A stretch of 64,000 nucleotides of DNA from Ilumatobacter fluminis (GTDB lineage Bacteria; Actinomycetota; Acidimicrobiia; Acidimicrobiales; Ilumatobacteraceae): assembly GCF_004364865.1 (NCBI RefSeq), contig NZ_SOAU01000001.1:2698001-2762000 (forward strand), read 5' to 3'. The notes beneath the pieces are model-generated. The model saw only the letters and a list, made by a program, of their open reading frames with translations, had not been told where the DNA came from and ran no database searches. Made by a program: the position numbers and the translations under genes. Numbering within the stretch: position 1 is the stretch's first letter; every line of letters starts with the position of its first letter. Below are positions 1 through 64,000 of this stretch, piece by piece.

Positions 1-621
1 CTCGGCGATCGGGTAGGCCGCGAATCCGCCGTCGGCACGCCGAGCGACGACGGCGCTCACCTCGGTTTCCAGGTCGAGCGCCTGCTCGACCACGCACGGC
101 ACCCCTCCGAGGAGTCGCCACGCGGCTCGCATCGCCGACGGGTCGTCGACGAGTCGCTGCCCCTTGCCGTCGTAGCCGAGTCGGGCGGTCTTGATGATCG
201 CCGGGTACTCGACGGCGGGATCGGCGTCGGCGTGGTCGACGACGGCCCAGGGTCCGACCGGCAAGCCGGCATCGGCGAGAAACGTCTTCTCGGCGATTCG
301 ATTCTGTGCAACGGCGACGGCGGCGGGCGACGGGGCGACCAGCGTTCGACGCGACAGCGCGTCGAGCGCTGCGGCGGGTGGATTCTCGAACTCGGTCGTC
401 ACGACCTCGCACTCGTCGCCGAGCCGTCGGAGCGCGTCGGGGTCGTCGTACTCGGCCACGAGGTGCACGTCGGCGACGCGACCGGCCGGTGCGTTGGGAT
501 CGGGTTCGAGGACCATCGTCCGGTATCCCATCAGGCGGGCCGCCACCAGCGCGTAGCGACCCAACTGACCGCCGCCGAGCATGCCGATCGTCGCCGGGGG
601 GACGATGCGTGGCGCGGTCAT
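1..621 (-). CDS. purK: N5-carboxyaminoimidazole ribonucleotide synthase PurK (C-terminus cut by window edge)
   Basis: This is the ATP-dependent carboxylation of aminoimidazole ribonucleotide to N5-CAIR in de novo purine synthesis. About 207 N-terminal codons are visible and the frame runs off base 1. The Rossmann-like N-terminus reads [20 protein letters not shown], typical of PurK, and is followed by the start of the ATP-grasp region ([15 protein letters not shown], then [13 protein letters not shown]). The ATG at 621 overlaps the purE stop by 4 nt (ATGA), so the two are translationally coupled, as expected for successive pathway steps. The identification is firm; only the downstream end is missing. 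Confidence 0.95.
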
Positions 622-1118
622 GCGGGCGGCAGGGTCGACGTCGCCGCCTGGGCGCGTCGCTCGTCGCGGTAGCGCTGCAGCGCCTGCGCCATCGCCGGAT
701 CGTCGGCCGCCAGCATCGCCACGGCGAACAGTGCGGCGTTCGTCGCGCCGGCCTCGCCGATCGCGAAGGTCGCGGTCGGGATGCCGGCGGGCATCTGGAC
801 GATCGAGAGCAGCGAATCGTGGCCGGACAGGTGCCGCGACGGCGCCGGGACGCCGAGCACGGGCACGAGCGTCTTCGCGCTCAGCATGCCGGGCAGGTGG
901 GCGGCGCCGCCGGCACCGGCGATGATGGCCCGCAGACCGCGCTCGGCTGCCGTTTCGGCGTAGGCGAACATCTCGTCGGGCATACGGTGCGCGGACACGA
1001 CCTGTGCCTCGTGCGGCACCTCGAACCGTTCGAGTACCTCGACCGCCTTCGACATCGTCGGCCAGTCGCTGGTCGATCCCATGACCACGCCGACGAGCGG
1101 CGTGGTGACGTCGCTCAC
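618..1118 (-). CDS. purE: N5-carboxyaminoimidazole ribonucleotide mutase PurE
   Basis: The 166-residue protein has class I PurE length. It converts N5-CAIR to CAIR directly after PurK. Visible motifs are the N-terminal [12 protein letters not shown], the catalytic [10 protein letters not shown] segment with its His, and [12 protein letters not shown], which forms the substrate pocket. PurE normally acts as an octamer. Both ends overlap neighbours by 4 nt: its start overlaps the stop of the upstream PPOX-type gene and its stop overlaps the purK start. This makes a tight three-gene unit. Confidence 0.96.
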
Positions 1119-1507
1119 AGGCCGTTCGCCCGTTGGCGATCGGGAGCGACCTTGACGATCACGCGCTCGCTCTCGATCGGGCTGGTGTACTCGGTGCCGG
1201 TGTAGCGGGCCGCGAGTGCGTCGATGTGCGAGCGGGCCTCATCGCCGCGGACGATGTCGGCGACGTGGCCCCGCACTTCCGCATAGGCGTAGGCGTTGTC
1301 GGCCTTCCAGACCGTGACGGTGACCGGGGAGCCGGCCTCGACGGCGCGGAACTTGGCGCGGTGCACCTCGGTGTTGAAGATGATGTGGTCGTCGTCGGCG
1401 TCGACCCACATGACATGGCTCGCGATCTGCCCGTTGGGCAAGGTGACGGCGACGGTGCCGAAGTTCTGACCGATTGCGGCGAGGTCTCGGATGGCGGGGT
1501 CGAGCAT
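1115..1507 (-). CDS. PPOX-class F420- or FMN-dependent oxidoreductase
   Basis: The 130-residue single-domain protein has the split beta-barrel fold of the pyridoxamine-phosphate-oxidase superfamily. It reads [20 protein letters not shown], then [18 protein letters not shown], which matches the actinobacterial Rv1155-like subfamily that usually binds coenzyme F420 and reduces small substrates. It is the first gene of the purE-purK unit (4-nt overlap with purE), but a direct purine role is not implied by family knowledge. Cofactor choice (F420 or FMN) cannot be decided here. Confidence 0.8.
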
Positions 1508-1531
1508 GCGACGAAGCCTAGGCGGTCGGCG

Positions 1532-2005
1532 TCAGCCGGCTTCGGCGAGCGCGTCGAGCAGCTTGGTCGGCGTGTCCTTCGGCGAGATCTTCGGCCACGC
1601 GGAGGCGATCTTGCCGTCTTCGTCGACGAGGAACGCCGACCGCTGGACGCCCATGTACTCACGTCCGTAGTTCTTCTTGAGCACCCAGACGCCGTACTTC
1701 TCGGCGATCTCGTGCTCCGGATCACTCAGCAGCGTGAATCCCAGTTCGTGCTTGGCGTCGAACTTGGCCAGCTTGGCCGGCTGATCAGGGCTGATCCCGA
1801 TGATCATCGTGTCGCCGACCTGACCGCTGATGTCGCGCAGCCCGCAGGCCTGCGTGGTGCATCCGGGGGTGTCGGCCTTCGGGTAGAAGTAGACCAACAC
1901 CTTGCGGCCCTTCAGCTTCGAGAGCTGGACCTTGGTCTCGTGCTGATCGAGCAGGGTGAATGCCGGGGCGCGCTTGCCCTCGGCCGGAGTCGTCGGCGTC
2001 GTCAT
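1532..2005 (-). CDS. bcp: Thioredoxin-dependent peroxiredoxin Bcp (PrxQ type)
   Basis: The 157-residue cytoplasmic peroxidase reduces hydrogen peroxide and organic hydroperoxides with thioredoxin as donor. The peroxidatic Cys49 lies in the ADTPGCTTQACGLRD motif, with the resolving Cys54 five residues later, the atypical two-Cys PrxQ arrangement. Length and C-terminus are complete. The ATG at 2005 is preceded by a short gap from the hypothetical gene at 2030-2551, so the two may be cotranscribed. Confidence 0.94.
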   Translation of the reverse strand: MTTPTTPAEGKRAPAFTLLDQHETKVQLSKLKGRKVLVYFYPKADTPGCTTQACGLRDISGQVGDTMIIGISPDQPAKLAKFDAKHELGFTLLSDPEHEIAEKYGVWVLKKNYGREYMGVQRSAFLVDEDGKIASAWPKISPKDTPTKLLDALAEAG

Positions 2006-2029
2006 GGAGCGAGTATGGCCGATCGGCGC

Positions 2030-2551
2030 TCAGGCGCCGGTGAGCGATCGCCAGTCGGCCGGATAGGCCGCCGCGGCCGCCGCCGGGGTGAGGCGGAGCG
2101 TCGACTCGGGGACCAGATCGGCGATCTTGCGACCCTCGGCGTAGTGGTGGTTCACGTTGCCGACGCCCTCGAACAGCTCGGCACGGCGCGCGAGCAGCTC
2201 GGCCGGCGGTTGCTCGTCGTAGAAGCCCCAGATCGTGAATGCGATATCGAGATCGTGGACCACAGGCGCCCGGCTGAACAGCGACGCACGGCGCAGGGCG
2301 ATCACGACACCACCACGGATCGCGTCGTCGAGCCGTTCGCCGTCGGCGAGGCGCAACTTCGGGGCGAGCTTGTTGGCGATCGTCAGGGCGAAGCCCTGGT
2401 CGGGGCCCATTGCACCCATGCGGGAACCGACCGGCTGGAGACCGTCGACCACGCCCGGGCGGTCGGGCGTCCAGGCATCGGGGACCACATCGGGGGACGA
2501 GTAGAACTTGTCTTCGCGAGCACCGTTCGGCGCGAACTTGGGGGCTGCCAT
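2030..2551 (-). CDS. Conserved actinobacterial protein of unknown function
   Basis: The 173-residue soluble protein has no signal peptide or membrane segment. I place the start at the ATG at 2551 (MAAPKFAPNG) rather than the upstream ATG at 2584, because conserved actinobacterial homologues I recall begin with this segment. Recognisable stretches are VGSRMGAMGPDQGFALTIAN, VVHDLDIAFTIWGFYDEQPP and a C-terminal AAYPADWRSL. I know no function for this family. It lies between cimA and bcp on the same strand. Confidence 0.7.
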   Translation of the reverse strand: MAAPKFAPNGAREDKFYSSPDVVPDAWTPDRPGVVDGLQPVGSRMGAMGPDQGFALTIANKLAPKLRLADGERLDDAIRGGVVIALRRASLFSRAPVVHDLDIAFTIWGFYDEQPPAELLARRAELFEGVGNVNHHYAEGRKIADLVPESTLRLTPAAAAAAYPADWRSLTGA

Positions 2552-2623
2552 AGCGATCGCCAGCGTACTCCGGTGCGCATCCACGCGCCGCCTTCCGACG
2601 CCGGAGAGCGCTGTGCCCAGCGA

Positions 2624-4192
2624 TCAGCTCGGGGCGTGGAGCAGTCCGTACACGACCGAGTCCTCGAGGGCGCGCCACGACGCCTCGATGATGTTGGCGC
2701 TGACGCCGATCGTCGTCCAGTCCCGCTCGCCGTTCGTGGCCGTGAGCAACACGCGGGTCACGGCTCCGGTGGCCTCTCCCCCGTCGAGGATGCGGACCTT
2801 GTAGTCGGTCAGGTGGATGTCGGCGAGAGCCGGGTACGCACGCCCGACCGCTCGGCGGAGCGCCGTGTCGATCGCGTTGACCGGACCGTTGCCCTCGGCG
2901 GTGAACACGTGGCGCTCGTCGCCGACCCGCACCTTGACGGTCGCTTCGGTGTTGAACACGTCGCCCAGTTCGTCGGTGATGAGACGCATCGACTCGACTT
3001 CGAAGAAGTCGTGCTGCCAGCCGGCGGCGCGACGCATCAGCAGTTCGAGCGAGGCGTCGGCCGCCTCGAAGTGATACCCCTCGTGCTCGAGCCGCTTCAG
3101 GTCGTCGATGACGCCGTTGATCGCCGGACCGTCGAGCTCGATCCCGAGGTCGTCGGCCTTCATCTGGATGGTGGCCCGGCCCGCCATTTCCGACACCACG
3201 AATCGGGTGCCGTTGCCGACCGCCGCAGGGTCGACGTGTTCGTACGCGTCCTTGGCGCGGGCGATGGCCGACACGTGCAGCCCGGCCTTGTGCGCGAACG
3301 CCGACGATCCGACGTAGGGCGCCTGCGGGTCGACGGCGCGGTTCAGCGTCTCGGCGACCCGGTGGGACACGACCGTCAGGCGCTCGATGCGCCCCTCGGG
3401 CAGGCACGTGTAGTCCTGCTTGAGCTGCAGGTTCGGGATGATCGAGGTCAGATTGGCGTTGCCGGTCCGCTCCCCCAGGCCGTTGAGCGTGCCCTGGACG
3501 TGGCGGGCGCCGCCACGGACCGCTGCCATCGAGTTGGCAACGGCGCACCCGGTGTCGTCGTGGCAATGGATGCCGATGACGACGTCGTTGCCGACATGGG
3601 CGTGCACCTGTCGCACGATGTCCTCGACCTCGTGGGGCAGCGACCCGCCGTTGGTGTCGCACAGCACGACGTGGGAAGCACCCTTCACCACGGCGGCCTC
3701 GAGCGCACGGAACGAGAACTCCGGGTTCGCCTTGAAGCCGTCGAAGAAGTGCTCCATGTCGACCAACACCTGTCGATCGTGGGCGAGGAGGAACTCGACC
3801 GAGTCGGCGATCATCGCGCTGCCCTCGTCGAGCGTCGTCTTGAGCGCTTCGGTCACGTGGTCGTCCGAGCTCTTCGCGACGATGCACACCGCCGAGGTGT
3901 TGGCGTCGAGGAGGTGCTGCAACGTCTGGTCCTCGTCGACCTTGCCGCGAGGTCGTCGGGTCGAGCCGAAGGCGACGAATGTCGAGGTCGTCAGCGACAG
4001 GTCGGTCGCCGCTCGGGCGAAGAACTCGATGTCCTTCGGATTCGCGCCCGGCCAGCCGCCCTCGATGAAGTGCACGCCCAAGTGGTCGAGCTGCTCCGCG
4101 ATGCGGAGCTTGTCCTCGACGGTGGCGGTGACGCCCTCCACTTGGAGGCCGTCACGGAGGGTCGTGTCGAAGATCTCGACGGGGGTGCTCAT
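2624..4192 (-). CDS. cimA: (R)-citramalate synthase
   Basis: The enzyme condenses pyruvate with acetyl-CoA to (R)-citramalate, the threonine-independent entry to isoleucine. The 522-residue protein has an HMGL/TIM-barrel catalytic domain (DTTLRDGLQVEG near residue 7; metal-binding HCHDDTGCAVANS around residue 215) and a C-terminal LeuA-type allosteric domain from about residue 400. Overall length and the DGLQVEG variant fit CimA rather than LeuA, and a separate leuA is at 43268. I use the ATG at 4192 because the alternative in-frame start at 4258 lies upstream of the attenuator terminator. Expression is probably controlled by the Ile-codon leader at 4275-4322. Confidence 0.93.
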   Translation of the reverse strand: MSTPVEIFDTTLRDGLQVEGVTATVEDKLRIAEQLDHLGVHFIEGGWPGANPKDIEFFARAATDLSLTTSTFVAFGSTRRPRGKVDEDQTLQHLLDANTSAVCIVAKSSDDHVTEALKTTLDEGSAMIADSVEFLLAHDRQVLVDMEHFFDGFKANPEFSFRALEAAVVKGASHVVLCDTNGGSLPHEVEDIVRQVHAHVGNDVVIGIHCHDDTGCAVANSMAAVRGGARHVQGTLNGLGERTGNANLTSIIPNLQLKQDYTCLPEGRIERLTVVSHRVAETLNRAVDPQAPYVGSSAFAHKAGLHVSAIARAKDAYEHVDPAAVGNGTRFVVSEMAGRATIQMKADDLGIELDGPAINGVIDDLKRLEHEGYHFEAADASLELLMRRAAGWQHDFFEVESMRLITDELGDVFNTEATVKVRVGDERHVFTAEGNGPVNAIDTALRRAVGRAYPALADIHLTDYKVRILDGGEATGAVTRVLLTATNGERDWTTIGVSANIIEASWRALEDSVVYGLLHAPS

Positions 4193-4224
4193 GGCTGTGA
4201 TCTCTCGGTCGGGTTTCGGGCAAC

Positions 4225-4247
4225 AAAAAAGCCGCCCGGAGGGCGGC
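4225..4247 (-). terminator. Attenuator terminator upstream of cimA
   Basis: On the minus strand a 7-bp GC-only stem (4241-4247 pairing with 4231-4237, loop TCC) is followed at once by six U residues (4230-4225). It is the only textbook U-tract intrinsic terminator in the window. It sits 33 nt before the cimA start and 28 nt after the leader-peptide stop, which marks it as an attenuator rather than the end of an upstream gene. Confidence 0.9.
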
Positions 4248-4252
4248 GGAAC

Positions 4253-4275
4253 GAGCACGTGCGGGGCACGTGCTC
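4253..4275 (-). promoter_or_regulatory. Pause/attenuation hairpin between leader stop codon and terminator
   Basis: This is a perfect 10-bp inverted repeat (GAGCACGTGC and its complement) with a 3-nt loop. Its first base is the last base of the leader TAG codon. A ribosome stalled on the Ile codons at 4289-4281 would cover part of its 5-prime arm, so folding can respond to Ile-tRNA charging. The alternative pairing that would disrupt the terminator is not obvious to me. Confidence 0.75.
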
Positions 4276-4322
4276 TACGGAATGATGATGAACGGAACGT
4301 TGGTGGACGTCTGCTGCGGCAT
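4275..4322 (-). CDS. cimA leader peptide with three consecutive Ile codons
   Basis: The 15-residue ORF reads MPQQTSTNVPFIIIP and ends with TAG. The tandem ATC ATC ATT codons (4289-4281) lie just before the stop, a pause hairpin and a U-tract terminator, followed by an isoleucine-pathway gene. Leader-peptide attenuation of ilv/leu genes is established in Actinobacteria; application to cimA is inference from this layout. The ATG is about 8 nt after a -10 box, so the leader mRNA probably starts at or next to the start codon. Confidence 0.85.
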   Translation of the reverse strand: MPQQTSTNVPFIIIP

Positions 4323-4329
4323 CGCCACC

Positions 4330-4358
4330 ATTCAACCCGCTTCCGAGGGCCCCGTCAA
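4330..4358 (-). promoter_or_regulatory. Promoter of the cimA leader transcript
   Basis: On the minus strand a -35 TTGACG (4358-4353) and a -10 TTGAAT (4335-4330) are separated by 17 nt. Transcription would start close to 4322, the A of the leader ATG. Confidence 0.7.
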
Positions 4359-4930
4359 CGGAGTCCACCGGCGCCGTCCGCACCGACACGTCATCGATCG
4401 TTCATCCGAGCACGTGGATGACGGTGGACAACCGTGGGGAAAACACGGTGCCGACCTGTGAACGGACGGTGGACGATCGACGAAATCCTGGGGATTGCAG
4501 GAAAGTTCGGGGGATAACCCTGGGGATTCGAAAATACCGCTTGACCAGGGGTTTCGTGTTCGCGAGAGTGATGAACGTACCGGAAAGCGCATGCCAACCG
4601 GGAGCGAACGACCGGGTCGCTCAGCACCGCTCCTCGGAGCGATGCGGAGCGGTCACGAGTTCGGTCCACGAGGCGCAGCGGGTCCGGACGGGGCAAGAAG
4701 CCACCGTGCTTCGTGGCACGGCCCACCGGGAGACCGGTGAGTCGGGCGGCGAAGTTCCGGGACGGCCTCGAGCAGGACACCCCAACTGTCCGGCTCGAGA
4801 CCCGACCGGGCGGCGCGAGTGCGACGACGCGGGAAACCGGGTCAGCGTGAACGGCGTCGAGGGGCTCCACGAGCCGGGCAACCGGCAACCGGGAGCGCCA
4901 CTCCGGCAACGGAGCTCGCTTTGGCGGGTC

Positions 4931-4988
4931 ACCGGGTCGGGGGTCTCCGGCAACGGAGGCCGGTTCGCCGGCCGTCGTGGTCGGGGCG
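4931..4988 (+). repeat. Double-hairpin module, copy 1 (within the candidate ncRNA)
   Basis: This contains CTCCG-GCAA-CGGAG (4945-4958) fused through one shared G to GGCCGG-UUCG-CCGGCC (4958-4973), then a tail ending CGTGGTCGGGGCG. It matches copy 2 (5047-5102) over nearly its whole length. Confidence 0.75.
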
Positions 4989-5046
4989 GCACCGGCATCG
5001 GGCAACCGATGTGGCGCCGCAGAGGCAACGGACCGCTTCGGCGGAG

Positions 5047-5102
5047 ACCGGGTCTCGACTCCGGTGACGGAGGTCGGTTCGCCGACCGCCGTGGTCGGGG
5101 CG
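5047..5102 (+). repeat. Double-hairpin module, copy 2 (within the candidate ncRNA)
   Basis: This contains CTCCG-GUGA-CGGAG (5059-5072) and GGTCGG-UUCG-CCGACC (5072-5087). Relative to copy 1, the loop change GCAA to GUGA keeps the GNRA pattern. The stem pair C4960-G4971 becomes U5074-A5085, so base pairing is kept while sequence changes. Confidence 0.75.
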
Positions 5103-5288
5103 ACAGGTCAGCCGGGTTCGCTCGGACGGCCCGTCGAACGGCAGCGGCCGAGGTTCGCCTCGGCGACGGCCGAAAAAGGGCATCGCCCGCCGAGTCCCTC
5201 TCGAGGGAACACGACGGGCGATGTGTTAGGTCGTGACGCAGGCTACGCCCGTCGATCGACCGAGTGGTGGATGCCCCACCTGTTTGGG

Positions 5289-5340
5289 AGGCCCCGGGAG
5301 GGTGCGCCAGGCTTCGGCCCGGCAGCACCGCCCGGGGCCT
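5289..5340 (+). terminator. Long GC-rich hairpin with UUCG loop, likely terminator
   Basis: A 10-bp outer stem (5289-5298 with 5331-5340) continues through GGTGC/GCACC and GCC/GGC to a GGC-UUCG-GCC tip. It is followed by TTC rather than a U-tract, as is common for actinobacterial terminators. It separates the candidate ncRNA from the YCII-ECF42 operon. Confidence 0.65.
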
Positions 5341-5466
5341 TTCAGCGTCCGGGTTACGATCGCCGAGCGATTTCTTCGCGGAATCTCGTCGAGGGTGTCG
5401 AATCGACCGGGGCGGTGTCGTCTCCTCATCGATCGCACGACGGCGATCCGAACCCAGGAGGACACC

Positions 5467-5823
5467 ATGAAGTACATGCTGCTGATCTACGGAGACCCCG
5501 AGATCGAGATGACCGAGGCGGAGACCGAGTCGATGATGTCCGACTATTTCGCGTTCACCCAGCGCATCGTCGACAGCGGCGAGATGATCTCGGGCGAGCC
5601 GCTCCAGGGCCCCGAGACGGCGACCTGCGTCGCCGTTCGCGACGGGGCGAGCGTCGTCACCGACGGCACCTTCGCAGAAACCAAGGAGGTGCTCGGCGGC
5701 TACTACCTCGTCGACGTCGCCGACCGGCATCGCGCGGAGGAACTCGCCGCCCAGATCCCGAGCGCGAAGTGGGGTCACATCGAGGTCCGGCCGCTGATGG
5801 AGCTGCCGGAGGATCAGGCCTGA
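5467..5823 (+). CDS. YCII-domain (DGPF) protein paired with an ECF42 sigma factor
   Basis: The 118-residue protein begins MKYMLLIYGDPE and has the ferredoxin-like YCII fold (GPETATCVAVRDG, then GGYYLVDVADRHRAEELAA). The ATG has a strong Shine-Dalgarno AGGAGG 5 nt upstream, unusual in a window where many starts look leaderless. DGPF/YCII proteins are the standard genomic partner of ECF42 sigma factors, and the sigma gene overlaps this stop. Its biochemical role is unknown; a sensory or small-molecule binding function is usually assumed. Confidence 0.88.
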   Translation: MKYMLLIYGDPEIEMTEAETESMMSDYFAFTQRIVDSGEMISGEPLQGPETATCVAVRDGASVVTDGTFAETKEVLGGYYLVDVADRHRAEELAAQIPSAKWGHIEVRPLMELPEDQA

Positions 5824-7070
5824 CCGATCCCTCGACCATCCGCTTCGAGGATGCGGTCCGAGCCCACTCGGGCCGCATCCTCGCCGCGCTCGTCGGGCGT
5901 TTCCGCGATCTGACCCTCGCCGAGGAGAGTCTGCAGGACGCGTGGCTCGCCGCCGCCGAGCACTGGCCGGTCGACGGATGGCCCGACCGCCCCGACTCGT
6001 GGGTGTACTCGGTTGCCGCCCGACGTGCGCTCGACACGATCAAGGCGAACCGGCGCCGATCCGACCGGGAACGCGTCGCCCACGACGAGGCCGACCGACG
6101 CGACCTCGACGACATCGATCGACGCCTCGAACGCTGGGACAGCGGCATCGACGACGACCGACTGCGTCTGATCTTCACCTGCTGTCATCCCTGCCTCGAC
6201 GTCGAGGCGCAGATCGCGCTCACGCTGAGGAGCGTCGCGTGGCTCACGACCGACGAGATCGCCTCGGCGTTCGGTGTGCCGACGACGACGATGGGGCAAC
6301 GCATCGTCCGAGCGAAGCAACGCATCGCCCGCGCCGACGTGCCCTACCGAGTTCCCTCCGGCGCCGAGCTCCCCGAGCGGGTCGACGCCGTTCTGCGGGT
6401 CGTCTATCTCGTGTTCAACGAGTCGTATCTCTCGGCACGCCCCGGGCAACCCCTCCGTGTCGACCTGGCCGCCGAAGCGATCCGGCTCGGCCGCGAGCTG
6501 GCCGAGTTGATGCCCGACGAGCCGGAGGCGATCGGGCTGCTCGCCCTGATGCTGGTACTCCACGGCCGCTCCCCCGCTCGCTTCGACGGCGCCGGCGACC
6601 TCGTGTTGCTCGCCGACCAGCGGCGCGACCGCTGGGACCACGACTCGATCGCCGAGGGGTCGGCACTCCTCGAAGCGGCGATGCGACGCCGGTCGGTCGG
6701 CCCGTATCAACTCCAGGCGGCGATCAACGCACTCCACAGTCAGGCCCCGACGTTCGACGAGACCGATTGGACACAGATCGCAGCGCTCTACGGCGTGCTC
6801 GCCACCGTCGATCCGGGCCCGGTCGTCGCGATGAATCGTGCGGTCGCCATCGGTTACGCCTCGGGCCCGGGGGCCGGCCTCAAGGCGCTCGACGAAATCG
6901 ACCCCAGGCGCCTTCCCGGAGAACACCGCTTCCACGTCGCACGCGGCGAGTTCCTCGTGCGACTCGGTCGTTGCGACGAGGCCGCAGGCGAGTTCGACCG
7001 TGCGCTCGCGCTCGCGACGACCGAACCCGAGCGACGGCATCTCGAACGCCGACGCGCTGCCCTGCGCTAG
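5820..7070 (+). CDS. ECF42-type RNA polymerase sigma factor with C-terminal extension
   Basis: The protein of about 416 residues has sigma2 (residues 8-80, LAEESLQDAWLAAAEHWP), sigma4 (about 120-175, LTTDEIASAFGVPTTTMGQR) and the long DUF6596/TPR-like C-terminal region that defines ECF42 and controls activity without an anti-sigma factor. I see no ATG or GTG start at the expected position. The best start is a CTG at 5820, which overlaps the YCII stop (CTGA) and lies 7 nt after GGAGG (5808-5812). The frame is open further upstream, but that stretch is the YCII gene in another frame and the candidate ncRNA. The stop overlaps the convergent gene by 4 nt. Confidence 0.85.
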   Translation: MTDPSTIRFEDAVRAHSGRILAALVGRFRDLTLAEESLQDAWLAAAEHWPVDGWPDRPDSWVYSVAARRALDTIKANRRRSDRERVAHDEADRRDLDDIDRRLERWDSGIDDDRLRLIFTCCHPCLDVEAQIALTLRSVAWLTTDEIASAFGVPTTTMGQRIVRAKQRIARADVPYRVPSGAELPERVDAVLRVVYLVFNESYLSARPGQPLRVDLAAEAIRLGRELAELMPDEPEAIGLLALMLVLHGRSPARFDGAGDLVLLADQRRDRWDHDSIAEGSALLEAAMRRRSVGPYQLQAAINALHSQAPTFDETDWTQIAALYGVLATVDPGPVVAMNRAVAIGYASGPGAGLKALDEIDPRRLPGEHRFHVARGEFLVRLGRCDEAAGEFDRALALATTEPERRHLERRRAALR

Positions 7071-7915
7071 CGCAGACGGGCAGGGACGAGCAGCCCGGCG
7101 TCGACGACAGCGCGGCTCAACGGACGACCGAGTTGGCGCAGCTCGGCACAACGCTCCTCGCCCAACGCCTCGTAGGGCGCCAGCGCGAGACGGTCGGTTC
7201 GATCCTCGATCGACTGCCGCACCGCTCGCCCCTCGTCGGTGAACTCGCCGGCCGAGTCGACGAGCCCACGGTCGGCGAGGCCGACGATCGTCGACGACCA
7301 TTCGTCGTCGGACCATGCACGCGAGCTCTGCAGCACGGAACCGGGCACGTCACCGGTTGCGCCGTGCATCACCAGCGCTTCACACCCGGTGAGGCCCTCG
7401 ATCGTGAGGGCGGCGATGTGGCCGTCCCCGCGGAATTCACGCAGCATCGTCTGCGCGGTCCAGAGGATCAGGTGCGGGTCGTCGGGCCACTCGAGGCCGG
7501 CGTGCCCGGCGAACAGCGGTCGGCCTTCCGGACGTTCGCACGCGACGAGCGCCGCCTGCCGGGCCAGCGTCGCGGCTCGCTCGATCTGCTCCCCGGCGAT
7601 CAGATCACCCAGCGCACGTCGGAGCGCTGCATCGACGGCGTCGAGCCGGGCTGCGAGCAGGCTCACCGCCGACGCTTCGGTCCAGGCGTGCGGGATGGCT
7701 CGCCGGACGACGTCGGGATGGAAGTTGTAGAAGGTCGCGATCACCACGTCGGCCAACACCTCCCCCATCGCCGCCGCCCGGGAGGCGAAGTAGCCGGCCC
7801 GATCGTTCGTGATGCCGACAGCCGCATATCGTTCGGCGGCCTCCGGCACGAAGTAGATCATCCCGTGCAGCGGTTCGAGCGTCCGCCACGTCTTGCGAGC
7901 AATGAGGGGGTCCAT
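7067..7915 (-). CDS. SCO6745-family protein
   Basis: The 282-residue soluble protein is of the SCO6745 type common in Actinobacteria. It begins MDPLIARKTWRTLEPLHGMI and continues IYFVPEAAERYAAVG, then GVTIEGLTG-like and winged-helix-like segments (AWSDDEWSSTIVGLADRGLV). The second half resembles a small winged-helix domain, but no function is established. I prefer the ATG at 7915 to the one at 7942, which would prefix a short non-conserved tail. It converges on the ECF42 gene with a 4-nt overlap. Confidence 0.75.
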   Translation of the reverse strand: MDPLIARKTWRTLEPLHGMIYFVPEAAERYAAVGITNDRAGYFASRAAAMGEVLADVVIATFYNFHPDVVRRAIPHAWTEASAVSLLAARLDAVDAALRRALGDLIAGEQIERAATLARQAALVACERPEGRPLFAGHAGLEWPDDPHLILWTAQTMLREFRGDGHIAALTIEGLTGCEALVMHGATGDVPGSVLQSSRAWSDDEWSSTIVGLADRGLVDSAGEFTDEGRAVRQSIEDRTDRLALAPYEALGEERCAELRQLGRPLSRAVVDAGLLVPARLR

Positions 7916-7956
7916 CCCGCCGGACCCTACGACGGGCGCCACGGCTCGCCCCGTAT

Positions 7957-7988
7957 CGGAGCCCCACGCCGGCCGGCGTGGGGCTCCG
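7957..7988 (-). terminator. 32-nt perfect palindrome, probable terminator of the secreted nuclease gene
   Basis: The 16-nt arms (7957-7972 and 7973-7988) are exactly complementary with no spacer. It lies 18 nt after the stop of the minus-strand nuclease gene. There is no U-tract, so it is either a U-less terminator or a symmetric protein site; its position favours termination. Confidence 0.6.
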
Positions 7989-8005
7989 TCGGGTTCGAGT
8001 CGTCG

Positions 8006-10432
8006 TCAGCGCAGCGAGACGACGACCGGGTCGTGATCAGACGACGCGTGTGCGCTGTCGTCGATCGGATCGTTGTAGTACAGGAATCCGGTCGGCGCGA
8101 TCGAGTTGATCTGCCAGACCTCGGTGTCGGTCACCTTCTTGGCGATCTTCGACGATGCGAAGACGTAGTCGAGTCGGCCGTAGCGACCGTCGAACTTGTA
8201 GGTGAAGGCGTCGTCACCCTGACTCTGGACCAGATCGACGTAGCCGGCATCGACGAGGATCTCGATCGGCGCTTCTTCCTCGTACGAGTTGAAGTCGCCG
8301 ATCAGGAACGTCTTGCGATTGGCGAAGACCGGGTTGCCCTTCGTCTCGACCCACTCCACGAGTCGCTCGGCGGCGTACTGACGGGTCAGGTCGCAGTTGC
8401 CGGCGAGCGTGGAGCCGTCGTCGTCACCGAGGCCGAAGCCGGGGCCCGAGGTGTCGTCGCACGTCGAACCCTTCGACTTGAAGTGGTTGACGACGACCGT
8501 CACCCGGTTGCCGTCGAGGTCGAACGCCTGGGCGATCGGCCAGCGGCTGTTCTCGGCGTCACCGCCGAGCAAGGCGTCGATGTCGAACGTCGTGGCGGGG
8601 AGCACCGTCTTGGTCCGGGCGCCCTGGTAGATGATGCCGTTGGCGATCGCGTCGGTGCCGAGGCCACCACCGCCGAGGCCCTCGGAGGTCAGGATGTCCT
8701 CGCCCGGCTGGACATACGACCACTTGTCGTAGCCGGCGGCCGCGTTCAGCGAGTCGACGAGGGTGACGATCGAGGGCTCGGTCGACGGGTCACCGTCGTA
8801 GAAGTCCTCGTAGTCGTTCTCGATCTCGATGAGGCCGACGATCGTGGCATCGAGGGAGTTGATCGCGTCGACGAGCTTCGCCGTCTGCTGGTCGAACTGG
8901 GCCTGGTTGCGTGCACCGCGGAGCACCTCGCTGTCGCCGAACGTGTTGAAGTAGTTGAGCACGTTGAACGACGCGATGTCGTTGCCGTTCGACAGGCTCG
9001 GCGCCGACGGAACGGGAACCGTGTCGTCGGTCTCCGGGAAGAAGATGCGAGCGTTCGGATCGCCGACCTCGTTGTCGAGGGGCTCCACCTTGTACTCACT
9101 GAACGAGTAGTTCAGCGCACCGACGAGTCGGCCGGCGGGCATCGTGTCGCCGGCCGAGAGGCCGTCGTCGAACAGCTCCCAGGGGTACGGCGTGAAGTCG
9201 TCGAACTGCTCGTTCCGGTCGTTGACCAGCAGCTCCTTGGTGCGGTTCTCGGCCTCGAGGGCGGCGGCCGCCGGATCGTCTGTCGCGAATGCCGAGGTGG
9301 CCTGCGTCAGCGGACCATCGAGCGCCAGCCCGAGTTCGCCGTAGGCGTAGGCACTGAACAACCCGGTGACCTGGAGATCCTGGGTGGTGGTGACGAGCAT
9401 CGACTCGAGGGCTTCACGACCCGTTCGATCGAGCGGCAGGGTCAGCGGCGTCGGGTCGATCGTGACCGGATCGACGTCGCAGACCACGGTCTCGGGGAAC
9501 GAGAACTGGGTGAGACCGAAGTAGGCGGTGACCTGGTCCGTCAACTCGACGGTGTCACCCTCGACGGGAAGCGTGCCGCTCGACTGGAAGACGAAGAGCC
9601 CCTCCGACGAGGTCGGATCGCCATCGCTGTCGGCCGGCTCTTCCTGGACGAAGTAGCCGTTCAGATCGGAGTCGGCGAGCGTGACGACCGCACGGATCGT
9701 GTGGGTCTGGCCGTCGAGCGGCGAGTCGTACCGGGCCTCCGGATCGGCGCCGGAACCCTGGATCTCGCTGATCAGCGTCAGGTCGGCGTCCGGCGTGTCG
9801 CACACCGGATCGGGATCCGGGTCCGGATCCGGATCGCCATCGATCTCCGGCAGACCGAGGTCGCTGACGTCGTTCGAGCCGAACGCCTCGTACTGGGCCG
9901 ACGCATCGAACGCGTCCGCCGGATCGGTGTCGCGGGCGAAGTCGGTACGACGCAGGGTCACATTGGCGCCGTAGTTCGCTTGTTCTCCAACCTGGCCGAA
10001 GCTGTCGACGACGGTGCCGGCACCGTCGACGATCGTGATGGCGTCGTCACCGTTGAAGTTGATGGCGCTTGACTCGTCGTCGATGCCACCGCCGAGCACG
10101 AGGCCATCGTCGAAGCTCGGATTTGCGACGACGAACACGTCTCCATCGGCGAGGTCGACCGACGGGAAGTCGTATGTCGACGAAGGCCCCTCGCCCAGTG
10201 ATCGCCCATTCGAGTACAACCGGAACTGGTACCCGGACAACGAGACCGGAGCGCCGGTGCCGTTGTAGATCTCGATCGCCTTGTTGAAACTCGACCCTTC
10301 GACGTACTCGCTGATCACGAGTCCATCCGTCGCCGGGTCGGCCGCCTGGGTGGGTCCTGCCGTCGCGACGATCGTGCCGCTGATGGCCAGGAGTGACGCG
10401 ACGGCCAGCCGTCGCTTGTGCTTGTGGAACAT
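8006..10432 (-). CDS. Secreted ExeM/NucH-type endonuclease/exonuclease with lamin-tail domain
   Basis: The 808-residue extracellular nuclease starts with a Sec signal peptide (MFHKHKRRLAVASLLAISGT, cleavage near residue 30). It then has a lamin-tail domain (about 33-165: LVISEYVEGSSFNKAIEIYN), an Asp-Pro repeat linker, an OB-fold-like domain (about 212-335: LISEIQGSGADP) and an endonuclease/exonuclease/phosphatase catalytic domain (about 465-808). That domain includes IIGLIEIENDYED-like, VVNHFKSKGS, LIGDFNSYEEEAP and a terminal SSDHDPVVVSL. The order matches ExeM/NucH nucleases that degrade extracellular DNA for phosphate or biofilm use. It is probably transcribed alone. Confidence 0.92.
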   Translation of the reverse strand: MFHKHKRRLAVASLLAISGTIVATAGPTQAADPATDGLVISEYVEGSSFNKAIEIYNGTGAPVSLSGYQFRLYSNGRSLGEGPSSTYDFPSVDLADGDVFVVANPSFDDGLVLGGGIDDESSAINFNGDDAITIVDGAGTVVDSFGQVGEQANYGANVTLRRTDFARDTDPADAFDASAQYEAFGSNDVSDLGLPEIDGDPDPDPDPDPVCDTPDADLTLISEIQGSGADPEARYDSPLDGQTHTIRAVVTLADSDLNGYFVQEEPADSDGDPTSSEGLFVFQSSGTLPVEGDTVELTDQVTAYFGLTQFSFPETVVCDVDPVTIDPTPLTLPLDRTGREALESMLVTTTQDLQVTGLFSAYAYGELGLALDGPLTQATSAFATDDPAAAALEAENRTKELLVNDRNEQFDDFTPYPWELFDDGLSAGDTMPAGRLVGALNYSFSEYKVEPLDNEVGDPNARIFFPETDDTVPVPSAPSLSNGNDIASFNVLNYFNTFGDSEVLRGARNQAQFDQQTAKLVDAINSLDATIVGLIEIENDYEDFYDGDPSTEPSIVTLVDSLNAAAGYDKWSYVQPGEDILTSEGLGGGGLGTDAIANGIIYQGARTKTVLPATTFDIDALLGGDAENSRWPIAQAFDLDGNRVTVVVNHFKSKGSTCDDTSGPGFGLGDDDGSTLAGNCDLTRQYAAERLVEWVETKGNPVFANRKTFLIGDFNSYEEEAPIEILVDAGYVDLVQSQGDDAFTYKFDGRYGRLDYVFASSKIAKKVTDTEVWQINSIAPTGFLYYNDPIDDSAHASSDHDPVVVSLR

Positions 10433-10570
10433 GTGCTCACCCTAGGCACACCGGATGAAGCGATCCGATCGGCCGGGTGAACGGCGGGTTTCCGGGAGTC
10501 GACGTTCAGCACACCGGTTCGGCCTCGACAGACTGAACGGGCGACGGGGCCCCGCAGTACCGTGTGCCGG

Positions 10571-11509
10571 ATGCCCCGCCGCCCGTTCTACGTCGACACC
10601 GACACCGCGTCCGACGATGCCGTCGCGCTCGTGATCGCCCTCCGCCATCCCGACATCGACGTCGTCGGCATCGGCGTCGTGGCGGGCAACGTGCCGCTCG
10701 ACATGGCGGCGCAGAACGCGCTCTACACCCGTGAGCTGGTCGGGCGGCTCGACGTGCCCGTCCACGTCGGCGAGGCAGCGCCGCTCACGATCGAACTCGA
10801 AACGGCACAGAACGTCCACGGCGGCGACGGCATGGGCGACATCGGACTCGACCTGAGCGGCCGATCCGCCGACGGTGATGACGCCGTCGGTGCCCTCCTC
10901 GACGCATCGCACCGGTACGCCGGCGAACTGACGCTCGTCACCCTCGGCCCACTCACCAACGTCGCCCGGGCCCTCGAACGAGACCCGTCGCTCGCCGAGC
11001 GGATCCCGCGGACGGTGGTCATGGGCGCCGTCGCCGATCACATCGGCAACGTGACACCGGCCGCCGAGTTCAACATGTGGGCCGACCCACACGCCGTCCA
11101 GGCGGTGCTCGACTCGGGCCTGGCGCTCGAGTTCGTCGGGTGGGACATCTCGCGCAAACACGCGGTCGTGCCACCCGCACTCGCGGACGACCTGCGTTCG
11201 ATCGGCACACCGGTCGCCGACTTCTGCATCGGCATCCAGCGCGTCGTCGAAGAGTTCTGCGCCACCCAGACCAAGCTGCCGGGCTTCGATCTGCCCGACC
11301 CGATCACGATGGCCTACGCCATCGATCCGTCGATCGCGACCGAGACCCGCCGCCTGCACCTCGAGGTCGAGACCGAGAGCGAACTCACGCGTGGAATGGT
11401 CGTGATGGACGTGCTCGGATTCATGGGCCGCGAACCCAACGCGCTCGTCGTCACCGAGGCCGACAACGACGCGTTCATCGCGATGCTGCGCACAGCCGTC
11501 GCCGACTGA
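10571..11509 (+). CDS. Inosine/uridine-preferring nucleoside hydrolase
   Basis: The 312-residue enzyme cleaves the N-glycosidic bond of nucleosides to base and ribose. The signature VDTDTASDDAVAL (residues 7-19) binds Ca2+ and ribose, and EFNMWADPHAV supplies the second metal/substrate site. The ATG at 10571 lies 7 nt after TACCGT, so the mRNA is probably leaderless. It precedes the GntR gene by 54 nt. It may belong functionally to the adjacent catabolic island (purine or pyrimidine release), but that is inference because the shared operator is not in front of it. Confidence 0.9.
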   Translation: MPRRPFYVDTDTASDDAVALVIALRHPDIDVVGIGVVAGNVPLDMAAQNALYTRELVGRLDVPVHVGEAAPLTIELETAQNVHGGDGMGDIGLDLSGRSADGDDAVGALLDASHRYAGELTLVTLGPLTNVARALERDPSLAERIPRTVVMGAVADHIGNVTPAAEFNMWADPHAVQAVLDSGLALEFVGWDISRKHAVVPPALADDLRSIGTPVADFCIGIQRVVEEFCATQTKLPGFDLPDPITMAYAIDPSIATETRRLHLEVETESELTRGMVVMDVLGFMGREPNALVVTEADNDAFIAMLRTAVAD

Positions 11510-11563
11510 CGGCCGGTTCGGCGAAGCCCGATCACCTGCGCCGGTGCCGCTAGGGTCCCGGCC

Positions 11564-12283
11564 GTGACGCGACCCGACAGCCCGATCCACGGCATCCGGT
11601 CGATCTGGCGGAAGGCGGCCGAGACCGGCGCCACGTTGCCGTCGGTCGACGCCCTGGCCGAAGAGCTCGGTCTGAGCCGGATCGCCATTCGAGAGGCGCT
11701 CATCCAGATGGAGGCCGACGGACTCGTGCGTCGGCATCACGGATCGGGCACGTTCGCGAATCCGGCTGCGTTGGAGATGCCGGTCCGCCTCGACGAGCAG
11801 ATGGACTTCGTCGACCGCCTCGAGGCGGTGGGATTCGAGGCCAGCGTCGAGGTGATCGAGGCGTTCGTCGCTCCGATCGGCGAGCTCGACGGTCGGACCC
11901 GTCTCGACGTCGACGCTCCGACTCGTGCACTCCGCACCACGAAGCGGTGGTGGGCCGACGGCGTCGTCGCCGTCGTGGCCACCGACACCGTGCCGCTCGG
12001 ACGCGGCTGCGACGAAGCCGCGGTCCTCGGCGCCGTCGACGAACCGGTCATCGAACTCGCCGCGACGTACGGTGCGTGCCGAGCCGACTGGATGTGCACC
12101 TGGCCGTCGGCGGTCGAGTTGACGGCGGAGACGGCAGCGCTGCTCGAGTACGAGGTCGGGAGGGCGTCGCTCCGGACCGAGCAGCTCGGCATCGGGCGGC
12201 TGGGGACGACGGCGTTCTATGCCGTCGAGTACCACCGGCCCGATCTCGTCGACTACGGCATGATCCGCACGATCTATTCCTGA
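11564..12283 (+). CDS. GntR-family transcriptional regulator with UTRA ligand domain (HutC type)
   Basis: The 239-residue protein has an N-terminal winged helix (residues 5-68; LAEELGLSRIAIREALIQME and GLVRRHHGSGTF) followed by a UTRA domain (about 85-235) that binds a small effector. The GTG start lies 7 nt after TAGGGT, again suggesting a leaderless mRNA. It is the only regulator next to the catabolic island and the natural candidate to bind the two identical operators at 12355-12388 and 25013-25046. The effector is unknown; such proteins usually bind a pathway substrate and release DNA. Confidence 0.9.
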   Translation: MTRPDSPIHGIRSIWRKAAETGATLPSVDALAEELGLSRIAIREALIQMEADGLVRRHHGSGTFANPAALEMPVRLDEQMDFVDRLEAVGFEASVEVIEAFVAPIGELDGRTRLDVDAPTRALRTTKRWWADGVVAVVATDTVPLGRGCDEAAVLGAVDEPVIELAATYGACRADWMCTWPSAVELTAETAALLEYEVGRASLRTEQLGIGRLGTTAFYAVEYHRPDLVDYGMIRTIYS

Positions 12284-12354
12284 CCACTCCGCCGGATCAC
12301 ATCGCGAACAGCACGGCGACCCACACCACGGGTTCCACATCGGCTGATCGTGCC

Positions 12355-12388
12355 GAAACACTGCGGAAACAGAGTCATCTTACGTTTC
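12355..12388 (+). promoter_or_regulatory. Operator/promoter of the plus-strand catabolic operon (copy 1)
   Basis: The order is GAAACAC (12355-12361), 3 nt, GGAAACA (12365-12371), then AGTCATC and TACGTTTC (12381-12388). TACGTT (12381-12386) is a -10 box 6 nt before the GTG of the first gene. GGAAAC and GTTTC form an inverted repeat. The same arrangement recurs at 25013-25046 on the other strand with about four differences over 34 nt. Confidence 0.8.
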
Positions 12389-12392
12389 GAGT

Positions 12393-13418
12393 GTGCCCCT
12401 CGCCGTTCGATCGAACCCCGACCTCGTCCTCGACGACCCCTCGTTCCGACACTACTGGTTTCCGCTCGCCCGTGCCGACGCGTTGGCCGACGGACCCGTC
12501 GCCCGCACCCTGCTCGGCGTCGAATTGGTGCTGTGGTCGTCGGCCCCGGGCATCGTCTCTGCCGCTCCCGACCGATGCCCGCACCGCGACGCCCGACTGT
12601 CGACCGGGTGGATCGAGACGTGCGGCCTCGTGTGCCCGTATCACGGCTGGGCGTTCGGTGAGGACGGCACGCCGAGCCGGATCCCCCAGCTCCCCGACGG
12701 CTCGTCGTATCCGCCCAAGGCGACGCTCGACACCGTCCGGGCGGCGGAGCGCTACGGCTGGGTCTGGGTGTGCCTCGACGAACCACTTCACGCCATCCCG
12801 GAGATCCCCGAGTTCGATCTCGACGGCTGGCGGACGGTCCACGAACCCGAGTCGGCGTGGGCGTGCACGGCATTGCACCTCATCGACAACAACATCGACC
12901 CCGCGCACATCGCCTACGTGCACCGAGAGAGCTTCGGCACGCCGGAACGCCCCGAGGTACCGCTGCCGAGCGTGACCCGCTCCCCCGACGGACTCCTGCT
13001 CGGCTACGACATCGAGGTCGAGGGCCGACACGGCGAACCAGGCACGACGCTCCGCAGCACCCGCAACCGTCTGGCCAACCCGTTCCTCATGCTGAACCGG
13101 ATCACCTACCCGGACGGTGTCGTGCACCTGATGGTCAAGGCGTGCACGCCCGAGACCGCCGAGACCACCCGGCAGCTCCAGTTCGTCCTGCGCTCCGACA
13201 TCGAAGCCGATCGACCCGCCGACGACATCCGGGCGTTCGACGCCCAGGTGTGGGACGAGGACAAGGCCGTGCTCGAACACTGCTGGACCGACTACCGCCT
13301 CGACCTCACCGAGAACGTCCACCTGAAGACGGACCGGCCCTCGATCGAGTATCGGCGCTGGGTGCGCCGAATCGTCGAGGCCGGACATCCGGTCGCACCG
13401 GGAGACGAGGCGTCATGA
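12393..13418 (+). CDS. Rieske non-heme iron oxygenase, alpha subunit
   Basis: The 341-residue terminal oxygenase has a complete Rieske [2Fe-2S] site (CPHR at 62-65 and CPYHGW at 81-86) and a mononuclear iron site with the 2-His pattern H172-x4-H177 in NNIDPAHIAYVH. Overall form resembles VanA-like monooxygenases that demethylate or hydroxylate small molecules. No dedicated reductase or ferredoxin lies in the operon, so electrons must come from elsewhere. It is the first gene behind the shared operator, with a leaderless-type GTG start, and overlaps the next gene by 4 nt. Confidence 0.92.
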   Translation: MPLAVRSNPDLVLDDPSFRHYWFPLARADALADGPVARTLLGVELVLWSSAPGIVSAAPDRCPHRDARLSTGWIETCGLVCPYHGWAFGEDGTPSRIPQLPDGSSYPPKATLDTVRAAERYGWVWVCLDEPLHAIPEIPEFDLDGWRTVHEPESAWACTALHLIDNNIDPAHIAYVHRESFGTPERPEVPLPSVTRSPDGLLLGYDIEVEGRHGEPGTTLRSTRNRLANPFLMLNRITYPDGVVHLMVKACTPETAETTRQLQFVLRSDIEADRPADDIRAFDAQVWDEDKAVLEHCWTDYRLDLTENVHLKTDRPSIEYRRWVRRIVEAGHPVAPGDEAS

Positions 13419-14218
13419 CCTCACGTCGCCTCTCCGAGCTGTCGTCGCCCGAGGCCGAACGCCGCATCGGGGCCGACTCGATCTTGCTCTGCCCCGTCGG
13501 CGCCATCGAGCAACACGGTCCGCACCTCCCGCTCGGTACCGACCTGATCGTCGTCGACGCCTTCGCCGACGCCGTCGTCGACGACGTCGGTGACGAGCTC
13601 GACGTCTGGCTCCTGCCGTCGATCCCGGTCTCCAAGTCGAACGAGCACGCCTGGTCGGCCGGCACCTTGTGGGTCGGGCCGGAAACTGCCCTTGCGATGA
13701 TGCGAGACATCGGTCGCTCGCTCGGCACACTGCCCGCCCGCAAGCTCGTCTTCCTCAACGGGCACGGCGGCAACAGCGGCCTGCTCGACGTCGCATGCCG
13801 CGAGCTGCGTCTCGAGTTCGGCCTGGAGACCTTCCTCGCCCACGCTGCCCTGCCGCCCGACCACGGCGGCGACGGTGCGCCCGAGGAAGCCGGCCAGGGC
13901 ATCCACGGCGGCGTCGGCGAGACATCGTTGATGCTCCACATCCGTCCTGATCTGGTCGACCTGTCGCTCGCCGAACCAGCGGTTCCGACCTGGTTGACGG
14001 CATACCCCAACCTTCGTTTCGGGGGCACGACGTCGTTCGGCTGGCTGTCGAACGACTTCGCCAGCGGCGGCGTCATCGGTGACCCGACACTCGCCGACGC
14101 CGACCGGGGCAAGGCGGCGTTCGAGGACGGCGTTCAGCACCTCGCGACGGTGCTCCGTGAGATCGCAGCGTTCCGATTCCCGGAGGCGATGCCGGAACCG
14201 AGGAACTCGCAATCATGA
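13415..14218 (+). CDS. Creatininase-family amidohydrolase
   Basis: The 267-residue metal-dependent amidohydrolase has the family motifs GAIEQHGPHLPLGTD (residues 29-43), FLNGHGGNSG (about 111-120) and HGGVGETS, which hold the binuclear metal site. The family includes creatinine amidohydrolase and enzymes opening cyclic amides or formamide-type substrates, so specificity is open. The start ATG overlaps the Rieske gene stop (ATGA). Together with the amidase and cysteine hydrolase of the facing operon, it suggests that the substrate carries several C-N amide bonds. Confidence 0.88.
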   Translation: MTSRRLSELSSPEAERRIGADSILLCPVGAIEQHGPHLPLGTDLIVVDAFADAVVDDVGDELDVWLLPSIPVSKSNEHAWSAGTLWVGPETALAMMRDIGRSLGTLPARKLVFLNGHGGNSGLLDVACRELRLEFGLETFLAHAALPPDHGGDGAPEEAGQGIHGGVGETSLMLHIRPDLVDLSLAEPAVPTWLTAYPNLRFGGTTSFGWLSNDFASGGVIGDPTLADADRGKAAFEDGVQHLATVLREIAAFRFPEAMPEPRNSQS

Positions 14219-14237
14219 GCGCGACGAGGAGCCGATC

Positions 14238-15140
14238 GTGTACGTGAGCCAGCTGCCGTTCCTGCGTGATCACTGGTACCCGGTGGCCGTCGACGGCGTA
14301 CTCGGCCGCGACCTGCCGATCCGCCTGTTCGGCGCCCCGTTCCGAGTCACGTTCGACGGCACCGGTGAACCGTTTGTCACCGCGCCAGCACCGACGTGGC
14401 GGACACCGCGACCGCTGCCGGTGCGACGGCGCTACGGCCTGGTGTGGACCACGGTGGGCGAACCCGTGCTCGACGACCCGCCGACGTGGCCGGAGGCCGA
14501 GCTCCCCGGCTGGCGGACCTTCGTGGAGTTCTTCGAGACCTGGTCGTGTTCGGCCCCTCGTATCATCGACAACAACCTCGACAACTCGCATGTCGCCTAC
14601 GTGCACCGCACGACGTTCGGCGACCCGGACGACGCCCATCTGGCACGACCCGCCGTGTCGCACACCGACGACCCGTACTTCCGCGCCGTGCTCAGCTCCG
14701 AACAGAAGGGCCTCGGCGTCCAACTCGGCGTGACCGGTGACGAGGCGATCCGCTTCGGCCGGACGAGCACCACCGAACTCGTGGCACCGCTGACGACGCA
14801 CGTTCGTATGCGTTTCGACGGCGACGTGCCCGACTATGCGTTCTTCGGCGTCGCCACGCCGATCGACGACCACACGTCGATCTACGTCCGCCTGTCGGCC
14901 CTCGCCGGTTCGGAACAGGAGCAGCCGTGGGATCGATTTCACGCATTCGGCACCCGCGTCAAGGAAGAGGACCGCATCGTGCTCGAGACGACGGTGCCCG
15001 ACTTCCCGATCGACGTCACCAGCGAAGTCCACCTGCGATGCGACTCCGCGACCCTCGCCTATCGCCGCACGCTCGCATCGCTGTACGCACAGCACGAATC
15101 GTCCCCGCCTCTCCAGGAGAAGACATGGCCATCGACGTGA
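14238..15140 (+). CDS. Rieske-oxygenase homologue lacking the Rieske cluster
   Basis: The 300-residue protein aligns with both Rieske oxygenases of the island at its N-terminus (LRDHWYPVAVDG), after the Rieske domain (RRRYGLVWTTVGEP) and at the mononuclear iron site (DNNLDNSHVAYVH; H118 and H123). About 45-50 residues holding both CxH and CxxH motifs are absent, replaced by APTWRTPRP. No such motifs occur in the other frames there, so this is not a frameshift. I choose the GTG at 14238 because GAGGAG lies 6 nt upstream. It may need a Rieske partner for electrons, as NdmC of caffeine N-demethylation does. It overlaps the next gene by 16 nt. Confidence 0.82.
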   Translation: MYVSQLPFLRDHWYPVAVDGVLGRDLPIRLFGAPFRVTFDGTGEPFVTAPAPTWRTPRPLPVRRRYGLVWTTVGEPVLDDPPTWPEAELPGWRTFVEFFETWSCSAPRIIDNNLDNSHVAYVHRTTFGDPDDAHLARPAVSHTDDPYFRAVLSSEQKGLGVQLGVTGDEAIRFGRTSTTELVAPLTTHVRMRFDGDVPDYAFFGVATPIDDHTSIYVRLSALAGSEQEQPWDRFHAFGTRVKEEDRIVLETTVPDFPIDVTSEVHLRCDSATLAYRRTLASLYAQHESSPPLQEKTWPST

Positions 15141-16309
15141 ACGACCCCGCCGTCGCTCCCACCGCCACAACGGACCCGACCAGCCGGCCGGCCGTCGCCG
15201 CGGCGGCCGAGCCCGGAGCTGCCCGCCTCCGCATCGAGGGGCTGACCAAGACCTATGTCGAGAAGGACGGTCCCGTGCTGACCGGGATCGACCTGGCCGT
15301 CGCCGAAGGCGAGCTCGTGTCGCTCCTCGGGCCGAGCGGCTGCGGCAAGAGCACGCTGCTGCGTATCGTCGCCGGGTTCATCGACCCGTCCGGCGGCAGC
15401 GTGGCGATCGACGGGCGCGACGTGACGACCGTGCCGACCCACCGACGCAACGTCGGCATCGTCCACCAGAGTCATGCACTCTGGCCCCACCTCACCGTCG
15501 CCGAGAACGTCGCCTTCGGGCTCGAGATGCGGCGGGTCAAGCGTGACGAACGGGCCCGGCGGGCGTCCGAGATGCTCGAACTGGTCGGCCTCGGCGGGTA
15601 CGAACGACGCGTGCCCGGCGAGCTCTCGGGCGGCCAGCAGCAACGGGTGTCGCTCGCTCGCGCCCTCGTGATCGAACCGGACGTCTTGCTGCTCGACGAG
15701 CCGCTGTCGAGTCTCGACGCCAACCTGCGCGTCTACCTCCGCGACGAGATCCGTCGCATCCAGCGCGATCTCGGCGTCACGACGATCTTCGTCACCCACG
15801 ACCGAGAAGAGGCGATGGCCGTGTCCGACCGCATCGTCGTCCTCGACGGCGGCCGGATCGCACAGACCGGGTCGGCCGTCGACCTCTACCGGACGCCGGT
15901 GTCACACTTCGTGATGTCGTTCACCGGCGCCACGGTCGAGTTCTCCGGAACCGTCGCCGACGACCGAGGACGACGCGTCGTGCACTCCGACCTCGGTCTC
16001 CCGTGCCCGGCCCCCTCGGGACTCGCCGTCGGCGATGACGTCACGCTGTGCATCCGCCCCGACGACTTCGTGCTGGGCGGCAGCGCCGGCGACGAGGCCG
16101 CTGTCGTCCGCGGACGACTGGTCGACGCTGCGTTCCTCGGCACCAGCGCCGAGATCCGTGTCGCCATCGACGCCGCCGACGGCCCGACCGACGTGCTGGT
16201 GCGGCTGCCCGCTCGACAACACGAGCGCCTCCCCGACGTCGGAGCACCGATCGAACTGACCGTCGAACGCGACCACGTCCACGTGTTCGCCACGCCGACG
16301 GCCGCCTGA
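15125..16309 (+). CDS. ABC importer ATP-binding protein, spermidine/putrescine (PotA) type
   Basis: The 394-residue ATPase has Walker A GPSGCGKST, Q-loop VGIVHQSHALWPH, signature LSGGQQQRVSLARAL, Walker B VLLLDEPLSSLD and H-loop FVTHDREEA. A C-terminal TOBE-like domain (from about residue 295) is typical of PotA/FbpC-type importers. The first 35 residues are a non-conserved Ala/Thr-rich extension. The ATG has AGGAGA upstream and lies inside the end of the previous gene. It energises uptake through the fused permease at 17598. Confidence 0.93.
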   Translation: MAIDVNDPAVAPTATTDPTSRPAVAAAAEPGAARLRIEGLTKTYVEKDGPVLTGIDLAVAEGELVSLLGPSGCGKSTLLRIVAGFIDPSGGSVAIDGRDVTTVPTHRRNVGIVHQSHALWPHLTVAENVAFGLEMRRVKRDERARRASEMLELVGLGGYERRVPGELSGGQQQRVSLARALVIEPDVLLLDEPLSSLDANLRVYLRDEIRRIQRDLGVTTIFVTHDREEAMAVSDRIVVLDGGRIAQTGSAVDLYRTPVSHFVMSFTGATVEFSGTVADDRGRRVVHSDLGLPCPAPSGLAVGDDVTLCIRPDDFVLGGSAGDEAAVVRGRLVDAAFLGTSAEIRVAIDAADGPTDVLVRLPARQHERLPDVGAPIELTVERDHVHVFATPTAA

Positions 16310-16366
16310 CCTACCTACCAACACCCACCACTGCCGTCCCGCCGGCAGGACCCCAGGAGCGTGAAC

Positions 16367-17596
16367 ATGACCCCCAACCCGTCCCGACGACGACGTCCCT
16401 CCCCACTCGTCGCCGCCCCACTCGTGCTCGCCCTCGTCGCCGCCGCCTGCGGTGGCGACGACGACGAGCCGGCCGCCGAGCCGGCAGCAGAATCCGACAC
16501 CGAGACGACCGAGCCGGAGACCGAGACGACCGAGCCGGAGACCGAGACCACCGACGCGACCGAGACCACCGACGCCGCCGACACCACCGAGGCACCGAGC
16601 GGTGACGCATCCGGGTTCGCCTCCATGGAGGAGATCGCGGCGACGTGCCCCGCCGACATCGCACCGGACAAGCTCGTCCTCTCCACCTGGGCCAGCCAGG
16701 AGGAGCTGATCGGGCCGTCGTTCGACTCGTTCACCGAGGCGACGGGCGTCGAGATCGAGTTCCTCGCCAACGACCTCGGCGACCGCCTCACCAAGATGGC
16801 CGCCGAATCGGGCTCCCCGACCATCGACGTGGCGATCGTCCCGATCAACGAGGCCGCGCCGCTCTTCGAGAACGGTGTCACCGAGGCCGCCGACGAGACC
16901 ATCCTCAACTACGAACAGCTGCTCGACGTCGCCAAGATGGAAGCCGGCTACGGCGGTTCGATCATCCAGTTCGGCATCGCCTACAACCCCGAGTTCGTCA
17001 CCGAGGTGCCGACCTCGTGGGCCGACCTGCTGAGTGACGACTTCGCCGACCACATCGCGTTCCCAACCATGCCCAACTCGGGCGGCTATGCGACGCTGGC
17101 GATGCTGAATCGGATGGAGGGCGGCACCGATGACGACCTCACCGCCGCCGTCGAGTTGATCGGCGAGAACAGCGACAAGATCGCCACGTTCTACCCGAAC
17201 TCGCCCGCCGTCGAGCCGCAGGTCGCGGCCGGCGAGGTCTGGATCTACCCCGACATCGGTGGCGCCGCGCTCGCCTCGATGGACCGCGGCAACCCGATCG
17301 AGTTCACGATCCCCGAGGAGGGTGGCCCCGTCGGCATGAACACGCTCGTGGTCCCGGCAGGCAGCGATCACCTGCCGTGCACGTTGGCCTTCATCTCCCA
17401 CTTCATCGGTCAGGAAGTGCAGGAGGCGTGGGCCGAGAAGCTGTACTACGGCTCGGTCAGCTCGAACTTCGTGGTGCCCGAGGGACTGACGGTCTACCCG
17501 AACGACCCGAGCACGATCGTCGAGGTCGACTGGGCGACGATGTCGGCCAACGGCCCCGACACGATCGACCTCTGGAACCGCGTGGTGGTCGGCTGA
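16367..17596 (+). CDS. ABC importer substrate-binding lipoprotein (spermidine/putrescine type)
   Basis: The 409-residue lipoprotein has an Arg-rich n-region, hydrophobic core and lipobox LVAAAC (Cys28). A long Glu/Thr linker (about 30-70) tethers the periplasmic-binding domain of the PotD/bacterial extracellular solute-binding class (LVLSTWASQEELIGPSFDSF and FPTMPNSGGYATLAMLNRM). I place the start at the ATG at 16367, 7 nt after AGGAG, rather than the in-frame GTG at 16361. The ligand is unknown; the class favours polyamines and other cationic or small organic ligands. Confidence 0.92.
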   Translation: MTPNPSRRRRPSPLVAAPLVLALVAAACGGDDDEPAAEPAAESDTETTEPETETTEPETETTDATETTDAADTTEAPSGDASGFASMEEIAATCPADIAPDKLVLSTWASQEELIGPSFDSFTEATGVEIEFLANDLGDRLTKMAAESGSPTIDVAIVPINEAAPLFENGVTEAADETILNYEQLLDVAKMEAGYGGSIIQFGIAYNPEFVTEVPTSWADLLSDDFADHIAFPTMPNSGGYATLAMLNRMEGGTDDDLTAAVELIGENSDKIATFYPNSPAVEPQVAAGEVWIYPDIGGAALASMDRGNPIEFTIPEEGGPVGMNTLVVPAGSDHLPCTLAFISHFIGQEVQEAWAEKLYYGSVSSNFVVPEGLTVYPNDPSTIVEVDWATMSANGPDTIDLWNRVVVG

Positions 17597-17597
17597 C

Positions 17598-19394
17598 ATG
17601 TCCGTCGTCCCTGCTCCGACCACCACCGCCGACCCGACCGTCGCCGAGGCAGCGCCGCCTCGGCGGCGGCGGCGACGATCGATGCGACGGCTCGCCCCGG
17701 CGGGTCTCATCGGTCCCGTCACGGTGGTGGTCGGGGTGGGGGCGATCGGCCCCCTGATCGTGCTCCTGCTGTATTCCTTCGGCATCCTCGGCAACATCGA
17801 GGACCCGGGGACGCAGCTCTATACCGAGATCCTCGGTGACAGCTACTTCCGTGGCACCTTCGTCCGTTCGCTGCGGCTCGCGCTGACGGTCTCGATCGTG
17901 TCGCTCGTCGTCGCCGTGCCGCTCGCGTTCCGGATCTCACGATCACGCGGCTGGGCACGAACCTTGCTCACGTGCCTGGTCGTGCTGCCGTTGCTCATCA
18001 ACATCGTCGTCCGCAACCTCGGCTGGGTCCTCGTGCTCAGCCCCAACGGTGTCCTCAACAGCTGGCTCGAACCGATCGGCGTCTCGCAATCGTTCCTCGG
18101 GACCGTGACGGGCATCGGGCTCGTGCTCGTCCACGTGTCGGTCCCGCTCGTCGTCCTCCCGCTGCTCGCCTCGATCGACCGGCTCGACCCGGCGCAGTCG
18201 GAGGCCGCCCGAGCGCTCGGCGCCCACCCCGCCGTGGCGTTCGTGCGCTTCACTCTCCCGGCGATCGCTCCGGGCCTCCTCGCCGGCGCCGTGCTGTCGT
18301 TCGTCATCGGGATCGGATCGCTCGTCACACCGATCTTCCTCGGTCAGGGCCGCACCATGGTGATCCCGACCCTGATCGTGCAGCAGATCTCGACGTTCCG
18401 GTGGGAGCGAGCCGCAGCGCTCTCGATGCTGCTGTTCGCCCTCGTCGTCGGCGTCGTCGTGGCGATGCAGCGGATCTCACAGCGGATGGCTCGTGGCCGC
18501 ACCGAACGGTCGCGCCGACGCGGCCCGATTCTGCGACCCCGGCCCCTGACCGACGCCGCCGCACGCCTGAACCACCTGCCGACGTTCGACGGGCTCCGCC
18601 GATGGGTGTCGCGGGTGTACCTCGTCGTCATGACGGCGTTCCTGCTCCTCCCGATGGTGGTCGTCCTCAAGACGGCCGTCGACGACTCGCAGATTCCCAC
18701 GGCGTCGTGGCACGGCTTCACGACGGAGTGGCTCCAGGCAGCAATCCGCGAGGACGGCTACCGCACCCAGTTGCTGCTCTCGTTCCGACTGGCGATCGTC
18801 GCCGTCGGCCTCGGCCTCGTGTTGTCACTCGCCGCGTCGTGGGCGATCGCCCGCTACCGATTCCCCGGGCGCGACGCCGTCGTCGCGTTCCTGATGTCGC
18901 CGCTGCTCATGCCGCAGGCGGCACTCGCCGTCGGGTTCGTGCTGTTCTTCCTGATCCTCCAGACCGACCCGTCGTTCGAACGACTCCTGTTCGCACACGT
19001 CGTCGTCACGATCCCCTACATGACGCGGGTGCTCGTCAGCACCTTCGAGAACATCGACGCACGAATGGAGGAAGCGGCCGCCGCGTGCGGCGCCCGTCCC
19101 CTCACCGTGTTCCGCAAGATCACGCTCCCTCTCGTCCGATCGGGTGTCTTCACCGCCTGTCTCTTCGGCTTCCTCCAGTCGTTCGACGAAGCAGCGATCA
19201 GTGTCCTGATCGCGAGCGGCGACACGACGACGCTCCCCGTCAAGCTCATGTCCGACATGTCGTTCCAGCCGTCACCGGTCGGCGCAGCGATCTCGGCGAT
19301 CCTGATCGTCGCCGTCGTCGCCGTCGTGGTGCCCCTCGAACGCCGATTCGGGATCTCCTCCAGCGCCGTCCTCGCAGGCCGCGACGACGACTGA
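17598..19394 (+). CDS. ABC importer permease, two permease domains fused (PotB-PotC fusion)
   Basis: The 598-residue membrane protein carries two BPD_transp_1 domains in one chain. EAA loops are visible in each half (EAARALGAHPAVAFVRFTLP near residue 200 and EEAAAACGARPLTVFRKITL near 493). There are several hydrophobic segments per half and a basic cytoplasmic linker near 295-330. PotB and PotC are normally separate proteins, so one polypeptide forms the whole pore here, as in FbpB-like iron permeases. The ATG follows the binding-protein stop by 1 nt. Confidence 0.92.
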   Translation: MSVVPAPTTTADPTVAEAAPPRRRRRRSMRRLAPAGLIGPVTVVVGVGAIGPLIVLLLYSFGILGNIEDPGTQLYTEILGDSYFRGTFVRSLRLALTVSIVSLVVAVPLAFRISRSRGWARTLLTCLVVLPLLINIVVRNLGWVLVLSPNGVLNSWLEPIGVSQSFLGTVTGIGLVLVHVSVPLVVLPLLASIDRLDPAQSEAARALGAHPAVAFVRFTLPAIAPGLLAGAVLSFVIGIGSLVTPIFLGQGRTMVIPTLIVQQISTFRWERAAALSMLLFALVVGVVVAMQRISQRMARGRTERSRRRGPILRPRPLTDAAARLNHLPTFDGLRRWVSRVYLVVMTAFLLLPMVVVLKTAVDDSQIPTASWHGFTTEWLQAAIREDGYRTQLLLSFRLAIVAVGLGLVLSLAASWAIARYRFPGRDAVVAFLMSPLLMPQAALAVGFVLFFLILQTDPSFERLLFAHVVVTIPYMTRVLVSTFENIDARMEEAAAACGARPLTVFRKITLPLVRSGVFTACLFGFLQSFDEAAISVLIASGDTTTLPVKLMSDMSFQPSPVGAAISAILIVAVVAVVVPLERRFGISSSAVLAGRDDD

Positions 19395-19419
19395 CCCCTC
19401 GACCCACGAAAGGTACGCC

Positions 19420-21495
19420 ATGCTCGTCACCGACGTCCCCGCCTTCCGCAACTTCTGGTATCCCGTCGCCTTCGCCGAGGATCTCGCCGACGGTCCGATC
19501 GCACGGACCGTGCTCGGCGAACGCCTCGTCGTCTGGGCGACCGACGACGGAGTGGCGGCAGCGCGCGACGTCTGCCCCCACCGTGCCTCGGCGCTGTCGA
19601 TCGGGTGGGTCGAGAACGGCTGCGTCGTCTGCCCCTACCACGGCTGGCAGTTCGGCGGCGACGGCAAGGCGGCCGTGATCCCGCAACTCGACCCGTCGCT
19701 CCCCATCCCGCCGAAGGCGAAGCTGAGTACCGTCCACGCCACCGAACGGTACGGCGTCGTGTGGATCTCCCTCGAGGAACCCGTCGGCGGACTGCCGGAG
19801 ATCGAGCAGTTCGACGACCCTACGTATCGGACGATCCGCCAGTTCGACGAGGTCTGGGCGGCCGCCGCCCCGCGGCTCGTCGACAACTCCTTCGACCCGG
19901 CACACGTGGCCTACGTGCACAAGGAGACGTTCGGAACACCGGAGAACGCTCGCATCGACCCGCCCGAGATCACCTTTACCGACGAGGGCCTCGAGTCACG
20001 GACGGAGATGGTGGTCGAGAACCACCTCGACGTCGCTCAGCGGGCCAACCAGATCGGCGAGCAGCGCACCGTCCGCACGACGGTCAGCCGCTTCGTCGCC
20101 CCGTTCCTGCGCGTGATGAGCATCACCTATCCGAATGGTCTCCACCACATGCTGGTGACCGGGATCTGCCCGGTCGACGACGAGCACCTCCGACTCGTGC
20201 AGTGGGCGATCCGCAACGACACCGAGGCCGACGTCCCTGCGGAGGACGTCGTCGCATTCGATCGTGCGGTCACGTTGGAAGACCAGTGGCTCCTCGAACA
20301 CACCGAACCCGACTACGAACTCGGGCAGACCGACCTCGTGCACTTGAAGGTCGATCGCGGCACTCTCGCCGTCCGGAAGATCTACCGGCAGATCGTCGAC
20401 GGCACCTGGCCGGCGCTCGCATCGCGGGCCGGTTCTGCGGCGGCTCCCGTCGCGATCACCGGTTCGGCGGCAGCCGACGTCCCGGTCGTCGACATCTCTG
20501 CCTTCGACGGGGACGACCCCGATGCTCGTCGTCGAGTCGCCGAAGCGGTCGCCGAAGCCTGCACCGAGGTCGGCTTCGTGTTGGTGTCGGGCCACGGGGT
20601 GGCCGACGCGCTGCTCGATGAGTTCTACGAGGTGTCGAAGGCGTTCTACCAGTTGCCGCTCGAGACGAAGCTCCGCTGGAAGTCGCCGATCGACTCGCTG
20701 TACCAGGGGTACGCCTGCCCCGGCGACGGCCCGGGCTACCACACGAGCGAACGGCAGTCGTTCAACGTCGGCCGCTACGACACCGTCGCCGAGGCGATCG
20801 CCGCCGGTGCGCCCGACGACATCGGCGACCACATGCACGACGCGCTGTGGCCCGACGTCCCCGAGTCGTTCCGCTCGGTGTGGCGCGCCTACTTCGCCGA
20901 GATGGACGCACTGACCCAGCGGTTGATGCGCGTGTTCGAGGCCGGCCTCGGCTTGACGAACGGTCGGTTGAGCGAGTTCGTCGGCAACGACCCGTCGACC
21001 CTGGTCGCCAACTACTACTCGGACGACATCGACGCCGGCCACGAACCGTCACCGTTCCGCTTCAAGGCACACCGAGACGGCGACATCTTCACGATGCTGT
21101 CGCAGGACGACGGACCCGGCTCGCTGCAGTTGCACCAGCGCCATCGCGGATGGCGAGACGTGCTGCCCGTACCGGGCACCTACGTCGTCAACATCGGCGA
21201 GCAGCTCGAACGGCTGACGAACGACCGGTTCGTCGCGACCCCGCACCGGGTGTTGACACCACCGGAGGGCTCCGACCGGAGCATCCCTCGGATGTCGTCT
21301 CCGTTCTTCGTGAAGGCCTCGCTCGATGCGACGATCGCCCCGCTGCCCGAGCTGGTCGGACCGGGCGAAGATCCGCACTACGAACCGATCACGGGCCGCG
21401 ACTGGCTCAATCGGAACATCGCAGACATCTACGCCGGCAACGACTCGACCGTTCGGTTCGAACAGCTCGCCGATAGCGACCCGTCGCTCCGCTGA
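19420..21495 (+). CDS. Fusion of a Rieske oxygenase with an Fe(II)/2-oxoglutarate-dependent oxygenase
   Basis: One uninterrupted frame encodes 691 residues. Residues 1-335 are a full Rieske oxygenase: C52-x-H54 and C71-x2-H74 ligate the [2Fe-2S] cluster, and H162-x4-H167 belong to the mononuclear iron site. After an Ala-rich linker (336-353), residues 354-691 form an isopenicillin-N-synthase-like oxygenase with N-terminal VPVVDISAF, the H551-x-D553...H609 facial triad and the 2-oxoglutarate-binding R624-x-S626. Both active sites look intact. Such a pairing could run two successive oxidations on one molecule. It is the last gene of the plus-strand operon, 25 nt after the permease. Confidence 0.92.
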   Translation: MLVTDVPAFRNFWYPVAFAEDLADGPIARTVLGERLVVWATDDGVAAARDVCPHRASALSIGWVENGCVVCPYHGWQFGGDGKAAVIPQLDPSLPIPPKAKLSTVHATERYGVVWISLEEPVGGLPEIEQFDDPTYRTIRQFDEVWAAAAPRLVDNSFDPAHVAYVHKETFGTPENARIDPPEITFTDEGLESRTEMVVENHLDVAQRANQIGEQRTVRTTVSRFVAPFLRVMSITYPNGLHHMLVTGICPVDDEHLRLVQWAIRNDTEADVPAEDVVAFDRAVTLEDQWLLEHTEPDYELGQTDLVHLKVDRGTLAVRKIYRQIVDGTWPALASRAGSAAAPVAITGSAAADVPVVDISAFDGDDPDARRRVAEAVAEACTEVGFVLVSGHGVADALLDEFYEVSKAFYQLPLETKLRWKSPIDSLYQGYACPGDGPGYHTSERQSFNVGRYDTVAEAIAAGAPDDIGDHMHDALWPDVPESFRSVWRAYFAEMDALTQRLMRVFEAGLGLTNGRLSEFVGNDPSTLVANYYSDDIDAGHEPSPFRFKAHRDGDIFTMLSQDDGPGSLQLHQRHRGWRDVLPVPGTYVVNIGEQLERLTNDRFVATPHRVLTPPEGSDRSIPRMSSPFFVKASLDATIAPLPELVGPGEDPHYEPITGRDWLNRNIADIYAGNDSTVRFEQLADSDPSLR

Positions 21496-21523
21496 GCGAT
21501 CGACCCGGCGAGCGGCCGTCGGG

Positions 21524-22219
21524 TCACCAGCGCATGGGTTCGCCGAGGCGGTCGACGAAGCGACCGCCGTACGACGAGTCGATGCGACCGACGAGATCGG
21601 CGATGTCGGAGACGGCGTCGTCGAGGTCGAGCGGAGCGTCGTCACCGCCCATCTCGGTGCGGATCCATCCCGGGTTGAGCGCCACCGCGGAAATGCCGCG
21701 CTCGCCGAGGTCGCGCTGCATCGTGACCGTCACCATGTTGAGCGCCGCCTTGGATGCGTTGTACGCATAATCGACGTCGACGCCGTCGGCGAGTGAACCG
21801 AGCTGCGACGACACGTTCAGCACGACCGACCCGTGCCGCATGAGCGGCGACAGGGCCTGGGTGACGTTCAGCGTGCCGATGACGTTGGTCGCGAAGATGT
21901 CGGCGACGGCCGTCGGCTCGACGAGTGGCAGTGGCCCGGCTGACGCCTCCCACCGCTGCCCGGGAGCCGATTTGATCCCCGCGTTGTTCACGAGGACGTC
22001 GATCTGGTCGACGCGCTCGCGCAGCGACGAAGCCAGCGCCCGGCACGACCCCGGGTCGGTCGTGTCGAGTCGCATCGGCTCGGCCGGTGACCCGTCGGGA
22101 CCACGGGCGTCGGGTTGCCGGGACGCTGCGAACACACGATGCCCGCGCTCGGCGAGCACCTGGGTGAGACGCCGCCCGATCCCTCTCGACGCTCCCGTGA
22201 CGACGATCGTGCGCGCCAC
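21524..22219 (-). CDS. Short-chain dehydrogenase/reductase
   Basis: The 231-residue classical SDR has NAD(P)-binding TGASRGIG, VLVNNAGIKS, catalytic Ser in VVLNVSSQLG and the YNASK active-site motif. An Arg shortly after the glycine motif favours NADP(H). I choose the GTG at 22219 because GGTGAGG lies 6 nt upstream; an in-frame GTG at 22231 would overlap the cupin stop. It is the last gene of the minus-strand operon and converges on the Rieske fusion gene 28 nt away. It probably oxidises or reduces an alcohol/carbonyl intermediate of the pathway. Confidence 0.88.
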   Translation of the reverse strand: MARTIVVTGASRGIGRRLTQVLAERGHRVFAASRQPDARGPDGSPAEPMRLDTTDPGSCRALASSLRERVDQIDVLVNNAGIKSAPGQRWEASAGPLPLVEPTAVADIFATNVIGTLNVTQALSPLMRHGSVVLNVSSQLGSLADGVDVDYAYNASKAALNMVTVTMQRDLGERGISAVALNPGWIRTEMGGDDAPLDLDDAVSDIADLVGRIDSSYGGRFVDRLGEPMRW

Positions 22220-22220
22220 G

Positions 22221-22637
22221 TCAGACCTCACCGGCCAGCACGGCCAGATCGTGTTCGTCGAGCCGGTCTGCAGGGCCTTGCTCGATCATGTCGGCGAAGC
22301 CGTCGTCGGGTGACATCGTCGTGATTGCGTAGAGGCGCCCGGTTCCGGTGTTGCGGATGCGGTGGACCGATCCGGGCGGCAGCACGAGGAACTCGCCGGC
22401 CCGGACCGGGGTCGACTCACCGTCGCACTCGGCGACGCCTTCACCGGCGAGGAACCAGAACGTCTCCACCGAGCGCGGGTGCGAGTTCGGCGGCTGCGAC
22501 CCGCCCGGGTCCCACACCTCGAACGTGACGCTCGTGTCGTCGCGGTCACGCGGTGGACGCACGACTGCCAACTTGACCGTGTCGCCGTCGGTGATGCGGT
22601 GGCACGGTGCGTTCCGGGCGTCGAACAACTCCATCAT
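22221..22637 (-). CDS. Cupin-domain protein
   Basis: The 138-residue single cupin barrel has motif 1 region SHPRSVETFWFLAGEGVAEC and motif 2 region GEFLVLPPGSVHRIRNTG, retaining a metal-binding Glu and two His. Its start overlaps the amidase stop by 4 nt (ATGA). Small cupins in such operons act as isomerases, dioxygenases or ligand-binding helpers; nothing here decides among them. Confidence 0.85.
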   Translation of the reverse strand: MMELFDARNAPCHRITDGDTVKLAVVRPPRDRDDTSVTFEVWDPGGSQPPNSHPRSVETFWFLAGEGVAECDGESTPVRAGEFLVLPPGSVHRIRNTGTGRLYAITTMSPDDGFADMIEQGPADRLDEHDLAVLAGEV

Positions 22638-23821
22638 CGAACCTCACTCTCGGCGTACAGGTCGGCAGCGAGCTCGATCAGACCGACATCGGATCCGGGC
22701 GGTCCGATCAGCGCGACGCCGACGGGAAGGCCGTCGATCGACGCACCAGGGATGACCACGACCGGGGCACCCGCCAGACCAGCCGTGCAGGTGAGCCTGA
22801 GCGTGCTCGCCCGACGCTGCTCGTGAAGGGTGCGGTCGGCGCCGGCGTCGATCGGTGGTGGCGGGCCCGCTGCCGCCGGGACGGCGAGGACGGAGGTGCC
22901 GAGCAGGTCGCGCATCCTCCGGCGCACCTCTGCGGCGACCACATCGGCGCGCTCGACGTCGTCCTCGACCACCTCGGAGCCGGCACGGAACCGCGCCGCG
23001 ACACCCGGCCCGAACCCGGGATCGTGTTCGTCGATCCAGCGACCGTGGGCTTGCCACGCCTCCCAGGTCTGGCGGGTGCGTTGTGCGCCGAGCGCGACGT
23101 CGAGTCCGATCCCGAGGTCGACCGCGTCGGCTGGGTCGACCCACGGCGACAGGCGGCGTGCAACCGCGTCGGCGACCGCTGGTTCGACGTCGCCCACGCA
23201 CTCGGCCAGCCAGCGAACCGATGTCGGTGGCGCGGTGGCGTCTCGCTCACCGAGCAGTGCTGACGCGGCGATGGCCAACAGTGACAGGTCCCGGGCGAAG
23301 AGCCCGACCGTGTCGTACGACGGCGCCAACGGCACGACGCCGTCCATCGGGATCGAGCCGTGTGTCGATCGCCATCCGGCGATGCCGCAGTAGCTGGCCG
23401 GCACGCGGATCGAGCCGGCCGTGTCGGTGCCGAGCGCCAGGTCGACGAGACCGGCCGCAATCGCAGAGGCGCTGCCGGCCGACGACCCCCCGGGGATCCG
23501 GTCCGGTGCCGCCACGTTGGTCGGTGTGCCGTGGTGCACGTTCGTACCCGACAACGAGAACGCCAACTCGTCCGTCACCGTCTTGCCGACCACCGAGGCA
23601 CCGGCGTCGACGAGTCGGCGAACGGCAGGCGCTGTCGACGTGGCGGGCGGGTGCGTGGCAGCCCACGTCGGGTTCCCGGCGCCGGTGACGGCGCCCTCGA
23701 TGTCGAACAGGTCTTTCACCCCGAGCGTCGTGCCCGACAACGGTCCCGATGGCGCGCCGGGAACCATCAGATCGGGGTCGCCGACGAAGGCGCCGACGTG
23801 ATCGACCATCCGAGACGTCAC
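22634..23821 (-). CDS. Amidase-signature amidohydrolase (AtzE/HpxY-like context)
   Basis: The protein of about 396 residues has the complete Ser-cisSer-Lys triad: K80 in SVVGKTVTDELAF, S113 in PGGSSAGSA and nucleophile S137 in LGTDTAGSIRVPAS. The GTG at 23821 gives a 4-nt overlap with the previous stop; an ATG at 23809 is the alternative. The association with an AtzH-like gene in the same operon recalls AtzE (1-carboxybiuret hydrolase) and HpxY (oxalurate route), both cleaving ureide-like amides. The small AtzG subunit is not seen. Substrate assignment is inference. Confidence 0.87.
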   Translation of the reverse strand: MTSRMVDHVGAFVGDPDLMVPGAPSGPLSGTTLGVKDLFDIEGAVTGAGNPTWAATHPPATSTAPAVRRLVDAGASVVGKTVTDELAFSLSGTNVHHGTPTNVAAPDRIPGGSSAGSASAIAAGLVDLALGTDTAGSIRVPASYCGIAGWRSTHGSIPMDGVVPLAPSYDTVGLFARDLSLLAIAASALLGERDATAPPTSVRWLAECVGDVEPAVADAVARRLSPWVDPADAVDLGIGLDVALGAQRTRQTWEAWQAHGRWIDEHDPGFGPGVAARFRAGSEVVEDDVERADVVAAEVRRRMRDLLGTSVLAVPAAAGPPPPIDAGADRTLHEQRRASTLRLTCTAGLAGAPVVVIPGASIDGLPVGVALIGPPGSDVGLIELAADLYAESEVR

Positions 23822-24591
23822 GAGGCGGCCTCGCCGCAGGCGAGCGCCACGTCGGCGAGCTGCGCCGTGAAGCCGAAGCACTGCCGGACGTTGTAGACGG
23901 TGGCGTCCCAGCAGAAGTCGGGCGACGTCGTCGCGCAGGCGTCCTCGAGCATGATCGTGTCGTAGCCCGCGCATGCGGCGTCGGTCAGCGTCGCGAGGAC
24001 GCACTGGTCGGCGTTGACGCCGGCGAAGAGGAGCGTCGTCACGTCGAGGTTGCGCAGGACGCTGTCGAGTTCGGTGTCCCAGAACCCGCTCATCCGGTGC
24101 TTGTCGATCCGGATGTCGTCGTCGGCCGCGATGCGTTCCAGCTCGTCGACGAGTGCCGCACTCCACGAGTTCCGTTCGAGCACCGGGCTCCCGGTGGGTT
24201 CGGTCGATCCGATGCCGACGCCGGTGCCCTCCGGGTCGTAGACGTGGATCACGTTCGGCGGCAGGTTGGCCCGGTCGGCGCGAGCGCCCCAGTCGAGCCA
24301 GACCACGGGGATACCCGCCTGCCGGAGTGCAGGGACCCCGTTCACCAGGGGTTCGATGGGTGAACGAGCCGACGTGACGTCGACGCCGATCGACGCCAAC
24401 CAGCCGTCGGGATGACAGAAGTCGTTCTGCATGTCGACCACGATCACCGCCGTCCGATCGAGGTCGAACTCGACCGGTGCGGGGAGCGCATCGACCAGGA
24501 CCGTCCTCGGCGCGTCGGGACGCGCGACCGAGATGCGGCCGTCGCTCGAACGCCACCGGCGTCGGCCTGCCCCGATCACACCCGGCGTCAT
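23818..24591 (-). CDS. Isochorismatase-like cysteine hydrolase (ureidoacrylate/biuret/carbamoyl amidase type)
   Basis: The 257-residue enzyme has the catalytic triad of the family: D53 in VIVVDMQNDF, K164 in RIDKHRMSGFW and nucleophile C197 in GVNADQCVLATL. The N-terminal extension (1-45) and the GWLASIGVDVTS segment resemble RutB-type ureidoacrylate amidohydrolases more than nicotinamidases. Members include N-carbamoylsarcosine amidase and biuret hydrolase, which release ammonia or carbamate. The start overlaps the AtzH-like stop by 4 nt (24588-24591), and the stop overlaps the amidase start. Confidence 0.86.
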   Translation of the reverse strand: MTPGVIGAGRRRWRSSDGRISVARPDAPRTVLVDALPAPVEFDLDRTAVIVVDMQNDFCHPDGWLASIGVDVTSARSPIEPLVNGVPALRQAGIPVVWLDWGARADRANLPPNVIHVYDPEGTGVGIGSTEPTGSPVLERNSWSAALVDELERIAADDDIRIDKHRMSGFWDTELDSVLRNLDVTTLLFAGVNADQCVLATLTDAACAGYDTIMLEDACATTSPDFCWDATVYNVRQCFGFTAQLADVALACGEAAS

Positions 24592-25007
24592 GACGCCACC
24601 GCCGGTCGTTGCGAGACGTGGGCATGCACGATGCGCCAACCGTCGGCGCGCCGACGCCAGACCTGCGTTCGCTGGATGTCGGCGCCGTCTCGTCGGAGGA
24701 CGGCGAGATGCAGAGCCGTGTCGGTGTCGAGCGTGACGACGTCGTCGTGGATCCGATCGGCCGGGCCGGTTGCGGGTTGGGCCGCTCGCGCCGCGGCGAT
24801 CTGCTCGGCGCCGAACTGCTCACCGCTCGGACCGAACCGCGACACCCAGCGCTGACCGGCCGTCGGCCCGTCACCGTCGTCGTCGTCGGCGGCGGCCGCA
24901 ACAGCGAACCACGATGTCGCCCTCCGGGCGTCACCGACGGCCAGGGCGTCGTCGTAGTCGTGCACGGCGGCACGGATCAGCGACTCGATCTCGGGGTGGT
25001 CGACCAT
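24588..25007 (-). CDS. AtzH/HpxZ-like protein (DUF3225, SnoaL/NTF2 fold)
   Basis: The 139-residue protein has the pattern of AtzH-like proteins: an N-terminal helix HPEIESLIRAAVHDYDDAL, a middle RFGPSGEQFGAEQIAAARAA and a C-terminal TQVWRRRADGWRIVHAHVSQ. AtzH acts with AtzE in cyanuric acid breakdown, and HpxZ with HpxY in oxalurate breakdown, so the nearby amidase fits. A stretch of Ala and Asp near residues 35-48 replaces part of the usual fold and looks like a local expansion. It is the first gene of the minus-strand operon, directly behind operator copy 2. Confidence 0.78.
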   Translation of the reverse strand: MVDHPEIESLIRAAVHDYDDALAVGDARRATSWFAVAAAADDDDGDGPTAGQRWVSRFGPSGEQFGAEQIAAARAAQPATGPADRIHDDVVTLDTDTALHLAVLRRDGADIQRTQVWRRRADGWRIVHAHVSQRPAVAS

Positions 25008-25012
25008 GCGAG

Positions 25013-25046
25013 GAAACGTACGATGACTGTGTTTCCGGCGTGTTTC
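25013..25046 (-). promoter_or_regulatory. Operator/promoter of the minus-strand catabolic operon (copy 2)
   Basis: Read on the minus strand the order is GAAACAC, 3 nt, GGAAACA, AGTCATC, then TACGTTTC, ending 5 nt before the ATG at 25007. TACGTT acts as a leaderless -10 box. GGAAAC and GTTTCC make a perfect 6-nt inverted repeat. It matches copy 1 (12355-12388) with about four differences and nearly the same distance to the start codon. Confidence 0.8.
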
Positions 25047-25080
25047 ATCGCCTTGAAGTGCCGATGCCGTCTGCGTCGGG

Positions 25081-25758
25081 CTAGAGCAGCAGCCAGCGGG
25101 CGCGCCTGGTGCACTGTTGCTCGATCGCGACGACCCGTCGCTCGCGCCCGGCCGGGTCTTCCACGGCTTCCACGGCGTGGCGCCACACCTGGGTGCGCCA
25201 GCGGCTCAGGAGACGAACGGCGAGCCGCTCGTCGAATCGGCCGAGCCCACGATCGAACAGGTCGAGCCAGGGTGAACGTCGCTCGACCACCTCGTCCTGC
25301 ACCAGATCGGCGGTCTCGGCGATGACGAGGTTGATGAGGTCGTAGTCGCGTTGCCGAACGTGGCGGAGGTCGTCGTCGGCGACGGCCCACTCACCGTCGA
25401 GCAGATCGACGAGGGTCAGGACCAAGTCGTAGTTGATGTGAGCGTTCACCCCGGCGAGCAGGAGTTGGATCGGCTGACCGTCGCCCGACAGTGCCGCTGC
25501 GTGCGCGAGTAGCCACGGTTCGGGCACGTAGACCTCGGCGTCGTCGGGCGGCTCGTCGACGGTGAGGAAGTAGTAGTCGGCGAACCGGTCGAGCAGGGCC
25601 GACACCCAGACGCCGTCGTCGAAACGCCCGGCGTCGACGTCGTGCACCACCGCCTCGGTCATGCGCCGATAGCAGTCGAGGAAGACGGCGCGCTGATCGC
25701 CGACCTCGTCCCAAGCGGCGACCTGGGCCGCCATGCGGTCAGCGTGCCCGCCGCTCAC
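25081..25758 (-). CDS. DUF5995-family protein
   Basis: The 225-residue soluble, largely helical protein has AVFLDCYRRMTEAVVHDV near the N-terminus and a central LLAGVNAHINYDLVLTLVDL that marks DUF5995. No function is known to me. The GTG at 25758 begins 3 nt after the ilvE stop; an ATG at 25734 is the alternative. Together with ilvE (5 nt after leuB) it forms the end of a leuB-ilvE-DUF5995 unit. Confidence 0.75.
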   Translation of the reverse strand: MSGGHADRMAAQVAAWDEVGDQRAVFLDCYRRMTEAVVHDVDAGRFDDGVWVSALLDRFADYYFLTVDEPPDDAEVYVPEPWLLAHAAALSGDGQPIQLLLAGVNAHINYDLVLTLVDLLDGEWAVADDDLRHVRQRDYDLINLVIAETADLVQDEVVERRSPWLDLFDRGLGRFDERLAVRLLSRWRTQVWRHAVEAVEDPAGRERRVVAIEQQCTRRARWLLL

Positions 25759-25761
25759 CGG

Positions 25762-26679
25762 TCAGGATGCGAGTTCGCACCAGTCCTTGTACTTGTCGAC
25801 CTTGCCGCGCACGACGTCGCCGTACAGTTCGGCGATCGCGAGTGTCTTCGGGCCGGGGCACGGGATGGCACGGTCGTCGACCGAGTTGACCGAACTGACC
25901 TCGGCGGCGGTGCCGACCAGGAACATCTCGTCGGCGATGTAGACGTCGGAGCGGGCGATGTTGTCGCACACGGCCTCGAACCCGAGATCGGCGGCGAGCG
26001 TCATCACCGTGTTCTGCGTGATGCCCTCGAGTGCTCCGGCCGACAGCGGCGGCGTGATCAGCTTGTCGTGACGGCTGACGAACACGTTCTCACCCGAGCA
26101 CTCGGCGATCAGGCCGTTGGGGGCGAGCATGAGCGCCTCGTCGTAACCCGCCTTGAGCGCCTCGACCTTGGCGAGCGACGAGTTGACGTAGTTGCCGGTC
26201 GTCTTCGACGCCGGCGGCATGATGTTGTGGTCGTGACGGGTCCACGAGGACGTCTTGAGACGCACACCCTTCGTGACGGCGTCGTCGCCGAGGTACGCAC
26301 CCCACGGCCAGCAGGCGATCGAGACGTCGACGCTGCACGGCATCGTGTTGAGGCCCATCTCGCCGTACCCGAAGTAGGCGATCGGCCGGACGTAGCACGA
26401 GTCGAGACCGGTCGACGCGACCGTCTCCTTCGTGGCGGTGATCAGCTCCTCGACCGAGAACGGGATCTCCATCCCGAGGATCTTCGCCGAGTTGTGGAGG
26501 CGCTCGATGTGCTCGGTGAGCCGGAAGATGGCCGGGCCCTGCGACGTCTCGTACGCGCGGATCCCTTCGAACACGCCCATGCCGTAGTGCAGGGTGTGGG
26601 TGAGGATGTGAATCTGCGCCTTGTCCCAGTCGACGAGGTCGCCGTTCATCCAGATCTTCGGCGTCGGTGTGATCGGCAT
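25762..26679 (-). CDS. ilvE: Branched-chain amino acid aminotransferase
   Basis: The 305-residue fold-type IV PLP enzyme performs the last step of Ile, Val and Leu synthesis with glutamate. The N-terminal KIWMNGDLVDWDKAQIHILT and the HYGMGVFEGIRAY segment are typical. The PLP-binding Lys lies in PPASKTTGNYVNSSLAK, and ECSGENVFVSRHDKLITPPL forms the substrate/phosphate region. The short length (class IlvE, not the longer class II form) is complete. It follows leuB by 5 nt, which fits the same pathway. Confidence 0.94.
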   Translation of the reverse strand: MPITPTPKIWMNGDLVDWDKAQIHILTHTLHYGMGVFEGIRAYETSQGPAIFRLTEHIERLHNSAKILGMEIPFSVEELITATKETVASTGLDSCYVRPIAYFGYGEMGLNTMPCSVDVSIACWPWGAYLGDDAVTKGVRLKTSSWTRHDHNIMPPASKTTGNYVNSSLAKVEALKAGYDEALMLAPNGLIAECSGENVFVSRHDKLITPPLSAGALEGITQNTVMTLAADLGFEAVCDNIARSDVYIADEMFLVGTAAEVSSVNSVDDRAIPCPGPKTLAIAELYGDVVRGKVDKYKDWCELAS

Positions 26680-26684
26680 GACGC

Positions 26685-27677
26685 TTATTCTCGCACTCGG
26701 GCAGCGATGGTGTCACCCACCGAGGTGGTGCTGCCGCTACCCGCATCGTCGCACGCGGCGCGGATGGTCTCGGCGGCGTCCGGTTCGCCGAGGAAGTCGA
26801 GCATCAACGCAGCCGACAACACCGCCGCCGTCGGGTTCGCCTTGTTCTGACCGGCGATGTCGGGGGCCGAGCCGTGCACCGGTTCGAACATCGACGGTCC
26901 GGTGCGATCGGGGTTGAGGTTGGCGCTCGACGCCAGCCCGATGCCACCCGACACGGCGCCGCCGAGGTCGGTGAGAATGTCGCCGAACAGGTTGTCGGTG
27001 ACGACGACGTCGTAGCGGTGCGGGTCTTGCACGAAGTAGATGCAGGCTGCGTCGACGTGGTTGTACGCCGTCTCGGTATCGGGGTACTCGGCGGCCACCT
27101 CGTCGAAGGTGCGCTCCCAGAGATCGCCGGCGAACGTGAGCACGTTCGTCTTGTGCACGAGCGTGACGTGCTTGCGGGCGCGCGTCTGCGCCAGCTCGAA
27201 GGCGTACCGGATGCAGCGCTCGACACCCATCCGGGTGTTCACCGATCCCTGGGTGGCGACCTCGTTGGGGGTGCCCCTGCGCAGCACGCCGCCCTCCCCC
27301 ACGTAGGGGCCTTCGGTGTTCTCGCGGATCACGACGAAGTCGTGCGGCCGGTCGTGCCCCGGCGCCGTGCCGACGAACGGCCGCTGGTTGACGTACAGGT
27401 CGAGTTCGAACCGCATCTTCAGCAGGAGCCCGCGCTCGATCACGCCGGGGGGCACGTCGGGCGTGCCGACGGCGCCGAGCAGGATCGCGTCGTAGTTCCG
27501 CAGCTCGGCGAGCGTCTCGTCGCTCAGGATCTCGCCGTCGCGCAGGTAGCGGGCGCCACCGAGGTCGAAGTCGGTCGTGTCGAGTTCGACGCCCGCCGCC
27601 TCCATCACCTTGATGGCCTCGGCGGTCACTTCGGGGCCGATCCCGTCGCCGCCGATCACTGCAATCTTGTGTGCCAT
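26685..27677 (-). CDS. leuB: 3-isopropylmalate dehydrogenase
   Basis: The 330-residue NAD-dependent enzyme oxidatively decarboxylates 3-isopropylmalate in leucine synthesis. Motifs are [16 protein letters not shown] at the N-terminus, the [12 protein letters not shown] loop, VHKTNVLTF and the metal-binding [19 protein letters not shown]. The ATG lies 8 nt after a TAGGGT box, so the start is probably leaderless. It is separated from leuCD (34973) and leuA (43268), so leucine genes are dispersed here. Confidence 0.94.
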
Positions 27678-27766
27678 GGGGCCGGACCCTAGTGCCGCCG
27701 AGCGACACGCTCCCAGGGCGAGCGCCCGTCGACAGGCGCTCCGTCGGCGAGTACGGTCCCGACGCG

Positions 27767-28135
27767 ATGGACATCGGCGATCTCGACCACATCGTGCTGA
27801 ACGTGAGCGACGTCGAGCGGTCGCTCGAGTGGTACACGACCATGCTCGGGTTCACCCCGGAACGGGTCGACGAGTGGCGCTCCGGTGACGTGCCGTTCCC
27901 GTCGGTCCGCGTCAACGACCGCACCATCATCGACCTGTTCGCCGTCGACCGGACCGGCGAGAACATGAACCATGTCTGCTTCGCCGGCACCCGCGCCGAC
28001 GTCGACTCGATCGTCGCCGACGACCGATTCGAGGTCGTCGACGGGCCGGGACGGCGGTGGGGTGCCCGCGGTGACGGCTGGTCGGTCTATGTGCGCGACC
28101 CCGACGGCAACACGGTCGAGATCCGCAGCTACTGA
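27767..28135 (+). CDS. VOC-family (glyoxalase/bleomycin-resistance-like) protein
   Basis: The 122-residue vicinal-oxygen-chelate protein has two beta-alpha-beta modules. It begins [20 protein letters not shown] and ends [13 protein letters not shown], with metal-ligand positions His8 and a Glu near the C-terminus visible. Substrate is unknown. The ATG lies 9 nt after TACGGT. It is divergent from leuB and upstream of greA. Confidence 0.85.
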
Positions 28136-28158
28136 CGGCGCCGGGGCCCGCTGCAGGG

Positions 28159-28186
28159 TTCGACGCCGCAGGCTGCTGGGTACACT
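28159..28186 (+). promoter_or_regulatory. Promoter of greA
   Basis: TTCGAC (28159-28164) and TACACT (28181-28186) are 16 nt apart. The ATG at 28196 is 9 nt beyond the -10 box, so transcription should start at or within 3 nt of the start codon. Confidence 0.65.
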
Positions 28187-28195
28187 CGCCCCACT

Positions 28196-28645
28196 ATGGC
28201 GACCCAGAAACTGTCCCGAGCCGCCTACGACCGCCTGAAGGCGGAGTTCGACGATCTCACCACCCGCGGCCGCATCGACGTGGCCGAGAAGATCGAACGA
28301 GCCCGCGAAGAAGGCGATCTGAAGGAGAACGCCGGCTACCACGCCGCCAAGGACGAGCAGGGCCACATGGAAGGCCGGATCCGGCAGCTCGAGCACATGC
28401 TCGACAATGCCGAGATCGTCGAGGACCAGAAGGTCTACACGATCGTCTACGAAGGCGACGGCGAGGACGACGCCGAGCGATACGTGGTCGGCAACCTCGA
28501 AGAAGAGGTCGACGGGGCCGACGTCATCAGCGCGTCGAGCCCGCTCGGTTCGGCGCTCCAGGGCGCGACCGCCGGCCAAAACGTCACCTACGAGGCGCCG
28601 AACGGCGCCTTGACCGTCACGGTCCTCAAGATCGAGACGCTCTGA
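28196..28645 (+). CDS. greA: Transcription elongation factor GreA
   Basis: The 149-residue protein rescues backtracked RNA polymerase by stimulating transcript cleavage. The N-terminal coiled coil has LKAEFDDLTTRGRIDVAEKI and the acidic tip REEGDLKENAGYHAAKDEQG, whose Asp/Glu residues act in the polymerase channel. The C-terminal FKBP-like domain ends with GQNVTYEAPNGALTVTVLKI. Length fits the family. It is monocistronic or leads into the hydrolase gene 64 nt downstream. Confidence 0.93.
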   Translation: MATQKLSRAAYDRLKAEFDDLTTRGRIDVAEKIERAREEGDLKENAGYHAAKDEQGHMEGRIRQLEHMLDNAEIVEDQKVYTIVYEGDGEDDAERYVVGNLEEEVDGADVISASSPLGSALQGATAGQNVTYEAPNGALTVTVLKIETL

Positions 28646-28709
28646 TCAGGAGCCGGCGCTGAGCGAGTCGCACCAGACCGGGAGCGAGCTGACGTTCGCT
28701 CCGGCGTCG

Positions 28710-29552
28710 GTGCACCGCCCGGCGTTGCCTCCGAGCAGGGAGATCGAGCTCCCCGGACTCGGCCCGCTCACGATCCGAGAGATCGCCGGCCCGGCCGGGG
28801 CACCCACCATCGTCCTGCTCCACGGTTGGACCGCGACCGCCGACCTCAACTGGTTCGCCTGCTACGCAGCGCTCGGTGAGCACTTCCACGTCGTCGCGTA
28901 CGATCACCGTGGTCACGGCACCGGGCTGCGGATCCGGCAGCCGTTCCGACTCGAGGACTGTGCCGACGATGCCGCTGCCGTCGCCGACGCCCTTGGCGTC
29001 GATTCGTTCATCCCGGTCGGCTATTCGATGGGAGGCACCATCGCCCAACTCGTCTGGCGCCGACACCGCGACCGGGTCGACGGGCTGGTGCTCGGGGCGA
29101 CGGCCCCCTACTTCGCCGGGCGGCGCCCGGAGCGACTGTCGTTCGTCGGCCTGACCGGACTCGCCACGATCGCCCGCTACACCCCGGCCCAGGCCCGCGC
29201 CTGGATCACCGATCAGGTGTATCTGCAACGCAAGAGCGAGCAGTGGGGGCCGTGGGCGGCCGAGCAGGTCGCCGGCCACGACTGGCGCATGATCCTGGAG
29301 GCCGGACGGGCGATCGGCGAGTTCTCCTCGACCGACTGGATCGGCGACGTCGACGTCCCGACGTCGGTCGTCGTCACCACCGCCGACCAGGTCGTGCCAC
29401 CGCGCCGACAGACGAAGCTGTGGCGGTGGATCCCCGACGCCGACGTGTTCCGGGTCCACGGCAACCACGACGCCGTCGTGAGCGAGGCCGACCTGTTCGC
29501 ATCCCAACTCGTACGAGCGATCCACGCCACCGGACGGAGCCACGCACGATGA
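28710..29552 (+). CDS. Alpha/beta-hydrolase
   Basis: The 280-residue serine hydrolase has the oxyanion segment VLLHGWTATADLNW, nucleophile elbow VGYSMGGTIAQ and a C-terminal catalytic His in VHGNHDAVV; the acid is probably the Asp near VTTADQVVPP. No signal peptide is seen. The start is taken as the GTG at 28710; no better ATG lies nearby. The stop overlaps the start of the AarF-type kinase gene by 4 nt (ATGATGA), so both are cotranslated. Substrate is unknown. Confidence 0.85.
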   Translation: MHRPALPPSREIELPGLGPLTIREIAGPAGAPTIVLLHGWTATADLNWFACYAALGEHFHVVAYDHRGHGTGLRIRQPFRLEDCADDAAAVADALGVDSFIPVGYSMGGTIAQLVWRRHRDRVDGLVLGATAPYFAGRRPERLSFVGLTGLATIARYTPAQARAWITDQVYLQRKSEQWGPWAAEQVAGHDWRMILEAGRAIGEFSSTDWIGDVDVPTSVVVTTADQVVPPRRQTKLWRWIPDADVFRVHGNHDAVVSEADLFASQLVRAIHATGRSHAR

Positions 29553-30916
29553 TGAAGCGCAGCTGGGGACGACGGTCGGCGCAGGTCGCCAAACTCGGCG
29601 CCAGAGTGGCCGGAACCCATGCGTCCACCACGGCTCGCAAGGTCTTCGCCTCCGCCGAACGACGGGTCGAACTCGACGACGAGCGACGGCTCCGCACGGC
29701 ACAGGCGGTCGCCGACGAACTGGGCCACATGAAGGGCGCCCTCATGAAGCTCGGCCAGATGGCCAGCTACCTCGACGAAGGGCTTCCCGAGCCGCTGCGG
29801 CTCGCGCTCGCCCAGCTCCGATCGGACGCTCCCCCGATGACGCGCGAGTTGGCGGCCCAGGTGGTTCGCGACGAGCTCGGCGCCGACCCGACCGACGTGT
29901 TCGTCGAATGGGACCCCGACCCGATCGCTGCCGCCTCGATCGGCCAGGTGCATCGCGCGATCGCGATCGACCCGACGTCGGGCGAGGAACGACCCGTCGC
30001 CGTCAAGCTGCAGTACCCGGGCGTCGACGAGGCGATCGACGCCGACCTGCGCAACGCCGACTACCTCGGTGTGTTGCTCAAGCAGGGCTTCGGAGGCCTC
30101 GACCCCGACGACATGGTCGCCGAGATCAAGGAACGCATCACCGAAGAACTCGACTACGAACTCGAGGCACGCAATCAGCGGGCGTTCGCCGACTTCTACC
30201 GAGGCCACCCGACGATCCACGTCCCCGACGTGGTCGACGCGCTGTCGACCAAGCGGGTGCTGACCAGCGAACTCGTCGACGGCCACACGTGGGACGAGAT
30301 GCTCACGTGGAGTCAGCACGAACGCGACCTGGCCGGCGAGACGATCTTCCGGTTCGTCTTCCGCAGCCTCTACCGGATGCACGCGTTCAACGGCGACCCC
30401 CACCCCGGCAACTACCTCTTCCACGGCGAGGGCCGGGTGACGTTCCTCGACTTCGGTCTCGTCAAGCACTTCACCGACGACGAGATGGACACGTTCGCGT
30501 CGATGGTCAAGGCGGCCGCCTACGACAACGACCCCGCCGAGTTCCGCCGAATCGTCGAGGCGGCCGGGATGCTGCGCCCGGGCGCCCCGGCCGACACCGC
30601 CGCCGTCGGCGAGTACTTCGAACAGTTCTACGAGCCGGTCCGGGTCGACCGCACCATGACATGGACTCCCGAGTACGCCAGCAGCATCGTGCGGCACACG
30701 TTCGATCGTTCCAGCCCGATCAGCCAGTACGCCACCGTGCCGAAGGCGTTCGTGTTCATCCAGCGCATCAACCTGGGCCTCTATGCCCTGCTCGGACAGC
30801 TCGGCGCCACCGGCAACTACCGCCGCATCGCCGAAGAGCTGTGGCCGTTCACGAACGCTCCCCCGTCGACGCCCATCGGCGAAGCCGCGCAACCCTGGCT
30901 CGACGCCCTCGACTGA
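29549..30916 (+). CDS. AarF/UbiB-family (ABC1) atypical kinase
   Basis: The 455-residue protein kinase-like ATPase is of the UbiB/COQ8 family. The signature KxGQ motif appears in LMKLGQMASYLDEGLP, the Ala-rich loop in AAASIGQVHRA, the catalytic loop as NGDPHPGNYL and the metal motif as LDFGLVKHF. The protein lacks the C-terminal transmembrane helices of UbiB proper. Family members support quinone or lipid metabolism, but the target here is unknown. It forms a two-gene unit with the upstream hydrolase. Confidence 0.9.
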   Translation: MMKRSWGRRSAQVAKLGARVAGTHASTTARKVFASAERRVELDDERRLRTAQAVADELGHMKGALMKLGQMASYLDEGLPEPLRLALAQLRSDAPPMTRELAAQVVRDELGADPTDVFVEWDPDPIAAASIGQVHRAIAIDPTSGEERPVAVKLQYPGVDEAIDADLRNADYLGVLLKQGFGGLDPDDMVAEIKERITEELDYELEARNQRAFADFYRGHPTIHVPDVVDALSTKRVLTSELVDGHTWDEMLTWSQHERDLAGETIFRFVFRSLYRMHAFNGDPHPGNYLFHGEGRVTFLDFGLVKHFTDDEMDTFASMVKAAAYDNDPAEFRRIVEAAGMLRPGAPADTAAVGEYFEQFYEPVRVDRTMTWTPEYASSIVRHTFDRSSPISQYATVPKAFVFIQRINLGLYALLGQLGATGNYRRIAEELWPFTNAPPSTPIGEAAQPWLDALD

Positions 30917-30919
30917 CGC

Positions 30920-30934
30920 CCACCCCCTGGGTGG
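30920..30934 (+). terminator. Short hairpin after the AarF-type kinase gene
   Basis: CCACCC and GGGTGG pair around a 3-nt loop 3 nt after the stop codon. There is no U-tract, so termination here is only likely. Confidence 0.4.
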
Positions 30935-31038
30935 TTCGGCACGCGTTATTCGGTTGAACGACATCGCAATCTGCGCAAACCTGCCTCCACCGAACAACAA
31001 CCTGAACAGCGGAACGTTCAGTCACGGAGGAGAACAGC

Positions 31039-32103
31039 ATGAGCACCATGTGGAGGAGCCGTTGGGCAGCAGTAGGCGCTGCCGTGGCCATCACACTCGG
31101 AGCCGGGGGCATCGGCATCGTCGACGCCACGAAGAGCTCCGGCGAACGGGCGGTCTACACGGCGATCGAGCCGTGCCGACTGCTCGACACCCGTCCCAAC
31201 GAGGGCATCGGCGGGCGAACGGCGCCGCTCGGACCCGGCGAGGTGTATGACCTCACCGCCCACGGCGACAACGGTCAGTGCACCGGCATCCCCAACGACA
31301 CCGTGGCGCTCGAACTGAACGTCACCGGACTGTTCAACACCGGCGCCACCCACTTCACGATCTGGAGCGGTGCGGGCGCCGTGCCGAACGCTTCGCACGT
31401 CAACCTGGCGCCCGGCGCCAGCCCGACGCCGAACAGTGTCACGACCGAACTCGACGGAGCCGGCTTCGCGATCCGCAACAACTCGGCGACGAGCCACGTC
31501 ATCATCGACATCGTCGGCGTCTACCAAGACCACAACCACGACGACCGCTACTACACCGAAACCGAAGTGGACGACAAGACGTGGGGCAGCACGAGTCTGA
31601 CCAATGAGGCCGGTGTCGCCGTCAGCAATCGTACGAGCTCGTTCGACCTCACGGGTCCGCCTGAGCTCGTGTCGTCTGCCTTCATGCGTGTCCCCAGTGA
31701 CGGGTATGTCACGGTGTCCGTCAGTGGCATCTGGTACGCCGGTAATGCCGCAGGGTCCGACTACGGCTACTGCGACGTTCAGATCGGTACGACGAACTCA
31801 GTGTCTCCGACGGCAAACCCGGGCTGGGTCATCTTCAACGACCGGGGTGCGACGACGAACGGCTGGGACGGCTTCTCCCTCACGACGACCCTGGAGATCG
31901 CGGTCGCAGACAACCCGTTCGCCTTCAACTTCGGTCAGGCGATCAACCTCGTGTGCGATCAGGTGCAGGGCGATATCACGCTCGACGATGTCGTCATCTC
32001 GGCATTGTTCACCCCCACCAACTACGAGCCGGTCGGCATCGTCTTCCCGTTCCCCGACGAGGCGCCACTCGCTCCAGGCATGGTCGATCCCATGAACCCC
32101 TGA
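31039..32103 (+). CDS. Secreted protein of unknown function
   Basis: The 354-residue protein has a signal peptide (MSTMWRSRWAAVGAAVAITL, cleavage near residue 30). It then has a beta-rich domain with CRLLDTRPNEGIGGRTAP and LELNVTGLFNTGATHFTIW, a pattern I associate with repeated surface or secreted domains of Acidimicrobiia, and a short HNHDDRYYTETEVD segment. A second beta domain (about 180-335) is followed by a Pro-rich end. GGAGGAG stands 6 nt before the ATG, one of the stronger ribosome sites in the window. No enzymatic motif is visible. Confidence 0.72.
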   Translation: MSTMWRSRWAAVGAAVAITLGAGGIGIVDATKSSGERAVYTAIEPCRLLDTRPNEGIGGRTAPLGPGEVYDLTAHGDNGQCTGIPNDTVALELNVTGLFNTGATHFTIWSGAGAVPNASHVNLAPGASPTPNSVTTELDGAGFAIRNNSATSHVIIDIVGVYQDHNHDDRYYTETEVDDKTWGSTSLTNEAGVAVSNRTSSFDLTGPPELVSSAFMRVPSDGYVTVSVSGIWYAGNAAGSDYGYCDVQIGTTNSVSPTANPGWVIFNDRGATTNGWDGFSLTTTLEIAVADNPFAFNFGQAINLVCDQVQGDITLDDVVISALFTPTNYEPVGIVFPFPDEAPLAPGMVDPMNP

Positions 32104-32130
32104 TCTCGGCCCACAGGTCGGATGTGATGC

Positions 32131-32160
32131 GGGAGGGCACTGCTGTGGCGGTGCCCTCCC
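32131..32160 (+). terminator. Hairpin terminator after the secreted-protein gene
   Basis: The 10-nt arms GGGAGGGCAC and its complement are perfect, with a 10-nt loop, 28 nt after the stop. No U-tract follows. Confidence 0.65.
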
Positions 32161-32192
32161 GGCGCGTTCGGGAGCGGATAGCCTCACCGGCC

Positions 32193-33215
32193 GTGCAACG
32201 ACGCCCCCGACATCTCGCTGCGTGCGCCGTCGTCACCGCCTCCGTGCTCGCAGCCTGCGGCGGAGGCGACGACGCCGACGACGCCTCGACCACGGCTGCC
32301 ACACTCGCGCCGACCACGACGATCACCGTCCCCGACGGCAGCGACGCCTGCGAGACCGACCCCGTCGCCGCCGACTACGAGGGCGACGTCCCGACGGTCC
32401 GACGCCCGTGTGAGATCCCGACCGAGGTCACCACGACCGTCGTCGTCGAAGGCGTCGGGTACGCCGCGCAAGCCGGTGACGGCGTCGTGTACCACGTCAC
32501 CGCCGTGAACGCCGAGGACGGCAGCCTGATCGGCAGCACGTGGACCGACGGCCAGCCCGCCAACATCCCCCAGATCGCCACGGCGGCCACCGACCCGGCT
32601 GCGACCACCGACCCGAGTGTTCCGGCCACGACCGAGACGGCGGCAACCGACGGCCTCGACGCCGAACTCGTCGGCGCCCAGGTCGGTGCCCGCATCCGGA
32701 TCGACGTCCCCGCCGACACGCCCGACGCGAGCGGCTTGTTCGCCGCCGACGAGGTTCCCGCCGGGACCGCGTTGACCTACGTCGTCGAACCCGTCGTCGT
32801 CGTGCCGCCACTCGACCCGGGCGACTCGCCGCGCGGTCTCGACATCCCCGTCTCGACCGAGGCGCTCGAGGTCACCGTCGACGACCCCATCGTCGGTGAC
32901 GGCAAGGTGGTCGAGGAAGGCGACACGACCGTCGTCGCCATGATGATGCTCCGCGGCGACAACCAGGTCGTCCTGTTCGACTCGTGGTACCAGCGTCAGC
33001 CGCTGGTGATCTCGTTGCGCCCCGAGCTGATGGGTGGCGCCGAACCGACGACCCTGCCGGGCATCTTCGAAGGGCTGCCCGGCACACGGGTCGGCGGCAC
33101 CCGCGTGATCACCATGCCGGCCGAGGACGCGTTCGGCGAAGGTGGTCGTCCGCTGCTCGGCCTGCCGCCCGACACCGACGTGATCGTCGTCGTCGAGGTG
33201 CTGGGCGCCTACTGA
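32193..33215 (+). CDS. Lipoprotein with two FKBP-like domains
   Basis: The 340-residue protein starts with a lipoprotein signal (HLAACAVVTASVLAAC; lipid-bearing Cys22). The C-terminal region (about 225-340) has an FKBP-type peptidyl-prolyl isomerase pattern (SLRPELMGGAEPTTLPGIFE, GTRVGGTRVITMPAEDAFGE, VIVVVEVLGAY). The central region (about 85-210) looks like a more divergent copy (GDGVVYHVTAVNAEDGSLIG). The GTG at 32193 lies 8 nt after TAGCCT and starts exactly at a proper signal peptide; the in-frame ATG at 32127 would bury it. A role in folding exported proteins is likely, though active-site residues are degenerate. Confidence 0.8.
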   Translation: MQRRPRHLAACAVVTASVLAACGGGDDADDASTTAATLAPTTTITVPDGSDACETDPVAADYEGDVPTVRRPCEIPTEVTTTVVVEGVGYAAQAGDGVVYHVTAVNAEDGSLIGSTWTDGQPANIPQIATAATDPAATTDPSVPATTETAATDGLDAELVGAQVGARIRIDVPADTPDASGLFAADEVPAGTALTYVVEPVVVVPPLDPGDSPRGLDIPVSTEALEVTVDDPIVGDGKVVEEGDTTVVAMMMLRGDNQVVLFDSWYQRQPLVISLRPELMGGAEPTTLPGIFEGLPGTRVGGTRVITMPAEDAFGEGGRPLLGLPPDTDVIVVVEVLGAY

Positions 33216-33247
33216 CCGGCCCACCCGCACGCCGTAACCTGCCGTCC

Positions 33248-34144
33248 ATGACGGCAGCACATGTCGCCCAGGTCAACATCGGCACGATGGTCGCGCCGAC
33301 CGACGATCCGGCCGTCGCCGAGTTCATGGACAACCTCGATCGCATCAACGCGATCGCCGACGACGCCCCCGGATTCGTGTGGCGCCTCCAGACCGACGAG
33401 GGCAACGCCACCGACATCCACGTGTTCCCGAATCCGCTCGAACTGGTGAACATGAGCATCTGGCAGACGGTCGACGAGCTGAAGGCCTACGTCTACCGCA
33501 GCGAACACGTCGAGTTCTTCCGCCGCCGAGCCGAGTGGTTCGAAGCCGACGCGAAGCGGGTCGCGCTCTGGCACGTCGCCGTGGGCGAGATCGCCGAACT
33601 CGACGATGCGATCCGGCGGGTCGAGTTCCTCGAACGGTCAGGGCCGTCGGCGTACGCGTTCGGGTTCGCCCGCCCACCGGCGCCGCTGCTGTTCGAGGAG
33701 ACCGACCTCGACGACCCCGACACGATGGCGTTGGTCGAGCGGTTGAACGAGGAGCTGGCCGCCGTCGCGACGGAGCCGGGCGAGAACCACTTCTCGCTCA
33801 CGACCGCCGAGGTGACCGGTGACGCCGGACGAATGGTGCGGGCCCGCCTCGACGGCCACCTCGTCGGCTGCGGCGCAATCCGGCGCATCGAGCCACACGT
33901 CGGCGAGTTGAAGCGGATGTTCGTCGACCCGGACGCGCGCGGTCGACGTGTCGGCGCGGCGCTGCTCGACCAGCTCGAGTTGCGCGCCACTCGCCTCGGC
34001 CTCGACCAGTTGAAGCTCGAGACCGGGCCACGGCAGGTCGCGGCGCGTGCGCTGTACGAGCGATCAGGCTATGCGCGCTGTCCGGCGTGGGGTGAGTACC
34101 TCGACTCCCCCGCCACCAGCATGTGCTACGCCAAGTCCCTCTGA
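33248..34144 (+). CDS. DUF3291 domain fused to GNAT acetyltransferase
   Basis: The 298-residue protein has residues 1-140 of DUF3291 type (VAQVNIGTMVAPTDDPAVAE, PGFVWRLQTDEGNA, FFRRRAEWFEAD). Residues about 160-298 form a GNAT domain (GCGAIRRIEPHVGELKRMFV, with the acetyl-CoA loop DPDARGRRVGAALL and LKLETGPRQVAARALYERSG). The two are usually separate. DUF3291 resembles a dimeric monooxygenase-like fold. Function is unknown. The ATG lies 7 nt after TAACCT. A giant inverted repeat follows the stop directly. Confidence 0.82.
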   Translation: MTAAHVAQVNIGTMVAPTDDPAVAEFMDNLDRINAIADDAPGFVWRLQTDEGNATDIHVFPNPLELVNMSIWQTVDELKAYVYRSEHVEFFRRRAEWFEADAKRVALWHVAVGEIAELDDAIRRVEFLERSGPSAYAFGFARPPAPLLFEETDLDDPDTMALVERLNEELAAVATEPGENHFSLTTAEVTGDAGRMVRARLDGHLVGCGAIRRIEPHVGELKRMFVDPDARGRRVGAALLDQLELRATRLGLDQLKLETGPRQVAARALYERSGYARCPAWGEYLDSPATSMCYAKSL

Positions 34145-34289
34145 CCGGGTCGGGTGTCGTACGGAATGGCGAGGCGCAGCCGAGGCGTTTCGGGAGATCA
34201 CCCGACCCGGCCGCGGGCTGTCGTCGACGGAGTCGGGTGATCTCCGGAAACGTCGACTCCGTCGCCGTTCCCGACGACACCCGACCCGG
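34145..34289. repeat. 145-nt near-complete inverted repeat between convergent genes
   Basis: The outer arms 34145-34160 and 34274-34289 are perfectly complementary (16 nt). Inner arms 34186-34206 and 34232-34252 pair with one mismatch in 21, and a middle stretch (34163-34172 with 34261-34270) pairs with one mismatch in 10. The element starts 1 nt after the GNAT-fusion stop and ends 5 nt before the end of the IclR gene. It could be a long bidirectional terminator, a cruciform-forming site or a small palindromic mobile element. Confidence 0.8.
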
Positions 34290-34294
34290 CGCGG

Positions 34295-34933
34295 CTACAG
34301 GAGGGCGGAGAGGGACTGGGCGGCGGCGGCGACACGGTCGCCGAAGACGCGGCCGGGTTGACGCGACATGCGCTCGATCGGACCCGAGACGCTGACGGCG
34401 GCGATCACATCGCCCGACGGCGATGTCACCGGGGCGCTGACCGAGGCGACCCCGGCCTCACGCTCCTCCACGCTCTCGACCCAGTGCGCGTCGGCCGAGC
34501 CCGACAGGGCACGTCCGGCCGACCCGACGTCGAGGGGGAAGAGCACGCCCTCGGGCACGATCCAGCGCAGGGCGTGCGGCGACTGGAGCGACAGCACGCA
34601 CCGCCGAGCGGTGCCTTCCCGAACGAACAGCTGGGCGCTCTCGCCGGTCGCATCGCGCAGCCCTTCGATGACCGGCAACGCCAGATCGGCCAGCGGGAAC
34701 CGCTGTGCGGCCACACGCCCGAGCGATGCGAGCTCGGGGCCGAGGTCGAATCGTCCGTCGTCGTCACGACGCAGGAGACCGTGGGTCTCGAGTGCGACAG
34801 CGAGGCGGTGGGCCGTCGCCCGCGGGAGACCGGTGGTCGACTGCAGCGCTGCCAACGAGAGCGGTCGCTCTGCCACGGCCCGCAGGACGAGGACCGCTTT
34901 GTCGAGCACGCCGACGCCGGTTACGATGTCCAT
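34295..34933 (-). CDS. IclR-family regulator divergent from leuCD (LtbR-like)
   Basis: The 212-residue protein has an N-terminal winged helix (residues 5-62; [20 protein letters not shown] and [20 protein letters not shown]) and a shortened IclR effector domain. In corynebacteria and streptomycetes an IclR protein (LtbR/NdgR) sits divergent to leuCD and represses leucine and other amino acid genes. The position here, 39 nt from leuC, fits that role. The chosen ATG at 34933 is 9 nt after a TACGAT box; the upstream ATG at 35044 lies inside leuC. The protein is shorter than a typical IclR (about 250). Confidence 0.85.
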
Positions 34934-34972
34934 ACCGCAAGAATCGTATCTCAGGAAGTGGGATTGACAACG

Positions 34973-36394
34973 ATGAGTTCCCAAGAACCGGCCGGGCGGC
35001 CGCTCACACTCCCCGAAAAGATCTGGAACCGCCACGTGGTGCACGCCGCGCCCGGCGAACCCGACCTGCTCTACATCGACCTACACCTGGTGCACGAGGT
35101 GACGAGCCCGCAGGCCTTCGACGGTCTCCGGATGAGCGGCCGCACGGTTCGCCGTCCCGAACTGACGATCGCGACCGAGGATCACAACGTCCCGACGGCC
35201 GACATCGATCAGCCGATCGCCGACGAGATCTCGGCCAAGCAGGTCGACACCCTCCGCCGCAACACCGCTGAGTTCGGCGTGACCAACTTCCCGATGGGCG
35301 ACCCGAACCAGGGCATCGTGCACGTCATCGGCCCCGAACAGGGCCGCACGATGCCGGGCATGACCATCGTGTGCGGCGACAGCCACACCGCCACCCACGG
35401 TGCGTTCGGCGCGCTCGCCTTCGGCATCGGCACCAGCGAGGTCGAGCACGTCCTCGCCACCCAGACGCTGCCGCAGTCACGTCCGAAGTGGATGTCGGTC
35501 ACGGTCGACGGCCCGGCCCCGGACGGTGTCACGGCCAAAGACATCGTGCTCGCGATCATCGGCCACATCGGCACCGGCGGCGGCATCGGTCACGTGATCG
35601 AGTACCGCGGCCAGGCGATCACCGACCTGTCGATGGAGGGCCGCATGACGGTCTGCAACATGTCGATCGAGGCCGGCGCGAAGGCCGGCATGATCGCTCC
35701 CGACGAGACGACCTTCGACTATCTCGAGGGACGCGACCACGCCCCGTCGGGCGAGGCCTGGAACGCCGCCGTCTCCGACTGGCAGACGCTGCGCACCGAC
35801 GACGGAGCCGTCTGGGACAAGGAAGTCGTCATCGACGCGGCCTCGATCACCCCGCAGGTGTCGTGGGGCACGAACCCCGGCCAGGTCGGCTCGATCGACG
35901 GCACGGTGCCCTCGCCCGACGACTACGCCGACTCGACGACTCGCGAGACCGTCGCCCGCGCGCTCGAGTACATGGGCCTCGAGGCCGGCACCCCGATCAA
36001 GGACATCTCGGTCGACACGGTGTTCATCGGCTCGTGCACCAACAGTCGCATCGAAGACCTCCGAGCCGCCGCTGCCGTGATGGAGGGCCGCACCGTCACG
36101 GTGCCGCGCGTGATGGTCGTCCCCGGCTCACACCGGGTGAAGCAGCAGGCCGAGGCCGAGGGGCTGCACGAGATCTTCCGTGCCGCAGGCGCCGACTGGC
36201 GAGAGCCGGGCTGTTCGATGTGCCTCGCCATGAACCCCGACAAGCTGACGCCGGGCGAGCGTGCCGCCAGCACGAGCAACCGCAACTTCGAGGGCCGTCA
36301 GGGCCGAGGTGGGCGCACCCACCTCGTCTCCCCGGCCGTCGCCGCCGCCACCGCCGTCAAGGGCACCTTCGCCGCACCGGGCGACCTGACCTGA
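34973..36394 (+). CDS. leuC: 3-isopropylmalate dehydratase large subunit
   Basis: The 473-residue [4Fe-4S] aconitase-like subunit isomerises 2- to 3-isopropylmalate, and also citramalate-derived intermediates in the citramalate route, with LeuD. Cluster ligands are in [13 protein letters not shown] and [43 protein letters not shown] and [12 protein letters not shown] are further motifs. The ATG at 34973 has only a weak ribosome site. The 39-nt divergent spacer to the IclR gene should hold both promoters and the operator. leuD follows after 23 nt. Confidence 0.96.
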
Positions 36395-36417
36395 GCACCC
36401 CGAGGAGCAGTACGACC

Positions 36418-36999
36418 ATGAAAGCAGTACGAATCGTGAGCGGCACGGGTGTGCCACTCAAGCGCAGCGACGTCGACACCGACCAGATCATCCCGGCCGA
36501 CTGGCTGAAGCGCGTCGAGCGCACCGGCTTCGAGAAGGGGCTGTTCTCCACCTGGCGCGACGATCGCGATTTCGTCCTCAACCAGGAGCAGTACCAGGGT
36601 GCCTCGATCCTCGTGGCCGGGCCGGCGTTCGGTGTCGGTTCGTCACGCGAGCACGCCGTGTGGGCCATCCAGCAAGGCGGCTTCGACGCCGTGATCGCGC
36701 CGTCGTTCTCCGACATCTTCCGGAACAACTGCACCAAGAACGGGCTCGTGCCCGTCGTGCTCCCCGAATCGACCGTCGAGGCGATCTGGGCGGCGATCGA
36801 GTCCGATCCGTCGACCGAGATCACCGTCGACATGGAGCGCCTCACCGTCGAGGTGCCGTCCGCCGGCATCACCGAGACGTTCCCGATGGACGCCCCGACC
36901 CAGCATCGGTTCCTCGAGGGCCTCGACGACATCGGGATCACCCTGTCGCACGCCACCGCGATCGACGAGTACGAGACGCAACGCCCCGCCTGGCTCTAG
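36418..36999 (+). CDS. leuD: 3-isopropylmalate dehydratase small subunit
   Basis: The 193-residue swivel-domain partner of LeuC has SDVDTDQIIPADWLKRVERT near the N-terminus and the substrate-binding loop GPAFGVGSSREHAVWAI. GAGGAG lies about 10 nt upstream of the ATG. Its TAG stop abuts the stop of the convergent lipoprotein gene without a single spacer base, so no terminator fits between them. Confidence 0.95.
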   Translation: MKAVRIVSGTGVPLKRSDVDTDQIIPADWLKRVERTGFEKGLFSTWRDDRDFVLNQEQYQGASILVAGPAFGVGSSREHAVWAIQQGGFDAVIAPSFSDIFRNNCTKNGLVPVVLPESTVEAIWAAIESDPSTEITVDMERLTVEVPSAGITETFPMDAPTQHRFLEGLDDIGITLSHATAIDEYETQRPAWL

Positions 37000-37938
37000 C
37001 TAGGTACAGCTGAAGGCGCCGACGACGGCCACGTCGTCCGCTGCGATGAAGGTTCCGACACGCTCGGCGTCGTCGAGGTCGAGCACGACGTCGTCGAACT
37101 CATAGATCGTCGCGCCGACCCGCAGGCGCATGACGGCCGCTCCCTCGGTCTGATCGATCTCGAACATCGAGATCGCACCGAGCGTGGCGTCGCCGTCGAC
37201 CCGCACCACGACCGAAGTCGGGTCGGCCGGGCAGTCGGCGTCATCGGCGTCGAGCGTCGCAGCGGTGACGACCCGCTCGCGACCGTCTCGGTCGATGAGG
37301 GCGACCACCTCGATCGCTCCCTCATCGGTCGCCGCCATCGTCACCGGAGGTCGCTCGCTACCGGCACAGTCGAAGTCGCCTTCGACCACCGCGCCGTCCG
37401 CTGCGGTGGCGGTGAACGTGCCCGAGGCCAGGTCGGCGTCGAGTGTCATCGTCCCGGCGGCGTCGATCTCGCTCCCGTCGGGCAGGTCGACGCGCACGTC
37501 GGCGGCCACCTCACCCGCACCGTCGATGCGCGCCGCGCTCACGATCGAGACCCAGGGCAGATCGGCATCGGGCCCCCCGACGCCGACCGCGTAGGCCCCG
37601 GCGACCGACCGGTACGCCGAACACGTCGCGAAGTCGTCGTCGAACGGGTCGCCGCCGCCCTCGGCGTCGACCGACACCGACGCATCGATCGCGTGGGCGG
37701 GAACGCGGACGTCGACCGTGACGACCTGCGGTTCGACGGGGGCGATCGTGGTCGTCGGAACCGCCGTGCTGGGAGCGGCAGCGTCTCCCGCATCGGCCGA
37801 CAGGTCGGTCGTCGGAACCGACGTCGAGGCGACGACGGCGTCACCGCTGCCCGACTCGGCCGGGTCACCGGACGAGGAGCACCCGGCGACGAGCGCGACG
37901 GTGGCGACGACGCCGACGAGTGAGGCGGATCGGAACAT
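37000..37938 (-). CDS. Putative lipoprotein of unknown function
   Basis: The 312-residue protein has a lipoprotein signal peptide (MFRSASLVGVVATVALVAGC), the lipid-bearing Cys at residue 20, then a Ser/Thr/Ala linker to about 70. The exported region consists of two similar beta-rich halves. One runs about 78-195 with a Cys pair (ATCSAYRSV, EGDFDCAGS), and the other about 200-312 with a Cys pair (DADCPADPTSVVV, VGAFSC), suggesting a duplicated domain with disulfides. I do not recognise a family. The ATG at 37938 is chosen because the signal peptide begins there. Confidence 0.75.
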   Translation of the reverse strand: MFRSASLVGVVATVALVAGCSSSGDPAESGSGDAVVASTSVPTTDLSADAGDAAAPSTAVPTTTIAPVEPQVVTVDVRVPAHAIDASVSVDAEGGGDPFDDDFATCSAYRSVAGAYAVGVGGPDADLPWVSIVSAARIDGAGEVAADVRVDLPDGSEIDAAGTMTLDADLASGTFTATAADGAVVEGDFDCAGSERPPVTMAATDEGAIEVVALIDRDGRERVVTAATLDADDADCPADPTSVVVRVDGDATLGAISMFEIDQTEGAAVMRLRVGATIYEFDDVVLDLDDAERVGTFIAADDVAVVGAFSCT

Positions 37939-38023
37939 GACGATCACGTTACGGCTCGCCGGCCGGCGGTCGGCGGACCCGTGAACGACGTCACGCGCCC
38001 GCGCTCAGGCGCCCCTCAGCGAG

Positions 38024-39358
38024 TCAGGTGGTGGCGTCGGCGCCGAAGGCCGACAGATCGCGCAGGTTCGGGTTGTTCGAGAAGACCTCGATCGGCTTGT
38101 CGGTCGGCAGGCGCATGCCTCGCTGCAGGATGCGGACCTGGGTGTGCTGGTTGTACTCGGCGAGCGTGACCGCCCACCCGTCACGTCCGGCACGCGCCGT
38201 GCGGCCCGAGCGGTGCAGGTAGTCCTTGACGTCCTTGGCCGGCTCGTAGTGGATCACCGCACCGATGTCGTCGATGTCGATGCCGCGAGCCGCGACGTCG
38301 GTGGCGACGAGGATGTCGAGCTTGCCCTCGGCGAACTGCTGCAGGGCACGCTCGCGTGACTTCTGGGGAAGGTCGCCGTGGATGGCCGCGGCCTTGACAC
38401 CGAGATCCTGCAGGTTCCGAGCGACCTTGTCGCACGAGCGCTTCGTCTGGCAGAACACGACGACCTTCGGGATGCCCTGCCCGATCGATCCGATGACCTT
38501 GTCCTTGTCCATGTGGTGGACGGCGAGGAACAGGTGGTGCATCGTGCCGACCGTGTCGGTCGCAGCGTCGATCGCCACCTCGATCGGGTCGGTCAGGTAG
38601 TGACGGATCAGGTGACCGACGTCGCCGTCGAGCGTCGCCGAGAAGAGCATCGTCTGATTGCGACCGGTGCAATGCCGCAGGATCCACTCGACCTGCGGTG
38701 TGAAGCCGTCGTCGGCCATGCGATCTGCCTCGTCGAGACACACGATCTGGGCGGCGTCGAGATCGACCTCGTTCGACTTGATGAGATCGATCAGGCGCAA
38801 CGGCGTCGCGACGACGAGCTCGACGCCCTTCGCCAGCTCGTCGATCTGTCCGTGTCGGCTGGCGCCGCCGTACACGGCGAGCACCCGCATGCCGGCATGC
38901 TTCGCGATCGGCTCGAGCACCTCGGCGACCTGGACCGCCAGCTCCCGGGTCGGCACCAGCACCAGCCCGAGGGGCTTGCGCGGTTCGGCCCGGTCGGTGA
39001 TGCGGGCGAGCATCGGAACGCCGAACGCAAGCGTCTTGCCGGAGCCGGTCTTGGCACGCCCGCAGACGTCGCGTCCCTCCATGGCGACCGGGACCGCTTC
39101 GGTCTGGATGGCGAACGGCTGCGCGAACCCGCATGCGGCGAGGCCGTCGTCGATGCGCGGCGGTACGCCGAGCTCGGCGAACCCGGTCGGCGGTTCGACG
39201 GCAGGCAGCGCGTTGATCGAGGTGAGGTTGCCGGCCCGCTCGTCGCCGTCGTCATCGGTGTAGTCGGAGCGGGGGGCTGAGTTCGACGTGTCCCGGCGGC
39301 GTCCACCTCGCCGGCCTCCACGTCGCTGGCCGGACGGCCGTGAGGAGGATGCATTCAT
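38024..39358 (-). CDS. DEAD-box ATP-dependent RNA helicase
   Basis: The 444-residue helicase begins with a basic Arg/Gly-rich tail (about 1-30) and contains both RecA-like domains. Visible motifs are the Q-motif region (GFAQPFAIQTEAVPVA), Walker A AKTGSGKT, PTRELA, GG, TPLR, LDEADRM (DEAD), SAT, VFCQTKRS, VATDVAARGIDI and HRSGRTARAG. It remodels RNA in ribosome assembly or mRNA turnover. ATG 39358 is preferred to the more distant 39439. It is transcribed alone from a 259-nt divergent spacer shared with the sigma-factor gene. Confidence 0.93.
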   Translation of the reverse strand: MNASSSRPSGQRRGGRRGGRRRDTSNSAPRSDYTDDDGDERAGNLTSINALPAVEPPTGFAELGVPPRIDDGLAACGFAQPFAIQTEAVPVAMEGRDVCGRAKTGSGKTLAFGVPMLARITDRAEPRKPLGLVLVPTRELAVQVAEVLEPIAKHAGMRVLAVYGGASRHGQIDELAKGVELVVATPLRLIDLIKSNEVDLDAAQIVCLDEADRMADDGFTPQVEWILRHCTGRNQTMLFSATLDGDVGHLIRHYLTDPIEVAIDAATDTVGTMHHLFLAVHHMDKDKVIGSIGQGIPKVVVFCQTKRSCDKVARNLQDLGVKAAAIHGDLPQKSRERALQQFAEGKLDILVATDVAARGIDIDDIGAVIHYEPAKDVKDYLHRSGRTARAGRDGWAVTLAEYNQHTQVRILQRGMRLPTDKPIEVFSNNPNLRDLSAFGADATT

Positions 39359-39424
39359 GGTGCGCCCACCGTACCGGGCCCGACACGCTCCACGGCCGAT
39401 TCCCGGCGGACCGATGATCGACCA

Positions 39425-39442
39425 CTGATGCATTCGCATCAG
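39425..39442. repeat. Inverted repeat in the helicase/sigma intergenic region
   Basis: CTGATGC and GCATCAG flank a 4-nt ATTC spacer. It lies between the helicase start and the sigma promoter and looks like an operator or small hairpin; nothing shows which. Confidence 0.5.
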
Positions 39443-39507
39443 TCGCGTGGTCCGAACACCTCAGTCATGACACTGTTATCACGCTCCGCGAGATTCTTGC
39501 CGTTCTC

Positions 39508-39536
39508 TTCACTGTTCGTGAGTTCTGATCTACGCT
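39508..39536 (+). promoter_or_regulatory. Candidate promoter of the ECF sigma gene
   Basis: TTCACT (39508-39513) and TACGCT (39531-39536) are exactly 17 nt apart. This gives a leader of about 55 nt to the first ATG at 39598. A separate ECF-type promoter for autoregulation was not obvious. Confidence 0.5.
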
Positions 39537-39597
39537 AGTGATGACACCCATCAGCTGGAGTGATCGGCTCGGTCGCTCCGGACGGTACGGGTTCCCC

Positions 39598-39621
39598 ATG
39601 ACCACGATCGACACCTCATGA
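39598..39621 (+). CDS. Seven-residue upstream ORF overlapping the sigma start
   Basis: The first copy of the duplication encodes MTTIDTS and ends at a TGA that overlaps the ATG of the sigma gene (ATGA, 39618-39621). This could couple sigma translation to the micro-ORF. Whether it is translated, or only a recent duplication, cannot be told from one genome. Confidence 0.5.
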   Translation: MTTIDTS

Positions 39622-39637
39622 CCACGATCGACACCTC
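39598..39637 (+). repeat. Exact 20-bp tandem duplication covering the sigma-gene start
   Basis: Bases 39598-39617 and 39618-39637 are identical and each begins with ATG. Because 20 is not a multiple of three, the copies lie in different frames, creating an upstream micro-ORF rather than an N-terminal extension. Confidence 0.95.
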
Positions 39638-41357
39638 GGACCACACGGGTGACGTCATCGACGGCACCAGGACACGACGGCGGTCCTCCACGGCCCGACA
39701 CCTGTCCGACGAGTCGACCGACGCCGAGATCCTCGACTCGATCCGCAACGGCGACCAGCGGGCCTTCGACGTGCTGTACCGCCGTCACCGACCCGCGGTC
39801 CAGCGACTCGCCCGGCGATTGGCCCGCAATGCCGCCGACGCCGACGACATCGTCAGCGAGGTGTTCGCCGCCACGTTGCGTGCAACCTTGGCCGGACGCG
39901 GCCCGACCGACGACGCCGGTCCATATCTGCTCCGGAGCGTCCGGAACACGGCAACCTCGATCGGGACCCGCGGCGACGGGCGCCGCACCACGGCGACAGC
40001 GCACGACGACCTCGCCGTGCTGACACCACCGACACAGCCCGTCGAGCGCGACGACGAGGTGAGCGAGGCGTTCCGCGACCTGCCCGATCGGTTCCGCGAC
40101 GTGTTGTGGTCGACCGAGATCGAGGGAGCGACGCCCGCCGAACTCGCCGGGAACGGAGCCGACGCCGGCGCCGTCGCGTCGCTCAGCCACCGCGCCCGGT
40201 GTGCACTCCGGCGCTCGTACCTCTCGGTGAGCACCCGCAGCCGGTGCGCCGATCCGGCGTGTCGTTCGACCCGGTCGGCCATGCCGTCGGTCGTCCTCGG
40301 CGACGCTGCCGCGTCGACCGTCGCCCGCGTCGACCGGCACGTCGTCACCTGTGGCGACTGTGCCGCCGTGTTCGACCAGATGCAGATGCTCGCCGAACGG
40401 ATGCCGTCGCGTTCGCTGCTGGCGGTCCTGCTCGCCTTCATCAAGAACCTCGGGGGCGTCACCGCCTCGGTCGTCGGCGGTGCCGCCCCGATCATCGTCG
40501 TGCCGGCTGCCGTGGCGACCCTCACCGCGGGAGCGATCGTGGCCACCGACGTGATCGCCGACCGCGACACGAGCGCACCCGATCCGACCGAGCAGGCGAT
40601 CGATCCGCCATCCGACCCCGAAGCGCTCGCGACGCAGGAGTCGGACCGGTCGGCCGAACCCGCCGAGACGCCGGCTGCCGCTCCCACCCCTGCCTCGCCC
40701 GCATCCCCCGAGCTCGCTGTCGACCCGCCGGCCGATCTCGTCGACAACAACGGTGCGAAGTCGACCGTGCCGAGCCGTGCGGCCCCGACCGATCCCGCAC
40801 CGGGTCTCGGCGGCACCGGAGTGGCGGCACCGACACCCGCCGTTCCCGCCGGCGCAACACCCGTCGACGGCCAGCTCGATGGTGCCGTCGATGGTGTCGT
40901 CGACGCCGTCGACGACGCGATCGACGACCCGATCACGACGTCGTCCGGAGCGCTGGGGTCGACGATCGACACCATCGACGACCTGGTCGACGGCCTCGGC
41001 GACGGAGTCGACGACACGGTCGAGACGATCGCGGACGGGGTCGACACGGCACTCGATCCGGTCACCGGCACGATCGACACCACCGTCGACGAACTCGAGT
41101 CGGCGCTCGGCACGGTCGTCGAACCCGTCACCGGAGCGCTCGAACCGGTCGTCGAGCCGGTCGTCGAACCCGTCGTCGACCTGGTCGACGAGGTGGGCAG
41201 CTCCGTACTCGGCACCGACGTCGATCTCGACACCGACGTCCCGAGCACGCTCCCCGCGGTCCCGTCGACGGACGATCTCGTCGACGACACCACCGACCTC
41301 GTGGTCGACGTCACCGACGACGTGACCGACCTCGTCGGTGGCCTGCTCGGCGGCTGA
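39618..41357 (+). CDS. ECF sigma factor with zinc-finger, membrane segment and long acidic tail
   Basis: The protein has 579 residues. Sigma2 (about 33-105: ILDSIRNGDQRAFDVLYRRH, DADDIVSEVFAATL) and sigma4 (about 143-205: FRDLPDRFRDVLWSTEIEG) are followed by a Cys/His region resembling an anti-sigma zinc finger (C210, C215, H241-x3-C245-x2-C248). Next come a hydrophobic segment (about 280-312) and about 265 residues of Asp/Val/Thr-rich repeats. Sigma, anti-sigma-like and extracytoplasmic parts thus share one chain, implying a membrane-tethered sigma released by proteolysis. The tail shares the DVDLDTDV motif with the next protein, so the surface protein may be its target. Confidence 0.85.
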   Translation: MTTIDTSDHTGDVIDGTRTRRRSSTARHLSDESTDAEILDSIRNGDQRAFDVLYRRHRPAVQRLARRLARNAADADDIVSEVFAATLRATLAGRGPTDDAGPYLLRSVRNTATSIGTRGDGRRTTATAHDDLAVLTPPTQPVERDDEVSEAFRDLPDRFRDVLWSTEIEGATPAELAGNGADAGAVASLSHRARCALRRSYLSVSTRSRCADPACRSTRSAMPSVVLGDAAASTVARVDRHVVTCGDCAAVFDQMQMLAERMPSRSLLAVLLAFIKNLGGVTASVVGGAAPIIVVPAAVATLTAGAIVATDVIADRDTSAPDPTEQAIDPPSDPEALATQESDRSAEPAETPAAAPTPASPASPELAVDPPADLVDNNGAKSTVPSRAAPTDPAPGLGGTGVAAPTPAVPAGATPVDGQLDGAVDGVVDAVDDAIDDPITTSSGALGSTIDTIDDLVDGLGDGVDDTVETIADGVDTALDPVTGTIDTTVDELESALGTVVEPVTGALEPVVEPVVEPVVDLVDEVGSSVLGTDVDLDTDVPSTLPAVPSTDDLVDDTTDLVVDVTDDVTDLVGGLLGG

Positions 41358-41375
41358 CCACCGCCGAACGGGCAG

Positions 41376-41393
41376 CTCGAAACTTTTTTCGAG
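41376..41393. repeat. Inverted repeat between the sigma and surface-protein genes
   Basis: CTCGAAA and TTTCGAG flank a 4-nt spacer, 18 nt after the sigma stop and about 95 nt before the surface-protein ATG. It is AT-rich for this window and may be a weak terminator or an operator of the downstream promoter. Confidence 0.5.
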
Positions 41394-41488
41394 ATTTCCT
41401 CGGATCAGCCGTGATGATCCCCCGAGTCGTGCGTGTGCACCTGTCAGACGGCGCCGTCCGGCGTCGACCGACAGCACAGGGGAACATC

Positions 41489-42916
41489 ATGAACACACGG
41501 AAGTCACCACCGAGTCGCCGCACCACGGCGCTCCGAATCCTCGCCGCCGGCGCCCTCGTCGGCAGCATCGGACTGGCCCTCGGCTCGTCCGCCACCGCCG
41601 CCGAGCACCCGGCGACCTGTTTGCCGCTCCTGCCGTGCGACGACGACGCGCCGGACCCGCTCGACGATCTGCTCAGCGACTCACCCGACGGCGACTCGCT
41701 CGACGATCTGGTCGACGAGGTGGTCGACGTCGTCGATGACGCGCTCGGCGACGACGTCGATCTCGACACCGACGTCCTGAACCCCACGGGCAACGGCTCG
41801 GTCGACGTGGTCGGCGTCGACGTGACGATCGACGGACCCGGTGACCTCGACGTCGACGCCGATGCGAACGTCGGTCTCGACGCCTCGCCGTCCCAGAGCG
41901 GAACCGTTGCGATCGTCGATGTCGACGCCGACGCCCACGTCGGTGATGCCGTCGACGCCGACGTCGACGTGACGGCTCGGGCCGCAGTCGATCTCGACGA
42001 CGAACCCTCCGTCCGACTGGACGTCGACGGCGATACGACGGCCGACGTCGGGGTCGGCGACATCAGCGTCGCCGACGTCGATGCCTCGTTGTGCGGCATC
42101 GACGTCGTCGTCAACACAACGGCCTCGTCCGACTGCGCCGGCAACGGAGCGACGGGCGGCGGCACTTCCGACGCATTGATCGATGCCGACGGTCTCGTCG
42201 ACCTCTGCGGCATCGGTGTCGCGGCACTCGGAGCGACCGACGCCGACTGCACGAACCGCTCCCAGGCCGACGACGCCGACGATGGCCTCCTCGGCATCGG
42301 CGCCATCGCCGGCATCTGCGGCGTCAATGTCGCCGCCATCGGATCCTCGAACACCGATTGCGAGGGGTCGGGCGCCACGTCGGCCAGCGACGTCGGCATC
42401 CCGCTCGTCATCTGCGGGATCGAGGTCGCCCTCCTGGGTGACGCTTCCACCAACTGCCGGAACACCCAAGCCGAATGCACGTCGAGCAGCTCGGTGTGTG
42501 TCGGCGGCGAGGTGTGCGGCACCTCGGTCGGCGTGATCGGCGACGCCTCCGCCGAGTGCGACGACACCGACGACCCCGGCGACGATCCCGACGACCCGGA
42601 CAACCCCGGCGACGACCCCGACGACCCGGACAACCCCGGCGACGACCCCGACGACCCGGACAACCCCGGTGACGACCCCGACGACCCGGACAACCCCGGC
42701 GACGACCCCTCGAGCGGCGGGCCTGACACCACCGACGACAGCACCAACGACGACGAGGTGGCGAGCGGCACCGGTGGCGGCGATGCGAAGCCGTCCGGCT
42801 TCGCCGGCGGATCGCTGCCGATGACCGGCATCTCGGTCGGCCTCGGCCTGCTGCTCGCAGCGGCCCTCGTCGCCACAGGAATCGGCGTTCGCGGCACCGC
42901 CCGCAGCGGCCGCTGA
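41489..42916 (+). CDS. LPxTG-anchored surface protein with chaplin-like repeats
   Basis: The 475-residue exported protein has a signal peptide (about 1-38, ending ATAA). A Val/Asp-rich region (40-195) is followed by five repeats of the form CG-x-x-V-x-x-x-G-x-x-x-x-x-C (LCGIDVVVNTTASSDC, LCGIGVAALGATDADC, ICGVNVAAIGSSNTDC, ICGIEVALLGDASTNC, VCGTSVGVIGDASAEC). These resemble the chaplin core. Then come DDPDNPGDDP repeats and a sortase signal LPMTG (443-447) with a membrane segment and basic tail. It is probably covalently attached to the cell wall and surface-active. AGGGGA precedes the ATG. No sortase gene lies in the window. Confidence 0.85.
   Translation: MNTRKSPPSRRTTALRILAAGALVGSIGLALGSSATAAEHPATCLPLLPCDDDAPDPLDDLLSDSPDGDSLDDLVDEVVDVVDDALGDDVDLDTDVLNPTGNGSVDVVGVDVTIDGPGDLDVDADANVGLDASPSQSGTVAIVDVDADAHVGDAVDADVDVTARAAVDLDDEPSVRLDVDGDTTADVGVGDISVADVDASLCGIDVVVNTTASSDCAGNGATGGGTSDALIDADGLVDLCGIGVAALGATDADCTNRSQADDADDGLLGIGAIAGICGVNVAAIGSSNTDCEGSGATSASDVGIPLVICGIEVALLGDASTNCRNTQAECTSSSSVCVGGEVCGTSVGVIGDASAECDDTDDPGDDPDDPDNPGDDPDDPDNPGDDPDDPDNPGDDPDDPDNPGDDPSSGGPDTTDDSTNDDEVASGTGGGDAKPSGFAGGSLPMTGISVGLGLLLAAALVATGIGVRGTARSGR
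42581..42700 (+). repeat. Four tandem 30-bp repeats encoding the DDPDNPGDDP spacer
   Basis: Units start at 42581, 42611, 42641 and 42671 and differ at only one or two bases, with a 9-nt partial fifth copy. In frame they give a 10-residue Asp/Pro/Asn spacer before the cell-wall anchor. The near identity suggests recent expansion and likely length variation between strains. Confidence 0.9.
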
Positions 42917-42921
42917 TTCCG

Positions 42922-42960
42922 ACGGGCGGCCGACGGAGTCCACCTCCACCGGCCGCCCGT
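42922..42960 (+). terminator. Hairpin terminator after the surface-protein gene
   Basis: The 11-nt perfectly complementary arms (42922-42932 and 42950-42960) flank a 17-nt loop, 6 nt after the stop. No U-tract follows. The 116 nt from here to the leuA promoter hold nothing else I can identify. Confidence 0.65.
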
Positions 42961-43076
42961 TCCCCGGCCTCGCTCCCCCAACCCCCCATCCCGCCAGTCG
43001 GAGCGGGCTCGGCGGCGACGGCGTCCCCTGATCACCTGGACGCCGTCGCCGCCGCTGGCCGTTTTCGGAGGGACGC

Positions 43077-43105
43077 TTGCCACCGCACGGACGCTTCTCT
43101 ACACT
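43077..43105 (+). promoter_or_regulatory. Promoter of the leuA leader transcript
   Basis: TTGCCA (43077-43082) and TACACT (43100-43105) are 17 nt apart. The leader-peptide ATG at 43114 lies 8 nt beyond the -10 box, so the transcript starts at or within a few bases of the ATG, as at cimA. Confidence 0.75.
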
Positions 43106-43113
43106 GGTCGGCG

Positions 43114-44977
<1,864 letters not shown>

Positions 44978-44979
44978 CA

Positions 44980-44999
44980 CCGGATCCGTTCCCATCCGG
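44980..44999 (+). terminator. Small hairpin after leuA
   Basis: CCGGAT and ATCCGG flank an 8-nt loop, 3 nt after the stop codon. There is no U-tract, so this is only a possible terminator. Confidence 0.4.
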
Positions 45000-45066
45000 C
45001 CTCCGTCCGAGCCCGGCCCGCTGTGGGTCGGATCGCGGGCGCCGCCCGGCCGCTACCGTGGTCGTC

Positions 45067-45564
45067 ATGCTGACCTTGGCGCGACGACTGTTCTGGCTGG
45101 CGGTTCTGGGCGGCGTCGGCTACGCCCTGTACACGACGTGGCAGCGGCGCAACGAGCCGATGCCGGACGGCCCCGCCGAGTGGCCGCCGTTCGACGACGT
45201 CCCGACGCCCGTTCGCGGTGGAGCGCCGACGGGCCGTGCGCCGCTGCCCGACCTCGGCTCGAATGCGTCGACCGACGCACCGCTGCCCGACCTCCGCGAT
45301 CGAGCGACGACTCGGGCAGCGACCCCGTCGGTGTCGTCCGTCGAGGCTCCGGTGTCCGAACCCGCTGCGACGCCGACGAACGATGCGACGTGGGTCGACC
45401 CGACCGACGGCACCTGCCCGATCGACTTCCCGATCAAGGGCAACGCCAACTCCGGCATCTACCACGTCCCCGGGGGCCGCTTCTACGAACGCACCGTGCC
45501 CGAGCGGTGCTACGCCACTGAGGACGCTGCAGTCGCCGACGGCTACCGTCGGGCGAAAGCCTGA
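45067..45564 (+). CDS. Membrane-anchored sunset-domain protein
   Basis: The 165-residue protein has one N-terminal transmembrane helix (about 5-25), a low-complexity Pro/Ala/Thr linker (30-115) and a C-terminal sunset domain with CPIDFPIKGNANSGIYHVPG and ERCYATEDAAVADGYRRAKA. The domain is a small Cys-containing fold frequent in actinobacterial envelope proteins and phage proteins; its role is not established. The ATG is 7 nt after TACCGT. The ferredoxin gene starts 24 nt downstream with its own ribosome site. Confidence 0.8.
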   Translation: MLTLARRLFWLAVLGGVGYALYTTWQRRNEPMPDGPAEWPPFDDVPTPVRGGAPTGRAPLPDLGSNASTDAPLPDLRDRATTRAATPSVSSVEAPVSEPAATPTNDATWVDPTDGTCPIDFPIKGNANSGIYHVPGGRFYERTVPERCYATEDAAVADGYRRAKA

Positions 45565-45588
45565 GCCGAGACGAACGCAGGAGACATC

Positions 45589-45780
45589 ATGAAGGTCAAC
45601 GTCGATTTCGATCTGTGCGCCTCCACCGGAGGGTGCATGCAGGTCTGCCCCGAGGTGTTCGAGGTCCGCAGCGACGGCTACTTGTACGTGTTGCAGGAGG
45701 AGCCCCCGGCCGAGCTCCACGACAAGGTGCGTGAGGCGGCCGAGCTCTGCCCGACGGCGGCCATCGAACTCGAGGAGTGA
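45589..45780 (+). CDS. Small ferredoxin, probably [3Fe-4S]
   Basis: The 63-residue electron carrier is closely similar in layout to single-cluster ferredoxins. Cys10, Cys16 and Cys54 are in place, but the position of the second cluster Cys (residue 13) is Thr ([13 protein letters not shown]), which favours a [3Fe-4S] cluster. Cys20 is the extra Cys of the CP motif. AGGAGA lies upstream of the ATG. Such ferredoxins serve cytochromes P450 or oxygenases; it is one possible donor for the Rieske enzymes, which lack a local one, but that link is speculative. Confidence 0.9.
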
Positions 45781-45803
45781 GCGGGGCGGTACGATCCGCT
45801 CCC

Positions 45804-46616
45804 ATGGGATTCCACGCACAGCTCGAACGGTCGTGGACGGCGTCGAACTCGCTGCTGTGCGTCGGCCTCGACCCCGACCCGGCGAGATTTCCGGCACTGC
45901 TCGACGGTGCACCCGACGCGATCTACCGCTTCTGCGTCGCGATCGTCGACGCGACCGCCGACCTGGTGTGCGCGTTCAAACCCCAGATCGCCTACTTCGC
46001 GTCGCAGCGCGCCGAGGAGCCGCTCGAGCGGATCTGCACCTACATCCGCGAGCAGTATCCCGACGTCACGCTGGTGCTCGACGCGAAGCGCGGCGACATC
46101 GGCTCGACCGCTGAGCACTACGCCCGCGAGGCGTTCGGACGGTACGGCGCCCACGCCGTGACCGTGAACCCGTATCTCGGCACCGATTCCGCACTCCCCT
46201 ACTTCGAACACGAGGGTGGCGTGATCGCGTTGTGCCGCACGAGCAACCCGGGTGGCGACGATCTCCAGAATCTCGACTGCGGCGGCGAACCGCTCTTCGT
46301 CCGCACGGCGCGCATGGTGGCCGAGCAGTGGTCGCAGCACGGCGAGTGCGGTCTCGTGGTGGGAGCCACCTATCCCGGAGAGCTCGAACGTGTTCGCGGC
46401 GTCGTCGGCGATCTTCCCATCCTGGTACCCGGTATCGGAGCGCAAGGTGGCGACCCGGCGGCGGCGGTGAAGGCCGGCGCGCGCGACGACGGCCGCGGTC
46501 TGATGATCAGCTCGTCTCGGGCGGTTCTCTACGCCTCGAACGGCGACGACTTCGCCGAGGCGGCTCGACGCACGGCGATCGAGTCGCGGCTCGCGACCCT
46601 GCCGGCGGGCTGGTAG
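45804..46616 (+). CDS. pyrF: Orotidine 5-phosphate decarboxylase (type 2)
   Basis: The 270-residue enzyme makes UMP in pyrimidine synthesis. The catalytic tetrad region reads [17 protein letters not shown], with [14 protein letters not shown] at the N-terminus and [10 protein letters not shown] near the phosphate site, as in the actinobacterial type. The ATG at 45804 is 8 nt after TACGAT (45790-45795) and matches the family N-terminus. A GTG at 45777 that overlaps the ferredoxin stop is less likely. No other pyr genes are nearby. Confidence 0.93.
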
Positions 46617-46683
46617 CAGCACCACCACGGCCAGGTCCGGTTCCCGCTCGACACGTCGGGTCGGCACGTCCACACTGCTGGGC

Positions 46684-47487
46684 ATGACCTCGACCGACCT
46701 CCGCCGCCGTTTCGCCGAACTCCACGCCCGAGACGGGGTCTTCCTGATGCCGAACCCGTGGGACGTCGGCTCCGCCAGGCTGCTCGCCCACGCCGGCTTC
46801 GAGGCACTCGCCACCACCAGCGCCGGGCTCGCCTGGTCGCTCGGCAAGGACGACCAGGACGTCACCCTCGACGAGCTGGTCGAACACACCCGTCGGCTCA
46901 CGACGGCGATCGGCGTCCCGCTCAACGTCGACAGCGAGCGTTGCTACGCTGCCGACACGGACGGCATCGAACGCACCGTGCGGCTGCTGCACGAGGCGGG
47001 CGCTGCGGGTTGCTCGATCGAGGACTACGACCCGGCGACCGGGACGATCGACGAGATCGGACTGGCCACCGAACGCGTCGCCGCAGCAGCCGACGCCGCC
47101 CACCGGGACGACGACCCGATGGTGCTGACGGCCCGGTGCGAGAACCTCCTCTACGGCATCGACGATCTCGATGACACGATCGAACGCCTCGTCGCCTACC
47201 GAGGCGCCGGCGCCGATTGCCTCTATGCACCCGGGCTCGCGACCGTCGAGCAGATCCGGACGGTCGTCGACGCCGTCGGCGCCCCGGTCAACGTGCTGAC
47301 CTGGCCGAACGGCCCGACCGTGGCAGCGATCGCCGAGGCCGGAGCCCGTCGGGTGTCGGTCGGTGGTGCGCTGGCCAGCCACGCCTACGCGTCGGCGATG
47401 GCGGGAGCGCGCGAACTGCTCGACAGCGGCACGACGACATTCCGCGCCGTGTCGCTGCGACCCGACGACCGAACCGCACTCGGCTGA
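46684..47487 (+). CDS. Isocitrate lyase/PEP mutase superfamily protein
   Basis: The 267-residue TIM-barrel protein has FLMPNPWDVGSARLLAHAGF and ATTSAGLAWSLGKDD at the N-terminus, VDSERCYAADTD, then CSIEDYDPATG with the metal-binding Glu-Asp. This is the ICL_PEPM group (oxaloacetate hydrolase/carboxyphosphonoenolpyruvate mutase-like) found widely with unassigned C-C or P-C lyase activity. It is probably monocistronic, with a start 7 nt after CACACT. Confidence 0.85.
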   Translation: MTSTDLRRRFAELHARDGVFLMPNPWDVGSARLLAHAGFEALATTSAGLAWSLGKDDQDVTLDELVEHTRRLTTAIGVPLNVDSERCYAADTDGIERTVRLLHEAGAAGCSIEDYDPATGTIDEIGLATERVAAAADAAHRDDDPMVLTARCENLLYGIDDLDDTIERLVAYRGAGADCLYAPGLATVEQIRTVVDAVGAPVNVLTWPNGPTVAAIAEAGARRVSVGGALASHAYASAMAGARELLDSGTTTFRAVSLRPDDRTALG

Positions 47488-47503
47488 CGCCGGTGGGGCG
47501 TGT

Positions 47504-49072
47504 TCAGCCGTTCAGGACGTCGACGCTGAGGATGCCCGGAGCTGCACGGAGCGCGTCGACGACCTCGTCGGGCACTTCGGCGGTCACGGCGAGCAGCATG
47601 ACGGCGGTGCCCTTCGACACGACCCGGCCGACGTCCATGTCGGCGATGTTGACGCCGGCGTCGCCGAGCAGCACACCCATCGTGCCGATCACGCCCGGAC
47701 GGTCGTCGTTCGTGATCACCAGCATGTGCTCGGCCGGCGGCACGTCGAAGTCGTGGCCGTCGATCTCGACGATGCGCTGCTCGGAGCGGCGACCGGCGAG
47801 GGTGCCGCTGATGCTCTTGTGGTTGCTGCAGCTGAGCGTGATCAGGTTCACGTACTCGTCGGTGTCGGACGAGTTGGTCTCGCTCACCGTGATACCGGCG
47901 GCCTTCGCCATCGCCGGCGCGTTGACGTAGCTCACCGGGTCGTCGGTCAGCCGGCTGAAGAAGCCCTTCAGGACGGCGAGACCGAGGATCCGGGTGTCGT
48001 AGTCGGCGATCTCGCCCTGGAACCGGATCTCGAACGAGTCGGGCGAGCTCTTGTGGAGCGAGCCGTACAGGCGCCCGAGCGACTCGGCGAGGGGCAGGAA
48101 CGGGCGGATCGTCTCGTTCGCCTCGGCGGCGTCGACGTTGACCGCCCACGGCACGAAATCGCCGGCGAGGGCGAGCTGCACCATGTCGGCGATCGCGTCA
48201 CCGGCCTTGTCCTGGGCCTCGCGGGTGGAGGCACCGAGGTGCGGGGTGACGACGACCTGGGGTAGTTCGAACAATGGCGACTCGGTGGTCGGCTCGCTCT
48301 CGAACACGTCGAGCGCGGCGCCGGCGATCACACCGTCGCGGATGCACTCGGCCAACTCGGCTTCGTGGACGATGCCACCGCGTGCGACGTTGATCACCCG
48401 GAGGCTCGGCTTGGCCTTGACGAGCAGATCACGGCCGATCAGGCCGGCGGTCTCTTTCGTCTTCGGGAGGTGCACCGTCAGGAAGTCGGACTCGGCGACC
48501 AGCTGATCGAGCGTCATCAGTTCGACGCCCATCTGGCGGGCGCGGTCGGGGGCGACGAACGGGTCGTAGGCGACGAGGCGCATCTGGAACGCCTTGGCGC
48601 GGTCGGCGACGAGCTTGCCGATCCGGCCGAGGCCGACGATGCCGAGCGTCTTGTCGGCGAGTTCGACGCCTTCCCACTTGCTGCGTTCCCACCGGCCGTC
48701 GACGAGGGCGGCGTGTGCCTGGGGCACGTTGCGGGCCTGCGACAGCAGCAGCGCCATCGTGTGCTCCGCCGCCGAGATGATGTTCGACTGCGGCGCATTG
48801 ACGACCATGACGCCACGGTCGGTCGCTGCGGTGACGTCGACGTTGTCGAGGCCGATCCCGGCACGGCCCACCACGATCAACTCGTCGGCGGCGGCGAGTA
48901 CCTCGCCGGTGACCTGGGTCGCGGAGCGGATGATCAGGGCGTGCGCACCGACGATCGCGGACAGGAGCTCGTCCGGAGACAGGCCGACCTGGACGTCGAC
49001 GTCGTGTCCGGCGGCGCGGAGGCGGTCGAGACCGCCGTCAGCGATGGATTCGGTGACGAGGATGCGAGCCAT
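47504..49072 (-). CDS. serA: D-3-phosphoglycerate dehydrogenase
   Basis: The 522-residue enzyme commits 3-phosphoglycerate to serine synthesis. NAD-binding GIVGLGRIGKLVADRAKAFQ, substrate RGGIVHEAEL and catalytic HLGASTREAQ segments are present. Then come the intervening ASB domain (about 320-445) and a C-terminal ACT domain (about 450-522: MLVITNDDRPGVIGTMGVLL) for serine feedback, the actinobacterial long form. The 168-nt divergent spacer to the GNAT gene shows no leader peptide. Confidence 0.95.
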   Translation of the reverse strand: MARILVTESIADGGLDRLRAAGHDVDVQVGLSPDELLSAIVGAHALIIRSATQVTGEVLAAADELIVVGRAGIGLDNVDVTAATDRGVMVVNAPQSNIISAAEHTMALLLSQARNVPQAHAALVDGRWERSKWEGVELADKTLGIVGLGRIGKLVADRAKAFQMRLVAYDPFVAPDRARQMGVELMTLDQLVAESDFLTVHLPKTKETAGLIGRDLLVKAKPSLRVINVARGGIVHEAELAECIRDGVIAGAALDVFESEPTTESPLFELPQVVVTPHLGASTREAQDKAGDAIADMVQLALAGDFVPWAVNVDAAEANETIRPFLPLAESLGRLYGSLHKSSPDSFEIRFQGEIADYDTRILGLAVLKGFFSRLTDDPVSYVNAPAMAKAAGITVSETNSSDTDEYVNLITLSCSNHKSISGTLAGRRSEQRIVEIDGHDFDVPPAEHMLVITNDDRPGVIGTMGVLLGDAGVNIADMDVGRVVSKGTAVMLLAVTAEVPDEVVDALRAAPGILSVDVLNG

Positions 49073-49240
49073 ACGGCCTCCATGCTTATCCGCGATCGCA
49101 CCCGATCACGCAATGCGTTCCGATCTTTGAACGACACGTCAACCGCCGCTGATCGTCGAAGATCGATGCGCTTCGTCGCAGATCGATGTCGACGGCCACC
49201 TGTACGGCGGGCGGGCCGACCGGGTACCGTCGCTGGCCGT

Positions 49241-49951
49241 ATGGGTGAATCCGAAATCGAGATCCGGCTCCTCGAGTCGGCCGACGAGATGGCCGCGGTC
49301 GGCACGATGTTCCAGCAGGTCTGGGGTTCGGTGACCCCGCTCGTCGAGACCGAGTTGCTGTGCGCCATCGCCCACAGCGGCGGCTACGTCATCGGAGCGT
49401 TCGACGCGGCCAACATCGTCGGGGCGTCGTTCGGCTTCCTCGGCCGTCACGACGGCCAGGAGGCCCTCCACAGCCACGTCACGGGCATCCTCCCGGGCGT
49501 CCAGCACACGGGCGTCGGCAGGGCCATCAAGGAACACCAGCGGGCGTGGGCGGCCGAGCGGGGCATCGGCTGGATCACCTGGACGTTCGATCCGCTCGTG
49601 CGACGAAACGCCTGGTTCAACATCGAAGTCCTCCACGCCGACGTCGCCGAGTACCTCGAGAACTTCTACGGCAGCATGGGAGACGCGATCAACGGTGACG
49701 ACGACAGCGATCGTCTGCTGATCGCCTGGCCGACCGACCCGTCAGCAGAGCGTCGCCCGGCACCTGCCGGCACCACGACGATCGAGATCGCGACCCCCGA
49801 CGACATCGTGCGCCTCCGCCGCACCGATCCGGCTGCGGCTGCCGATTGGCGGCGCCGGGTCCGGACCGAGCTCGGCGAGGCACTCGAGTCCGGCGGCGTC
49901 GTGACCGGCTTCACCCGCGACGGCAGCTACCAGGTGGCGGTGCCGGCCTGA
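49241..49951 (+). CDS. GNAT acyltransferase coupled to an N-acylamino acid racemase-like gene
   Basis: The 236-residue GNAT-superfamily protein (COG3375 type) has VWGSVTPLVETELLCAIAHS, then the acyl-CoA loop LPGVQHTGVGRAIKEHQRAW and WTFDPLVRRNAWFNIEVLHA. Its stop overlaps the next start by one base (TGATG). In Bacillales and Deinococcus-type loci, a GNAT succinyltransferase with N-succinylamino acid racemase converts D- to L-amino acids, which suits this pair better than menaquinone synthesis. The ATG lies 10 nt after TACCGT. Confidence 0.85.
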   Translation: MGESEIEIRLLESADEMAAVGTMFQQVWGSVTPLVETELLCAIAHSGGYVIGAFDAANIVGASFGFLGRHDGQEALHSHVTGILPGVQHTGVGRAIKEHQRAWAAERGIGWITWTFDPLVRRNAWFNIEVLHADVAEYLENFYGSMGDAINGDDDSDRLLIAWPTDPSAERRPAPAGTTTIEIATPDDIVRLRRTDPAAAADWRRRVRTELGEALESGGVVTGFTRDGSYQVAVPA

Positions 49952-51060
49952 TGCGACTCCACCGCCTCGAACTCCGTCGGATCGGTCTCGAACTCGTCGT
50001 TCCGTTCCGCACCAGCTTCGGCACCGAACTCCACCGCGACATCCTGCTCGTCCACGTCACGACCGACGCCGGCGACGGCTGGGGCGAATGCGTCGCGATG
50101 AGTGCCCCCTTCTACTCCCCCGAGTTCGTCGACGGCGCCGATCTGGCGATCCGCCGCTTCCTCTGGCCGATGCTCGTCGAAGCGGGCGACATCGCTGCAG
50201 CCGACGTCGCCACGATCCTCGAACCGATCCACGGCCACCCGATGGCCAAGGCGGCACTCGAGATGGCGATCCTCGACGCCGAGCTGCGAGCCTCCGGCAC
50301 GACGTTCCATCAGCTCCTCGGTGCCGAACGGTCGGTGATCCCGAGCGGCGTCTCCGTCGGCATCTTCGACGATCTCGACGAACTGCTCGCGCAGGTTCAG
50401 GGGTACGTCGACGACGGCTACGCCCGCATCAAGCTCAAGATCGAGCCCGGCTGGGACCTCGAGCCGGTTCGCCTCGTGCGTGACCTGATCGGGCCCGAGA
50501 TGCCGCTCCAGGTCGATGCCAACACGGCGTACACGCGCACGGACGCCGAACATCTCTGCCGCCTCGACGAGTTCGACCTGTTGCTGATCGAGCAGCCCCT
50601 TCCCGAAGAAGACCTGCTCGGACACGCCCAGCTCGCCGAACGGTCGTCGACGCCGGTGTGCCTCGACGAGTCGATCGTGTCGCTGCAGACGGCCGAGGAC
50701 GCGATCGAGATGGGCGCCGCCGAGATCGTCAACATCAAGCCCGGTCGGGTCGGCGGGTACCTCACCGCCAGGCGCATCCACGACCTGTGCGTCGCACGCG
50801 ACGTGCCGGTGTGGTGCGGCGGCATGGTCGAGACCGGGATCGGGCGCGCCGCCAACGCCGCCCTCGCGACCATGCCCGGTTTCACCCTGCCCGGCGACAT
50901 CAGTGCCTCGAGCCGCTTCTACGCCCGCGACATCGTGACCGAGCCGATCACCGTCACCGACGGCACCGTCAGCGTCCCCGACGCACCGGGCCTCGGCTTC
51001 GAGCTCGACCTCGAGTTCCTCGACTCGATCACGACGTCGACCGACTTCCTCGACGCCTGA
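49951..51060 (+). CDS. Enolase-superfamily N-acylamino acid racemase / o-succinylbenzoate synthase
   Basis: The 369-residue protein has the muconate-lactonizing subgroup features: KxK in YARIKLKIEPGW, metal ligands in LQVDANTAYT, LLIEQPLPEEDL and VCLDESI, and the second catalytic Lys in VNIKPGRVGG. The N-terminal capping domain is complete (LRRIGLELVVPFRTSFGTEL). NSAR and OSBS cannot be separated by motif alone. The upstream, translationally coupled GNAT gene and the absence of other men genes favour the racemase role. Confidence 0.88.
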   Translation: MRLHRLELRRIGLELVVPFRTSFGTELHRDILLVHVTTDAGDGWGECVAMSAPFYSPEFVDGADLAIRRFLWPMLVEAGDIAAADVATILEPIHGHPMAKAALEMAILDAELRASGTTFHQLLGAERSVIPSGVSVGIFDDLDELLAQVQGYVDDGYARIKLKIEPGWDLEPVRLVRDLIGPEMPLQVDANTAYTRTDAEHLCRLDEFDLLLIEQPLPEEDLLGHAQLAERSSTPVCLDESIVSLQTAEDAIEMGAAEIVNIKPGRVGGYLTARRIHDLCVARDVPVWCGGMVETGIGRAANAALATMPGFTLPGDISASSRFYARDIVTEPITVTDGTVSVPDAPGLGFELDLEFLDSITTSTDFLDA

Positions 51061-51098
51061 CCGGCTGCCCGGCCGGCGCCGACGTTACGCTGCGACGC

Positions 51099-51503
51099 AT
51101 GCACCAGTTCCTGTCCGACGAATGGTTCGAGGCGGCCGAGGCGCTGCGCGAGAAGTACGCCGACCAGCTGCCCGAACCGGTGCTCGAGATCCGCATCAAC
51201 CAGGTGATCACCGACGTGCCGTTCGGCGAGGGCACCATCGAGGCCTACCTCGACACCTCGTCGGGAGCCACCCAGTTCCTGCTCGGTGCCGTCGACGAGC
51301 CCGACGCCGTCGTCACGACCGACTACGAGACCGCTCGCATCATGATCATCGATCAGGATCCGGCGCTGGCGATGCAGGCGTTCATGGACGGCCGCGTCCG
51401 CGTGCAGGGCGACATGATGAGGCTGATGGCGGCTCAGGCGGCGCAGCCGACGAACGAGGCGGCGATGCAACTCGCCGGCGAGATCCGAGCGATCACCAGC
51501 TGA
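51099..51503 (+). CDS. SCP2-type sterol/lipid carrier protein
   Basis: The 134-residue single SCP2 domain reads EIRINQVITDVPFGEGTIEA, then EPDAVVTTDYETARIMIIDQ and a C-terminal FMDGRVRVQGDMMRLMAAQA. Such domains bind acyl chains or sterols in Actinobacteria. The ATG is 7 nt after TACGCT. It converges on the SDR gene. Confidence 0.85.
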   Translation: MHQFLSDEWFEAAEALREKYADQLPEPVLEIRINQVITDVPFGEGTIEAYLDTSSGATQFLLGAVDEPDAVVTTDYETARIMIIDQDPALAMQAFMDGRVRVQGDMMRLMAAQAAQPTNEAAMQLAGEIRAITS

Positions 51504-51551
51504 CGTTCACACAGCCGGCGTTCACCAGAACGACGTCGTCGGCTCGACCGG

Positions 51552-52433
51552 TCAGTGGCTCGGGCGGAAGGCGCCCATCGCCTCGTCGAGATCGTCGACG
51601 CTCCAGCGGACCGGGCGCTCGATCGACTGCCCCGTGAGACTCCACGGCTCGAGGCGGCGCACGGTGCCGCCCTGCACGTAGAAGGCCTCACCCGTGAACG
51701 GGCACGCGGCGTTCGCGAGGTAGGCGACGATCGGCGCCACGTTGGCCGGGTCCCACTGGTCGAAACCCTCGGCCGGCGCTTCCATGATCTCGGGCAGGCC
51801 GGGCGACGACAAGGTCAGACGGGTGCGGGCACCGGGCAGGACGCAGTTGGAGACGACGCCGTACTTCGACAGCTCGGCCGCCGCGATCTGGTTGTAGGTC
51901 ACGATGCCCGACTTCGCCGGGCCGTAGTTGGACTGCCCCGGGTTGGCGTAGATGCCCGAGGTCGAACCCGTGTGCACGAGGTTGCGGCGGCGGTCGACGC
52001 CATCCTTGTGTTGCGCTCGCCAGTAGGTCGCGGCGAACTTGGTCGGCGCAGCGTGGCCCTTCATGTGCACGCGGATCACCTCGTCGAAGTCTTCCTCCGA
52101 CATGTTGATGATCGTCGAGTCGCGCAGGATCCCGGCGTTGTTGATCAGGATGTCGAGCTCGCCGAACGCGTCGAGCGCTGCGTGCACGACGGCTTCGCCA
52201 CCGCTCCACGAGGCCACGTCGGAGCAGTCGACGATCGCTTCCCCACCGCCGGCGACGATCTCGTCGACCACTGCTTGAGCCGGCGAGCAGTCGAGTCCGG
52301 TGCCGTCGTTGGAGGTCCCCACGTCGTTCACGACGACGCGCACACCGTGCGACGCCAGACACAGGGCGTACTCACGCCCCAGGCCACGTCCGGCACCGGT
52401 GACGATCGCGACTCGGCCGTCGAGCTCGACCAT
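51552..52433 (-). CDS. Short-chain dehydrogenase, hydroxyacyl-CoA dehydrogenase (HSD17B4-like) type
   Basis: The 293-residue SDR has VAIVTGAGRGLGREYALCLA, the VVVNDVGTSNDGTGLD segment typical of multifunctional-enzyme-type 3-hydroxyacyl-CoA dehydrogenases, NNAG, a catalytic Ser in VHTGSTSGIYANPGQ and YGPAK. The ATG at 52433 is chosen because AAAGGATGG lies about 8 nt upstream; the in-frame ATG at 52445 sits inside that ribosome site. It probably acts in beta-oxidation or lipid/sterol-like metabolism with the neighbouring SCP2 protein. Confidence 0.87.
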   Translation of the reverse strand: MVELDGRVAIVTGAGRGLGREYALCLASHGVRVVVNDVGTSNDGTGLDCSPAQAVVDEIVAGGGEAIVDCSDVASWSGGEAVVHAALDAFGELDILINNAGILRDSTIINMSEEDFDEVIRVHMKGHAAPTKFAATYWRAQHKDGVDRRRNLVHTGSTSGIYANPGQSNYGPAKSGIVTYNQIAAAELSKYGVVSNCVLPGARTRLTLSSPGLPEIMEAPAEGFDQWDPANVAPIVAYLANAACPFTGEAFYVQGGTVRRLEPWSLTGQSIERPVRWSVDDLDEAMGAFRPSH

Positions 52434-52562
52434 GCAGGTTTCCATCCTTTCGCCCCTCCGGCGGAGGTCCGTCGGCACCGTACCAACTCCCCCATCGGCG
52501 AACCGAAATGAACGGACGTGCGATCACCCCGGCCGATCCGGACCGAGCCGGTCGTCAGCGGC

Positions 52563-54965
52563 TCAGAGTGCTTCGATCTCGACGCGGGTGCCGCGCCGGT
52601 ACGTGTTGCCAGGCACGGCCTCCTCACCGTCGATGGTGATCGAGCGGATCTCGCCCTGGCTGTCGCCGAACACGAGCACGGGTTCGAAGCCCGCCTCGGT
52701 GAGGACCTGGGCCGCTTCGTCGTAGTTCGCCGCTCCGGACAGGTCGGGGAAGGTGATGAGGTCGGGACCCTGGGAGATCACGACCGACACCTCGCTGTCG
52801 CGTGGCACCTCGACGCCCTCTTGCGGCGACTGTCGGATGACGTGGCCGGCCGGGAAGTCGTCGCTGAACTCACGCCCGGACTCGACGTAGACGAGTCGGA
52901 GTTCGGTGATCTGTGCCTGTGCCTGGTCGGCGGGGACGCCGGTCACGTTCGGCACCGATCGCGGCGCCGGACCCTGGGAGACGACGAGTTCGACCACGGT
53001 GTCGGGCAGCACCATCGACCCGGTCGTCAGCGTCGGGTCGCTCGGGACCGACCACGATACGACGGTGCCGGGTGGGACTTCTTCGTCGAACTCCTCGACC
53101 ACCTCGACGACGAGGCCGCGTTCGAGCAGCCGATTGGTGGCTTCGGCGAGCGGGACCCCGGTGGAATCGGGCAGCTCCCGCAGGGTCGGGCCTTCGCTCA
53201 CGACCATCAGGAACGGCTCGTCCTCGGCGAGCGAGACCCCGGCGGTCGGTGCCGTGCGGATCACGAGACCGGGCACGTCGATCACGTCGCTGCGCTCGCG
53301 TTCGACCGTCACGTCCCAGCCGTTCGGGGCGATCAGGTTGCGGGCCTCGTCCTCGTCGACGCCGACCAGATCGGGCACCTCGTACTCGGGCGTCTGGAAG
53401 ATGCTCGTGGCGAGCACGCCGAGCACGATCAGCGCTGCGGCGACGACCGCGGCGAGCAGCAGCTTCCACGGCACACCGCGGCGTTTGGCCGGCTGCTCGG
53501 GTTCGACGGGCACGGTCGCCGCAGCGGGCATGGTCGTCGTCGGCGGCAGCGAACGATCGTCGGCTGCGATGACGAGACCATCGGTCGAGACCGTCGGAGC
53601 GGGTTCGGGCAGGACGGCATCGGGGCCGCCGTCGAGCTCGGAGTCGACCGGCGCGATCAGGATCTCGCCGTCGGCCACCTCACCGACACGGTCGGCGGCG
53701 TCGACCGCTTCGTCGTCGAGAGCGTCTGCACCGTCGGCATCGGGTGCATCACCGGCACCGTCGACGTCGTCGGCGGCCACGATCTCGGGCATGTCGGGGA
53801 CGTCGCCCGTCCGTGCGGCAGCCGCACCCGCAGCAGCTGCACCGACGACCGCCGCACCGGCCGCGCCGGCGATGGCGGCGCCGGAGACACCATCGTCGTC
53901 GGCTCCGTCGTGATCAGCCGCTTCGTCGGGCGCATTCGGCTCGTCGGGTTCGACCGGCTCGTCGGGGGTCGCCTGCACGACGACCACGGCGGCCTCGCCG
54001 GTGCGGTGGACGCCTCCGGTCGGATCGTCGGGGTCGCGCATCTGGTCGGCCGGGGTGTCGAACAGTCCCGTCGACAACAGCGGCAGGGGTTCGGGACGCG
54101 GCAGCTTGGAGGCCGCTTGGACCAGCCCCTTCCCGAACTCGGCGGCCGTCGACCGTTCGGCGGCGTCGGGTCGGCCGGCGCGCTCGAACACGGCGGCGAG
54201 CGGGCCGAGGTCGGCCGACACCGGCATGAGCTTGCCGACGCGAGCGGCCAGGGTGGCGACGGTCGAGTCGGTCTTGAAGGGCAGGACGCCCGTGACGGCC
54301 TCGTGGAGCGACAGACACAGGGCGTAGACGTCGGCGCGGCCGTCGAGCGGCGAGCCGGCTCCCTGCTCGGGCGCGGCGTAGCCGGCCACGTGGTTCGGGA
54401 CCGACTCGGGTTGCTTCCAGACCTGGTCGCCGAGCAGGCGCGCCAGGCCGAAGTCGGCGATGCGGAGACGACGGTCGTCACCGAAGACCAGCTTCGACGG
54501 CGTCAGCTCGGTGTGCACGAAGCCTCGGCGGTGGGCGTAGTCGAGCCCGCGACAGGCGTCGAGGCCGACGACGAGCGCCTGCGAGGGCGAGAGTCGGCGC
54601 CCACGGTCGAATAGATCTCGCAGCGACCCGCCACCGAGCGCCTCGGTGACGACGTACGCCGTCGTGACGTCGCCGACGGGTGCCAGGCCCCAGTCGTACA
54701 CCGCGACGACGTTCGGGTGGCTGAACGCAGCGACCGACCGCATCTGCTCGTCGAACTGGTCGCGGAAGCTCGGCGACGCCGCGATCGACGGCCGGAGCAG
54801 CTTGAGCGTGACGACGCGACCCGTGTCGCGGTCGCTCGCGTCGTAGATCGTCGTGTTCGCACCCGACGAAACGAGGCGCGTCAGGGCGTACCGGTCGGCA
54901 ATCGCAGATCCGACCAGGTCAGCGGGCTCGACGCGGGTGCGCTCGGGGGTGTCACCGGTGCTCAC
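52563..54965 (-). CDS. PASTA-domain serine/threonine kinase homologue, probable pseudokinase
   Basis: The 800-residue membrane protein has a kinase-like domain (about 20-285), an acidic Ala/Asp-rich linker, a single transmembrane helix (501-523) and four extracytoplasmic PASTA repeats (about 528-800: VPDLVGVDEDEA, LPDSTGVPLAEA, VPNVTGVPADQA, FPDLSGAANYDE). The ATP-binding Lys (K55) and DFG (171-173) are kept and APE (198-200) is present. However, the catalytic HRDxKxxN motif reads HTELTPSK (151-158): Asp is Glu, Lys is Thr and Asn is Lys. Catalysis is therefore doubtful. It may sense peptidoglycan and act as a scaffold. Confidence 0.88.
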   Translation of the reverse strand: MSTGDTPERTRVEPADLVGSAIADRYALTRLVSSGANTTIYDASDRDTGRVVTLKLLRPSIAASPSFRDQFDEQMRSVAAFSHPNVVAVYDWGLAPVGDVTTAYVVTEALGGGSLRDLFDRGRRLSPSQALVVGLDACRGLDYAHRRGFVHTELTPSKLVFGDDRRLRIADFGLARLLGDQVWKQPESVPNHVAGYAAPEQGAGSPLDGRADVYALCLSLHEAVTGVLPFKTDSTVATLAARVGKLMPVSADLGPLAAVFERAGRPDAAERSTAAEFGKGLVQAASKLPRPEPLPLLSTGLFDTPADQMRDPDDPTGGVHRTGEAAVVVVQATPDEPVEPDEPNAPDEAADHDGADDDGVSGAAIAGAAGAAVVGAAAAGAAAARTGDVPDMPEIVAADDVDGAGDAPDADGADALDDEAVDAADRVGEVADGEILIAPVDSELDGGPDAVLPEPAPTVSTDGLVIAADDRSLPPTTTMPAAATVPVEPEQPAKRRGVPWKLLLAAVVAAALIVLGVLATSIFQTPEYEVPDLVGVDEDEARNLIAPNGWDVTVERERSDVIDVPGLVIRTAPTAGVSLAEDEPFLMVVSEGPTLRELPDSTGVPLAEATNRLLERGLVVEVVEEFDEEVPPGTVVSWSVPSDPTLTTGSMVLPDTVVELVVSQGPAPRSVPNVTGVPADQAQAQITELRLVYVESGREFSDDFPAGHVIRQSPQEGVEVPRDSEVSVVISQGPDLITFPDLSGAANYDEAAQVLTEAGFEPVLVFGDSQGEIRSITIDGEEAVPGNTYRRGTRVEIEAL

Positions 54966-55061
54966 GATGCCCGCACGCTACCGCCTGCCGAGCCGCCCGC
55001 GGGTGACGCCCTCGGAGGCTTCTCAGGTCGAATTCGGCCGCTCTCACGGCATCATGGAGGG

Positions 55062-55622
55062 GTGACCGATGCGACCACACCCGCGACGGCATCGTCGGAG
55101 TCGCCGCTCGACGGCGGCGAGCTCGAACCGGCCCGACCGAAGCGCCGCCGATTCAAGATCGACAAGACCCTGCTGCTCGTCTCGTTGGTGATCGGCGTCG
55201 GCCTCGCGCTCGTCACCCGCGGCCTGATGATCGGGGTGACCGGCGACGAACGAGCCGGGTTGCCACCGGCCGTCGAAGAGGTCAACCCGGTGCCACAGGC
55301 CGAACAGGCGCTGAGCCAGACCAGCGTGTTCGTCGATCTCGCGTCGGGCTACACCGGCACCTTGGTGATCGACGGCGTCCGGATCCCCACGGTCGATGTC
55401 TCCTCGGTCTCGAACGACGGTGTCGAACCCGGCGAACAGATCAGCGTTCCTGCGGCGACCGTCTACGAGCCTGGCAACGCCACGCTCACCTTCGTCCCGA
55501 GCGAGGCCGCGCCGATCTCCGACTTCGACGAGGGTGTCCACGAGGTGACCGTGCTCTATTGGAAGCTCGACGAGACTCCGGAACAGGCCCGTCGCTTCAC
55601 CTGGACCTTCAACGTCGTCTAG
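55062..55622 (+). CDS. Single-pass membrane protein of unknown function
   Basis: The 186-residue protein has a disordered N-terminus with a basic patch (RPKRRRFKIDKT), one transmembrane helix (about 36-55) and an extracytoplasmic beta-rich domain ending in VYLYW-like and FTWTFNVV strands. The GTG start follows GGAGG too closely for a normal ribosome site, so translation may be leaderless. It is divergent from the PASTA protein gene across 96 nt, so the two may be coregulated. I recognise no family. Confidence 0.72.
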   Translation: MTDATTPATASSESPLDGGELEPARPKRRRFKIDKTLLLVSLVIGVGLALVTRGLMIGVTGDERAGLPPAVEEVNPVPQAEQALSQTSVFVDLASGYTGTLVIDGVRIPTVDVSSVSNDGVEPGEQISVPAATVYEPGNATLTFVPSEAAPISDFDEGVHEVTVLYWKLDETPEQARRFTWTFNVV

Positions 55623-55682
55623 ACCGCCCCGCCAGGAGGAACACGAGGAGTCCCGGGCCGGCAGCGGACGCCGGACGCCGCG

Positions 55683-58927
<3,245 letters not shown>

Positions 58928-59061
58928 GCTCCCATCGTGCCAAATCCGCGCCGTTCCGGACGATTTCTTCCGAGTGTGCTCAAGGACACCTCGAACGGTG
59001 CCTCGACCGGCCTCAGCTGCCGATCGGTGCCGATCGGTCCTGTCGCCGCCACACTGGTGGC

Positions 59062-59958
59062 GTGTTCGACGCCGACCGACTCCGCCGGATCGTGCCCTGG
59101 GTGCTGCGAATCGGCTGGGTGGCGGTGCTGCTGCTCGGCGGAACAGCGATCGACGGCGCACTCGCCGACACCGCCGGCGGGCCCGCCGACGCCACTCGCT
59201 GGCTGTGCCTCGCCGGGTGGATCGTCGGCGTCGCGGCGATGGCCGTGCCGGCGGCGACCACGCTCACCGCGACCCGCCTCGTGGTGCCGCTCGCCGTTCC
59301 CGTCGCCGTGCTGGCGTGGTCGGCCGGCGCCGACGCCGTCGACGGAGCAGCCTTCCTCGGCGCTGCGATCATCACGTCGGTCGTCGCCGGATCGAGCGCC
59401 CTCGGACGCGGCTTCGTCCAGGCGTCGGCCTACGGCGACGAGGACCGACACCTCCTCCGCCCACCGGTGGCCTACCTCGCGGTGGCGACGCTCGCCTGGG
59501 TGATCTGGGCGGTCGCGACGCTCCTCACGGGCGTGATGGCGGCGAACGGTGAGACGGTCTGGGCGCTCGTGTTCGGCGGCGTCACCCTGGCGGGCGGCGT
59601 GCTGCTGTTCCCCCGCTGGCACCGGCTGACGCGTCGGTGGATCGTGCTCGTGCCGGTCGGGGTCGTCATCCACGACCACGTCGTGCTGGCCGAGACCCTG
59701 ATGCTGCGGCGCCAGGAGATCGCTCGCATGGGATTGGCTCCCGCGGGCACCGACGCCGCCGACTTCACCGGGCCGACCTCGGGTCACGCCGTCGAGATCC
59801 GTACCACCGAGTCGATCACGGCGCTCGTGTCGCTCGTACCCGGAGCACCGAGCGGGAGCGCGATCCATCTGACGGGCTGCCTGATCGCACCGACCCGACC
59901 CGGTCAGGTGCTGGCCGCCGCGACCGAGCGTCGTTTCCCGGTCGGCGCGATCGGCTGA
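59062..59958 (+). CDS. Polytopic membrane protein of unknown function
   Basis: The 298-residue protein has about six hydrophobic segments in the first 200 residues (WVLRIGWVAVLLLGG, WIVGVAAMAVPAATTL, VVPLAVPVAVLAW, AAIITSVVAGS, VAYLAVATLAWVIWAVATLL, WALVFGGVTLAGGVLLF) and a soluble C-terminal part (about 215-298). The GTG lies 6 nt after CACACT. It is divergent from the MetE-like gene. No motif identifies its role. Confidence 0.7.
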   Translation: MFDADRLRRIVPWVLRIGWVAVLLLGGTAIDGALADTAGGPADATRWLCLAGWIVGVAAMAVPAATTLTATRLVVPLAVPVAVLAWSAGADAVDGAAFLGAAIITSVVAGSSALGRGFVQASAYGDEDRHLLRPPVAYLAVATLAWVIWAVATLLTGVMAANGETVWALVFGGVTLAGGVLLFPRWHRLTRRWIVLVPVGVVIHDHVVLAETLMLRRQEIARMGLAPAGTDAADFTGPTSGHAVEIRTTESITALVSLVPGAPSGSAIHLTGCLIAPTRPGQVLAAATERRFPVGAIG

Positions 59959-59971
59959 TCGGAGCCGGCGC

Positions 59972-61039
59972 TCAGACGGCGATGCCGCCGCCGAGCACCC
60001 TCGTGTCGGTGCCGTCGTAGAACACGATGCTCTGACCCGGCGCGATGCGACGCTGCGGGCGGTGCCATCGCACGCGGACGACGCCGTCGTCCGTCACGTC
60101 GTCCGTCACGTCGCTCACCGTCACGTCAGCGGGGTGCGTCGCTCCGTGCGCGCTCGCCTGGACGAGCACCGGGCCGTCGTGGGGCACGTCGGTCCAGACC
60201 ACGTCGGCGACCCGGACCTCGGTGTCGAGCAGGGCCTGCTCGTCGCCCACGGTGACCGTCGCCGACGGGACGTCGACGTCGACCACGTACCGCTTCGGTC
60301 CACCGCCGGGCAGACCGATGCCTCGACGTTGTCCGATGGTGACCATCTCGACCGACTCGACACGACCGACTTCGACGCCGTCGCCGTCGACGACCCGTCC
60401 GGGCCGGAACTGGATGCGGTCGCCGAGGAAGGTCTCGCGGCCGCCGGTCGAGGTGATGAAGCAGACGTCCTGGCTGTCGGGCTTCGATGCCGTGCGCAAG
60501 CCGCGGTCGGCCGCCATGCGCCGGACCTCCGACTTGTCGATCGAACCGACCGGGAACATGGTGCGTGCCAGCGCGTCCTGATCGAGCATGTGCACGACGT
60601 AGCTCTGATCCTTGGCGGCGTCGGCACCCCGCTCGAGCGTGTACCGGCCGTCGGCCGTGCGGCCGATCCGGGCGTGGTGGCCGGTGGCGACCGCATCGAA
60701 GCCGAGCTGGTCGGCGCGCTTCAGCAGCCGGTCGAACTTGACGTGCCGATTGCACTCGATGCACGGGTTCGGCGTGACGCCGAGGGCGTGGTCGCGAACG
60801 TAGGGGTCGACGACGTGGCGGTCGAAGTCGTCGCCGAAGTTGAACACCAGGTGGTCGATGTCGAGCTGCTGCGCGACGCGGCGGGCGTCGTCGACGTCGC
60901 TGACCGAGCAGCACCCGGTGTCGCTGTCGCCGCCCCACAGCTTCATCGTCACACCGACGACGTCGTGGCCGGCGTCGAGCAACAACGCGCCGGCGACCGA
61001 CGAGTCGACGCCGCCACTCATGGCGAGCAGGACCTTCAC
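59972..61039 (-). CDS. mnmA: tRNA-specific 2-thiouridylase MnmA
   Basis: The 355-residue enzyme puts sulfur on C2 of the wobble uridine of Lys, Glu and Gln tRNAs. The PP-loop SGGVDSSVAGALL, the first catalytic Cys in NPCIECNRHVKFDRLL and the second in DSQDVCFIT are present, plus the C-terminal beta-barrel. The GTG start overlaps the stop of the upstream cysteine desulfurase by 4 nt, so sulfur donor and acceptor genes are coupled. Confidence 0.95.
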   Translation of the reverse strand: MKVLLAMSGGVDSSVAGALLLDAGHDVVGVTMKLWGGDSDTGCCSVSDVDDARRVAQQLDIDHLVFNFGDDFDRHVVDPYVRDHALGVTPNPCIECNRHVKFDRLLKRADQLGFDAVATGHHARIGRTADGRYTLERGADAAKDQSYVVHMLDQDALARTMFPVGSIDKSEVRRMAADRGLRTASKPDSQDVCFITSTGGRETFLGDRIQFRPGRVVDGDGVEVGRVESVEMVTIGQRRGIGLPGGGPKRYVVDVDVPSATVTVGDEQALLDTEVRVADVVWTDVPHDGPVLVQASAHGATHPADVTVSDVTDDVTDDGVVRVRWHRPQRRIAPGQSIVFYDGTDTRVLGGGIAV

Positions 61040-62160
61040 GACGCCCTCGCACGGAGACGCCGGACCGCACCGACGACGACCTCGGCGGCACGGTCGACGT
61101 CGGCGTCGGTGGTCGTGTGGCCGAGCGTCAGCCGCAGCGCACCGAGCGCCAGACGGCGATCGATGCCCATCGCGGCGAGCACGTGAGACGGTTCCATCGC
61201 ACCGCTCGCGCACGCCGATGCTGCGCTGGCGCACACGTCGGCCTCGTCGAGCAGGTACAGCAAGGCTTCGTTCTCGATGCCGTCGATGCACATGTGCGCC
61301 GAGCCGGCCACCTTGCGGTCGCGTGGCACGGTTTCGACGACGCCGTCGACCGATCCGGTCACGGCGTCGACGAGCCGGTCGCGCAGGGCCGTCAGGCGGA
61401 CCTGTTCGGTCGCACGGTCGTGGTCGGTCTCGACGAGCGCAGTGGCGAGGCCGACGATGCCGGCCACGTTGTGCGTCCCGCTGCGACGCTCGCGCTCCTG
61501 ACCACCACCGACGATGAGCGGATCGACCGCGACGCCCGGCGCCAGCGTGAGCACCCCGACGCCCTTGGGGCCACCGAACTTGTGCGCGCTGAACGACATC
61601 GCGTCGACGAGCGGAGCGATACTGCGGAGGTCGAGCCAGCACGGCGCCTGCACCGCATCGGTGTGCAACACGGCATCGGGGGCCTCTCGGCGCACGATCG
61701 CAGCGACCGCAGCGAGGTCGGTGATCGTGCCGACCTCGTTGTTCACCGCCATCACGCTGACGACGCCGACGCCCGGCGTGCGGCACGCGTCGGCGAGGCG
61801 GTCGAGGTCGATGTGGCCGGTGGCGTCGGTGCCGATCACCACACCGTCGGCCCGTTCCTCGATCGGGTGGAGGACGGCGTGGTGCTCCGCCGCGGAGCAG
61901 ACCGCTGCGCCGGACACGCCGGCGAGGACGGTGTTGTCGGCCTCGGTCCCGCAGCTCGTGAAGATCACCGAGCCGGGCGCCACACCCAGCACGTCGGCGA
62001 CGTCGTCGCGCGCTTCGTCGATCGCCCGCCTCGCCTCGCGTGCGAAGCGGTGCGACCCGCTCGGGTTGGCGTACGTGCCGCTGAAGAACGGCATCATGGC
62101 CGCGACGGCACCCTCCCGCATCGGCGTCGAAGCCGCGTGATCGAGATAGGTGAGCGCCAC
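61036..62160 (-). CDS. Cysteine desulfurase (NifS/IscS family)
   Basis: The 374-residue PLP enzyme mobilises sulfur from cysteine. It begins VALTYLDHAASTPMREGA; the PLP Lys is in SFSAHKFGGPKGVG and the active-site Cys loop reads SAASACASGAMEPSHVLAAM. Coupling to mnmA suggests that its main role is tRNA thiolation. The GTG at 62160 is chosen because conserved sequence begins there and TAGCGT stands 8 nt upstream; the long upstream extension is Arg-rich non-coding frame. Confidence 0.92.
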   Translation of the reverse strand: MALTYLDHAASTPMREGAVAAMMPFFSGTYANPSGSHRFAREARRAIDEARDDVADVLGVAPGSVIFTSCGTEADNTVLAGVSGAAVCSAAEHHAVLHPIEERADGVVIGTDATGHIDLDRLADACRTPGVGVVSVMAVNNEVGTITDLAAVAAIVRREAPDAVLHTDAVQAPCWLDLRSIAPLVDAMSFSAHKFGGPKGVGVLTLAPGVAVDPLIVGGGQERERRSGTHNVAGIVGLATALVETDHDRATEQVRLTALRDRLVDAVTGSVDGVVETVPRDRKVAGSAHMCIDGIENEALLYLLDEADVCASAASACASGAMEPSHVLAAMGIDRRLALGALRLTLGHTTTDADVDRAAEVVVGAVRRLRARAS

Positions 62161-62228
62161 GTCCGACCACGCTACCGACGGATTCGCGACCGCCCAGACG
62201 TCGCCCGCGTCGCGGTACCGTCGTCGCG

Positions 62229-63032
62229 ATGCAGGGCTACGACCGCACGACGTACGGCGAGGCGTTCGCCGACGTGTACGACGACTGGTACGCCGACGTC
62301 TCCGACGTCGGGGCGACCGCTCGCACGTTGACCGAACTGGCCCTCGACGCCGCCGCGAGCGATGACGTCGCGAGCGTGCTCGAGCTGGGCGTCGGCACCG
62401 GCCGGCTGGCACTGCCCCTCGCCGCCGACGACCGGCTGCGCGTCGTCGGGATCGATTCGAGCGAGGCGATGCTCGCCGTGCTGCACGCCGCCGACACGGA
62501 GCGACGGATCACGACGATCGTCGGTGACATGGTCGACGACCTCCCGGCCGGACCGTTCGACCTGGCGTTCGTCGCGTACAACACCCTGTTCAACCTGACG
62601 GCCGACGGCGACCAGGCGCGCTGCTTCGGCGCGGTCGCCGAACGCCTCGCTGCCGGCGGCCGATTCGTGGTCGAAGCGTTCGTGCCGCACGAGCCGGCGG
62701 CCGACGGCGACGTGGTCGGCGTGCGATCGATGACCGCCGACCGCGTCGTCCTGTCGATCTCCCGGCAGCACGCGGACGAGCAGGTCGCAGAGGGTCAGTT
62801 CGTCGAGTTCACCGAAGCCGGCGGCGTGCGCCTCCGCCCGTGGTCGATTCGCTACTCGACGTTGCAGCAACTCGATGGCTACGCCGACGATGCGGGCATG
62901 ATCGTCGAGGCGCGCTGGGCCGACATGAGCCGGACACCACACGGGCCGGATCACGACCGTCATGTGACGGTGTACCGACGACCCGGTGACGATCACGCCG
63001 GTCACGCCACGGGTGCCCGCGAAGACATGTGA
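62229..63032 (+). CDS. SAM-dependent methyltransferase, class I
   Basis: The 267-residue protein has SAM-binding motif I in SVLELGVGTGRLALPL, motif II in VVGIDSSEAML and post-motif FDLAFVAYNTLFNL. The N-terminus (YGEAFADVYDDWYADV) is typical of small-molecule methyltransferases with an unknown acceptor. The ATG is 7 nt after TACCGT. The galT gene follows after 21 nt. Confidence 0.88.
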   Translation: MQGYDRTTYGEAFADVYDDWYADVSDVGATARTLTELALDAAASDDVASVLELGVGTGRLALPLAADDRLRVVGIDSSEAMLAVLHAADTERRITTIVGDMVDDLPAGPFDLAFVAYNTLFNLTADGDQARCFGAVAERLAAGGRFVVEAFVPHEPAADGDVVGVRSMTADRVVLSISRQHADEQVAEGQFVEFTEAGGVRLRPWSIRYSTLQQLDGYADDAGMIVEARWADMSRTPHGPDHDRHVTVYRRPGDDHAGHATGAREDM

Positions 63033-63053
63033 ACCGCTCTAGATTGGAGAGGG

Positions 63054-64000
63054 ATGAGCCAGATGCGTCTCAACCAGCTCACCGGTCGATGGGTCACCAT
63101 CGTCGCCGAGCGCGCGCAGCGGCCAACCGACTTCCGGCCACGCAGCGATTTCCAACCGATCGACGACTCGCGAGCCTGCCCGTTCTGTCCCGGGAACGAG
63201 GAGGCGACGCCACCGGCACTCGAGACCTTCGACGCCGACGGCAATTGGCAGATGCGAGTGGTCCCCAACCTGTACCCCGCCTTCCAGGGCGACGGCGGCT
63301 TCGCCGTCCACCACGAGGGACCGGTCCACGTGATGGCCGAGGGCACCGGTCTGCACGAGGTGTTCGTCTACACCCCCGATCACTTCAGTTCGCTCGACGC
63401 CCTCGACGACGATCACGCTGCCGACTTCATGCGAGCGCTCAAGTCTCGCTTCGTCCAGCACGCCGACATGCCGAACATCCGGTACACCCAGGCGATCGTC
63501 AACCACGGTCGTGAGGCGGGCGCCTCGATCGCCCACCCGCATGGCCAGTTGCTCGCCCTGCCGTTCGTGCCCGGCGAAGTCCTCGACGAAGAACGTGCCT
63601 TCGCGCGCTTCGCCGGCGGCTGCCTGCTGTGCACCACGGTCGAGGCCGAACTGGCTACGGGCGAACGAGTCGTGGCCGCCACCGACGACGTCGCGATCAT
63701 CGCCCCGTACTGGAGTGGCGTTCCGTACGAGCTCCTGATCGTCCCCCGCCAGCACGAACTGCATCTGCAGGACAGCTCCGACGACACCCTGGCCGCCGTC
63801 GGCCGTGCCCTGCGCGACGCCACCGCCTTCCTCAACCGAGCGCTCGGCGACGTCGCCTACAACGTCGGCATCCACACGGCGCCCCACTCCCACACCGGCG
63901 AGTACCACTGGCACGTCCACATCTGGCCGAACCTCGTCACCACCGCCGGCTTCGAGCGCGGCACCGGCGTCATGATCAACATCGTGCCGCCCGAGCAGGC
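63054..64000 (+). CDS. galT: Galactose-1-phosphate uridylyltransferase (C-terminus cut by window edge)
   Basis: About 315 codons are visible. The enzyme exchanges UMP between UDP-glucose and galactose 1-phosphate in the Leloir pathway. The active-site histidines are in SIAHPHGQLLAL, with a second HIT-like segment EYHWHVHIWPNL; CPFCPGNEEATPP and CLLC supply zinc-type Cys pairs. GGAGAGG stands directly before the ATG. A related function such as UDP-glucose-hexose-phosphate uridylyltransferase of the actinobacterial kind is possible, but the family assignment is firm. Confidence 0.9.
   Translation, partial: MSQMRLNQLTGRWVTIVAERAQRPTDFRPRSDFQPIDDSRACPFCPGNEEATPPALETFDADGNWQMRVVPNLYPAFQGDGGFAVHHEGPVHVMAEGTGLHEVFVYTPDHFSSLDALDDDHAADFMRALKSRFVQHADMPNIRYTQAIVNHGREAGASIAHPHGQLLALPFVPGEVLDEERAFARFAGGCLLCTTVEAELATGERVVAATDDVAIIAPYWSGVPYELLIVPRQHELHLQDSSDDTLAAVGRALRDATAFLNRALGDVAYNVGIHTAPHSHTGEYHWHVHIWPNLVTTAGFERGTGVMINIVPPEQ

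Follow-up and report, generated by a model that had tools for sequence, protein, structure and literature searches.

A structured RNA gene behind a DnaA-box-like promoter array in Ilumatobacter and its relatives

Introduction

Large structured RNAs are rare in bacteria. Several of those described have no understood function (PMC12286853). In the 64,000-nucleotide stretch of Ilumatobacter fluminis DNA analysed here (the window, whose coordinates are used throughout), a region of about 0.9 kb (4431-5345) that lies upstream of a YCII-ECF42 operon is packed with tetraloop-capped hairpins, and a sequence-only reading had seen in it a candidate for a new RNA of this kind. Does the region hold an RNA gene, how far does that gene extend, and what might control it and give it a role? 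The comparative evidence presented below shows that the window holds a genuine structured-RNA gene, recognised by its promoter-RNA-terminator layout, its conserved fold and the array of sites in front of it, and supports the earlier reading of a structured RNA.

Results

A hairpin-rich region with no recognisable protein gene

A script check of the plus strand recovered the six GNRA hairpins that had been claimed, at 4730, 4878, 4906, 4950, 5002 and 5064, all with perfect stems of 5-6 bp, together with the 3-bp GAAA hairpin at 4833. Of the UUCG hairpins, those at 4964, 5037, 5078 and 5154 were found with perfect stems of 4-7 bp, and the remaining two were weaker than claimed, the one at 5313 having 3 perfect pairs and the one at 5117 being unlisted even at that length. 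GNRA loops had been described on the plus strand only. Perfect hairpins of at least 4 bp indeed number 10 on the plus strand and none on the minus strand, an asymmetry to be expected in part, since a GNRA loop read on the other strand is no longer GNRA. Among 2000 dinucleotide shuffles the mean was 0.34 GNRA and 0.11 UNCG hairpins (about 0.45 together), against the 10 perfect hairpins observed, and neither the GNRA nor the UNCG count was reached by any of them; other 915-base segments (1218, taken in overlapping steps on both strands) held at most 3. The folding energy of the plus strand was also far better than that of shuffled sequence (z -9.6, 20 shuffles), the value for the minus strand being z -7.4 (20 shuffles).

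Long open frames cross the region, for instance one of 272 aa on the plus strand and one of 204 aa on the minus strand, and in one homolog such frames occupy both strands through almost the entire RNA. None of the five frames compared with Pfam, nor of the three compared with PHROGs, gave a match above the cut-off, the single sub-threshold Pfam match having an E value of 0.029, and single-base indels distinguish the homologs in these frames. The search for protein coding thus found neither a conserved frame nor a protein-family match above cut-off, in agreement with the original view that no credible gene is present here.

Homologs lie within one order

Homologs do exist in related genomes; with the folding energies given above, this means that two of the three outcomes named as refuting the earlier reading did not occur. 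A DNA search of 61 genomes matched 25, counting the window's own. All 25 belong to f1, the family of the window, which we take to be the Ilumatobacteraceae, and 24 genomes from other families gave no match. We studied 23 of the 25, leaving out L024 and L025 with their short matches (E ~5e-4), and the promoter and 3' module described below were present in all 23 loci. R1, a covariance model built on the 3' module, matched 76 of 221 genomes of the family and 41 of the 79 good-quality ones, with one locus per genome and two in a single genome. R1 did not detect the RNA in the other 145 genomes, 38 of them of good quality, so part of the lineage can do without it.

The order of the RNA-bearing genomes is presumably the Acidimicrobiales, and a draw of 298 genomes from it gave 27 R1 matches: 7 in f1, 17 in families f3, f17, f19, f23 and f46, and 3 weak ones (L114-L116), which by eye have an apparent coding context and are excluded from the 17. 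A wider model, R2, matched 22 of 345 genomes of the class, all in the Acidimicrobiales, and 12 of 346 genomes of the phylum. Further R2 matches inspected inside the order were a real copy (L120), a terminator-like hairpin (L121) and a match without the layout of the RNA (L122). All four R2 matches outside the order (G937, G950, G1013 and G1032; L125-L128) were rejected as terminator-like hairpins of the GCCCGCC/GACGGGC type that lack the promoter, and among the matches inspected no case outside the order appears convincing. The core motif also occurs in seven named records, including Desertimonas flava SYSU D60003 and an Ilumatobacteraceae MAG.

Layout of the gene

The region first proposed as RNA (4431-5345) turned out to be of two kinds. 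The structured noncoding RNA, of about 767 nt, is placed at 4576-5342 on the plus strand, with its 5' end set by the -10 element and its 3' end by the terminator, and the ~145 bases ahead of it (4431-4575) belong to the promoter and the array. All the features that follow lie on the plus strand. The -35 element is TTGACC (4541-4546), its TTGAC being invariant in the 23 aligned loci, and the -10 element is GAGAGT (4564-4569), of the form nAnnnT that recurs at the same 17-bp spacing in 45 of 56 loci. Upstream (4423-4528), 9-mers in one orientation form an array, delimited from the letters, the 23-locus alignment and the site statistics given below: GGTGGACAA at 4423, GTGGGGAAA at 4434, TGTGAACGG at 4457, GGTGGACGA at 4468, CTGGGGATT at 4488 and again at 4520, and GGGGGATAA at 4509. 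We liken these sites to DnaA boxes on what we take to be the DnaA box consensus (TTRTCCACA-like). Several of them in the window's genome have more than 2 mismatches, making this a more degenerate copy than those of many relatives.

The transcript would begin with a 5' domain (4576-4690) closed by helix P1 (4576-4590 with 4678-4690) and containing inner helices 4592-4595/4672-4675, 4599-4614/4656-4670 and 4617-4622/4647-4652, all taken from the consensus of alignment A6. A second closing helix, P2, predicted in alignments A6, A7 and A8, has its 5' strand at 4690-4704 and could pair GGGGCA (4690-4695) with TGCCCC (5272-5277) and GCCAC (4700-4704) with GTGGT (5264-5268); A6 puts the outer P2 strand of the window's row one base off. 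The domain that P2 would close holds variable arms capped by GNRA and UUCG loops (4705-5172), within which a 47-nt repeat occurs at 4945-4991 and 5059-5105, its stem altered on both sides with pairing kept (GGCCGG/CCGGCC in one and GGTCGG/CCGACC in the other). The 3' module then follows, with the conserved hairpin Pa (5180-5224; CGCCCG-C-C...G-A-CGGGCG, with a nearly constant C/A mismatch), the conserved hairpin Pb (5229-5261; GGTCG...CAGGCTACGCCCG...CGATCGACC, family consensus GGCTAACGCC) and the conserved GTGGTGGAT with the 3' strand of P2 (5264-5277). The gene ends in a GC-rich terminator hairpin, AGGCCCCGGG...CCCGGGGCCT (5286-5342), whose T run is short in the window's genome and longer in many relatives.

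Two further observations concern the RNA itself. The motif GTGGTGGAT (5264-5272) has a near-invariant GGAT/GGAC end and is similar to the box motif in the RNA's own promoter; we gave no weight to this likeness of the 3' GGUGGAU to DnaA box letters. A hairpin with a CCCCAAC loop (4767-4799) and a nearby motif, ACGGGNAACCGGGTCAGCGTGA (4830-4852), recur in several copies of the window's family and were not noticed in copies of other families.

The fold is conserved, and its large form looks like a lineage expansion

Covariation was strong both in alignments of the 3' module and in three separate alignments of the whole RNA. In the MAFFT alignment of 23 loci (A3), 91.0% of cells in the 3' module were paired against 82.3% in shuffled versions (a level reached by 0/500) and 26-37% in slid ones; compensatory change affected 10 of 24 pairs, as many as in 3 of 500 shuffles, and two of the five measures were reached by shuffles (3/500 and 19/500). 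Alignment A5 shows compensatory change in 20 of the 24 pairs, and leans toward structure, being aligned to the model; it covers 52 of 58 loci, L017 (with a long insertion), L066, L076, L079, L083 and L084 being left out.

The whole-RNA alignments represent three separate groups folded without constraint. Compensatory change was seen in 61 of 242 pairs in A6 (7 loci of the genus), in 28 of 113 in A7 (8 of 9 chosen loci, L097 being left out) and in 28 of 150 in A8, values that 0 of 500 shuffles reached in each case. These structures were derived from the same alignments, to which part of their excess over slid versions is due, and the variable middle of A6 is visibly misaligned, above all in L007. 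P1 with its 5' domain, P2 just before the terminator, and Pa and Pb are common to all three. Compensatory pairs in P2 number 3 of 11 in A6, 2 of 14 in A7 and 0 of 11 in A8. When complementarity for P2 was sought without constraint against other species, the result was not significant, the observed score being reached by 827 of 5000 permutations, and by 1252 of 5000 with 18 loci after removal of five near relatives, because a 300-base search space yields chance helices. The prediction of P2 therefore rests on the alignments and not on that scan.

The size of the RNA varies widely. Measured to the end of the 3' module, it is about 700 nt in the window and about 590-770 nt in the genus; outside the genus, 40 of 49 loci fall at 270-500 nt, 7 exceed that range and 2 stay below it (down to 165). 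The large form thus has the look of a compact core expanded in one lineage. The consensus has 17 helices in the compact relatives and 33 in the genus, and across families conserved sequence is found mainly in the 3' module and the promoter.

The promoter follows a one-strand array of DnaA-box-like sites

Ahead of the promoter, TTGAC-N17-nAnnnT, sites resembling TGTGGAYAAC line up on one strand at intervals of about 11-12 and 20-21 bp, which would bring them to roughly the same face of the helix. Within the 115 bp that precede the -35 element, TGTGGAYAA sites (up to 2 mismatches) average 4.45 per locus over 56 loci. The corresponding figures are 0.32 on the opposite strand, 0.52 with the pattern reversed, and 0.11 across 1081 windows from the flanks, where the maximum was 4. 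These statistics cover 56 of 58 loci, L108 (no TTGAC in the available stretch) and L113 (0 boxes) being out, and where a locus had several TTGAC sites the one with most boxes was chosen, which favours the array. Three or more boxes precede the -35 element in 55 of the 56, at preferred positions near -107 (19 loci), -96 (36), -84 (32), -73 (49), -52 (44) and -32 (53); not every locus holds every site.

DnaA of E. coli has a preference for boxes separated by 2 or 3 bp, equivalent to a step of 11-12 bp, and nrdA is described as carrying a DnaA double box (PMC11317965). Several TTRTCCACA-like boxes with gaps of 2-3 bp likewise stand before the RNA promoter, in degenerate form in the window's genome. 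Between dnaA and the presumed dnaN of that genome lie CGTGGACAA, GGTGGACAA and TGTGGACAA. In 474 kb of the same genome (the window, 20 samples and the dnaA region), four or more same-strand boxes within 107 bp occur only at the RNA promoter and in the dnaA-dnaN region. The window holds no site within 1 mismatch of TTATCCACA, and a strict double-box pattern had 0 matches in 6 genomes.

Array and RNA mostly travel together. A 115-bp promoter probe from another species and a separate search with the 3' module each found 76 of 221 family genomes, with 69 in common, and in 68 of these the promoter lies 101-704 bases upstream of the 3' module on the same strand. Seven genomes gave the promoter only; in one of them (L143) the contig ends close by and truncates what looks like the RNA. 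The other six are small genomes without a detected RNA (G200, G207, G208, G212, G215 and G216) that carry a 25-base match to the array, three of these matches having been inspected and aligned. R2 run without filters on L141-L144 gave nothing below E 0.12. In G200, the one of the six whose neighbours were identified, a DnaA-box-like array (L145, 1383-1478, minus strand) sharing GTGGATAACCCTGTGAATT stands before nrdJ, a class II ribonucleotide reductase gene; the gene lies about 360 bp past the array, and the boxes point away from it.

An origin of replication was considered at this locus and ruled out, since dnaA and the dnaA-dnaN boxes lie elsewhere. The RNA locus is some 28-45% of the chromosome away from dnaA in four single-contig genomes, and sampled GC skew was weak. 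Taking the letters and placement of the boxes together, we consider it quite probable that DnaA controls the RNA promoter, although another factor could read the array instead.

The neighbouring genes change

The upstream side of the gene is rather constant within f1, where in 21 of 23 loci the RNA is flanked by the stretch preceding the citramalate synthase gene (identified as TIGR00977 in the window). Downstream genes vary, and include, mostly as named by eye, ilvE-like genes on the opposite strand, speB-like genes on the same strand and others; by eye, an rpoB-like gene follows the RNA in one f1 genome, and the neighbours outside f1 look like ABC, IclR, prenyltransferase, kinase and acyl-CoA dehydrogenase genes. 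In the window the RNA lies upstream of YCII-ECF42, and the link first drawn to that operon did not hold, YCII-ECF42 being no conserved neighbour across loci. No conserved same-strand downstream gene was found among these neighbours as judged by eye, and since they change the RNA is probably trans-acting.

On the other side, a putative leader peptide, MPQQTSTNVPFIIIP, with three Ile codons (4275-4322, minus strand), followed by a terminator hairpin and T run (4225-4247, minus strand), precedes the citramalate synthase gene (2627-4189, minus strand). Leader peptides with a run of Ile codons were found by pattern in 18 of 23 loci, and the arrangement looks like an isoleucine attenuator.

No known RNA family matches

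A search of the 64-kb window with Rfam 15 gave 0 matches, and 14 permissive matches around the region all fell short of the family cut-offs; in the loci of 11 relatives the scan found a tRNA in a flank only. RNase P RNA, tmRNA and 6S RNA, set aside in the sequence-only reading, were rejected here too: RNase P RNA and tmRNA are each located elsewhere in 4 of 4 genomes searched, and the 6S family RF00013 was unmatched in 6 of 6, in a search whose control run found it in 5 of 14 named genomes, 4 of them over the cut-off. For a GOLLD or ROOL RNA, a location in a phage or prophage, often near tRNA islands, would be expected. One exact pattern of the present RNA had no match in viral contigs, and the flanking genes recognised by eye in 17 loci are ordinary. 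Rfam includes profiles for GOLLD, ROOL and OLE (PMC12286853), and the RNA gave no covariance-model match to any of them, as the earlier comparison with that size class had anticipated. Ms1 is reported from 14 actinobacterial orders, and the text of that report has no mention of Acidimicrob- (PMC9130861).

Discussion

The results described above raise the question of what such a gene might do. We propose that a free-standing gene encodes a trans-acting, highly structured noncoding RNA of the Acidimicrobiales, and that oligomerised DnaA on the helically phased boxes would gate its housekeeping-type promoter, so that the RNA would be made according to the cell's DnaA state and thereby in line with replication and growth. 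The transcript would fold into the P1-closed 5' domain, a multi-branched domain closed by P2, and the terminator. Within P2, the 3' module (Pa, Pb, then GUGGUGGAU) has the most conserved sequence and would be the part most likely to bind a protein, the variable GNRA and UUCG arms serving as lineage-specific scaffolding; a core that binds protein and is decorated with arms would be in keeping with conservation concentrated in the 3' module and the promoter. The RNA might then act in the mode of 6S, Ms1 or OLE RNAs, with a protein sequestered or scaffolded in step with replication. We infer expression, protein binding, the direction of control and function. As a whole, a DnaA-controlled, trans-acting RNA that binds protein through its 3' module and carries lineage-specific arms is the explanation towards which we lean, with modest confidence, and the specific suggestion of sequestration or scaffolding in step with replication is offered tentatively. 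That this is a new, replication-coupled class of large bacterial RNA, gated by DnaA at an oriC-like array far from the origin, acting in trans and possibly feeding back on DnaA or replication, we hold to be an evenly balanced proposition.

Several other readings have to be weighed against this one, and two of them hardly survive the data. Chance hairpins in a GC-rich coding or repeat region would need no RNA gene, and long open frames do run on both strands; the hairpin counts reached by 0 of 2000 shuffles, the covariation, the lack of any protein family over cut-off and the single-base indels among homologs leave this idea next to no room. The position upstream of YCII-ECF42 in the window suggested a cis-regulatory leader or riboswitch of the downstream gene, which is largely refuted and, in our estimate, extremely improbable, as the RNA has its own terminator and the downstream gene, judged by eye, differs in type and strand between loci; with the neighbours changing, a riboswitch or leader of YCII-ECF42 was rejected. 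The array could also work as DNA, as a DnaA titration or reloading site of the datA/DARS type, with the RNA a by-product or merely a means of opening the locus. Its density equals that of the dnaA-dnaN region, and a similar array stands without detected RNA in small genomes, but the whole-length fold is conserved with compensatory changes, the terminator hairpin is retained and the boxes hold preferred distances to the -35 element, all of which makes the RNA unlikely to be a mere by-product and this reading a decidedly unlikely one.

The product might instead be structural and not regulatory, an RNA-only or RNA-rich particle like those of GOLLD, ROOL or OLE, in which the GNRA and UUCG arms drive ordered self-assembly. 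The size, the many arms, the six GNRA caps in the window and the repeated arm speak for it, and GOLLD, ROOL and OLE are reported to form homo-oligomers (PMC12286853). However, where the genus has 33 helices the compact consensus has 17, and many arms are thus no property of the conserved core; there was neither an Rfam family match nor an exact-pattern match in viral contigs, which leaves a particle unlikely in our judgement. We rate about as low an RNA polymerase-binding RNA of the 6S/Ms1 type that has taken the place of 6S RNA in the order, for which the absence of RF00013 in the 6 genomes searched (with the recovery in the control noted above), the single-copy gene and the strong promoter would be a good fit. 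6S RNA is one long hairpin with a central bubble, whereas the fold predicted here is multi-branched, and the HAD hydrolase that neighbours Ms1 (PMC9130861) is not among the neighbours recognised by eye.

The RNA adds a class to the few large structured ones, with a compact conserved core, growth of tetraloop-capped arms in one genus and a promoter that hints at when it is made. Noncoding RNAs linked to replication have a precedent in CcnA (PMC8959179), and if DnaA gates the present RNA, replication control by or through RNA would be testable in cultured hosts such as Desertimonas flava.

How does it compare with known systems? OLE, ROOL and GOLLD are likewise large, multi-branched and of poorly understood function, and the expanded form of our RNA shares their many capped arms; it differs from them in having no covariance-model match, in lying in bacterial genome contigs among apparently ordinary genes, with no exact-pattern match in viral contigs, in the compact form that most relatives outside the genus have and in its DnaA-box-like promoter array. 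With 6S and Ms1 it has in common a single-copy gene that carries a promoter and terminator of its own, 6S not being found in the 6 genomes searched, and it departs from both in its multi-branched fold, in the lack of an Rfam match and in its neighbours. CcnA, a noncoding RNA of the Caulobacter cell cycle encoded at the origin, whose 182-nt gene has 3 weak DnaA boxes and is presumably activated by CtrA (PMC8959179), appears to be the nearest replication-linked noncoding RNA met in the literature searched. Both are noncoding RNAs with a tie, proposed in our case, to replication control, but CcnA is small, located at the origin and presumably under CtrA, whereas the RNA described here is larger, lies far from dnaA and has a multi-box array in front. 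The DnaA-controlled nrdA and mioC promoters of E. coli also have double DnaA boxes upstream, with a spacing of 2-3 bp preferred (PMC11317965). In contrast to them, the target here would be a noncoding RNA, behind up to about six boxes in a single orientation. In the openly licensed PMC literature no paper paired 'Ilumatobacter' with 'Rfam', and among the entries listed there none showed a structured RNA behind a multi-box DnaA array; one may be described elsewhere, and we know of none. Finally, datA and DARS are dense clusters of DnaA boxes away from oriC. The present array resembles them in its density and its distance from oriC, and is set apart by its preferred distances from a promoter and by the structured RNA that lies downstream.
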